Virus record (IMG/VR): IMGVR_UViG_3300033553_000813
Span: 1-36,175 of that record
Strand: one strand, 5' to 3'
Origin: a virus
Length of the DNA stretch: 36,175 nt
Shown here: one piece after another, positions 1 through 36,175 of the stretch
Layout: each line of letters opens with the position of its first letter
Numbering within the stretch: position 1 is the first letter of the stretch
Notes under the pieces: model-generated
Told to the model about the DNA's origin: nothing
Seen by the model: only the letters and a program-made list of their open reading frames with translations
Database searches by the model: none
Position numbers and translations under genes: made by a program

Positions 1-258
1 ATGGCAGAAATTAAGATTGAACAGAAAAAACAGCTTTGGCCATGGTTGCTAGTTGGCCTTGTCATCGTTGCATTGCTTCTATATTTCCTGTTGTTTCGTG
101 ATAACGGCAAAAACACAGAGGCAGTAACTGAAGCAGATTACATCACCAATACGAACGAATCTGACCTTTTAGGGTTAAAAGAAAACAACGGCACCGTTGC
201 GGCTTATGTAAATTTTGTAGAAAACAGTAAAGATAAGATGAGTCTTATATTTGGCTAA
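1..258 (+). CDS. N-terminal part of a host membrane-anchored protein, probably truncated by the prophage
   Basis: The frame encodes 85 residues. A lysine-rich start is followed by one membrane segment (about residues 14-33, PWLLVGLVIVALLLYFLLF) and then a polar extracytoplasmic stretch containing a NNGTVAAYVNFVE motif. I read it as the first part of a longer Bacteroidota membrane-anchored protein, because the frame stops just after entering what looks like the phage left end (repeats from 257). Residues up to about 83 would be host; the last residues would be phage sequence read through. It is probably non-functional. No exact family is assigned. It could instead be a complete small protein, but the stop lying at the edge of the transposase-site repeats argues against that. 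Confidence 0.6.
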   Translation: MAEIKIEQKKQLWPWLLVGLVIVALLLYFLLFRDNGKNTEAVTEADYITNTNESDLLGLKENNGTVAAYVNFVENSKDKMSLIFG

Positions 259-298
259 TCGAATCGTACCAATTTAATCAATCGAATCGTACCAGTTT
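257..298. repeat. Left-end tandem direct repeats, likely MuA-type transposase binding sites
   Basis: The 15-mer AATCGAATCGTACCA occurs at 257-271 and again at 280-294. With the following bases it makes two 19-base copies with one mismatch, offset by 23 bases (two helical turns). They lie between the broken host frame and the repressor gene, where Mu-like phages carry the L1-L3 transposase sites. A TG dinucleotide at 252-253, a few bases outside the first repeat, is the best candidate for the phage terminus (5'-TG). I found no copy in either orientation elsewhere in the window. Confidence 0.65.
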
Positions 299-413
299 GG
301 GAAAATGTTAAATTTGACTTCTTGGAACTTTTTGGCATATCTTTGAGAGAACTTGGGTAAATCTTCACTTTTTTTTTGTGGGGGGCACTATGAACAACAA
401 AGTATGTTTCCCC

Positions 414-1088
414 CTACTCCAGTCTTATAACACCAACCACAATGGCCAGACCTGTTATTTCTTCTTCAGGTATATCAAATGGTCGGTAATCCTTATTGTC
501 GCTTATAGCCGTTACATGATTGGGCTTTTCTGATATATCAATACGCTTCACTAATATGCCCTGTTCTTTGGTGGATATCACATGTACCTTATTCCACTGG
601 ATGAAATTACTCTCCTTTATAATCCTACATGCCACAATATCACCACTATTGTACTTTGGGTACATACTACTCCCGGAGACTTCTATCATAAAGTCAACCT
701 TTCTATTTTTAAACTTTGGGATGATATAATAGTCCTTTACATCCTGTTCAGCAATAGCAAACTCACCACTACCAAATCCAGCAACGGCTAATTGACCAAC
801 CAAGGGATAGCCTTTGTAAGCCTTTAATGCAATATAAGGCTCATGGCTGTCTGCCAACATATCCACTTGACTCTTTGGTTGTGCTTTCTTTCCTGTCAAG
901 AGCCAATCCAAATCAATATGTTCACACTTTGAAAACACAAGATCATAATCAATTGAATTGCGCTTAACCCAGTTCGATAAAGTGGACTTATTTATTCCAA
1001 GGAAGTCAGCGAGCTCTTTGTCTGTGGTAAATCTCTTAGACTGCTTAATGCGCTCCAATATTTCCCCTTTATCGTAAAAAGTTTTCAT
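414..1088 (-). CDS. Phage repressor, CI/LexA-type (N-terminal HTH plus S24 peptidase-like domain)
   Basis: The 224-residue protein has an N-terminal helix-turn-helix of the phage CI type (about residues 8-45, with KELADFLGINKSTLSNWV) and a C-terminal S24/LexA-like self-cleavage domain. The expected dyad is visible: Ser141 in SGSSMYP and Lys181 in ILVKRI. A plausible autocleavage bond is Ala103-Gly104 in LAVAGFGSG. The protein should hold the prophage silent by binding the 1081-1130 operators, and RecA-stimulated cleavage would link induction to DNA damage. It is transcribed away from the transposase operon, like Mu c, although Mu c itself has no S24 domain. The first operator repeat overlaps its start, suggesting autoregulation. 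Confidence 0.9.
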   Translation of the reverse strand: MKTFYDKGEILERIKQSKRFTTDKELADFLGINKSTLSNWVKRNSIDYDLVFSKCEHIDLDWLLTGKKAQPKSQVDMLADSHEPYIALKAYKGYPLVGQLAVAGFGSGEFAIAEQDVKDYYIIPKFKNRKVDFMIEVSGSSMYPKYNSGDIVACRIIKESNFIQWNKVHVISTKEQGILVKRIDISEKPNHVTAISDNKDYRPFDIPEEEITGLAIVVGVIRLE

Positions 1089-1130
1089 AATGTGAATAAG
1101 TTTTCATTATTTCTTTGGAGTTTTCAATTT
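1081..1130. promoter_or_regulatory. Candidate repressor operators: three direct repeats GTTTTCAWWWT
   Basis: GTTTTCATAAT (1081-1091), GTTTTCATTAT (1100-1110) and GTTTTCAATTT (1120-1130) recur every 19-20 bases. The first overlaps the repressor start and the last lies between the -33 and -7 boxes of the rightward early promoter. This is the arrangement expected for operators shared by the repressor and the Ner-like protein. Binding itself is inferred. Confidence 0.6.
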
Positions 1131-1144
1131 GTGTACTATATTTG
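1114..1144 (+). promoter_or_regulatory. Early rightward promoter, Bacteroidota type
   Basis: TTTG at 1114-1117, a 19-base spacer, then TATATTTG at 1137-1144 fits the Bacteroidota sigma consensus (TTTG / TAnnTTTG) exactly. Transcription would start near 1150 and lead into the 1175 gene and the transposase operon. Confidence 0.75.
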
Positions 1145-1174
1145 TCGTGTATTTGTTACAAACATATATTAAAA

Positions 1175-1396
1175 ATGAAAAGCGAGCAAATTTTAAATGA
1201 AGAAGCTTACAAATTAGGTAAGCTAGTGTCAGGCACCGACAGAGTGTTAATTCAGAACAAATTACAAGTGTCGGAGAGTACCGTAAACACGGTACTAACA
1301 GGTAAAAGGAGAGCCATCAGAGGCAAATCCTTACAGATTATTGAAATGGCTAAAAAGATTCACGAAATCAACAAAGCCAAAAAAGATTTGATCTAA
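1175..1396 (+). CDS. Small Cro/Ner-like DNA-binding protein
   Basis: The 73-residue protein starts MKSEQILNEE and has a compact HTH-like section (about residues 24-50: LIQNKLQVSESTVNTVLTGK), with basic residues after the presumed recognition helix. Its place between the repressor and the transposase, in the opposite direction to the repressor, matches Mu ner or lambdoid cro, a negative regulator of early transcription. I chose the ATG at 1175 because an in-frame ATG at 1115 lies inside the promoter, upstream of the likely transcript start. Family assignment is by position and HTH pattern only. Confidence 0.75.
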   Translation: MKSEQILNEEAYKLGKLVSGTDRVLIQNKLQVSESTVNTVLTGKRRAIRGKSLQIIEMAKKIHEINKAKKDLI

Positions 1397-1414
1397 GCAA
1401 CCTAAGCCTCACAC

Positions 1415-3469
1415 ATGCCTATTTATCACAACAACACACTATCTGTAACCCGTAAGGAACTTGCCCTATGCGGTGTGTCTCCGAGTTACGTTAGCCGAGC
1501 CTTGGCCGGACAGCGTAAGGGGGAGGTATATTGTTGGGAGCACCATAAGCAGGGTAGTCAGGTTTATATCCATTACCAATCTTTGATGCCCAAGTATAAG
1601 GCCTTGGTTAAGGCCGTGCTTTGCGAGGGTATCGAACCCGAGATTTACCTCAGAAAACAAGAGGAACAAAAGGCACAGGACACAATTGAAAACCTGACCG
1701 ATCAAGTTACTGGGCTGGTAACATCCAACCCCGACGAAATCAAACAACTATCCGAAACCAAGCTTTACACCCCCATTGAAGTTCACCAGTTAGCTCGCGC
1801 TGCGGGATGGCTTCGCCTGATTAACCAATTTGACGTTAAAAAAGCCCGAAAGCTTGGTTTTGCAAGTGTTAATGACTTCCGAAGCGAAGTATTTAAACGC
1901 TGTTTAAACGAGCAAACGGCCAAAACGCCGCTTGTGAAATTCAAAAAGGGGCTTATCACAAATGAGAATCGATTTTACCGTAATGCTCTTGACTACCGTA
2001 GGGAGGGTATTAGCGCACTAATACATAAAGGGGTTGGCAATGTTAACCGCGAAAAAGATAAGAAGGATGCCAATGTTCATGCAAAACTTCTAACCCTGGC
2101 ATCAGCCCAAGTAAAGTATTCATGGGAAGATGTTTCGATGATGTATAACAATTGGGCTTTAAAGAACGATAAGCCACAATACACCACATCCACGGTTAAA
2201 CAGTATTTAAACACCCCAAAAATAAAGAAAGTTTGGTATTACGCACGTCATGGAAAGTTGGCTGCAGATAACGATATACAACCGCTTATCAATCGGGAAA
2301 CACCAACGTTCCCTGATGCGCTTTGGTCTATTGACGGTACTACCATGCAGTTGTATTACCGCGACGAAAACAACAAAATAAAGAGCGACCTATACGTTTA
2401 TTTCGTTACCGATGCCAACACCACGGCCATTATAGGCCACTCCATAGCATTTGCCGAAACAGGCGGCATGGTAGAAGATGCTTTGCGCAATGCCATCATA
2501 AAGCACGAGAATAAGCCTTATCAGTTACAATACGATAACTCATCGGCCAACATATCCTTTGCCGTTCAAAACCTCATGACCAACATGAGCCGGGTGCATT
2601 TCCCTTGTGAGCCTTACAAAGGCCGATCAAAGTATGTAGAGAGCATTATTGGCCATTTTCAACAACGGGTATTGCGCAAACAGCCCAATTTTAAGGGAGG
2701 TAACATCACCACCAAAAGCCTTAATTCAAAGGCCAACCCCGAACTATTGGCACACTTTAAAAAGAACCCGGAGTTATTGCCAAATCGAGATGAAGTACTG
2801 GCCGAATTTGAAGCAGCTTTAAAAGAATACAACGAGCGTGGCGAAAAGAGAGACAGTTACGGGCGTTTTGTAGGCCAAGGTAAAATGGAACGTTACACTT
2901 CCATAGAGCATGAAAAGCGCGAAAAGCTTAACTATTTCGACCGCCTTAGCATGTTTATGGTAGAACAACGCTTACCCTACACCTATGGCGTTAACGGTAT
3001 CGAAATGGAGATAAACGGCAACAAACATCACTTCATAGTTCCCGACCCCGATACTGTGGGCGACTTCATATTTGCCAACGAGAACCTGGGCACAAAGTTC
3101 AGGGTGAAAGTTGACAAGTACAAGCCCACTATGATAGCTCTATACAAGGACGGCATATTCATCGACTTTGCTTACAACAAAGAACGCTATGCGGCTTGTG
3201 TGGCCGATTTAAAAGACGGTCAAAAAGCTAAACAGGTCATATTTAAACAAAAGCAATCCGAATGGGGCGAAGATTACTCCCGCCGTGAGCTCGAAAAGCA
3301 AATGATAACACTGGGCGAAATGAAAGCTACCGGAACGGAAGGCTTTGGTTGGTGGGATAGCTCAAAAGACAACACCAACGCGCGCGAATCGGTTTTGGAG
3401 GATGCCAATAATGGCATGGACGACGGACTTACAGAGCGACAACGAAAGATTTTAAACATTGGCAAATAA
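1415..3469 (+). CDS. MuA-like DDE transposase
   Basis: The 684-residue protein, close to Mu A in length (663), would pair the phage ends and carry out strand transfer for integration and replicative transposition. The N-terminal ~70 residues look like a MerR/Mu-type winged DNA-binding domain. The RNase H-fold core carries the triad Asp307 (WSIDGTT), Asp374 (QYDNSS) and Glu409 (KYVESI), with 34 residues between the second and third, as in classical DDE integrases. A beta-rich domain follows (about 500-590). The C-terminus is polar and would be the MuB-contact region by analogy. It is the first large gene after the early promoter and sits directly upstream of the ATPase partner. Confidence 0.93.
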   Translation: MPIYHNNTLSVTRKELALCGVSPSYVSRALAGQRKGEVYCWEHHKQGSQVYIHYQSLMPKYKALVKAVLCEGIEPEIYLRKQEEQKAQDTIENLTDQVTGLVTSNPDEIKQLSETKLYTPIEVHQLARAAGWLRLINQFDVKKARKLGFASVNDFRSEVFKRCLNEQTAKTPLVKFKKGLITNENRFYRNALDYRREGISALIHKGVGNVNREKDKKDANVHAKLLTLASAQVKYSWEDVSMMYNNWALKNDKPQYTTSTVKQYLNTPKIKKVWYYARHGKLAADNDIQPLINRETPTFPDALWSIDGTTMQLYYRDENNKIKSDLYVYFVTDANTTAIIGHSIAFAETGGMVEDALRNAIIKHENKPYQLQYDNSSANISFAVQNLMTNMSRVHFPCEPYKGRSKYVESIIGHFQQRVLRKQPNFKGGNITTKSLNSKANPELLAHFKKNPELLPNRDEVLAEFEAALKEYNERGEKRDSYGRFVGQGKMERYTSIEHEKREKLNYFDRLSMFMVEQRLPYTYGVNGIEMEINGNKHHFIVPDPDTVGDFIFANENLGTKFRVKVDKYKPTMIALYKDGIFIDFAYNKERYAACVADLKDGQKAKQVIFKQKQSEWGEDYSRRELEKQMITLGEMKATGTEGFGWWDSSKDNTNARESVLEDANNGMDDGLTERQRKILNIGK

Positions 3470-3473
3470 AAAA

Positions 3474-3501
3474 GGCGCACAGCCAACCACAGCCATGCGC
3501 C
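3474..3501 (+). other. Short hairpin between transposase and MuB genes
   Basis: GGCGCA (3474-3479) pairs with TGCGCC (3496-3501) across a 16-base loop. No T-run follows, so it is at most an attenuator or mRNA-processing hairpin. The rest of the 73-base gap holds an AGTAATAACAATCA leader (3518-3531) that recurs before other early genes. Confidence 0.3.
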
Positions 3502-3542
3502 ATATCACTAAGTAAATAGTAATAACAATCAATTACAAAAGT

Positions 3543-4478
3543 ATGAAAGATTACTCGTTAGAACAAAAAAAGCAGTTACGCGATGCGATAATTGCCAATC
3601 AGGAGGCTTCGGGCTTATCAGGCAACAAGTTTGCCGTAGAGCGATTGGGCTTTAGCAACGGCTCTAAATTCAGCCACATTAACAACGGATGGGATAAACC
3701 CGGATTGGTAGGTGCAGGTACTTGGGAAATTATCGAAAAGTACATTGAAAAAACCGAGGGTTACACCGGAGTTCCAACCGCCAACCTTAAAAAGGTATGG
3801 GAAACATGCGAGCGTGCCCACGCCCTTAAAAAGCCTATGGCCGTTGTGGGCGAAGGCGGCTACGGCAAAACCTTTTCCCTGGAGAAATACAAGCAGCACA
3901 TTGAGGCCGAAAAGCGTTTTCAGGTTATTTACTTCGATGCTTCCATGGTTAAAACACGTAAGCAGTTTGTAGTTGGCCTAATGACAGAATTAGAATGCTA
4001 CAAGCCCGGTACTATGTCTGCCCAGTTGGCCGAAATGCGCAAATCTATCAATAAGCGCGATATCCTTATTTGCATTGACGAAGTAAGCAGCTTGGAAAGC
4101 CACAACATTACGGTTATTAAGGACGTAATGACCGCCTTTAAAGACCTATGCGGGATAGTGTTTGCCGGAACGCCTTACTTCATCAACAACCTTAACCGGG
4201 GTGCAATACGTGACCGCCACCTATTCAGCGAAACCCGCGACCGCCTGTTTATGCTGCCCGAACAATTGAGCAAACCAACCGAGGAGGAAGCCTTATCCAT
4301 ATTCAAAGCCAACGGCATTACAGCCAAGGATGAGTTAGAGATTGTGATGGGCAGCAAACCCGAATTTAAAGCCCACTCATGGCAAGCAAAGCGCACTTTC
4401 AGAGGCATTAAAGACTGTATCGACATGATTAAGATGTCAAATATCCCATCTATTAACTACAATAATTTACAACTATGA
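3543..4478 (+). CDS. MuB-like AAA+ ATPase, target-DNA selection partner of the transposase
   Basis: The 311-residue protein (Mu B is 312) has an N-terminal HTH-like region (about residues 10-60, NKFAVERLGFSNGSKFSHIN), then a P-loop ATPase domain: Walker A GEGGYGKT at 103-110 and Walker B ILICIDE at 174-180. MuB proteins form ATP-dependent filaments on target DNA, deliver it to the transpososome and give target immunity. The C-terminal domain (about 225-311) is basic in places and would be the MuB-C DNA-binding region. Its stop overlaps the next start (ATGA), indicating translational coupling. Confidence 0.9.
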   Translation: MKDYSLEQKKQLRDAIIANQEASGLSGNKFAVERLGFSNGSKFSHINNGWDKPGLVGAGTWEIIEKYIEKTEGYTGVPTANLKKVWETCERAHALKKPMAVVGEGGYGKTFSLEKYKQHIEAEKRFQVIYFDASMVKTRKQFVVGLMTELECYKPGTMSAQLAEMRKSINKRDILICIDEVSSLESHNITVIKDVMTAFKDLCGIVFAGTPYFINNLNRGAIRDRHLFSETRDRLFMLPEQLSKPTEEEALSIFKANGITAKDELEIVMGSKPEFKAHSWQAKRTFRGIKDCIDMIKMSNIPSINYNNLQL

Positions 4479-4681
4479 AACGAGCAGGTTACATCAGCAT
4501 CAAAAACGACATTTGCCGCAATTGCTTAGGCCATGGATACATAAAAGGTATACACTGCCTCGCATCCACCCCTGACAAATGCGATGTATCCAATGGCAGC
4601 GGCATGGTGGTAGTTAAAAGAACCATCGAAATAACCGTTACACCCAAAAAAGTGAGCCATGACGATGCCCTTGACAAATGA
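4475..4681 (+). CDS. Small protein with a DnaJ-type cysteine motif
   Basis: The 68-residue protein begins in the ATGA overlap with the MuB-like gene. It has CRNCLGHGY (residues 15-23), a CxxCxGxG zinc motif as in DnaJ-type zinc fingers, and a degenerate second half (CDVSNGSG) that lacks the second paired cysteine. It is probably a small metal- or nucleic-acid-binding accessory protein of the early operon. The function is unknown. A fuller two-motif relative lies at 7849-8067. Confidence 0.7.
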   Translation: MKRAGYISIKNDICRNCLGHGYIKGIHCLASTPDKCDVSNGSGMVVVKRTIEITVTPKKVSHDDALDK

Positions 4682-4889
4682 CCTTGAAAGCCAGTTGCAG
4701 CCTTACCTTATTAAAATTGAGGAGCTGCACCAATGGATAGCAGAACACGAACCATGGCACAAGGACTTTGAACAAAAACGACGAGAACTAAGCATTGCCA
4801 TCACCAAAATAGAGCAAACAAAATTGCGCTACAAACGACCTAATAAGGATTTACCAATTATTTACAGTGTACCAAAATTTAATAATTAA
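4659..4889 (+). CDS. Unknown small early protein, helical
   Basis: I do not recognise this 76-residue protein. It is charged and predicted helical through most of its length (LESQLQPYLIKIEELHQWIAE and on), ending in a short basic, proline-containing tail. It overlaps the preceding gene by 23 bases, and an alternative ATG two codons in (4665) is equally possible. Its tight packing in the operon supports it being real. Confidence 0.6.
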   Translation: MTMPLTNDLESQLQPYLIKIEELHQWIAEHEPWHKDFEQKRRELSIAITKIEQTKLRYKRPNKDLPIIYSVPKFNN

Positions 4890-4893
4890 CATC

Positions 4894-5547
4894 ATGGAAA
4901 AACAAGTATTGACAGATGAGCAACGCCACCAGCTCGAACATCTTAAAATGTTGGAAGCAAGGGAAAAGTCAATGGTTAAAGAAGACCAAAAAGCCCTAAA
5001 GGAACTCACTGACGAAACCGTAAAAAACGCCTACGTTATCCTGGCTAAAACCAGTGAAGTAATAGCTGAGGCCAAAACGATGGTGTATGGCATGTTTGCC
5101 GATATCATTGAGCTCAAAAAGCAGATTTACAAAACATCGGACGAACAGTATTCGCACACCTTTACTACAAAGGACGGCATGTTGCGCATAATTATCGGCT
5201 TTCATGTGGTCGATAATTTTGAGGATAGCCACACCGCCGGGGTGGATGGTGTAAACAGCTTCCTAAACAGCTTAGGGGTTGACGACAACAGCCGCATGTT
5301 GGTTAAAATGGCCAAAAAGCTATTGAGCCGCGACAACAAAGGAACCCTGAACGCCCGTAAGGTGATGCAACTTATGCAAATGGCCAACGAAAGCGGACAG
5401 GCTCAATTCATCGACAACGTGCAGATTATTATTGATGCCTACAAGCCAATTAAAACCAAGCTGTACATCATAGCCCGTTACCGCAGCGAAAAGGAAAACG
5501 AGTGGAAAGCCCTGCCCCTGGGCATAACCGAAGCCGATATCGTCTAA
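4894..5547 (+). CDS. DUF3164-like early protein
   Basis: The 217-residue protein resembles the DUF3164 family of Mu-like phages: a charged N-terminal helical section, a conserved middle with TKDGMLRIIIGFHVVDNF, and an Asp/Asn-rich C-terminal half that includes DNKGTLNARKVMQL. Family members sit in the early region of transposable phages and their role is not established. I use the ATG at 4894 (ATCATGGAAAAAC) because starting at 4867 would overlap the preceding gene by 23 bases and add nine hydrophobic residues not typical of the family. Confidence 0.75.
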   Translation: MEKQVLTDEQRHQLEHLKMLEAREKSMVKEDQKALKELTDETVKNAYVILAKTSEVIAEAKTMVYGMFADIIELKKQIYKTSDEQYSHTFTTKDGMLRIIIGFHVVDNFEDSHTAGVDGVNSFLNSLGVDDNSRMLVKMAKKLLSRDNKGTLNARKVMQLMQMANESGQAQFIDNVQIIIDAYKPIKTKLYIIARYRSEKENEWKALPLGITEADIV

Positions 5548-5578
5548 TCAATTAATCACCATTTAAACAGTAATAGCA

Positions 5579-5839
5579 ATGATTTATTTAGTAAAAGTAA
5601 CAATCCAGCCAACATCAAGCGAAGACCCACAACTAACCTTTAAAAAGCTTGTAATTGAAGGCGTTTACATACCAGTTGAGGGAAAACGCAAAACCCTAAG
5701 CGTAAAAATTGAAGAGCAATGTAAGGCATTTATCTTAGGCAATTTAAAGAGAGACAGCCCGGAACTGGAGTTTGAGTTTAAACACTTCAATATCCGACGG
5801 TACAACAACCAATTTACCATCAACGACAATTTAAAGTAA
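5579..5839 (+). CDS. Unknown small early protein
   Basis: I do not recognise this 86-residue protein. It alternates hydrophobic and charged residues (MIYLVKVTIQPTS, then LSVKIEEQCKAFI), suggesting a small alpha/beta fold without signal peptide or membrane segment. The start follows a CACCATTTAAACAG element (5557-5570) that recurs before other phage genes. A tRNA-like hairpin follows its stop directly. Confidence 0.55.
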   Translation: MIYLVKVTIQPTSSEDPQLTFKKLVIEGVYIPVEGKRKTLSVKIEEQCKAFILGNLKRDSPELEFEFKHFNIRRYNNQFTINDNLK

Positions 5840-5879
5840 TCCTGAACGGTTCTTGGGCGGTTCGATTCCGCCCACAGGA
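5840..5879 (+). other. Hairpin that mimics a tRNA T-arm plus acceptor stem
   Basis: GGCGG-TTCGATT-CCGCC (5856-5872) has the exact form of a tRNA T-arm: a five-base stem and a seven-base TTCGATT loop. It is extended by one G-C pair and enclosed by an outer pair TCCTG (5840-5844) / CAGGA (5875-5879). There is no anticodon or D-arm, so it is not a full tRNA. It begins one base after a stop codon. Confidence 0.45.
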
Positions 5880-5897
5880 ACAATGCTAAAATAGCAA

Positions 5898-5917
5898 CTA
5901 AACACCATTTAAACATC
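5898..5917. repeat. TTTAAAC-type intergenic repeat pair
   Basis: TAAACACCATTTAAAC just before the 5924 gene is one of a set of paired TTTAAA[C/T] units about 11-12 bases apart. They recur in gene gaps of both strands (5557, 10371, 18177, 25100, 32003, 35184; weaker at 8510). Confidence 0.5.
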
Positions 5918-5923
5918 AATAAA

Positions 5924-6199
5924 ATGGACGAAATATTAGAGGCAATTAAACAAGAACGTATGCTTCAGGATGAAAAGTGGGGCGAACAAAATCACAAACC
6001 TATTGAATGGGTTGCCATTTTAACCGAAGAAGTTGGAGAGGTAAGCAAAGAAGCCTTAGAAAATCATTTTTCAAAGTATTACAAGGATACTAATAAACTA
6101 GCAAATTATCGCAAGGAACTTATACAAGTTGCTGCTGTAGCGATTGCGATGATTGAAAGTTTAGATAGAAACCAACCGCTTTATCAAAAGCTTAAATAG
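5924..6199 (+). CDS. MazG-like nucleotide pyrophosphohydrolase
   Basis: The 91-residue helical protein has WVAILTEEVGEVSKEAL (about residues 29-45) and YRKELIQVAAVAIAMIE (about 63-79). These are the two helices of the MazG/all-alpha NTP-pyrophosphatase fold that carry the metal-binding acidic motifs. The first motif (EEVGE) is intact. The second is ELIQ rather than the usual ExxD, as in many short phage MazG-like proteins. It may hydrolyse non-canonical or regulatory nucleotides, which would affect the nucleotide pool or starvation signalling during phage growth. The substrate cannot be read from the sequence. Confidence 0.75.
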   Translation: MDEILEAIKQERMLQDEKWGEQNHKPIEWVAILTEEVGEVSKEALENHFSKYYKDTNKLANYRKELIQVAAVAIAMIESLDRNQPLYQKLK

Positions 6200-6206
6200 T
6201 ATTTAA

Positions 6207-6908
6207 ATGCCTGAACAAACAAAAACAATAAAGCTACTTGACCTATGCTGTAAAGCGGGTGGTTGTTCTATGGGTTACTATCAAGCCTGTATCGACCTAG
6301 GTTATCAAATTGAGATAACCGGGGTTGATATTGAACCACAACCTAACTACCCTTTTGAGTTTGTTCAGGCCGATGCTGTTGAATTCCTCAAAGAGTACTG
6401 GAGTAACTACACCCACTTACACGCTTCGCCTCCCTGTCAGGAATATAGCGTTGCTACGGCATACCTACGCCAAAAGGGCAAAGTTTATCGGGATAACCTT
6501 ACAGAGCTGCGTGAACTGATGCAAAAATGCGGATTGCCGGGAGTTATTGAGAACGTTCCAAACGCTCCATTGCGTCCTGACATAGTTTTACGTGGCGATA
6601 TGTTCGGTTTAAAAGTACTGCGCAAACGTCACTTTGAATTGGTCAATTGGTGGGCTATGAACCCCATTATGCCGCAAAAGGTTGGTTCTGTTGCCGAGGG
6701 CGATTATGTATCGGTATATGGCAAATGCGGCATCAAGAAATCAGGCAAACGTAAAGCAGCACAGCCAAAGTTTAAGAAGCGAACCATCAAAGAAACATGG
6801 AAATATGCCATGGGAATTGATTGGATGACCAGGGATGAAGAACTAGCAGAGGCAATCCCACCTGAATACACCCGATTTATTGGACGAGAATTATTTAAAA
6901 CCACATAG
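6207..6908 (+). CDS. Phage-type C5 DNA cytosine methyltransferase
   Basis: The 233-residue protein has the SAM-binding start LLDLCCKAGGCSMGYY (residues 10-25), an acidic SAM contact (VDIEP, 40-44), the catalytic motif IV SPPCQEY with Cys77, motif VI VIENVPNAP with Glu115, and an RKRHFE motif VIII-like stretch near 139-144. It is much shorter than bacterial Dcm and has little room for a target-recognition domain, as in the compact phage-encoded cytosine methyltransferases. It lies in the early operon, so it could modify phage DNA before or during replication, probably against restriction. Target sequence unknown. Confidence 0.88.
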   Translation: MPEQTKTIKLLDLCCKAGGCSMGYYQACIDLGYQIEITGVDIEPQPNYPFEFVQADAVEFLKEYWSNYTHLHASPPCQEYSVATAYLRQKGKVYRDNLTELRELMQKCGLPGVIENVPNAPLRPDIVLRGDMFGLKVLRKRHFELVNWWAMNPIMPQKVGSVAEGDYVSVYGKCGIKKSGKRKAAQPKFKKRTIKETWKYAMGIDWMTRDEELAEAIPPEYTRFIGRELFKTT

Positions 6909-6929
6909 TACTAATCAATAATAACAATC

Positions 6930-7088
6930 ATGAACCACTACGATTACATTTCCTTAACGGCCTTTTTCGGTGCAGTTATCATGGCCACTTGGGGCACAAT
7001 CCAAGAGTACAGAAAGCACAAGCGCAATGGGCAAAGCTACACGCCCCGCAACCTCGAAACATTCGACAAACGCATAGAAAACGACTAA
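6930..7088 (+). CDS. Small single-pass membrane protein
   Basis: This short frame encodes 52 residues: MNHYDYISLT, then a hydrophobic stretch AFFGAVIMATWGTI (about residues 11-24), then a basic, polar tail. The ATG at 6930 follows an AATAACAATCA leader like those before the 3543 and 9092 genes. Its stop is one base before the next start, which supports a real, coupled gene. N-out or N-in topology and function are unknown. Confidence 0.6.
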   Translation: MNHYDYISLTAFFGAVIMATWGTIQEYRKHKRNGQSYTPRNLETFDKRIEND

Positions 7089-7089
7089 C

Positions 7090-7605
7090 ATGGCAGCATT
7101 TGACGAAATCCTTTATGAAAGACTCAAGGAAAAGCGGCAGTACTTCCACCAGTTGCTTATTGCGCTGGGCGAAGTCCGCTACAAAGATGTTATTGTGAGC
7201 ACGCTGTTCAGCGTGGAAAGTACCACAGCTTTAAACGAACAGCAGCTCGATACACTAATATCAGAAGCCAAAGCGCGCTTGAACAAAAACCCACGGCCAG
7301 TGAGTTACCAGGACTCAAGCAAAATGCTACGCTTATGGCGAAACAAATGCCTTTTGGTTCTAAACGAGCGGGGCATTGTGGCCACACCAAAGGATTGGAC
7401 AGCCGTTAACGCCGAGCTATCAAAAAAGCAATTCCAATGGGTGTTGAGCCCGGCACAAACACAAAGCGGCCTCGTTAACCGCAAAGGCCTCTATGCTTTC
7501 CGTACGGTTGAGGACTTAAAAAAGCTATTTAAACAGCTTTGTTCCATCCGCGACAACGAAAGAACCCATACCGAAAAATTAAAAGATTTAGCACTTAAAA
7601 ATTAA
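7090..7605 (+). CDS. GemA-like (Mu gp16/DUF1018-type) early protein
   Basis: The 171-residue protein is placed like GemA of Mu-like phages, in the early operon after B. It shows the general pattern: an N-terminal helical segment with HQLLIALGEVRYKDVIV, a helix LNEQQLDTLISEAKARLN, and a C-terminal half with WRNKCLLVLNERGI and conserved tryptophans. Mu GemA has been linked to changes in host DNA supercoiling. Similarity here is moderate and the assignment rests on position as well as pattern. Confidence 0.5.
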   Translation: MAAFDEILYERLKEKRQYFHQLLIALGEVRYKDVIVSTLFSVESTTALNEQQLDTLISEAKARLNKNPRPVSYQDSSKMLRLWRNKCLLVLNERGIVATPKDWTAVNAELSKKQFQWVLSPAQTQSGLVNRKGLYAFRTVEDLKKLFKQLCSIRDNERTHTEKLKDLALKN

Positions 7606-7609
7606 ATAA

Positions 7610-7852
7610 ATGAGCACTTACAGCGAAATAAGCAAACGCATAGGGTGGGAAGGTCATTGCGCCATTCCATCGATAGAAACAGCCACCGACTTAAAAAAAG
7701 CCGTTGTTTCAGACAAAAGCACCAACGGTTTTGAGTTGGTTTTTAAGATACACCGCTTTGCACCAAGCCCAACTAACGAACAAGAGCTTAAAGCAATGAA
7801 CATTATTAACGAGGCCTATTGTGCCGGAATCGTATATTTTAAACTAAGATGA
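7610..7852 (+). CDS. Unknown small early protein
   Basis: I do not recognise this 80-residue protein. It has no membrane segment or signal peptide. It contains one tryptophan and two cysteines (Cys17, Cys71) in a mixed alpha/beta-looking sequence. Its stop region overlaps the start of the next gene (7849), and it starts five bases after the preceding stop, so it belongs to the same transcript. Confidence 0.55.
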   Translation: MSTYSEISKRIGWEGHCAIPSIETATDLKKAVVSDKSTNGFELVFKIHRFAPSPTNEQELKAMNIINEAYCAGIVYFKLR

Positions 7853-8067
7853 TGAACAAGAGAATTCAACGAGCCGTAATTTGCTATAAATGCAAAGGTC
7901 ATGGTGAGGTGATGGTGGAGTATTACAAAAGCCGAAAGGAGCCTCACATAGCCCCCTGCCAAACCTGCGGCGGCACAGGTAGAATGATAAGAGTAGTAAC
8001 TGTTTGCTACGCACCCTTAGAAACTTCTATAACCATTTTAGAACGGGTATGTAAGAATGAAGACTAA
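7849..8067 (+). CDS. Small DnaJ-type zinc-finger protein
   Basis: The 72-residue protein has two CxxCxGxG motifs, CYKCKGHG (residues 12-19) and CQTCGGTG (37-44). Together they can form one zinc site like that of the DnaJ central domain. There is no J-domain. Such stand-alone fingers occur in phage early operons and are thought to bind nucleic acid or protein partners. It overlaps the preceding gene by four bases. The start may be the first or second of two adjacent ATGs. Confidence 0.72.
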   Translation: MMNKRIQRAVICYKCKGHGEVMVEYYKSRKEPHIAPCQTCGGTGRMIRVVTVCYAPLETSITILERVCKNED

Positions 8068-8082
8068 CCTAAATCACCAAAA

Positions 8083-8610
8083 ATGAAGCAATATATATTA
8101 AATCATCCCAAAGGCACGGTGATAGCCACTTACACCAATAACGGGAAACTAAAACGTATTGAAGCTAAAAAAGGATTTTTGGCTGATGCTGCAAAAGCAG
8201 GGCACACCTTTGCCTACACAGAGAGAGAAATTGAGTTGGAGCATTGGGCAATTTATCAGCCCGAAAAGGACGCCTTTTTTATACCTGCACAAAAGGAGTG
8301 GCTTGCATTTTACGCACGTCAAACAGGAGGCTTAAACTATCGGTTTACACCCATCGACGGCAAAGCTTTAAAGGAAATTGGCAAGCACCTCACCTCCATA
8401 ACTGCCAACACAAGCGAGGCATTGGAAGTTTGGAATTTCACTCTAAAACAATGGGACACGCTCGACCCATTTTACAGGCATAAAATGCAGCTCACATTTA
8501 TCAATTCTCAGTTAAACACTATTTTAAACTTAATCAAGAATGGAAAACAAGCTGGCAAAGCAAAAGGCACAAGTGCTGCCGATGATTTACGCAGGGGCTT
8601 CCAACCGTGA
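8083..8610 (+). CDS. Unknown early protein
   Basis: I do not recognise this 175-residue protein. It begins with a short beta-like section (MKQYILNHPKGTVIATYTNN), has several aromatic residues in the middle, and ends in a lysine/glycine-rich tail (KNGKQAGKAKG). No catalytic motif is evident. Its last 71 bases overlap the start of the following gene in another frame, a long overlap for this operon. Confidence 0.55.
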   Translation: MKQYILNHPKGTVIATYTNNGKLKRIEAKKGFLADAAKAGHTFAYTEREIELEHWAIYQPEKDAFFIPAQKEWLAFYARQTGGLNYRFTPIDGKALKEIGKHLTSITANTSEALEVWNFTLKQWDTLDPFYRHKMQLTFINSQLNTILNLIKNGKQAGKAKGTSAADDLRRGFQP

Positions 8611-9058
8611 GCTGGTTAAAGCCTTTGTAAAGCTCACCCCCGAAAAGGTGCTTGGTGGTGGCTTTCCAAGCATGGCGAAGCTCAAAAAACAGGAAGGCGA
8701 AAAGAAGTTAAGCGAAGCCCTGGCCATTATCATTATTGAAACATCCGTTGCCTTTGGCGAAGCAATGAGACAGGACATGGCACTGGATTTAGCCACCGAA
8801 ATACTCACCGATTACTATTACCTCACGCTCGAAGATTGTTTCCTAGTTCTGAACCGCCTAAAGCGTACCAAGGTATTTAAGCTAACCATTAACGTAGTGC
8901 TAACCGCCTTTGAAAGCTACGACAGCGAACGGATAAAAATGATTGACGACAACAACTACAGCGAGCACCTGAGCCACAAAGAGCCCAGAGGAAACCCCAC
9001 CAACGTGGATGCGCTGTTGAGACTGATTAAATTAGACAATAGAAAAGCTAAAAAGTAA
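8540..9058 (+). CDS. Unknown early protein upstream of the RecA-like ATPase
   Basis: I cannot assign this 172-residue protein. It is largely helical, with a hydrophobic helix LSEALAIIIIETSVAFGEA (about residues 57-75) flanked by charges, a section LTLEDCFLVLNRLKRTKV, and a basic C-terminus. The layout of helical domain plus basic tail, and its place just before a RecA/RadA-like ATPase, would suit a replication or DNA-binding accessory factor. That is inference only. Confidence 0.55.
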   Translation: MENKLAKQKAQVLPMIYAGASNRELVKAFVKLTPEKVLGGGFPSMAKLKKQEGEKKLSEALAIIIIETSVAFGEAMRQDMALDLATEILTDYYYLTLEDCFLVLNRLKRTKVFKLTINVVLTAFESYDSERIKMIDDNNYSEHLSHKEPRGNPTNVDALLRLIKLDNRKAKK

Positions 9059-9091
9059 GTAACCACAGTAATAACAATCAAATTAATTAGT

Positions 9092-9682
9092 ATGAGAACA
9101 TGGAGTCCAAACGATATTGCCGAAAGAAACATTGAGGTTCACCCATTCACAGGAGATTGGAATAAGCTACTGGGCGAACCTGATATTCGTTTCTCAACCC
9201 TAATCCGGGGCAAAGCCAAAAGCGGCAAAAGTACCTATTGCATGAAGTTTGCCCAGGAGTGCAGCCAATGGGGGCGCGTATTGTACGTATCAGCTGAGGA
9301 GCGCATCAACAGCAAAACCCTACAACAGCGCATTGCAAGCTGTAACGTAACTTCGCCAAAGGTACGCTTTGCGCACACCAAGGATTTAGATGCCATTGAT
9401 AAACTGGTAAAAAACGGCGGCTATCGCTTTGTAATTATCGACAGCGTGCAGCACATTAAAATGGATTACGACAAGTTTGAGGCTATGCGCCAAAGTTACA
9501 AACGCCGCAAACTATCGTGGCATTTGGTAATGCAAATGGGTGTGTCCATAGTAAAATGGGAACATGAAGTGGACGTACTGGTAGAAATTAAAGACGGCTT
9601 TGCTTATGCCCAAGGCCGCTACGGAAAAGCCGACCGCATGCAGGTTCTCACACACCAAAAAGCACAAGGAAGTTTATTTTAA
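9092..9682 (+). CDS. RecA/RadA-like P-loop ATPase
   Basis: The 196-residue protein has Walker A GKAKSGKST (from residue 40), a RadA/DnaB-like element VLYVSAEE (63-70) and Walker B YRFVIIDS with Asp117. The length fits a single RecA-fold core with no extra domains. Such proteins act in recombination, or load or resemble replicative helicases. Here it is the last gene of the early operon, before a strong terminator, and probably works in phage replication. The C-terminus (HQKAQGSLF) is short. The start follows the AGTAATAACAATCA leader at 9067-9080. Confidence 0.8.
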   Translation: MRTWSPNDIAERNIEVHPFTGDWNKLLGEPDIRFSTLIRGKAKSGKSTYCMKFAQECSQWGRVLYVSAEERINSKTLQQRIASCNVTSPKVRFAHTKDLDAIDKLVKNGGYRFVIIDSVQHIKMDYDKFEAMRQSYKRRKLSWHLVMQMGVSIVKWEHEVDVLVEIKDGFAYAQGRYGKADRMQVLTHQKAQGSLF

Positions 9683-9706
9683 ACCTTTTCGATAATCCTA
9701 CCGTAT

Positions 9707-9738
9707 AAAAGCCTATTGGATTATCCAATAGGCTTTTT
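9707..9738 (+). terminator. Strong intrinsic terminator ending the early operon
   Basis: A perfect 14-base stem (9707-9720 with 9724-9737) around a three-base loop is followed by a T-run (9734-9738). It comes 25 bases after the stop of the RecA-like gene. Confidence 0.85.
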
Positions 9739-9745
9739 ACATTTG
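9716..9745 (+). promoter_or_regulatory. Promoter overlapping the terminator hairpin
   Basis: TTG at 9716-9718, a 19-base spacer and TACATTTG at 9738-9745 match the Bacteroidota consensus. The -33 box lies in the ascending arm of the terminator and the -7 box begins at the last T of the run. It would drive the exported-protein gene at 9769. Confidence 0.6.
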
Positions 9746-9768
9746 TATAAATCATAAATTTAAACACC

Positions 9769-10371
9769 ATGAGATTTGTTTTATTTACAATCCTAAGCAT
9801 GATTGCATGCACAGCGGAATCACAGGCCGTTTACGACAGCCTTACCAATGTACCTCCCACAAAAATAAGTTGTTTGTATGGTCAAACTGCAACCATTGTT
9901 GAGCTTAACGAGCTCTATCCATCCATGGAGTGGGCAAATAAACTAACCAACACCTCAATAATTAATAAGCAATACAGCATTGTTAAGGCCGAGAACGATA
10001 AGAGTCGCTCACAAGTATGGGTAAGCTTAGCCTCCAAAACAGATACCATTTATTACCGTTTAACCTCTACCAACATGGAGCGGCCACCGTTTTTAGTGCA
10101 GGGCTTTTACGAAAAGCAAAAGGAGTTATACCTGGACCAAAGTCTAAAGCTTAAAATTGACTACGACTACACCGAAACCAAATCGGGCAAAGTAAAGACC
10201 TTTACAACCGCCGATAACTTTACTTGCACCCAACTATCAATAATCAACAATACCGGGGAACTAGTACCCTCATACATATTGAGCACCCCCAACGGCGAAA
10301 CCATTGCCGTGCCACTTAAAGGTTTTGAAACCACCGCAACCAATACCATTGATAGGTTTACTATTTTGTAA
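9769..10371 (+). CDS. Exported protein of unknown function (lysogenic-conversion candidate)
   Basis: The 200-residue protein opens with a signal peptide (MRFVLFTILSMIACTAESQA). Cleavage is likely after residue 20; a weak lipobox-like MIAC (Cys14) makes a lipoprotein possible. The mature part looks beta-rich, with threonine- and tyrosine-containing strands (DTIYYRLTSTN, LKLKIDYDYTET). I recognise no domain. It is a single-gene unit with its own promoter and terminators on both sides. It lies between the early operon and the leftward genes, so it may be expressed from the silent prophage and alter the host surface or periplasm. Confidence 0.7.
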   Translation: MRFVLFTILSMIACTAESQAVYDSLTNVPPTKISCLYGQTATIVELNELYPSMEWANKLTNTSIINKQYSIVKAENDKSRSQVWVSLASKTDTIYYRLTSTNMERPPFLVQGFYEKQKELYLDQSLKLKIDYDYTETKSGKVKTFTTADNFTCTQLSIINNTGELVPSYILSTPNGETIAVPLKGFETTATNTIDRFTIL

Positions 10372-10390
10372 TTTAAATAACATTTAAATG
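10371..10390. repeat. TTTAAAT intergenic repeat pair
   Basis: ATTTAAATAACATTTAAATG directly after a stop codon and before a terminator is a member of the recurrent TTTAAA-pair set. Confidence 0.5.
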
Positions 10391-10391
10391 T

Positions 10392-10423
10392 AAAAAGCCC
10401 ATTGTTAATCCAATGGGCTTTTT
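10392..10423 (+). terminator. Intrinsic terminator after the first exported protein
   Basis: A 13-base stem (10392-10404 with 10411-10423) around a six-base loop ends in a T-run. The arms (AAAAAGCCCATTG) resemble those of the 9707 terminator (AAAAGCCTATTGG), suggesting a duplicated cassette boundary. Confidence 0.85.
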
Positions 10424-10430
10424 ACATTTG
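10402..10430 (+). promoter_or_regulatory. Promoter overlapping the second terminator
   Basis: TTG (10402-10404), an 18-base spacer and TACATTTG (10423-10430) repeat the terminator-promoter overlap seen at 9716-9745. It would drive the T9SS protein gene at 10465. Confidence 0.6.
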
Positions 10431-10464
10431 TAATAATTACAAGACAAACTAAACTAAGTAAATT

Positions 10465-11244
10465 ATGAAATTAGTATTATCAATTATTACAATGTTATGC
10501 TGTGCATCCATTATAAATGCACAAGTAGAATGGGCTGCAAGTCATACCGATGTGCCTACCAACGACAAAGTGACTAATGCTTTTGGTATGTGCGAGACCT
10601 CCAATGGAGTAAAACAAATTAGCATTTATACGGATAGTCAGGATAAGTGGTATGTTGATGTAATGCACATTGTTCAGGGCAATAAATTTACAATTGACAA
10701 AACCAGTGAATTAATTATTTCAGAAGCTGATTGGGCTATACAAAGCGACTATGTTGCGCTTGGGGTCTATAACGTTTGCCATAACTTAATAGTAAAAAAC
10801 AAAATCGTTTTTGAATTAGTTTTGGAAGACCCAACCCCCGAACCAAATCACACAAAGTATTGGTGCTACATGTTTGATGAAGACGGCACTCTTTTAAATG
10901 TAAGCTTTGGCAAAGAAGGTAAAATCGTAGGCAACTACATGACCCATGAAACTTGCCAACCTTATGATATTACTCAGCGCATTTGGGCTATTTTAAAATT
11001 TGATACAAACAACACCTCGAGTACGAGTGCAATCAATTTTCCGAACAATAGCGTATTCCCAAACCCTGCAAGCCAACAATTAAATATTAACCAACCAGGG
11101 GAGGTAATTGAGGTTTATAACATGCAAGGTCATTTGATTGAGCAAATACCTTCACAAAGTGCCACTGTTAATGTCAGCAATTATCCCAAAGGACATTATC
11201 TAATAAAAATAGATGATACAACGCTAAAGTTTATTAAAGAATAA
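10465..11244 (+). CDS. Secreted protein with a type IX secretion (T9SS) C-terminal sorting domain
   Basis: The 259-residue protein has a Sec signal peptide (residues 1-19, ending IINA, cut before QVEW), a central region of unknown fold (about 20-185), and a type A T9SS sorting domain at about 196-259. Its landmarks are VFPNPASQQLNI, VIEVYNMQGHLIEQ, a YPKGHYLIKI turn and a C-terminal KFIKE. T9SS substrates cross the outer membrane and are released or anchored at the surface; the system is confined to Bacteroidota. Four cysteines in the central part may form disulfides. It is its own transcription unit inside phage DNA, so it looks like lysogenic-conversion cargo that uses host secretion machinery. 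Substrate or activity unknown. Confidence 0.85.
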   Translation: MKLVLSIITMLCCASIINAQVEWAASHTDVPTNDKVTNAFGMCETSNGVKQISIYTDSQDKWYVDVMHIVQGNKFTIDKTSELIISEADWAIQSDYVALGVYNVCHNLIVKNKIVFELVLEDPTPEPNHTKYWCYMFDEDGTLLNVSFGKEGKIVGNYMTHETCQPYDITQRIWAILKFDTNNTSSTSAINFPNNSVFPNPASQQLNINQPGEVIEVYNMQGHLIEQIPSQSATVNVSNYPKGHYLIKIDDTTLKFIKE

Positions 11245-11245
11245 G

Positions 11246-11272
11246 AAAAGGCAGCCAAGAGGCTGCCTTTTT
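11246..11272. terminator. Bidirectional terminator between convergent genes
   Basis: An 11-base stem (11246-11256 with 11261-11271) around AAGA is flanked by an A-run and a T-run. It serves the T9SS gene and the leftward small gene ending at 11276. Confidence 0.85.
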
Positions 11273-11275
11273 CAA

Positions 11276-11473
11276 TTACCAAACTTCCAATGCAGACACC
11301 TGTAAATTACTAATGTCTTTAGGGTTAAGACCTTTTTGCCTTTTAATTTCAGAAAATGCACTTTCAATAACAAGGTCGTGCCTTGGAGCGTTCGTTTTGA
11401 AGTCAACGTTAATCTCTCGTTTTTCACTATCTACAAAGGTAGCTCTGTAGTTCTTAAATTCTAGTCCACTCAT
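11276..11473 (-). CDS. Unknown small protein
   Basis: I do not recognise this 65-residue leftward protein. It is charged, soluble and begins MSGLEFKNYRATFVD, with a middle segment KTNAPRHDLVIESAFSEIKR that could form one amphipathic helix. It is the last gene of the leftward set, downstream of the adenine methyltransferase, and ends at a shared terminator. Confidence 0.55.
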   Translation of the reverse strand: MSGLEFKNYRATFVDSEKREINVDFKTNAPRHDLVIESAFSEIKRQKGLNPKDISNLQVSALEVW

Positions 11474-11537
11474 TTCTCTTTATTTTAATAGTTTATACTG
11501 TTTTAATAATGTAGTTCAATATAAGCATAAAAATGCA

Positions 11538-12419
11538 TCAGCAAACCGTTGATTTTTCAAACTCAACCATTCCGCTTGCTATGCTCACATATTGCGGCTT
11601 GTAAAGCATGATATCCCTGTAGGTTGAGGTGTGGTTGACGGTAACATTCATCTCCTCTTTTATAGACCCAGCAAAAGGGTTATTTGCCTCTAGGTTCAGC
11701 TCCAGCCAATCACATAACTCCAGTATGGATGATTTATTACTCGTAAAATAGATATACGAATTATCTTTGAGCACATTGAGCACGTCCAAATAATCGGATA
11801 AACGCCAATAGTTCTTGTATGTGCCAACTTCGGTCGATAGGTAAGGCGGGTCAACAAAGAATACCACGTTATCCACATCCTTGTATTTGTGGAATAGCTC
11901 TTTGTAATCCTGACTTACTATATGCAAGCCATCAAGGTATCCATTGACTTCGTAATCTGATTGCCGGACAACGTTATACATTGTTGACTTTTCAAGCTCC
12001 TCAATGTTGAGGGCGTACTTCATGCTGAAAAGCAATGATGAGCTTAGCGTAATGTAATCCACATAGCCTTTTTGTTCCTCTACTTTGATGTAGTCGATAA
12101 TCTTCCATTTGATGGCATCCGGTATCTTCTTATCCTTTGGGCATCCCACTACCAGCGTTCTGATATGCGCTATCATGCGGTTGGTTTTATCCACGTGCAA
12201 TAGCCGGGTGTGGTAATCATCAAAGTCGTTGTACACCACTTGCGCATCTTTGCGGATGCTTTTTGTGGTGTGCGACAATAGACCACTGCCGCCGAAAAGG
12301 TCAATAAATACCTTTGTGTTTTCAAACTGGTTTAAAGCCACTTTAAACTGTTTTAAAAAGCGCCTTTTTTGCCCCATAAATGGCAAAGGCGCACTTGTGT
12401 AAGTTTTAGTTGTTTTCAT
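11538..12419 (-). CDS. DNA adenine methyltransferase, D12 class
   Basis: The 293-residue protein shows the D12 (Dam-like) N6-adenine methyltransferase motifs: a SAM-binding N-terminal PLPFMGQKRRF (residues 11-21), motif I VFIDLFGGSGLLS (37-49) and catalytic motif IV VDPPY (189-193). It would methylate adenines in a short target, protecting phage DNA from restriction or affecting gene control, as Mu's mom modification does by other chemistry. The frame is open upstream to 12518, but that extension would be read through the long hairpin. I therefore use the ATG at 12419 (MKTTKTYTS), which places the motifs at the usual distance from the N-terminus. Confidence 0.88.
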   Translation of the reverse strand: MKTTKTYTSAPLPFMGQKRRFLKQFKVALNQFENTKVFIDLFGGSGLLSHTTKSIRKDAQVVYNDFDDYHTRLLHVDKTNRMIAHIRTLVVGCPKDKKIPDAIKWKIIDYIKVEEQKGYVDYITLSSSLLFSMKYALNIEELEKSTMYNVVRQSDYEVNGYLDGLHIVSQDYKELFHKYKDVDNVVFFVDPPYLSTEVGTYKNYWRLSDYLDVLNVLKDNSYIYFTSNKSSILELCDWLELNLEANNPFAGSIKEEMNVTVNHTSTYRDIMLYKPQYVSIASGMVEFEKSTVC

Positions 12420-12433
12420 GTGTGTTAGTTTTA

Positions 12434-12441
12434 TATATTTG
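12434..12441 (+). promoter_or_regulatory. Possible rightward promoter into the structured element
   Basis: TATATTTG at 12434-12441 matches the Bacteroidota -7 box. A TTG lies 21 bases upstream (12410-12412), within but at the long end of the spacing range. It would transcribe the multi-stem element starting at 12446, antisense to the leftward genes. Confidence 0.35.
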
Positions 12442-12445
12442 TAAT

Positions 12446-12575
12446 CTCTCTCACTTAAAAATAAAAAGGTGCATACACACCGACCGATGGCATTGCCTCC
12501 GGCGTGGTGTGTATGCACCTTTGTGTATTGAGAAGGTGAGAGAGCTCAATACGAGTCGGGGGTACTTTTACCCCT
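12446..12575. ncRNA. Multi-stem structured element (terminator and/or small RNA)
   Basis: This gene-free stretch is dense in complementary arms. A perfect 17-base inverted repeat lies at 12465-12481 / 12506-12522. An outer pair CTCTCTCAC (12446-12454) / GTGAGAGAG (12536-12544) encloses it. Next is a hairpin GTATTGAG (12525-12532) / CTCAATAC (12545-12552) whose loop contains the outer arm, so a pseudoknot or switch is possible. A final GGGGTA/TACCCC hairpin lies at about 12560-12575. Read leftward, the long hairpin is followed by a T-rich run and can terminate the tail operon. Read rightward, a TATATTTG box precedes it. ncRNA status is inferred. Confidence 0.5.
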
Positions 12576-12586
12576 GAATTATTATT

Positions 12587-12922
12587 TCAATAAAACAGCC
12601 ACCCAAATAGCCTTACCCCGGCATAGTATAGCCAGTACCATTTGAATGCTTCTTTTTTAAGCAGATAAACAAACCATCTATCCGCTATTTTGCGCTTTAA
12701 TCCAAGCCGTTTTCCGTATTGATACAAACTATCGTGAACCATGCTTGCTATTCTTGTTTTAGCTGTATCCGGGGCTAAAGTGCAGCCGTTCCAACGGTAA
12801 TCTTTTTTGATGCAGGTATAACCATTATAGCAAGTGAAGTAATCTTCACGAAGCCAAACCCCGGTTAATTCAGGCACAAAAAAACGGTAATCCGCTTTGT
12901 TACGAAACTTGTATTTGCTCAT
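12587..12922 (-). CDS. DUF1353-like phage protein
   Basis: The 111-residue protein has the core pattern of the DUF1353 family: WNGCTLAPDTAKTRIASMVHD followed by a Tyr/Gly-rich SLYQYGK segment, with a conserved His-Asp that could be functional. The C-terminus is aromatic and basic (WYWLYYAGVRLFGWLFY), perhaps membrane-associated. Family members lie near tail or lysis genes in phages and their role is unknown. I use the ATG at 12922, overlapping the upstream gene by 23 bases. The longer frame to 13018 would be wholly inside that gene. Confidence 0.65.
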   Translation of the reverse strand: MSKYKFRNKADYRFFVPELTGVWLREDYFTCYNGYTCIKKDYRWNGCTLAPDTAKTRIASMVHDSLYQYGKRLGLKRKIADRWFVYLLKKEAFKWYWLYYAGVRLFGWLFY

Positions 12923-13406
12923 CCCTAAAGGCTTTGAAAAGGTCGAAACTCTCAAATGAGTATTGAAAGTTGATTGTTTTATTTGGCACGCTGGTATTCC
13001 AATTTTCAATAACGGCATCTAATAACATCAATCCTTCATCTGTCCAGTGGGTGCAGCAACAAGGAATTAGCTTAACTTGATTCGAGGGTACACTTACATC
13101 TGTACCCTCTACAGTTATCGTTTGGCTTTGCAATACGACATCAAAAATAAGCTCAGGAAACGTTTGGTACACAAACCCGGCATAATGTGCGATATTTGGT
13201 ACAAGGTCTAACGGGATAAGGAAATACTTGTATAGTAATGCGTCACGAAGTCTCCACTCTCCAGTAATAATGTCTTTTTGGTAATTTGCAATGTCAAACC
13301 CTGTAAACGGCTCGCTTCCATCCAATATAGTATCTCCTATGTAATACCCATATTCAATAACATTACCAATGTTATCTATCTTGTATTTAAAATTATTCAT
13401 AATCAT
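12900..13406 (-). CDS. Unknown protein downstream of the tail-fibre gene
   Basis: I do not recognise this 168-residue protein. It is rich in Tyr, Phe, Asp and Ile, with IGDTILDGSEPFTGFDIANYQ near the N-terminus and an unusual CCC triplet (VKLIPCCCTHW, about residues 113-123) that could bind a metal. It overlaps the fibre gene by four bases (ATGA). That location is typical of a fibre assembly protein or a fibre-tip component. Base composition is AT-rich like the fibre gene, suggesting the two travelled together. Confidence 0.55.
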   Translation of the reverse strand: MIMNNFKYKIDNIGNVIEYGYYIGDTILDGSEPFTGFDIANYQKDIITGEWRLRDALLYKYFLIPLDLVPNIAHYAGFVYQTFPELIFDVVLQSQTITVEGTDVSVPSNQVKLIPCCCTHWTDEGLMLLDAVIENWNTSVPNKTINFQYSFESFDLFKAFRDEQIQVS

Positions 13407-14782
13407 ACAATTAATTGATTATTAACAGCTGATAGTGGTATTGCGCCTGTGAAATCATAGTATCCGAAATCTGCATTTGTTTCAGCTTTGTCAAATATTA
13501 ACATTCGAGTAGATAGTACCTTTGCTGAATTTGCAGAAAACGCTAAATAAATACTTTGTGAATTAGATTCAAGCAAGTTTAAAATGTAATTGTTTGGTGA
13601 AGCTAATCCCTTATCTGTAGCTCTAATCTTAGTATATGCGCTACCCCAGTCTACTAAAGCATAGTTATTTATGTAAGTCATAAATGCAGTTGTTGATCTA
13701 TAATATCCCTTTATTTCGGAGCATGAAAAAACGCCAATAGTTCCATAATTGACTACTGCAGAAAATGACCCTGAGAGATTAATAAAATTTAACTTTCCAA
13801 AAGTATCACCAGTACATATCGTATTATTAGTATCGTGCTTATATCCCCAAACTCCACCGCTATTTGGAGGGTTTTTATAATTTTTAGTTGCGCTATTTAT
13901 TAAATCCAAATCTCCAATATGTGAAAACCATTGTTTTTCTGGAATGAATTGAAATTGATTTCTACCAGTATTTGATATAAAAGAACTTGCAAATTGACTA
14001 TACCCTAAATTTGTACCGATAAGCGTGTTCAAATTAAATAATGTCACAGTCCATCCGGCAGGTCCCGACCCACTTGAAATATAAAGATATTCATTTATAT
14101 AGTCATATAAAATATTAGAAGGAGAACTATAAGTAGACCCCACGGATGCAATTACAGTATAAGAATCTAAAGTTGTTTCAGCCATATTATATACCAAATC
14201 GGTTGATATGATAATAAAAGAGGCGTATAAAGAGTATGCCATGCCGAATGTTCCACCACATGCGAATATCTTTTCTACCCCATTACTTTTAACAAATTGC
14301 AAGGCTGTATATTTCGCACTATTTGGCAGTGTAGGGAGTACAATAGTCGCTATTTTAGGGTCGACTGTCCAAACGCCAGCCCCTACATAATTAGATGGCT
14401 TAAGTAGAGCGCAATCGTATTTCCATACTTCATTATTATTCATTAACACATATAAATACTGCCCTGAATAAATAGAAAATACTGGCACACTTATACTAAA
14501 TGTCTTATCTACGTTCCTTCTAGTTTTGAGGGTTAATTCTGCGATTAATCCGCCTGTTGTTTTTGTTGGTATAATCGAATAACTATTATTTTTTATTATA
14601 GCGTATGGTAATGTTGCTGCAATTCCGTTAATCGTATAACTAGATATATTAGTTTTTTCATCAGCATATATCTCCCCATCATCTTGCGCTGTAAAAGACC
14701 AAGCCCCAGAATCAGAAGCCTCCCAATTGAAAGTAAAATTGTTATTTCTACTCTTATGTACTATTTTCTGAACGTTATTCAT
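13403..14782 (-). CDS. Tail fibre / receptor-binding protein candidate
   Basis: The 459-residue protein consists mostly of short beta strands rich in Asn, Ser, Thr and Tyr, with repeated strand-turn patterns (EKIFACGGTFGMAYSLYASF, NEYLYISSGSG, GDTFGKLNFINLSGSF) that suggest a beta-propeller or fibre-like fold. It has no signal peptide or membrane segment. It lies downstream of the fibre-base genes and upstream of a small possible chaperone, so it is the best candidate for the host-recognition tip. The coding sequence looks clearly more AT-rich than the baseplate genes, a sign of separate origin. The exact family is not recognised. Confidence 0.6.
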   Translation of the reverse strand: MNNVQKIVHKSRNNNFTFNWEASDSGAWSFTAQDDGEIYADEKTNISSYTINGIAATLPYAIIKNNSYSIIPTKTTGGLIAELTLKTRRNVDKTFSISVPVFSIYSGQYLYVLMNNNEVWKYDCALLKPSNYVGAGVWTVDPKIATIVLPTLPNSAKYTALQFVKSNGVEKIFACGGTFGMAYSLYASFIIISTDLVYNMAETTLDSYTVIASVGSTYSSPSNILYDYINEYLYISSGSGPAGWTVTLFNLNTLIGTNLGYSQFASSFISNTGRNQFQFIPEKQWFSHIGDLDLINSATKNYKNPPNSGGVWGYKHDTNNTICTGDTFGKLNFINLSGSFSAVVNYGTIGVFSCSEIKGYYRSTTAFMTYINNYALVDWGSAYTKIRATDKGLASPNNYILNLLESNSQSIYLAFSANSAKVLSTRMLIFDKAETNADFGYYDFTGAIPLSAVNNQLIV

Positions 14783-15540
14783 TATAATATCTCCCCTATA
14801 ACCGTAAATGATTTATTCAAAGTATCACCTGTGAAATAAAGCTTATCGAAAGCTGGCAAAGGGTCTCCAATAACGTAATCAGTCCCGTTGGCATACTTAA
14901 CAGAAACAATCAGTCCGGTTTCGGCAACAATTGATGTCACTCTGAAAGCTTCTGATGTACTTACTACACCTGCATCGCTTGTGCTTTCTACAACAAAAGT
15001 TTGCTTAATGGTTTTGTAAACACCACCGGATGAAACCGCTTTGGTACTGTTTTTTGTTGGGATTGTATCTACCTCAATTGTGCCTCCCCCAGCATTCTCA
15101 CTCAACCAGTCCAACTCCTCACGCAACCCAACCACATCATTAATGGTTATTTCACCTAAAACAGTCCCTTGGTATGCCCAATGCGCCGGGTGTGTTTCGG
15201 GGGTTTCTCCGGGAGGGGCATTTTGTATGAGGCGGTAAAAGCCTTCTACAGTATACTTAGGGTCAGGGCTTGCGGGGTTGCTAAAGCTTACATATTCAGC
15301 CACGAGTGGATCGTACACGTAGTTTTTAGCGGGGTCGTAAACACCTACTTGGTCAGGGTCAACGGCGTCCTTTTTATCTACCTTGGTATCCAATAGGCCT
15401 TGTAGGCCTTCTATGGTTGCGGCTGGTATTAGTTCATCCTTGTGCCAAAAGCTGTCCATCCAGTGCCAAAACTGGACTTGCAATGGTTTAAGGTCTGTTT
15501 TAAACCAGTTTTTTAAGGTGTTTAATGATTGTTTTGACAT
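14782..15540 (-). CDS. Tail fibre base protein
   Basis: The 252-residue protein starts MSKQSLNTLKNWFKTDLKPL followed by QFWHWMDSFWHKDE. I associate this type of N-terminal segment with structural proteins of Bacteroidota phages, where it probably docks the fibre to the baseplate. The middle has a Pro/Asp-rich linker with VGVYDPAKNYVYDPLVAEYV, and the C-terminal half is beta-rich with repeated Val/Thr/Gly strands. It directly precedes the putative receptor-binding protein (stop and start overlap by one base), so the two probably form one fibre. Confidence 0.6.
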   Translation of the reverse strand: MSKQSLNTLKNWFKTDLKPLQVQFWHWMDSFWHKDELIPAATIEGLQGLLDTKVDKKDAVDPDQVGVYDPAKNYVYDPLVAEYVSFSNPASPDPKYTVEGFYRLIQNAPPGETPETHPAHWAYQGTVLGEITINDVVGLREELDWLSENAGGGTIEVDTIPTKNSTKAVSSGGVYKTIKQTFVVESTSDAGVVSTSEAFRVTSIVAETGLIVSVKYANGTDYVIGDPLPAFDKLYFTGDTLNKSFTVIGEIL

Positions 15541-15559
15541 GTTATTATAAGTTTATGGA

Positions 15560-16225
15560 TTAAGACCAAATGTTAACCCAGCTGATATAACTACGGACTC
15601 CTAGTGTGCTAATTAAGGCGCTATCCTGCGGACAGATTAACACTTCACCAATCGTTGTTACAGTAACCGCAACCAACGTTCTTCTAGCTATTCCATTGTC
15701 TCCACAGGTTAAAAAGTATAGTGTTGATGCGGGTCTCATAGATGGCGGCAATACACCAACCACTGCACTTTCGCCTTGCGATAAGTTATAATGTAAAGGA
15801 ATACGGACTTGCACAGTTTTATTAAATAAGTCGTAAAACCAAGTAATATTACCATCATTGCCTGTTACCAAGCCATTATTAATGTCACTCCAGAGAATGT
15901 TGTTTTCCGGCGTAGCGGATGTTCCAAACTCTGCACGGTAGGAGGTTTGGTCTCGGGTGCCGTTATCAACTGTAATGGTTGATGTGGTGGGGATAATTTG
16001 GACGTTTGTTGTTATGGTACCGCCTACAAATGGCATCAGCTTACCTTTTAAAAACATATAACCAGCTGCAACACTTGAACCCGTAACTAAGCAGCCTGAT
16101 ACTATGTAATTATCGCCGCCCAAATAGCCAAACTTTTCAAAGGCCTCGTAGGCATCTTGCATAAATGCAAGGGCATCTGTTGTAAGGGCGAAATCCCTTT
16201 TGTTTTGTAAAACTAATTTGTTCAT
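15560..16225 (-). CDS. Tail structural protein (fibre/baseplate-associated)
   Basis: The 221-residue protein has an N-terminal helix (DFALTTDALAFMQDAYEAFEKFG), then a Gly/Ser/Thr-rich beta section with YIVSGCLVTGSSVAAGYMFLKGKLMPFVGG. I have seen this arrangement in phage fibre-associated proteins of this phylum. The C-terminal half contains LPPSMRPASTLYF, a phrase typical of fibre or collar tip domains, and strand-rich sequence to the end. It sits between the baseplate genes and the fibre-base gene, which fits a connector role. Confidence 0.55.
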   Translation of the reverse strand: MNKLVLQNKRDFALTTDALAFMQDAYEAFEKFGYLGGDNYIVSGCLVTGSSVAAGYMFLKGKLMPFVGGTITTNVQIIPTTSTITVDNGTRDQTSYRAEFGTSATPENNILWSDINNGLVTGNDGNITWFYDLFNKTVQVRIPLHYNLSQGESAVVGVLPPSMRPASTLYFLTCGDNGIARRTLVAVTVTTIGEVLICPQDSALISTLGVRSYISWVNIWS

Positions 16226-16229
16226 GTCT

Positions 16230-16709
16230 TTATAATTTAACTGCTATATCGTATCGTTTACCTGCTAATTTGTAATAGTTTATGAGGGCTCGTAATTGGT
16301 ATATATCTGCCTCGCTAAATTGGTAGGGTATGTTTACTACAAAATCATAATTGCCGCCAAAATAAGCGCTATCGTTATGTAGTACAAAAGCCCTCGTTGC
16401 ATCATCATCGAGTAACACAGGATCTTCGTCGCTGTCGCGGTGAATCAATGTTATTACATCAGTTCCCGCATCACTTATGTATGTTCGCCTTTCGGCCGTA
16501 TCAAAGGTGTCGTTAAGCACCGCTTCAATTGCCCACACCTGCGATGTGAATTTTAACTTATCCCGTATATCCGCTTCGTAAGTGCGTAGCACGTTGTACA
16601 AATAAACCACAGGAGCCAGCACCGAACGTATAAAGCCAAATATGGAGGCTGTTCGCTTACGCAATGGCAGCAATAGCACTACAAACCTATTCCAGTTAAT
16701 TTCCATCAT
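16230..16709 (-). CDS. Baseplate-associated protein, gp48 position
   Basis: This 159-residue protein follows the baseplate J-like gene with a 14-base overlap, the position of gp48 in Mu. The N-terminal part is helical and hydrophobic (WNRFVVLLLPLRKRTASIFG). The C-terminal half is mixed alpha/beta with FVVNIPYQFSEADIYQLRAL. No motif confirms a family, so the assignment is positional. Confidence 0.5.
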   Translation of the reverse strand: MMEINWNRFVVLLLPLRKRTASIFGFIRSVLAPVVYLYNVLRTYEADIRDKLKFTSQVWAIEAVLNDTFDTAERRTYISDAGTDVITLIHRDSDEDPVLLDDDATRAFVLHNDSAYFGGNYDFVVNIPYQFSEADIYQLRALINYYKLAGKRYDIAVKL

Positions 16710-17538
16710 ACGCCCGGTAGTTAATTGTTAAGTTTTCATCCTTTACCACCATATAACCTGCATTTGGTTTTACTTTGGCATCAATTACGCTCCAATCGTT
16801 TGCCGAATATTTACTTTCTGCAGACAGGGTATTGGGTATTACAACCCCCTTAGTTATTTGTAAAGCATCCTCCAAAGCCATAATTCGGAACTCACCATTA
16901 AACGGCAGGTTTTTGATGTAGGATTTAACCGTTTCCTTAGCAGGCTCAACGCTACCGTCCGCGGCTTCGCCATTCGCATACAATACCATCGGATCGTACC
17001 ATATATCAATAACCAAGCGTAAATCATCCCCTTCGGTGCTAATAACATTCACCACCACCCCGGCATCTTTGGTTGTTTGTATGTACGTCTCAAAACCAAT
17101 CAATTGCTCTGGGCTTAACGCGTCCAGCTCCCCGGCTTCTACGCGAGCCACTTTTAAAAACAGCTTGCCGTTTATTTCATCCACAGCAGCATAGTCCACC
17201 ACCTGTTTACTTTCGTCAAGTGTATCGTATTGTCCGGTATCTGGATTAATGGCATCACTAAACTGAAACGCTTTGGCTAAGTTGGCATACCATTGTCTGT
17301 TGTGGGTTAGGCGTTGGCTCAATGCGGCATCCACGTACGTGCGTAATGAATCGAACAAGCTCTCCAGTACAAATATGGCCGATGCCAGTATGTAAAATAG
17401 AATACTCTCAAAGCTCACCTTTGAAAACTTACTGTCGAAACTATCACCTGCAACAAAGCCGTAATAGGTGGCCATGGTGTCGTTTGCCATAAAGTCAAGG
17501 CAAATGCCATCTTTAATTTCTATAATTGTTCGTGCCAT
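16696..17538 (-). CDS. Baseplate J-like protein (gp47 equivalent)
   Basis: The 280-residue protein has a hydrophobic helical section near the N-terminus (about residues 44-68, FESILFYILASAIFVLESLF). It also has a C-terminal half with GVVVNVISTEGDDLRLVIDIWYDP and VKSYIKNLPFNGEFRIMALEDAL, which matches the logic of baseplate J wedge proteins (a beta domain followed by the helix that sets insertion points). It is shorter than Mu gp47. Gene order (hub, spike, gp25-like, then this) supports the call. Confidence 0.6.
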   Translation of the reverse strand: MARTIIEIKDGICLDFMANDTMATYYGFVAGDSFDSKFSKVSFESILFYILASAIFVLESLFDSLRTYVDAALSQRLTHNRQWYANLAKAFQFSDAINPDTGQYDTLDESKQVVDYAAVDEINGKLFLKVARVEAGELDALSPEQLIGFETYIQTTKDAGVVVNVISTEGDDLRLVIDIWYDPMVLYANGEAADGSVEPAKETVKSYIKNLPFNGEFRIMALEDALQITKGVVIPNTLSAESKYSANDWSVIDAKVKPNAGYMVVKDENLTINYRAYDGN

Positions 17539-17548
17539 TTTTTTAGGT

Positions 17549-17577
17549 GTTAGCTGCCAGCTATTAGCTGTTAGCTT
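17549..17577. repeat. Short-word intergenic repeat (TTAGCTG units)
   Basis: Four imperfect copies of a TTAGCT word lie head to tail between the LysM-like gene and the baseplate J-like gene. Two other gaps (18741-18775 and 22198-22230) hold a different repeated word, TTGATAC/TTGTAC. Confidence 0.45.
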
Positions 17578-17596
17578 ATTTACATTATGCTTTATT

Positions 17597-18169
17597 CTAA
17601 CTCACAATAAAATCAACTCCAATAGCCCAATAATCTATACCTTCTAAAACGGGTACAGAATCTTCAGCCACGGTACCCGATGTTTCGGGCAAAATGCCTT
17701 TGTTGGCAAAATAAGCAACCACATCGGCATCAAATATTTCTGTTGTATGGAGCAGCTGACCGGATTCTAAGGTTTCTGTAATAGATAGGCCATTAAGCGA
17801 GGCCAGTTTCATAACCGCCTCCAAGCTCCCGGCTTTTTGAATTGCCACATCAAACAAGCTTTGTCGTTCGCTCACCTTTATGCCCGGCTCACGCTTCAAA
17901 GCTTTACTCCAGTAAATTACTTCGATGTTTTCATTTTGTGAACTCGCACTTTCGACATAGGTAGCGGGTGCAATATTCATGTTATCGAAGTATTCGGCAA
18001 CCTTGTTATTCCAAGGCGCATTAAATTGTAGCGAGATGCCAGGTGACAGCGCATCGGTTAACGACAAGCCATTTTGCAGGGCTAACACAAAAGCGGCTTC
18101 GCACGAACCCAACCTTTGTATGGCCACATCAAAAAAACTTTGCCGTTCGCTAACCTTAACCGTTGCCAT
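17597..18169 (-). CDS. Tail protein with two LysM-like repeats
   Basis: The 190-residue protein is an internal duplication. KVSERQSFFDVAIQRLGS (from residue 4) and KVSERQSLFDVAIQKAGS (from about 97) are near copies, each followed by the same pattern of LA..NGLS.T..L..G..L. That pattern is the LysM fold (valine start, Q-S/T-L-x-D-I-A, a hydrophobic NGL, then G-x-x-L). LysM modules bind N-acetylglucosamine in peptidoglycan, so the protein may sit at the tail tip, or act like gpX of P2, which also has a LysM-type fold. It lies between the lysis cassette and the baseplate genes. Confidence 0.6.
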   Translation of the reverse strand: MATVKVSERQSFFDVAIQRLGSCEAAFVLALQNGLSLTDALSPGISLQFNAPWNNKVAEYFDNMNIAPATYVESASSQNENIEVIYWSKALKREPGIKVSERQSLFDVAIQKAGSLEAVMKLASLNGLSITETLESGQLLHTTEIFDADVVAYFANKGILPETSGTVAEDSVPVLEGIDYWAIGVDFIVS

Positions 18170-18176
18170 ATTTGCC

Positions 18177-18197
18177 GTTTAAATGCCGTTTAAATTC
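18177..18197. repeat. TTTAAAT intergenic repeat pair
   Basis: GTTTAAATGCCGTTTAAAT just upstream of the LysM-like gene start (18169) is a leftward-side member of the TTTAAA-pair set. Confidence 0.5.
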
Positions 18198-18235
18198 AAA
18201 TGCTATGCTTTTTTGCCTGCATTGATGCCGTGCAA

Positions 18236-18784
18236 TCACTTAATAAGCCCAAAACGCCTTAAAATGAAATACGCCAAAACACAAGCCCCAAAACCCAAAA
18301 TCACGAATAACCAGGTTAGTGGATTACGGCTTTTTGATTTGGTTTTGATATCGGTGCTTACTGATGCTTCGGATTTATAGTCCGATTTATCGGTAAGCAT
18401 CGCATTTGTGTTGGTTGTTGATACCGAATCCTTGTGTTGTGTAATATCCTTTTTTATGCCGCTCAGTTTGGTAGTCTCCCGGTAGGTTATGCTTTCGGTA
18501 TATTGCTTACCCACGGAATCGGGCTTACTTAAAACAACCGTCACCTCATTAATTGCCAGGCTATCGTTTAGCTCCGATTTATCAACCAAGGTATTATTTA
18601 CATTCGTTTGGCTCACACTATCGGCAGTAACCTGCACGTCCTTATTTTCAGCCGCCACAACATTCGATTGCGCTTGTACGGTTTCCTTAACGGTTTTGCA
18701 TCCACCTAACATTATCAGCAATACCATCAGCACCAATAAATATTGATACTTTGTACTTTGTATTTGATACTTTTTAATTCTCAT
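18236..18784 (-). CDS. Candidate u-spanin (outer-membrane lipoprotein with C-terminal membrane anchor)
   Basis: The 182-residue protein has an N-terminal lipoprotein signal (LLVLMVLLIMLGGCK, lipobox Cys29) and a C-terminal membrane segment (about residues 156-175, LTWLFVILGFGACVLAYFIL) followed by a basic tail. A lipoprotein end and a transmembrane end on one chain is the hallmark of unimolecular spanins, which fuse the inner and outer membrane at the last step of lysis. The middle is polar, with a repeated TNxNxxLxDKS motif. It follows the coiled-coil membrane gene with an 11-base overlap and belongs to the amidase cassette. The N-terminal KYQIQSTKYQY is encoded by an intergenic-type repeated word. 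Confidence 0.65.
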   Translation of the reverse strand: MRIKKYQIQSTKYQYLLVLMVLLIMLGGCKTVKETVQAQSNVVAAENKDVQVTADSVSQTNVNNTLVDKSELNDSLAINEVTVVLSKPDSVGKQYTESITYRETTKLSGIKKDITQHKDSVSTTNTNAMLTDKSDYKSEASVSTDIKTKSKSRNPLTWLFVILGFGACVLAYFILRRFGLIK

Positions 18785-19127
18785 TGTGAATCAGTTTAAT
18801 TTGTTCAACCATCGTTTCAAGGTTATCCGGTGTAATTTTGTCCAGGAGCTTCACCATTTTTGTATTTACTGTTGTTAAGCGCGTAACGGCACGGCGTAAG
18901 CTTTCAACCTGTTTGGCCATTTCGTCATAGCTATTGTGCGAGGCCATTAATTCCCTGCGTAGGTTTTCGGCCATTTCGCGCCAAATGGTTATGGCTTCCT
19001 GCACATTGTCAAGCTCCGATGCTTTTGCTTCGTAACTTGCTTTTTTCTTGGTCGAGCGTAAAGTAACCAAGCTGCTAATTAGTCCACCGCCTAAAATAAG
19101 ATTGAGTAAAAGGCTTACAAGTTCCAT
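18774..19127 (-). CDS. Membrane-anchored coiled-coil protein of the lysis cassette (holin or i-spanin-like)
   Basis: The 117-residue protein has one N-terminal membrane segment (about residues 3-23, LVSLLLNLILGGGLISSLVTL), a basic stop (RSTKKK), then a long charged, helical part that reads as a coiled coil (about 30-105). One anchor plus periplasmic or cytoplasmic coiled coil suits an inner-membrane spanin subunit or a holin-associated protein. A typical holin would have two or three membrane segments. The gene sits between endolysin and spanin candidates. Its exact role cannot be decided from sequence. Confidence 0.55.
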   Translation of the reverse strand: MELVSLLLNLILGGGLISSLVTLRSTKKKASYEAKASELDNVQEAITIWREMAENLRRELMASHNSYDEMAKQVESLRRAVTRLTTVNTKMVKLLDKITPDNLETMVEQIKLIHNEN

Positions 19128-19154
19128 GCGTGAGAGTTTTTTTTAAGTGTTTAT

Positions 19155-19730
19155 CTATTTTCCAACAACCTTCATGATGGCATCAAAATGAAGATTGGCA
19201 ATAATATCCCGCCCCTTATCCGACATAATAAAACGGCAATCCGTTTCGGTATCCATAAAAAGGTTTTCGGTGAGTACGGCAGGGCAATGCGTGTTTTTAA
19301 GGATGTAAAAAGCGGCCTCTTTATCGCTGTCACCATCTGTAAAATCCCTTCGCATATTAAATTGAGGCAGGTGTTTTTTTGCGCTTTGCATAAAGTGTTC
19401 AGCAATGGCATCGCTCCGGGTTTGGCCTTTGGATGTAAATACCTCCCATCCTGTGCCGCCGCCTGCATTAGCATGTATGGACACTAAAAAACTATCAGGA
19501 TTTGAACGGTAATAGTCGTTGATACGCTTAACCCGCTCGCTTAACGAAACGTCCCAACCTTCGGGAACAATCAAAACATATTTAACCCCTTTGGCTTTTA
19601 AAAGCTTTGCCAAACGCGCTGCTATGGCACGGTTAAACTCCCACTCAAAAAGCTGCGAACCATCGCTCCATACAGGACTGCGTTTGCCCATTGTTTCCCT
19701 ACCGTGCCCGTTGTCAATAATTACTCTCAT
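19155..19730 (-). CDS. N-acetylmuramoyl-L-alanine amidase (Amidase_3), endolysin
   Basis: The 191-residue protein is a single Amidase_3 domain. Zinc ligands are visible: His9 in IIDNGHG, Glu29 in LFEWEFN and His86 in LVSIHAN; catalytic Glu155 is in VLTENLF. It cleaves the amide bond between muramic acid and the first alanine of the peptide stem. There is no signal peptide, so it needs a holin-type route, consistent with the membrane gene downstream. Its start shares one base with the stop of the gp25-like gene. Confidence 0.9.
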   Translation of the reverse strand: MRVIIDNGHGRETMGKRSPVWSDGSQLFEWEFNRAIAARLAKLLKAKGVKYVLIVPEGWDVSLSERVKRINDYYRSNPDSFLVSIHANAGGGTGWEVFTSKGQTRSDAIAEHFMQSAKKHLPQFNMRRDFTDGDSDKEAAFYILKNTHCPAVLTENLFMDTETDCRFIMSDKGRDIIANLHFDAIMKVVGK

Positions 19731-20038
19731 TATTCCTTGCTTTTAATATTCATACTCACTCTACCTTTGTACTCCTCGTAATTGATGCCGGCACGGGTAA
19801 AATGCGCCCGTATGCGTTGGTCAATTTGCGATTGACTGAACTTACCCCGGATAAACTTGGTTAAGCCAACACCCAACAAAGGGTCTTCTTTCAATTCGCC
19901 CTGGCTCATTTGCAAAACCAAGGCTGCGCACTGATCCGTATTGTTGGCAACAACCAAACCGCTCACTATTTTGCCGCTGCTATCCAGCTTTGGCCGTATC
20001 ATAAGCTCGTATTCCTTGTCTATCAATATACCTTGCAT
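19730..20038 (-). CDS. gp25/gpW-like baseplate wedge protein (Mu gp46 position)
   Basis: The 102-residue protein has the short length and layout of the gp25-like family (T4 gp25, P2 gpW, Mu gp46). It has an N-terminal beta strand, a segment DQCAALVLQMSQGELKEDPLLGVGL and a final QSQIDQRIRAHFTRAGI helix before the last strands. These proteins join the tail sheath to the baseplate and help fire contraction. It sits after the spike gene, with stop and start sharing one base, as in Mu order. Confidence 0.7.
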   Translation of the reverse strand: MQGILIDKEYELMIRPKLDSSGKIVSGLVVANNTDQCAALVLQMSQGELKEDPLLGVGLTKFIRGKFSQSQIDQRIRAHFTRAGINYEEYKGRVSMNIKSKE

Positions 20039-20550
20039 CAGTGCGTTATTTTAGTGTTTTCAATTGCTGTAAAGTCCCCAATTTCCTTAGTAACCACAGC
20101 TGTCTTTAATGCAGCTTGCAAAGCACTGGGAGAACCACTACCAGGTTCCGGTATTGCTGTGCCGTTAATCACACCCAACAAAGCTTGCAACAGCGCATTG
20201 TTTTTATTCAGGTTCTCAACCAATTTGGGTGTAATGCATAAACCGCCATTTTCGCCACCGTTAAACTGTATCAACTCCGCTTCATCGGCATAAAGCAAAA
20301 AGGCCGTTGCTTCATCACCTTCCACAATAGCTATAAGGCAATCGGTATTTACAACGGGTTTAATCGCTGTGGTTACAACACCCAATAACACTTCAAAAAA
20401 CTCCAACCCATCACTGTCGGTGGCGGTCATGGTTTGCGCCTCCCAATTAATGGCCGTTGCCGTAACCCATCTTAAGGTGGCTTTTGCACTACTGTTTAAA
20501 TGTTGTTTAAACAGCTGGCCAAATGTGTCCAATTCGCTTTTTAAGGTCAT
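20038..20550 (-). CDS. Baseplate spike protein (Mu gp45 / gpV-like)
   Basis: The 170-residue protein has a helical start, then an OB-fold-like stretch (ATAINWEAQTMTATD, LEFFEVLLGV, CLIAIVEGDEATAFLLYADE) and a short C-terminal repeat section, in line with central spike proteins of contractile tails. Gene order (hub gene before, gp25-like gene after) is that of Mu gp44-gp45-gp46. No metal-binding HxH tip motif is visible. Confidence 0.6.
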   Translation of the reverse strand: MTLKSELDTFGQLFKQHLNSSAKATLRWVTATAINWEAQTMTATDSDGLEFFEVLLGVVTTAIKPVVNTDCLIAIVEGDEATAFLLYADEAELIQFNGGENGGLCITPKLVENLNKNNALLQALLGVINGTAIPEPGSGSPSALQAALKTAVVTKEIGDFTAIENTKITH

Positions 20551-21506
20551 ACTGCTTTATCTCCAAGCTTGCACGCCTGCCTATATTCCGAGGGTGCAAA
20601 GGTTTTTGTTACTGCATCTATATAATACACACCGTCCTTTTCGGGATAGAGCACGCTTTTCAAATTCATTTTCATACCGTGGCTAACTCTCGGAATGCCA
20701 AACAGCGTAACATCACCATCTAAACCGGGTTGTTTTGCTTGCTTATACATCTTTTCGGCTTCGCGCTTCATTTCGGCTTCCGATATTTCAATGCCGCTTA
20801 GTTCTTTGGTCAATCGCTTTCCGGCTCCTTTGTCACCAAACTCCACATTAAGCTTTTTGCCTTTTTTGCGGATTAAACTAATAATGACCATCGTATCCTC
20901 AACGGCTTTTTGTTTTAGGCTTTCGCCTGCCGTAAGTTCAAGTTGCACATCCACCGCGGGGATATCACTTTTTGATTTGCTAAAAGCGTGAAGTTCCTTA
21001 CCCTCAAACCAACTGTGTATGCCTTGCTTTTTAAGCTCCTCCAATATCTGGCTCGAAGCCATTTTTGAATAACGTACATTGCCCAGCAGCTCGCTATCGT
21101 TACAAACCACTTTATAACCGGGCGTAATAGCTTCCAATAGTTGTTTTAGTGTGCAATTCTGTTTGCTCACGCTCACCGTAAGTCGCTTGAGCTTGTACAT
21201 TTCATTCTCGCAACTTATCACTAAAGGAATGCCAGCAGGAACCTTGCGCACATAACCCGAAAATTCCAGCTGCAGGTTACCGTTGTAACCCAACCATATT
21301 TCAATAGGGTCGCCCTCCCTAAACCATTCGCTCACTTTCATCCTGTCAAAGTCCTTTACTTTGCGGGGAATGGTTATTTCGGCCGTATCGGTTAAGCTTT
21401 GCCAACTGCTTTCAATTGAGCACTCACTAAAGCGGCGAATCTTAAAAGCCTTACGGCCTTGATGAGCCGGGAATATTATTTCTCCATATAATGCGTATGT
21501 GCTCAT
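20547..21506 (-). CDS. Baseplate hub protein (Mu gp44 / gpD-like)
   Basis: The 319-residue protein is beta-rich at the N-terminus (KAFKIRRFSECSIESSWQSL), with TAEITIPRKV, then IEIWLGYNGNLQLEFSGYV, the pattern of phage hub proteins of the gp27/gp44 type. The later part has LKQLLEAITPGYKVVCNDSE and QKAVEDTMVIISLIRKKGK. The protein forms the ring on which the spike sits. Coupled by ATGA overlaps to the genes on both sides. Confidence 0.7.
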   Translation of the reverse strand: MSTYALYGEIIFPAHQGRKAFKIRRFSECSIESSWQSLTDTAEITIPRKVKDFDRMKVSEWFREGDPIEIWLGYNGNLQLEFSGYVRKVPAGIPLVISCENEMYKLKRLTVSVSKQNCTLKQLLEAITPGYKVVCNDSELLGNVRYSKMASSQILEELKKQGIHSWFEGKELHAFSKSKSDIPAVDVQLELTAGESLKQKAVEDTMVIISLIRKKGKKLNVEFGDKGAGKRLTKELSGIEISEAEMKREAEKMYKQAKQPGLDGDVTLFGIPRVSHGMKMNLKSVLYPEKDGVYYIDAVTKTFAPSEYRQACKLGDKAV

Positions 21507-22174
21507 ATTATATCTGTCAATAATAAATCTTCGTCGCTCACAGCCTCAATACTGTATTTCATCATATTAGGCCGTCCTTGGATTGGGCTAAAGGTTAAGC
21601 TTTCAGTAACGATGCGGGTAATGTTTCTTTGCGCAAAAATTTGACCTTCAACTTCAATACTGCCAGCTATCTCATGATACTTTTGAAGCACTTCCATTTG
21701 TTGGGCTACCGTTTGTTGGGTGTAAGGATTAAAGCTATCGGGCAAAATAATGCCGTTAATGGATATGTTCCAATCATCAAGTCCGTATATCTCTTTTACC
21801 GTCCCCACACCTCCAACCGTTGGTGTTTTGCTTACATTCTTATCGCGGCTAAAATCAACCATAGTTGCCAATGGCATCAGCAAATCCGAATATTCGGCTT
21901 CAATCAACTGGCCACTGTAATCATAGTTAAGGTAGCGGCCACCTTTCAACCAAAATGCACCAAAGGTCTTTTGCCCAAAACGCACGGGTGCATTTTCGTA
22001 CTCCAGCTCCTCGCTAATTTCGACACCCGGAAAGGGCAGTGACTTTTTTTTGTAGTCAAAGAACCAAGGCAAATACATGGGTACCTGCGTGTGATAAACC
22101 TCGCTCAACAAATTGCCCACATAGCCCATGTCTATGCCTTTCCTGTTTTCCGATATGTTTGCTTTATAGTCCAT
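21503..22174 (-). CDS. Tail protein between tape measure and hub (DUF6046-like)
   Basis: The 223-residue protein lies directly after the tape measure gene and before the hub, the place of Mu gp43-type and lambda-M/L-like tail-tip proteins. It resembles the DUF6046 group seen in Bacteroidota phages, with VKEIYGLDDWNISINGIIL and PYTQQTVAQQMEVLQKYHEI. I am unsure of the family name. Probable role: baseplate or tail-hub assembly. Confidence 0.55.
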   Translation of the reverse strand: MDYKANISENRKGIDMGYVGNLLSEVYHTQVPMYLPWFFDYKKKSLPFPGVEISEELEYENAPVRFGQKTFGAFWLKGGRYLNYDYSGQLIEAEYSDLLMPLATMVDFSRDKNVSKTPTVGGVGTVKEIYGLDDWNISINGIILPDSFNPYTQQTVAQQMEVLQKYHEIAGSIEVEGQIFAQRNITRIVTESLTFSPIQGRPNMMKYSIEAVSDEDLLLTDII

Positions 22175-22197
22175 TAATTAAAAGCTGTAAATCATCT

Positions 22198-22230
22198 TAA
22201 TACTTGATACTCTATACTTGATACTTTATG
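22198..22230. repeat. Short-word intergenic repeat (TTGATAC units)
   Basis: ACTTGATACT words repeat in the gap between the DUF6046-like gene and the tape measure gene. The same word type occurs at 18741-18775, where it runs into the u-spanin coding sequence. Confidence 0.45.
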
Positions 22231-22231
22231 C

Positions 22232-24223
22232 TCACATACTCGCAGCCACCATTCCATCGCTCAACTTATCGTTTATGGCTCGAACCAACTTTTCGGCTAT
22301 GCTTTCAAATTCGCTTTTATCCGCTCCCGCACTTATGGTAAAGTAATTTTTAACATCTACCTTTTGGTTGATGTTTTTTATTGAACCACTACCACCGCTG
22401 CCCTCCAATCCACCACCTGTTTTATTACCACCTCCATTAAGGCCAGTTGGTGTAAGAACTGGAGAAACACTGGCAATTTCCAAAGCCCCGGCTTTCTCCT
22501 TTTTAGCTACAGTACTTTTAGCCGTAACGGCTCCGGGACGTTTGTCAGGATTATCTGCATAGAAATCCTCCATGCCCTCCTCACGGCCTTTGGTAAAAGA
22601 CTCACCGATCGACTTTCCATACTCGCTGGCAGCGTTGCTTATCTTTGAAAACCCATCGCTAAACGAATAACTATCATCAAACCAGTTAGCTGGATTAAAC
22701 ACACCTTTAAGTAGGTCTAAAATCCCTTGAGCTACCTCGCTTATAAAACTACCCATCCCGGTAAATACCGTTTTTACAGCTTCCCATAGACCCCAAAGAA
22801 ATCCCCTGAAGGTGGATGATGTTTTATAAAAATACACACCCAAGGCTATCAATGCGGCAACCAAGGCAGCTATCCAACCCAGTATAGGAATGTTCATTAT
22901 AGCTACACCCAAACCTTTGGCTGCGGTGCTCATCATGGCAAAACCACCGGATGCAATGGAGCTACCCAAGGTTACCAGTTTGCCAACAACAGGCATGGTT
23001 TTAAGCACTCCAAAAAGCAGCTTAACACCTTTTCCAGCATTGGCCAAATTGGCAAAAACCATAACCGCCCCCGCCATTCCATCCACAAAAGGGGTGAGCT
23101 TAGAGGTTACATCAAACATGCCTATGGCCAAATCGTTGAACCAAGCTTTTGTGCGCGACATGGTTTCGTTGTAACCGCTCATTATTGTATTGGCCTGTTC
23201 GGTTGCGGTGTTTGTGCCAACTATTTTACCTTTTAATTTATCAATAAAATCAATGTTATTCAGGATGGTATTAACTGCATTTTGATTTTCAGTACCGAAA
23301 ATTTGAGCCACTAGAGTAGCGTCGGATTGGGCTTTTTGCAATTCCTTTAGTCGTTCAACAAAGGGAAGTGTCTTATCACTAACTATGTCGTAATTAATGC
23401 CTAGAGCTTGCATTTTTTCAATTGCAGCTTTTGGTATCACATCGATACCAGCCATTTTGCCCAACATATTACGAAGTCCAACACCTGCTTCCGATCCATA
23501 AATAGTTCCTCTACCAAGTGCCTGGATAACAGCATTTGTTTCAGCAAAGGAAATGTTGGCACTATTGGCAGCATTACCCGCTTGCTTAATACTCTGTGCT
23601 ATATTCGGAACCTCAGCAGAGCCTTCTTTGGCTGATGCGGCCATAATATTCATTTGCTCGGTCATTATCCGAGCCATTTCCATTGGGTCTTCAACGTCAG
23701 ATGCAAACTGTAACATTGAACCAGTTAAAGCATTCATAGCCCCAACAGCATCGTTTTTCATGGTTTTACTTAGAGTCGCAATGTTGCTACCCATTAAATC
23801 CAATGCCTCTTGATTTTCTCCTATACCAGGACCCAGTTTTGACAGCACACCTGTATAGCTGGCAACCATTCCGGATGCATCTATACCAAACTTGATACCT
23901 GATTTCCTAGCCTTATCCCCAAGTTCATCCAGTCCATCTCCCGTTACACCTGTAATAGCAGATAATTCTTTAAGCTCAGCATTTAGTTTTGCACCCGGCT
24001 CATTGATTTTATTAAACTGATCGGCAATATTATTCACTGCATCGCTTATAGCGTACAGGTCAATAGCGGACATCTTTTTAAGCTTTTCGCCACTTTCATC
24101 GGCCTTTTTGCCCACGCCCTCCACAGCAGATGCAGCGGTTTCGCTTGCACCCATCACACCTTTCATTGGGGATGTAATCTTATCCACCAATTCAAGAATC
24201 CACTGTGTCGTTGTTTGTGCCAT
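22232..24223 (-). CDS. Tail tape measure protein (TP901-type)
   Basis: The 663-residue protein starts with a helical, alanine-rich region. It has the TP901 core SAITGVTGDGLDELGDKARK and MKNDAVGAMNALTGSMLQFA, with LGRGTIYGSEAGVGLRNMLG (about residues 80-260). A hydrophobic set of segments follows (about 385-480, including ILGWIAALVAALIALGVYF), then a glycine-rich linker and a C-terminal helix. Tape measure length sets tail length; 663 residues implies a tail of roughly Mu size. The hydrophobic part probably helps DNA cross the inner membrane. The start overlaps the end of the frameshifted chaperone extension by 32 bases. Confidence 0.9.
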   Translation of the reverse strand: MAQTTTQWILELVDKITSPMKGVMGASETAASAVEGVGKKADESGEKLKKMSAIDLYAISDAVNNIADQFNKINEPGAKLNAELKELSAITGVTGDGLDELGDKARKSGIKFGIDASGMVASYTGVLSKLGPGIGENQEALDLMGSNIATLSKTMKNDAVGAMNALTGSMLQFASDVEDPMEMARIMTEQMNIMAASAKEGSAEVPNIAQSIKQAGNAANSANISFAETNAVIQALGRGTIYGSEAGVGLRNMLGKMAGIDVIPKAAIEKMQALGINYDIVSDKTLPFVERLKELQKAQSDATLVAQIFGTENQNAVNTILNNIDFIDKLKGKIVGTNTATEQANTIMSGYNETMSRTKAWFNDLAIGMFDVTSKLTPFVDGMAGAVMVFANLANAGKGVKLLFGVLKTMPVVGKLVTLGSSIASGGFAMMSTAAKGLGVAIMNIPILGWIAALVAALIALGVYFYKTSSTFRGFLWGLWEAVKTVFTGMGSFISEVAQGILDLLKGVFNPANWFDDSYSFSDGFSKISNAASEYGKSIGESFTKGREEGMEDFYADNPDKRPGAVTAKSTVAKKEKAGALEIASVSPVLTPTGLNGGGNKTGGGLEGSGGSGSIKNINQKVDVKNYFTISAGADKSEFESIAEKLVRAINDKLSDGMVAASM

Positions 24224-25087
24224 TGCCTAAAATTGTTACTACAGCGGCCAGTATGGCCGTTTTTAAATTCAAATGATTGAGTTCGTTGATATACAGGTAT
24301 TCGGCGTAGAGTTTACAAAAGGCTTCATCATCCAATGTTTCCGGGTCTATGCCATATTCTTTGCGAATAACGGTTTCGGCCTGTCCGATGAAGTCCTCTT
24401 TGTCAACTTTGTAATGCTCTACGCGTTGGATAAAAAAGCTTGTGCAGGTGCTATCATTTCTTTAAGTTTACTCACCACACCCATATACACAAGGCCATCA
24501 TCCAATGAGTCCACGTCACCGCCTACAATCAAATTCTTAACGGCCTTATCGGCAAAGTCATCTATCTTACCACTTTGTGCCAGGGGCAGCAGCATTTTAA
24601 TTAAGCTCCTGTCCGGTCGCTTCACGAGAAACTGGTATTGCTCACCCTCCTGTATTGTTTTACCGGATAGATGCGATAAGGCAGAAACAAACTCACTTTT
24701 ATCTTTATCATCTCGCAGTTCAAACAACTTTTCAAGCGGCTTTAATCGCTCCTCTAAGCTCAATTCCTTATTACTTACTGTAGAAACATCAATACCAAGC
24801 GCATGCAGGTTAGCCCTGTCCACCGCTTTTAACTCATCAATGTCATAAATAGCCGCCTCCACCACCACAGTAATCATCTTTATCTTACCATACTTTACCC
24901 GCAATTGATTAACTAAATCAGTGGTAATGCTGGTACTGGCAATCACGGGCGCAAGTGCCAGGGCTTCGCCATTATCTTTTACAAAGTCAACGGCGGCAGT
25001 AAATTCCACATGTCCAACGGCATGGGCAGTTATCGCAATAACCATAAGAACCAAAAGGCTCATCAAAATCCTAAAACTTCTTTTCAT
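24192..25087 (-). CDS. Tail-assembly chaperone, -1 frameshift product (G-T type)
   Basis: Downstream of the chaperone stop, the -1 frame is open from the slippery site to a TGA at 24194-24192 and reads like protein (VEHYKVDKEDFIGQAETVIR and on) but has no ATG of its own. Slippage at 24437-24431 would join residues 1-219 of the chaperone to 79 further residues, giving 298. Long and short chaperone forms made by frameshift just before the tape measure gene are conserved in dsDNA tailed phages, including Mu. The extended form recruits tail tube subunits to the tape measure. The extension overlaps the tape measure start by 32 bases. Confidence 0.75.
24419..25087 (-). CDS. Tail-assembly chaperone, short form, with an unusual signal-peptide-like N-terminus
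   Basis: The 222-residue protein sits between tail tube and tape measure, the place of tail chaperones. Its C-terminal part has EQYQFLVKRPDRSLIKML and VKNLIVGGDVDSLDDGLVYM, a pattern typical of chaperones in Bacteroidota phages. The oddity is the start: residues 1-23 (MKRSFRILMSLLVLMVIAIT followed by AHA) form a good Sec signal peptide or membrane anchor, and about 30 more residues precede the conserved part. A cytoplasmic chaperone should not need this. It may be a membrane tether, a fusion with a fragment of another gene, or a mis-set start. Possible internal starts lie downstream. Confidence 0.65.
   Translation of the reverse strand: MKRSFRILMSLLVLMVIAITAHAVGHVEFTAAVDFVKDNGEALALAPVIASTSITTDLVNQLRVKYGKIKMITVVVEAAIYDIDELKAVDRANLHALGIDVSTVSNKELSLEERLKPLEKLFELRDDKDKSEFVSALSHLSGKTIQEGEQYQFLVKRPDRSLIKMLLPLAQSGKIDDFADKAVKNLIVGGDVDSLDDGLVYMGVVSKLKEMIAPAQAFLSNA
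24431..24437 (-). promoter_or_regulatory. Slippery heptamer T TTT TTA for -1 frameshifting
   Basis: In the chaperone frame the bases read gcT-TTT-TTA-tcc, a perfect X-XXY-YYZ slippery site (the U UUU UUA type), 10 bases upstream of the stop. The -1 frame beyond is open for 79 codons. I see no strong downstream stimulatory stem. Confidence 0.75.
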
Positions 25088-25099
25088 CTTATATTAAGT

Positions 25100-25145
25100 G
25101 TTTAAATAATGTTTAAATCATGCATTCCTCCCCTATTCGGGGGAG
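25100..25145. repeat. TTTAAAT repeat pair and GC-rich hairpin between chaperone and tail tube genes
   Basis: GTTTAAATAATGTTTAAATC (25100-25119) is a member of the TTTAAA-pair set. A six-base GC stem CTCCCC (25128-25133) / GGGGAG (25140-25145) follows. No T-run is present on the leftward transcript, so it is at best an attenuator lowering expression after the abundant tube gene. Confidence 0.45.
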
Positions 25146-25158
25146 ATAGAGGGGGCTT

Positions 25159-25593
25159 TTAAATATTCCAAAGAACTTTACCCAAAACCATCAATTCCGA
25201 TTTGTAGGCAATAGTCTTGTCTCCCTGTTTTACGGCTATGCCGCGGCCTTTAATTTTAGCCACAAACGAATCCTTCATTTTAAAGCCATCATACTCATAC
25301 TCCACTACAATTGGGAAAGGAGCAATTTGATGCATGCCATATCCGGGGGGCAATGATTTTTGCAATCCATTCCACTCCTCGTTGTAAAGAGTAATGGAAG
25401 CTTTGGCCTCGTAGTTTCCTTCGCCATACCCAACCGGATAAGCTCCCTGACCACGAGCAACCTCCATGTCCATAGTGTCATTATACTCCAGTTCGGTAAT
25501 GCCTTCAACATCCCTGCCCAGCATGTTAACGGTTACAGAGTTCCATCCGGCCATTTTGCCGAATTTGTTTATCAATGTGCTAGCTGTAGACAT
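25159..25593 (-). CDS. Tail tube protein
   Basis: The 144-residue protein is beta-rich with long amphipathic strands (WNSVTVNMLGRDVEGITELE, ITLYNEEWNGLQKSLP, PFPIVVEYEYDGFKMKDSF). Its size and its place directly after the sheath gene and before the chaperone are those of contractile-tail tube proteins (Mu gpM equivalent). It polymerises around the tape measure to make the inner tube. Confidence 0.75.
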   Translation of the reverse strand: MSTASTLINKFGKMAGWNSVTVNMLGRDVEGITELEYNDTMDMEVARGQGAYPVGYGEGNYEAKASITLYNEEWNGLQKSLPPGYGMHQIAPFPIVVEYEYDGFKMKDSFVAKIKGRGIAVKQGDKTIAYKSELMVLGKVLWNI

Positions 25594-25596
25594 ATC

Positions 25597-26820
25597 TTAT
25601 AATTTTTCGGTTAAACCAAGGTTAACACTAAATTCGTGTACTATCTTGCCCACAACAACTTTGGCTTTTATCTCCAAGGGTGTGGTTTCGCTAATAGCTT
25701 GTACCGGATTAATGTAAACATCCTTACCCTCAATGTTACCCGCCGCCTCCATGGCTTCCAAAGCCGTGCTCACAGTTGTTTCTGCACCTGCAATCCATGT
25801 GCTTTTTAGGTAACCCGTGGTTGGGTCGGTAGGTACTTTTGAGCGCACGCGGGGCATCAGCGTTTTGCGGATAATGCGTGCCGCTTTATTCCATATACAG
25901 TTATGGTTAAAATAAGCGTAGTCGCTTACCTTACCTACTGCCGTTGGACATCCATTTAGGTAAAAGCCCGGATAATCGGCAAAAGAGCCCACGTAAATCC
26001 ATCCTTTGGCCGTCAGGCTTTTTTGTTCAGCATCGGTCAGGGTTTTAAAACCAGTACCGTCGCTCAATGCAGCCGAAAGCCAATAGCCCAATTGCTCATT
26101 ACTCAAGGAATAGTTTTCCTGTCCACGTCGCGAACGGGGTTTCTCCTCAATATCCACCGAACCCAAATCCTCGTGAACCTTACGTACGGCTACCGAACCC
26201 AATACGGTGCCCACAGCTCCACGTTTGGCATATGCGATATTAAGCGAAGCGACCGCCGGGTCTTGTGCTACGGTATAACTAATATTTGGAGCGGTAACAG
26301 TACGCAAATCCGGATAGGCAGGAATGGCCATTTCAAGGGCAGCACCCACACCTTCCACAAATATGCCGTCAATAAGCAGGTGTTCGCTGGCAAAAGCATC
26401 CACCAAACCTTGTAAGGCCACTGCATCAGTCAGACCATCGGCCACCAAAGTAGGCAGTCCGGCAATACCCAACACGTTCACATCCTTAACAGAGCGTATA
26501 GCTGCTTTTAAGGCTTCATCGGCAACCAAGGCCGCAACCGTAGTTGTTTTGTTTACCGGAATAAGAAAAAACTTTGTTTCCGGCGCGATCCTGAACATCT
26601 CCGACAAATGATAATAAAGCAATTCAGCATTTGTATCATCGGTAGAAGCTGTTATTCCAATGTCCTCAACAGTGTTTATGTCCAGCAGTTCGTAAGCCGT
26701 GTTATAGGCCAAGTCACCAACTAAGGTCATACCTCCGATAAGGCATATCACACGGTCGGACTCGACACCACGTCCGAGCCCACCGTTTAATTTGTTGATA
26801 GTTGCACCTTGAAAACTCAT
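25597..26820 (-). CDS. Contractile tail sheath protein (DUF2586-like)
   Basis: The 407-residue protein matches the DUF2586-type sheath proteins of Mu-like phages in Bacteroidota. The N-terminal domain has DRVICLIGGMTLVGDLAYNT and the middle has nucleotide-fold-like strands (DVNVLGIAGLP, LLIDGIFVEGVG). The conserved C-terminal part includes GSFADYPGFYLNGCPTAVG, YAYFNHNCIWNKAARIIRKT and LMPRVRSKVP. It encloses the tube and contracts on adsorption. The start shares one base with the stop of the upstream small gene. Confidence 0.85.
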   Translation of the reverse strand: MSFQGATINKLNGGLGRGVESDRVICLIGGMTLVGDLAYNTAYELLDINTVEDIGITASTDDTNAELLYYHLSEMFRIAPETKFFLIPVNKTTTVAALVADEALKAAIRSVKDVNVLGIAGLPTLVADGLTDAVALQGLVDAFASEHLLIDGIFVEGVGAALEMAIPAYPDLRTVTAPNISYTVAQDPAVASLNIAYAKRGAVGTVLGSVAVRKVHEDLGSVDIEEKPRSRRGQENYSLSNEQLGYWLSAALSDGTGFKTLTDAEQKSLTAKGWIYVGSFADYPGFYLNGCPTAVGKVSDYAYFNHNCIWNKAARIIRKTLMPRVRSKVPTDPTTGYLKSTWIAGAETTVSTALEAMEAAGNIEGKDVYINPVQAISETTPLEIKAKVVVGKIVHEFSVNLGLTEKL

Positions 26821-27191
26821 TATTTGGCAGTTTTAAGGGCTTCTAACTTAGCGTTTGCGGCTTCAACAACCGTTTTGCGATTTTTACCACCAACTTCACT
26901 TTTCAAAATTGCTTCCACAACTTCAACCTCTTTGGCCGCGTTAATTTCATCAATAAGCTCGTTGGCTGTTTTGGGCGCATCGGCACCTTCCATTTCGTCG
27001 CGCTTAAAATGCGTTATCGAAAGTTCCTTTTCATATCGGTTATTAACCGCATGGTTTTTAACCGACAGTTCATTTTCATCGGTAATAAAAGCCATACCAT
27101 CCGATGTTACGGCCACCTTTTGCGCTTTTGGATAACGTTTAAAAACATCAGCAGCAATAGCCTTTAATTCCTCTTTATTTTTCGTTTTCAT
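26820..27191 (-). CDS. Unknown structural-operon protein
   Basis: I cannot name this 123-residue protein. It is charged and helical, with an N-terminal alpha/beta part (ELKAIAADVFKRYPKAQKVA, then AFITDENELSV) and a C-terminal helical part rich in Ala, Glu and Lys. A role as capsid accessory or head-tail joining protein is suggested only by its place between capsid and sheath genes. Confidence 0.6.
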   Translation of the reverse strand: MKTKNKEELKAIAADVFKRYPKAQKVAVTSDGMAFITDENELSVKNHAVNNRYEKELSITHFKRDEMEGADAPKTANELIDEINAAKEVEVVEAILKSEVGGKNRKTVVEAANAKLEALKTAK

Positions 27192-27204
27192 CTTTTACGG
27201 TTTT

Positions 27205-27234
27205 AGGGAAAGCTACGTATGGTAGCTTATCCCT
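27205..27234 (-). other. Hairpin downstream of the major capsid gene
   Basis: AGGGA-AAGCTA (27205-27215) pairs with TAGCTT-(A)-TCCCT (27223-27234). On the leftward transcript it lies 16 bases beyond the capsid stop and is followed by only a weak T/A mix, so it may trim or stabilise the capsid mRNA rather than stop transcription. Confidence 0.5.
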
Positions 27235-27249
27235 CATTTTTGAACATTT

Positions 27250-28176
27250 CTAAATTATGCCGCTCACAATAGCACCCACACCGATTTCCTCAATGCGGTC
27301 AACCATACCATAAGTTTGTGTGCGGAATTCAGATTTAGGATCGGCCGATGTGGTGTCCGTGGTTTCGGGCTTGTAAAGGATTTTCACCTTTTCAATATGC
27401 TTAACCGTGTTTTCGGCATTAAAAAACAGCGATGCACGGCGGTCTGTACCCGTAAGGGCAGCACCTTTAGCCAGTCTAACACCAAGGTTATTATATGCCA
27501 ATACGGCTTTATTGGGATAGAATTTAAAGCCCATTACCGACTTAACCTTTCCGGTAACATCATCGAAGAAAATCTTTCTATCTGCAAACATCGATGCGCT
27601 GTCGCGGTCAAGGATTAAATCCGTTTCGTGCTCAGGGCAAAGAACCAAATAGTTCTCAGAATCATTTGGAAGATTCAGGTTTTTAACCAGCTCCAGGTAC
27701 TTTACCAAATCGGCAAAAGTAAAACGTCTGCGACCTGTACCGTCATCAGCACCCGTAGTACGCATAACTGGCATATCGGTACTGGTGTTATCACCGGGGG
27801 CAAGCTTCCACATTACGTGGTCACGGAATCCCATTTTAAAGGCTTCCGCGTGCTTAACGCGAACCGCATTGCGCTTATCGTAGTTCAGGTAACGAATTTC
27901 CGCATCATCTACCTCAGTAGGGTCGGTGTCGTATTTTTCCCACTCCACAAAACCCTTTTTACCTTCCATCTTTTTGGCGGTAAAACCAGCAGTGTTGTTC
28001 ACATAAAAACCAACGTTATTTACCAGCTTGTTAAAGCGGATACCGTCAGCAGTAAGTGCCGATTTTGGAGCGCCCTTTAACACGCCAACAAAATCATCGT
28101 TGTAATTCTTAAACTCCACCAAAAGTTGGGGAGATACAAACTGGTTTAACCAGTTTCCATCAGTTAATACACTCAT
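27250..28176 (-). CDS. Major capsid protein (Mu gpT-like, HK97 fold)
   Basis: The 308-residue protein follows the protease/scaffold gene and has the length and flavour of Mu gpT-type capsid proteins. It has an N-terminal region with LTDGNWLNQFVSPQLLVEFK, an extended strand region (ADGIRFNKLVNNVGFYVNNT), the P-domain with TFADLVKYLELVKNLNLPND then SENYLVLCPEH, and a C-terminal beta part. HK97-fold assembly is inferred from family. Confidence 0.85.
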   Translation of the reverse strand: MSVLTDGNWLNQFVSPQLLVEFKNYNDDFVGVLKGAPKSALTADGIRFNKLVNNVGFYVNNTAGFTAKKMEGKKGFVEWEKYDTDPTEVDDAEIRYLNYDKRNAVRVKHAEAFKMGFRDHVMWKLAPGDNTSTDMPVMRTTGADDGTGRRRFTFADLVKYLELVKNLNLPNDSENYLVLCPEHETDLILDRDSASMFADRKIFFDDVTGKVKSVMGFKFYPNKAVLAYNNLGVRLAKGAALTGTDRRASLFFNAENTVKHIEKVKILYKPETTDTTSADPKSEFRTQTYGMVDRIEEIGVGAIVSGII

Positions 28177-28187
28177 AATAATTCCTC

Positions 28188-29300
28188 CTATTTAATCTTG
28201 TTGCGTTTTTTCCAATCGGCAAACAATGAGTTGTATGCTTCAGGGTTAGTATCTTCCAATTCGGCCAACATTTCAGGAGCTTCATCCTGCAATTGTTCAA
28301 ATGTTTTACCTTGGTAAGTAGAACCTTTGCCATCAGCCGAAACTCTAATTTCAGCGGACAAAGGTGTAGTAACGGGCTGCAAGCTGTCCATAACAGCCTT
28401 TGTACCGTCAAAGTCCTTTTCTAACAATCCCTGCCAGTTGGCACGGGCATCAGCTTTGATGCTCTTGTTTTTTTCCTTTTCGTCAAGCAGGGCTTTAATC
28501 TTTGCCTGCCTGTCTTCTTTTTCCTTTAGCTCTGTTTGGGCTTTAAGGGTGTCGTAATCGGCCGCTTTTTGCGCATTGGCAGCAAGGCGGGCGTTTACTT
28601 CTTCCTCGGTGGAGCTTGTGTCCATACCAAGCAAGGTTGCAGTTGCTTTTACATCCATGTTCGTTAAGTTTTGATAAGTAATATTTGCAATGGCAATGGG
28701 CGAACCGCTGTCCTTAATGGCTTGTGCAGTTGCCGGGTCAATTGAGGCCTCACCTTTTACTTCGGTAACAAAACCCCATTCTTTTGCTTTCTCAGCGGTC
28801 ATCCAAAAATCACCTGAGTCCCATTTTGTTTTGAATTCCGATTCAGGTTTTTTTAGTACAGCTTTATAAGCATCGTAGTAGGTTACAGTCATGTTCTTGA
28901 GTAACTCAAGGTAATTCTCAACCTCGGTTTCATTTCCATGAGTGCCGCCCATTGGCTTGTGAATCATGTATTGACCATTTTTAGCCATTGTAAAGCTTTC
29001 GGCGTTTACACCAATGTAAGTTCCGGCACTGGCTACAACCGCTCCACCTTCCCCGGTATAGCTTCCAAATACATCAATAAGAATGTTCACTATCTCGTTG
29101 GCCTGAAAACAATCACCGCCAACCGTCATTAAATAAATATGGCACTTTGCAACACCAGAATCTTTTAACTCCCGGCATTTAGTGCGCATATCAACAGCGT
29201 TGTTTTTGTTCCACTCCGAGATTGAGCCAACAATATCAACCCTCCCGGTTGTACCCTCAGCATAGACCTTTATTTGCAAATTTTTACCCATGTGTACCAT
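28188..29300 (-). CDS. ClpP-like prohead protease with C-terminal scaffold region
   Basis: The 370-residue protein has a ClpP-like serine protease domain in its first ~200 residues: an oxyanion-type VGGDCFQANEI (60-70), the nucleophile Ser91 in VVASAGTYIG and His114 in MIHKPMGG. After about residue 225 it turns into a long Lys/Glu/Ala-rich coiled-coil part with KEKEDRQAKIKALLDEKEKN, ending in a basic tail. Protease plus scaffold on one chain is the Mu gpI/gpZ arrangement. The protein shapes the prohead and then degrades the scaffold. Start could also be the Met at residue 4. It is the first gene of the leftward late operon. Confidence 0.85.
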   Translation of the reverse strand: MVHMGKNLQIKVYAEGTTGRVDIVGSISEWNKNNAVDMRTKCRELKDSGVAKCHIYLMTVGGDCFQANEIVNILIDVFGSYTGEGGAVVASAGTYIGVNAESFTMAKNGQYMIHKPMGGTHGNETEVENYLELLKNMTVTYYDAYKAVLKKPESEFKTKWDSGDFWMTAEKAKEWGFVTEVKGEASIDPATAQAIKDSGSPIAIANITYQNLTNMDVKATATLLGMDTSSTEEEVNARLAANAQKAADYDTLKAQTELKEKEDRQAKIKALLDEKEKNKSIKADARANWQGLLEKDFDGTKAVMDSLQPVTTPLSAEIRVSADGKGSTYQGKTFEQLQDEAPEMLAELEDTNPEAYNSLFADWKKRNKIK

Positions 29301-29312
29301 TGTTTCGTGAAC

Positions 29313-29466
29313 ACAAAGGTTTGGGCTTTTTTTGAGGCTTAAAAATTGTCTTTTTTTCTACATCAATATTTTTGTTTTTTACACTAAAATTTGTGCGTAA
29401 AAAGTAAAAATCTTACCCAAAAAGAAAACATGTTTTTTTGATGCGGCCAATTCAAACAACCTTTGT
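29313..29466. promoter_or_regulatory. Divergent late promoter region with two AACCTTTGT boxes
   Basis: The 181-base gap between the two late operons carries AACCTTTGT on the leftward strand (29321-29313, 12 bases before the protease start) and again rightward (29458-29466, 15 bases before the small terminase start). Each resembles a degenerate -7 box (TAnnTTTG). Rightward, a TTTG lies 17 bases upstream (29437-29440). No -33 box is clear leftward. The rest of the gap is A/T-rich, with runs of A and T, suitable for a bent activator site. No gene is seen here. Confidence 0.55.
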
Positions 29467-29481
29467 ATCAAAATAAGGAGC

Positions 29482-30033
29482 ATGAAGAATAAGACCAAGA
29501 AACAAACCCGTAAAAAGCAGTTATCCCGCAAGGATTACGAAAAGCTTAAACGTACGGCCTACGAGTACATCGTTGTACAGGGCTTGGATCAAAAAGAAGT
29601 TGCCGGGTTGCTAAACATTACCGAGGCCACTTTAAGCAAATGGGCTAACCAAGGCAATGAGGGTAAATGGAGGGATTTACGCGAGTCGCGCCAACAATGC
29701 ACCTCTACCGATGCCGACAATATTAAAAAGCTTTTACAGGTCATGAGCAAACAACGCCTTGAGATGGAAGAGCAAATATTGGATGCCGTAAAGGTTGGTG
29801 ACAACAAAGAGGAGATTCGACTTCGGAAAGATGCCAGGGCTTTAAGCGATGAGATGAGCAAACAAAACAAAACATTGCTCACGCTCGACAAAGCCAACTA
29901 TACCCTTGGGGTTTTTATTGATGTGATGGACGAAATCTTTAACGCAATGCGCCTATACGATGAAGATTTGTGGGGAACGACCATCGAATTCCAATCCACA
30001 CTTATCCGGCGCAAAACAAACGAGTTAGGCTAA
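29482..30033 (+). CDS. Small terminase subunit
   Basis: The 183-residue protein has a basic N-terminus (KNKTKKQTRKKQLSRK) and an HTH domain (LDQKEVAGLLNITEATLSKW, residues 35-54) that would recognise phage DNA. A helical region with ELEMEEQ-type repeats for oligomerisation follows (about 85-135), then a C-terminal tail for large-subunit contact. It starts the rightward late operon and its stop overlaps the next start by one base. An AAGGAG lies one base before the ATG, probably too close to be a working ribosome site. Confidence 0.78.
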   Translation: MKNKTKKQTRKKQLSRKDYEKLKRTAYEYIVVQGLDQKEVAGLLNITEATLSKWANQGNEGKWRDLRESRQQCTSTDADNIKKLLQVMSKQRLEMEEQILDAVKVGDNKEEIRLRKDARALSDEMSKQNKTLLTLDKANYTLGVFIDVMDEIFNAMRLYDEDLWGTTIEFQSTLIRRKTNELG

Positions 30034-31574
30034 TGGCTACGCAACGTAAAACAGACAAGCAAAAGGCCGATGCCTATCTTAAAAAATTAGAGATAGCACA
30101 AAAGGCCAATGAGGTTAATCCATTTGAAACAAAAGCAGAGCAAAAGGAACGCAAGCAACGTGTTATCAATGATGTGGTGTATATGGTACAAACCTATTTG
30201 CCGCATTATGCCACCGCCGATTGTGCGCCTTTTCAAATTAACGCAGCCCAGCAAATAGCCGATGACGTATTGATAAAAATGTTTTTGGAGTGGTTTCGTG
30301 GAGCGGCAAAGTCGGTGTGGGCTAACGTTATTATTCCTTTGTGGCTATGGATGCGACACGAAGAGGTGTTCTTTTGCCTGATGAGCGACAGCGTGGAAAG
30401 GGCGGAGGAACTACTGGCCGATGTGCAAGCAGAATTGGAGGGTAACCAATTGCTCATACACGACTTTGGGGCGCAAAAGAGTAGCGGCGACTGGGAGTAT
30501 GGTAATTTTTCAACCATCGACCAACGGTTTATAGGTAAAGCTTTTGGTATTAAAAAGAAAGTGCGTGGGGTAAGGGTAAAGCAACGCCGCCCCAACCTAT
30601 GGGTAATTGATGACTTGGAAACTCCCGACACCATAAGCAACCCCAAACGTATGCGCAAACAGGCCGACCGTATTGAAAGGGATATACTGCCAACTATGAC
30701 CGGGGACATAAGACGTTTGCTGTATGCCAACAATCGTTTTGAGCGGATAATGACCCAAACCATATTGCAAGAACGCCATCCCAATTGGACAATAGACCAA
30801 ATAAAAGCCTACAACAAAGTTACCCACGAGCCAACTTGGAAAGGCATGTACAGCCGTAAGTATTATAAAGAACAGGAGGAGGCCATGGGATTGGTAGCAG
30901 CTTATGCCGAATACCTGCACGAGAGCAAACTGGAGGGCAGCATTTTTAGCGAGGATCAAATTCAATGGGCTAAAATGCCCGATTTGATGGAGTTTAAAAT
31001 GATTTTGGTGCATTGGGATATCGCTTATACCGACAACGAAACAAGCGACTACAATGCTGTTAGAGCTTGGGGCTTGCATGGACACAACTTTTGGTTGGTA
31101 GACTGCTACGTCAAGCAAAGCAAAATGAAAAAGGCTGTGGCTTGGATGTGCCAATTTAAAAAGCAATTACCAAAAGGTGTCAATGTTGTTTTTCAATACG
31201 AGAGCCAATTTTGGAACGGTGAGGTTCAACGTGCCATCGACGAAGTGGAAGAGGAATTTAATATCAGCCTAAACCTAATGAAGGTACTTTGTCCAAAAGT
31301 AAACAAGCTGATGCGCATGATTACCATGCAGCCCTATTATCAAAACAGCCGTACTTATTACAACGAGAACCTAAAGAGCCACTCCGACACGCAAATAGGC
31401 ATCATGCAATTGTGTGCTGTGGAAGAAGGGAGCTCCGAGCATGATGATAGCCCCGATGCTGACCAGCAGGCTATTTCTAAACTTGAATTGTATTGCACAC
31501 CCGGCGGCAATAAAAACAAAGGTGATAAATGGTGGAGAGCCGGAAAGATGAAATCTAAATTTAGTATGCCATGA
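30033..31574 (+). CDS. Large terminase subunit
   Basis: The 513-residue protein (Mu gp28-type) is the packaging motor. The ATPase half has the deviant Walker A WFRGAAKSV (residues 87-95), typical for this group, and Walker B LWVIDDLE (189-196). The nuclease half has VHWDIAYTDNETSDYNAV (Asp329 in the first acidic position), YESQFWNGEV and a late acidic motif HDDSPDADQQ. It cuts packaged DNA by headful, as in Mu. I use the ATG at 30033, which overlaps the preceding stop (TAATG), not the upstream in-frame ATG at 29970 inside the small terminase gene. Confidence 0.9.
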   Translation: MATQRKTDKQKADAYLKKLEIAQKANEVNPFETKAEQKERKQRVINDVVYMVQTYLPHYATADCAPFQINAAQQIADDVLIKMFLEWFRGAAKSVWANVIIPLWLWMRHEEVFFCLMSDSVERAEELLADVQAELEGNQLLIHDFGAQKSSGDWEYGNFSTIDQRFIGKAFGIKKKVRGVRVKQRRPNLWVIDDLETPDTISNPKRMRKQADRIERDILPTMTGDIRRLLYANNRFERIMTQTILQERHPNWTIDQIKAYNKVTHEPTWKGMYSRKYYKEQEEAMGLVAAYAEYLHESKLEGSIFSEDQIQWAKMPDLMEFKMILVHWDIAYTDNETSDYNAVRAWGLHGHNFWLVDCYVKQSKMKKAVAWMCQFKKQLPKGVNVVFQYESQFWNGEVQRAIDEVEEEFNISLNLMKVLCPKVNKLMRMITMQPYYQNSRTYYNENLKSHSDTQIGIMQLCAVEEGSSEHDDSPDADQQAISKLELYCTPGGNKNKGDKWWRAGKMKSKFSMP

Positions 31575-32008
31575 TGTACATTAACAAAGATGATTTAATC
31601 GACATTATACAAGAGCGGTTAATGACCGAGAGTGTGGCCATGCCCACGCCCACAACTATTGATGAAAACACCATTCTCAACAGTATTGAGAAAAAGGCCA
31701 TCGACTTGGTTGTTTCCTACATATCGGGCACATACAACCATGAGCTGATATTTGCCGAAACGCCAATCCGAAACGGTGTATTGGTTCAGATAATTGCCAG
31801 TATCGTAGTTTACCGTAGTGTGCGCCGCAATGCTGCGCGCAAAGTTCCCGAAGATTTAATACAGCTGTATAGCGATGCAATTAAAGATTTAGGGCGCATA
31901 CAAAGCGGGGCAATGAATCTGATTGATTGCCCAAAAAGCATCAAGCCAGACGGCACCTCCACAAGTCCGGTTTACGGGAATAACACCAACGACAATTTTT
32001 TTATTTAA
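31571..32008 (+). CDS. gp36-like (DUF1320-type) head-tail protein
   Basis: The 145-residue protein has the layout of Mu gp36/DUF1320: an N-terminal helix (MYINKDDLIDIIQERLMTES), a segment IEKKAIDLVVSYISGTYN, then a helix with VLVQIIASIVVYRSVRRNAA. These proteins join head and tail. Its ATG overlaps the terminase stop (ATGA). It lies upstream of the portal gene, whereas in Mu it follows the capsid gene; the set of structural genes is thus split and reordered here. Confidence 0.7.
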   Translation: MMYINKDDLIDIIQERLMTESVAMPTPTTIDENTILNSIEKKAIDLVVSYISGTYNHELIFAETPIRNGVLVQIIASIVVYRSVRRNAARKVPEDLIQLYSDAIKDLGRIQSGAMNLIDCPKSIKPDGTSTSPVYGNNTNDNFFI

Positions 32009-32022
32009 ACACCATTTAAATG
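32003..32022. repeat. TTTAAAC repeat pair containing the portal start codon
   Basis: ATTTAAACACCATTTAAATG ends in the portal gene's ATG (32020-32022), so this member of the set may directly shape translation initiation. Confidence 0.55.
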
Positions 32023-34542
32023 AGCAAGCAAAATTTAGTTCAACGCATAGGCAATGCCGCAGAGCGGGTAATTTTAAGCCGTATTAAAAACACCAACCTT
32101 TATGCCGAATACTACAAACGGGGTGATAGGGCTAACTACAAACGCCAAAACACCGTGTACGATAAAAAGGAAATTAAGGACTGGACAGATGCCGTTGGCG
32201 GGGCAACCGACCCCGAAAACCCAAGACGTGGTGACTTGATGCGCTTTTATCAGTCCCTTAGGCTCGACTTGCACCTATCGGCTGTTATCGACACCCGTAT
32301 CCTTCGTGTACAACGTTCATCGTATCGAATAGAAAACGAAAAGGGCGAAGAAAACGAGGAGCTTAAAGCCTTATTGGAACGTCCTTGGTTTGATGACTTG
32401 GTTAGTTTAACCGTTGGTAAAACATTCCAAGGAACTACGCTCATAGAGTTGTTTGATACCGACGAAAACGGGGAGCTTACCCAAGTTGTGGAGATACCTC
32501 AATCCAACTTCCTGCCACACAAAGGAATTATCATTAACGAGGAGTGGGATGATAATGGCACAAGTTACAAGGATGGCAGCTTTAAAGATTACTACATACA
32601 AGTAGGTTCAAACTGGGAGTTGGGAATGTTGAACCAATTGGCCATGATTGTACTGGCCAAAAAGCTGGGCTTAGGTTCGTGGATGAGCTACATCGAAAAG
32701 TTTGGTGTGCCGCCACTCTTTGCCATTACCGAACGGATGGACCCGGGACGTAGGGATGAGCTGTTTGAAATGCTGTCGAACTTTAGGATGAACCACTTTG
32801 CCGTATTGCAGGGTAATGAAAAAATTGAAGTGCCCAACAATTACAATGTTGATGCATACAACTCTTTTAAATCGCTGATAAACGATGTATGTAACAAAGA
32901 GATGAGTAAACGTGTGCTGGGAGGTACAGCCATGGTTGACGAAAAGAGCTTTGTCGGGTCTGCGGAGGTACAAGAGCGTGTAGCTCAAGATAGGCACGAG
33001 GCCGATAAGTTACTGTTTAAACACTATTTCAACACCCAAGTTCGTCAACGATTGGCTAAGTTGAGTAGCGTTTATGCCGGGTTTGCCAACCACACCTTAG
33101 TTTGGGATAACCAGGAGACTTTGGATATAAACAGTTACATAGATGCCGTTCAAAAGTTGAGTACCTCATTTGAGTTTGACATTGAGGAAGTGCGAAGCCG
33201 TACCGGACTGCCAATCACTGCCGTTAAAACACAGAGCACTATTGAGCCTGTAAACACCGAGCCTCAAAAAAAAAAGCCTGATGCGAGATTAAAGGGACTG
33301 GCACCTTATGCACATCTAACCCCCGGCTTCATAGTTTATGCGGCCACATGGGATGCGGCCATAGAGCGTTTAGCCAACCAACTTTATAATGGCGAAGTAA
33401 AAACAACCGACCTCGACAAAGATTTGGTGTTAAAAAACTATGCAGCCTTTAACACAGAAGCCGAAAAAGCGTGGGGCAAAGGTTACTATGATGAGAGTGT
33501 AACCAGGAACTTCCGGGAAAACTTTTTAAAGTTCGCTGGGGCTAAGTCGCACGACTTGATGAACGAGATTAGTGCACTTAATTCAGGCGGCATAACTAAA
33601 GAAGACTTTGTTACCAAGGCAAAAGACATTGTGCAAAAGCATAATTCGGCATACCTAACCACCGAACTAAGGTTTTGCAATAGTGCAGTGCATTCAGCCC
33701 AGGACTATCGTACCTATATGGATGATACTGATATCTATCCCAACCTTAAATACAGAACTATGGCCGATGCGGAAGTAAGAACCAGCCATGCCGCAAACGA
33801 GGGTATTGTTAAGCCTGTAAACGAATGGACGGCCTTACCACCTTACGACCATGGTTGCCGCTGTTGGTTGGAACAAACCACCGAACCACCAACAAACGGA
33901 CTCAAGCTTCAGGGCACAAAGTTCAAAAATAATCCGCACAAAACTGGACAAGTGTTTACTGATGACCACAGTTACATTGCCAACATAAGCAAGCCAAACA
34001 AAGGCATCGTAAAGGATAATACAGAACGCATGAAAAGCTTTATGCCGTACAACACTTCATTCAAAGTTGGAGAAAATAAAGTATTTGTAAACGATTTTTC
34101 AGATTTGGCCGATACCGAAGCTTCAATAAATGCAGCAAAAATAATTGCCAAAGAATTAAAACAAGATATGTATGTATTGCCAAACATTGCAAACAGCGAT
34201 AAGCTGCATACTAAAAATCCTGAACTGGCTATTGGCAAAGCAAGCTATCTGGCCGATTTAAAGACCTTTAATATTGAGCGGCAAAAGAGCACTCGTAACT
34301 TTGTTGCCAACAATATTAAAGCGGCCAACAAACAAGGATGCAAGGCAGTAGTATTCGACCTAAGTAAATCACCTGAACCGGATTACTTAAAGATAGCAGC
34401 CGATAAGCTAAGAGGGGAGTTAAAGGGCAAAGGGAAAGCAAACATTAAGCAAGTCATTATCATTAGGGATAACAAGGTTATTAGCGTACCAAGGAATGAC
34501 GTAAGCAAAAAGAACTATTTGGACTTCTTTAAATTCGATTAA
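32020..34542 (+). CDS. Portal (DUF935) - MuF head protein fusion with a C-terminal CdiA-type toxin domain
   Basis: The 840-residue protein joins three modules. Residues ~1-420 match the DUF935 portal family (RGDLMRFYQSLRLDLHLSAV, MLNQLAMIVLAKKLGLGSWM, RVLGGTAMVDEKSFVGSAEV). Residues ~480-625 are a MuF minor head domain ending in the usual YDHGCRCWLEQ. Residues ~673-840 resemble the C-terminal tRNase/PD-(D/E)xK-like domain of contact-dependent toxins: Glu735 in NPELAIGK, Asp746-Leu-Lys748 in YLADLKTFN, then NIKAANKQGCKAVVFDLS. In Mu, portal (gp29) and F (gp30) are separate genes. Polymorphic toxin domains on MuF proteins are known from temperate phages. The domain could be injected with DNA or act in competitors. 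No separate immunity gene is evident next to it. Confidence 0.85.
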   Translation: MSKQNLVQRIGNAAERVILSRIKNTNLYAEYYKRGDRANYKRQNTVYDKKEIKDWTDAVGGATDPENPRRGDLMRFYQSLRLDLHLSAVIDTRILRVQRSSYRIENEKGEENEELKALLERPWFDDLVSLTVGKTFQGTTLIELFDTDENGELTQVVEIPQSNFLPHKGIIINEEWDDNGTSYKDGSFKDYYIQVGSNWELGMLNQLAMIVLAKKLGLGSWMSYIEKFGVPPLFAITERMDPGRRDELFEMLSNFRMNHFAVLQGNEKIEVPNNYNVDAYNSFKSLINDVCNKEMSKRVLGGTAMVDEKSFVGSAEVQERVAQDRHEADKLLFKHYFNTQVRQRLAKLSSVYAGFANHTLVWDNQETLDINSYIDAVQKLSTSFEFDIEEVRSRTGLPITAVKTQSTIEPVNTEPQKKKPDARLKGLAPYAHLTPGFIVYAATWDAAIERLANQLYNGEVKTTDLDKDLVLKNYAAFNTEAEKAWGKGYYDESVTRNFRENFLKFAGAKSHDLMNEISALNSGGITKEDFVTKAKDIVQKHNSAYLTTELRFCNSAVHSAQDYRTYMDDTDIYPNLKYRTMADAEVRTSHAANEGIVKPVNEWTALPPYDHGCRCWLEQTTEPPTNGLKLQGTKFKNNPHKTGQVFTDDHSYIANISKPNKGIVKDNTERMKSFMPYNTSFKVGENKVFVNDFSDLADTEASINAAKIIAKELKQDMYVLPNIANSDKLHTKNPELAIGKASYLADLKTFNIERQKSTRNFVANNIKAANKQGCKAVVFDLSKSPEPDYLKIAADKLRGELKGKGKANIKQVIIIRDNKVISVPRNDVSKKNYLDFFKFD

Positions 34543-34549
34543 AAATAAC

Positions 34550-34580
34550 AAAAGGTGTATGCCGGAAACATACACCTTTT
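34550..34580. terminator. Hairpin after the portal-MuF-toxin gene
   Basis: A perfect 12-base stem (34550-34561 with 34569-34580) around CCGGAAA has A-rich and T-rich ends, so it could stop transcripts in either direction, more strongly leftward. Downstream, 34588-34600 holds a small GGAC/GTCC hairpin. A leftward TATATTTG box (34620-34613) with no good -33 raises a weak possibility of a short antisense RNA ending here. Confidence 0.6.
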
Positions 34581-34628
34581 GGGCTGAGATTGGACAACGT
34601 CCGCTCCCAGTACAAATATACAACTTTT

Positions 34629-35189
34629 ATGGCACAAAAAAATAAAGTACCCGAGTTTGTTCAAATGGCCAACGAAATCAAAAAGAATGCCTCACGCTAT
34701 GCCGCCAGCGAGTCCGTAAAATTCTTTAAAGAAAGCTTTGTAAAAGGCGGCTTTACCGACTCATCATTTAAAGCATGGTCAAAATCAAATAGTCCTTTTA
34801 CCGGAAAGCGCGCTTTGTATAAATCCGGTAACCTCATGCGTTCAATCAAAAAGCTATCCGCATCCACAAGCCGGGTGGTGGTAGTTGCCGATTCCGAATA
34901 TGCCGATATTCATAACAGCGGGGGTACTATCGTTGTAACCGCTCAAATGAAAAAATACTTTTGGGCAAAGTTTTACGAGCTCAAAGGCAAAGGGTCTAAG
35001 GCTATGTACTGCCGTGCCATGGCCTTAAAGCCTGTTGGTTCAAAAATCAAAGTGCCGCAACGTCAATTCATGGGTAACAGCCAAACCCTAATGAATAACT
35101 TTGATGCTTGGTTTGGCGAAACAATTAAAAAGCAGATTGAACCGCAGTTCAAGGACTCATCGGTTAAAATAGAATTACGAAACGTTTAA
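34629..35189 (+). CDS. Phage virion morphogenesis protein (Mu gpG-like)
   Basis: The 186-residue protein fits the virion morphogenesis (gpG / tail completion) family. It has a helical N-terminus, a SFVKGGFTDSSFKAWSKSNS segment, then KRALYKSGNLMRSIKKLSAS and YADIHNSGGTIVVTAQMK, the conserved 'IHNxGG' element, and a C-terminal KVPQRQFMGNS. It acts at head completion or head-tail joining. The ATG at 34629 is used; the in-frame ATG at 34590 lies in the hairpin-rich gap. Confidence 0.78.
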   Translation: MAQKNKVPEFVQMANEIKKNASRYAASESVKFFKESFVKGGFTDSSFKAWSKSNSPFTGKRALYKSGNLMRSIKKLSASTSRVVVVADSEYADIHNSGGTIVVTAQMKKYFWAKFYELKGKGSKAMYCRAMALKPVGSKIKVPQRQFMGNSQTLMNNFDAWFGETIKKQIEPQFKDSSVKIELRNV

Positions 35190-35204
35190 ACACTATTTAA
35201 ACAG
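35184..35204. repeat. TTTAAAC repeat pair
   Basis: GTTTAAACACTATTTAAAC spans the stop of the gpG-like gene and precedes the next start, another member of the TTTAAA-pair set. Confidence 0.5.
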
Positions 35205-35211
35205 TCATATT

Positions 35212-35757
35212 ATGGAAGCATGGACAGATTTATATAACGAGATTGCACAACGCATCAATAAAAGAATCCCGGAAATAGAATGGGTTGATTTATGGCACGA
35301 ACAGGTTTCATACCTAACCGAGGAGTTACCTTTTCCAACTCCAGCTGTATTCATTTCATTTAGTACCAATTCATGTGAAGATTTAGGGCTATTGATACAA
35401 GAGTGCGATATGCAGGTGGATTTATATCTATTCTTTGAAACCTTTGGAGATACCTACCAAGGTTCGTGCAACCAAGGAAGTGCAACCGAATACCTAAGCT
35501 TGCTAACCAAGCTACACAGCTGCTTTCATGGTGTAAACGGTTTGCACTTTCAACAAATGCGCCGGGTAGATATGCGCCGGGAGGATTCAGGTGGTTCAGG
35601 TAACCTTTATCGTATCTCGTTTAACTGTAACGTTGAGGATGTAAGCGCACAGGTGGAGTTCAATGAGAATACAGTTAATGAGATTACTGTATCGGATGCG
35701 CCAATCAATCGACCCGTAGTTAGTGAAGACAATCCGTTGTTTGATGTGTTAGTTTGA
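35212..35757 (+). CDS. gp37-like head-tail joining protein
   Basis: The 181-residue protein resembles Mu gp37-type joining or tail-terminator proteins in size and place. It starts MEAWTDLYNEIAQRINKRIP, has TPAVFISFSTNSCEDLG and a strand-rich middle with DMQVDLYLFFETFGDTY, and a SGNLYRISFNCNVED strand before an acidic C-terminus. Function is by analogy. It ends the rightward late operon. Confidence 0.6.
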   Translation: MEAWTDLYNEIAQRINKRIPEIEWVDLWHEQVSYLTEELPFPTPAVFISFSTNSCEDLGLLIQECDMQVDLYLFFETFGDTYQGSCNQGSATEYLSLLTKLHSCFHGVNGLHFQQMRRVDMRREDSGGSGNLYRISFNCNVEDVSAQVEFNENTVNEITVSDAPINRPVVSEDNPLFDVLV

Positions 35758-35878
35758 TGGTAGTAAATAACGTGGCCAGAAATTGCACCTGAATCTTTAG
35801 CACAAGAGCCAAACTCTTTAGGAATGCTAACGTCATACTGATTATACCACCACGTTGAATTTCATTAGAACGTTCGCT
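35758..35878. other. Gene-free gap between convergent genes, with inverted repeats
   Basis: AACGTGG (35769-35775) pairs with CCACGTT (35850-35856), and AAGAG/CTCTT form a small hairpin inside; ACCTGAA (35787-35793) also pairs with TTCAGGT (35878-35884). No T-run is seen. Both strands also have short open frames that read like protein (leftward STWWYNQYDVSIPKEFGSCA and on) but without a start of useful length, so it may be a gene remnant. Confidence 0.35.
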
Positions 35879-36175
35879 TCAGGTCGGTAGGTTATCAATC
35901 TTTTTCTGCAATTCTGAAATTCCCTGCAAGTATTCAGCTTTCAAAATTTTTGGATTATTACGGTCGTTCCAACGCTCGGCAATTTTAACCTTTGAAATAT
36001 CCCAATCGCAGTTATTAATCTTAACCTCGTTGTTGCAATCTTTACATTTGCCCCACGCTACATTAAATGTGGTGTAACCACAATCATCAATTTCAACATT
36101 CTCACTACCACATTTAACACACGGTAGTATTTCAATCCTCTTAGTAATCGTTTGTTTTTCCTCTATGTGTGCCAT
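35879..36175 (-). CDS. Lar-like restriction-alleviation zinc protein
   Basis: The 98-residue protein has two cysteine pairs, CVKCGSENVEI (residues 19-29) and CKDCNNEV (about 44-51), followed by KIAERWNDR. This is the pattern of the Lar restriction-alleviation family (CPFCG...CxxCG...A...WN.R). Lar of the Rac prophage eases type I restriction of incoming DNA. A C-terminal helix (LKAEYLQGISELQKKIDNL) is extra. The start is at the last base of the window, so its upstream region cannot be seen. It would complement the two methyltransferases as an anti-restriction function. Confidence 0.65.
   Translation of the reverse strand: MAHIEEKQTITKRIEILPCVKCGSENVEIDDCGYTTFNVAWGKCKDCNNEVKINNCDWDISKVKIAERWNDRNNPKILKAEYLQGISELQKKIDNLPT

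Follow-up and report, generated by a model that had tools for sequence, protein, structure and literature searches.

A putative lysogenic-conversion cassette with a type IX secretion cargo in a Mu-like phage of Bacteroidota

Why should a phage carry a gene whose product bears the sorting signal of a bacterial secretion system? The type IX secretion system (T9SS) is confined to the Bacteroidetes superphylum, and the gene at 10465-11244 of the window (the whole stretch of DNA analysed, 36,175 bases) appears to encode a cargo protein of this system. The reading favoured here is that the gene is a moron, that is, a lysogenic-conversion cassette, and that bacteria which carry the phage probably release a protein encoded by it or show it on their surface. 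To our knowledge, few cases of lysogenic conversion have been worked out in Bacteroidota, and this would be a concrete one. Should lysogens express and secrete the product, phages would have in the T9SS a means of changing their hosts' surface or surroundings, and would be an added source of T9SS cargo diversity.

Organization and kinship of the phage genome

Gene organization and repressor indicate that the phage is temperate and transposable (Mu-like), the MuA and MuB transposition genes and a repressor all being present in the window. The principal genes are:

414..1088, minus strand: CI-type repressor with an S24 peptidase domain, evidence for lysogeny
1415..3469, plus strand: MuA-like transposase
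3543-4478: MuB-like gene, following the transposase
9092..9682, plus strand: phage ATPase (family match, phrog_6891), the last gene of the early operon
9769..10371, plus strand: second exported protein (the neighbour), 200 aa, cleaved probably between AES and QAV (open reading frame; homologues in the same slot of three relatives)
10465..11244, plus strand: cargo gene, 259 aa (open reading frame call)
11276..11473, minus strand: open reading frame of 65 aa with no assigned function, convergent with the cargo gene
11538..12518, minus strand: D12-class adenine DNA methyltransferase, the far border of the slot in most relatives
19155..19730, minus strand: Amidase_3 endolysin, in the late operon

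Sheath, tape measure and baseplate proteins are encoded by a minus-strand tail operon; the head module, which includes terminase and portal, occupies the plus strand up to 35,757. The cargo gene lies in the middle of the genome, where the early operon ends, and faces the late operon; transposase and repressor lie on one side, and methyltransferase, tail, terminase and portal on the other. These phage genes, and flanks that are orthologous in related phages, bear out an earlier note on this DNA that placed the gene within phage rather than host DNA. The label 'prophage' used there is owed to the CI-type repressor and MuA/MuB, which are also the grounds for lysogeny; the record itself (IMG/VR virus record IMGVR_UViG_3300033553_000813, of which the window is the whole) is a free-standing virus contig. 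The host is placed in Bacteroidota at the level of the phylum, and its possession of a T9SS is presumed.

The best matches among named isolates are Winogradskyella phage Peternella_1 and other Winoviridae, to which the window phage appears to be distantly related. It shares with Peternella_1 the Mu-like layout, TerL (47% identity), sheath (48%) and homologous portal, baseplate and repressor proteins, but the MuA proteins are only 26% identical, the late modules have other orientations, and a T9SS domain is found nowhere in the Peternella_1 genome, against one in the window phage. A MuA search of 395 Bacteroidota genomes returned one distant match.

Some minor features of the genome may be recorded here. 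For a small phage it has two DNA methyltransferase genes (6207-6908, plus strand, and the D12-class gene listed above). The most AT-rich gene (13403-14782, minus strand; GC 0.33, GC3 0.24) adjoins the tail genes and is without family match, apart from a weak one to Imm33. At the right end, a gene that runs off the record (35879-36175, minus strand) weakly matches a Lar-family restriction alleviation protein, and is possibly either host DNA or a terminal phage gene. An Rfam match to a tRNA at 35768-35856 was not confirmed by ARAGORN, and a library of defence systems gave zero matches in the window.

The cargo protein and its sorting signals

The protein can be divided into three parts:

residues 1-19: putative signal peptide
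residues about 20-196: passenger
residues 197-256: T9SS type A C-terminal sorting domain (CTD); profile match to residues 197-256 of 259, the last 63 residues of the protein being encoded at 11053..11241, plus strand

The earlier note had proposed a Sec signal and a type A CTD, the latter to be checked with profiles. The CTD is upheld, scoring 46.7 bits against Pfam PF18962 (cut-off 27) and 43.1 bits against TIGR04183 (cut-off 23), both curated thresholds; the Sec signal was read by eye only, and is consistent with the Q-rule, according to which a Gln follows the signal-peptidase cut in Bacteroidetes (PMC5837995). The N-terminus, MKLVLSIITMLCCASIINA followed by QVEW, has the form of a Sec/SPI signal, ending in INA with Gln at +1, and thus reads as a putative Sec signal peptide.

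The CTD contains the motifs FPNPA, YNMQG and PKGHYLIKI and a terminal LKFIKE. An alignment with 20 chromosomal CTDs of a single Flavobacteriales MAG (which has 58 matches) shows that it keeps the invariant PNP, the two glycines, GxY and a Lys close to the C-terminus. Searched in all six frames, the entire record yields one T9SS CTD, that of the cargo gene. Compatibility of CTDs between species is not guaranteed (PMC11285876), and the phage CTD should therefore suit its own host.

The passenger has about 177 residues, four of them Cys. No homologue was detected in IMG/VR, phage records, GTDB contigs or the 395 Bacteroidota genomes; matches of the cargo protein to two GTDB contigs (L006, L007) involve the CTD only, and two weak passenger matches in the 395 genomes, to PrmA-like methyltransferases, were dismissed as chance. 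A similarity to MuA (27% over 92 aa) exceeds 200 shuffles, yet was picked post hoc among many comparisons; with a profile-comparison probability of 4%, kinship was rejected. The single-sequence structure model of the cargo is unusable (pLDDT 37).

The hairpin and promoter-like elements

The cargo gene and its neighbour are each preceded by a copy of a 52-nt direct repeat (9706-9757 and 10391-10442, 75% identical), which agrees with the earlier suggestion that both genes share one unit design. Three elements can be distinguished:

9706..9757, plus strand: hairpin and promoter-like element, copy 1; 15-bp stem at 9707-9737, TTG at 9716-9718, -7 box TACATTTG at 9738-9745
10386..10442, plus strand: hairpin and promoter-like element, copy 2; perfect 19-bp stem at 10386-10429, TTG at 10402-10404, -7 box TACATTTG at 10423-10430
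11246..11271, either strand: hairpin with a T run, downstream of the cargo gene and resembling a terminator in either direction (z -5.5)

The two upstream hairpins have energies of -20.9 (copy 1, neighbour) and -27.1 kcal/mol (copy 2, cargo), with z about -7.4 each, and the 3' arm of each leads into TACATTTG. This octamer fits TAnnTTTG, the -7 consensus of the Bacteroidota housekeeping sigma factor, for which the -33 element is ill-defined in flavobacteria (PMC7366714). In both copies a TTG is found 18-19 nt upstream of the box, and the distance from box to start codon is 24 nt for the neighbour and 35 nt for the cargo gene. Spaced TTG/TAnnTTTG sites are over-represented between genes, 5 of 15 falling within the intergenic 6.8% of the record where about 1 is expected, and two of these five directly precede the two exported genes. 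A scan for sigma-70 and terminator consensus gave hits no commoner than in shuffles, with a model of E. coli-type promoters. The design suggests that a terminator, which would insulate from the early operon, is joined to a promoter for the start of the cassette, and the claim that the gene has a promoter and terminators of its own stands in the form of these predicted elements, one before it and one hairpin after it.

The orthologue of the neighbour in a related phage (L005) has a recognisably homologous element upstream. An exact search of IMG/VR for the core of the element gave two unrelated chance matches only. A duplication of the 5' coding end of the cargo gene from the neighbour, suggested by a weak resemblance of the two proteins in their first 38 residues, was rejected: the DNA match past the 52-nt element is out of register, and is equalled by 87 of 2000 shuffles.

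The slot in related phages and the role of its cargo

The seven nearest related phages were gathered by MuA identity (roughly 60-74%). In these the slot lies between the last early gene and the gene for the methyltransferase, and it is a habitual place for exported proteins, judging by the predicted products. The neighbour family occupies this one slot in four transposable phages: the window (9769-10371), L005 (9742-10344; 68% identity), L008 (9387-9971; 48%) and L002 (10408-11052; 33%). In L003 and L009 the slot holds exported proteins of other kinds, which have a Q-rule cleavage motif, as do the cargo, the neighbour and the slot proteins of L002 and L005, and in L004 and L010 there are putative membrane proteins in the slot region. 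The predicted model of the neighbour is good (pLDDT 82), but its fold has no confident match, only weak ones to SH3-like barrels. A distant chromosomal relative (L046, 307 aa) is present in a Bacteroidota genome. The exported proteins of this common slot are uncharacterised and offer themselves as candidates for superinfection exclusion.

In L005 and L002 a membrane-protein gene lies directly downstream of the neighbour homologue (10363-10983 and 11069-11680, respectively). The two products are homologous-looking and membrane-anchored, and with the exported protein they are a possible two-gene exclusion system. In the window the alignment breaks soon after the stop codon of the neighbour, and the second copy of the hairpin-promoter element and the cargo gene are found there instead. 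This replacement invites the view that the cargo acts in the periplasm together with the neighbour, for instance in exclusion or envelope protection, with a CTD-like domain unused for T9SS export. We consider this very improbable: the CTD matches are strong and specific, the two genes have separate promoter-like elements, and the window lacks a homologue of the membrane protein.

No T9SS domain is present in any of the seven close relatives, nor in eight more distant Bacteroidota phages, two of them from P. gingivalis. As far as sampled, the T9SS cargo appears to be a private addition of this phage, and the gene may be a recent and transient acquisition. Its GC content is 0.36 against a gene mean of 0.42 (-1.8 sd); low GC is frequent in newly acquired genes. 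Such a distribution and composition would also be expected if a bacterial T9SS gene had been picked up by chance, with no benefit to phage or lysogen. That explanation is unlikely, since the frame is intact over 259 codons with both sorting signals, the promoter-like element resembles the one that the phage has next to it, and not a foreign one, and the slot is repeatedly occupied by exported proteins.

The moron reading, by comparison, accounts for a gene that lies between operons inside a phage genome, in a slot of variable content, is absent from close relatives and has a promoter and terminator as sequence elements. We give it a probability of about 70%. Counted in its favour are the CTD above two cut-offs, the motifs shared with host CTDs, the Q-rule motifs, the duplicated hairpin-promoter element, the intergenic excess of promoter-like sites, the low GC of the gene, the signs of lysogeny and the encoding of lysis elsewhere. 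Counted against it are a passenger without homologue, the lack of a CTD in the 7 + 8 other phages, the variable compatibility of CTDs (PMC11285876) and the ill-defined -33 element (PMC7366714).

In a lysogen, the host housekeeping sigma factor would read the cargo gene from TACATTTG, while the hairpin would insulate it from the early operon. Sec would export the product, with signal peptidase cutting before Gln20, and the host T9SS would recognise the CTD and bring the passenger out, onto the cell surface or into the medium. The altered surface might then block superinfecting phages, or change adhesion or competition. We infer the whole of this route, from transcription in the lysogen through both export steps to the surface effect, from sequence. 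A changed cell surface (superinfection exclusion, adhesion or competition) is the most likely function, and is the least certain part of the reading. An effect on later phages is ranked likeliest because the slot holds exported and membrane proteins and because lysis is encoded away from it, as the Amidase_3 endolysin in the late operon indicates. A broader idea, put forward tentatively, is that transposable Bacteroidota phages reserve the end of the early operon for surface modification, as a slot in which exported proteins are exchangeable and a terminator-promoter cassette can be duplicated, and that here it is plugged into the T9SS, giving a T9SS-specific lysogenic conversion or superinfection exclusion.

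Lysogenic conversion by a T9SS cargo, as the earlier note proposed it, is partly supported: the cargo gene, the temperate phage, the moron-like position, the promoter- and terminator-like elements and the exported neighbour of like design all stand. The general idea is not new (PMC7468147; PMC6949934). Phage-encoded T9SS cargo is already published; the new points are that the phage is temperate and Mu-like and that the terminator-promoter cassette is duplicated. Cryophage (Bellas et al. 2020), a Bacteroidetes phage, likewise encodes proteins that bear T9SS type A sorting domains; the proposal is that they use the host T9SS, possibly for superinfection exclusion or competition. It differs in being a 76-kb circular phage, not described as transposable, whose cargos are a PA14 protein, a GH39 and an endoglucanase, and it is not known to have a moron cassette (PMC7468147). 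Prophages of Porphyromonas gingivalis are also temperate Bacteroidota phages with Q-rule Sec-exported proteins, which have no assigned function and are proposed to modify the envelope, but they were reported in a tRNA-pro-inserting family (Nixviridae), and the T9SS is unmentioned in the main text (PMC10367356). Phage morons in general are, like this one, single AT-rich genes with their own promoter and terminator between phage operons; the difference is the type IX export signal of the product.

Two other precedents suggest a different role, in which the cargo would be a virion or infection-stage adhesin or enzyme, made late and helping particles or debris to meet T9SS-bearing cells. The crAss-BACON phages (2019) also have ORFs carrying T9SS sorting domains, near head genes, with BACON repeats and in another phage lineage (PMC6949934). 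A survey of IMG/VR by a consensus CTD query, of low sensitivity (0 of 21 aligned CTDs contain any of the six search words), found one phage, L034 (IMGVR_UViG_3300030104_000135), unrelated to that of the window; its 922-aa T9SS type A protein (7362-10130) has a signal peptide and is encoded between portal and capsid genes. A virion role is nevertheless quite unlikely for the window cargo: the gene is part of neither the head nor the tail operon, runs on the strand opposite to the latter and follows a host-type promoter-like element of its own, and a Sec signal peptide is unusual in virion proteins. Near its T9SS gene, L034 has a further ORF (5514-6485) for a collagen-repeat, tail-fibre-like protein.
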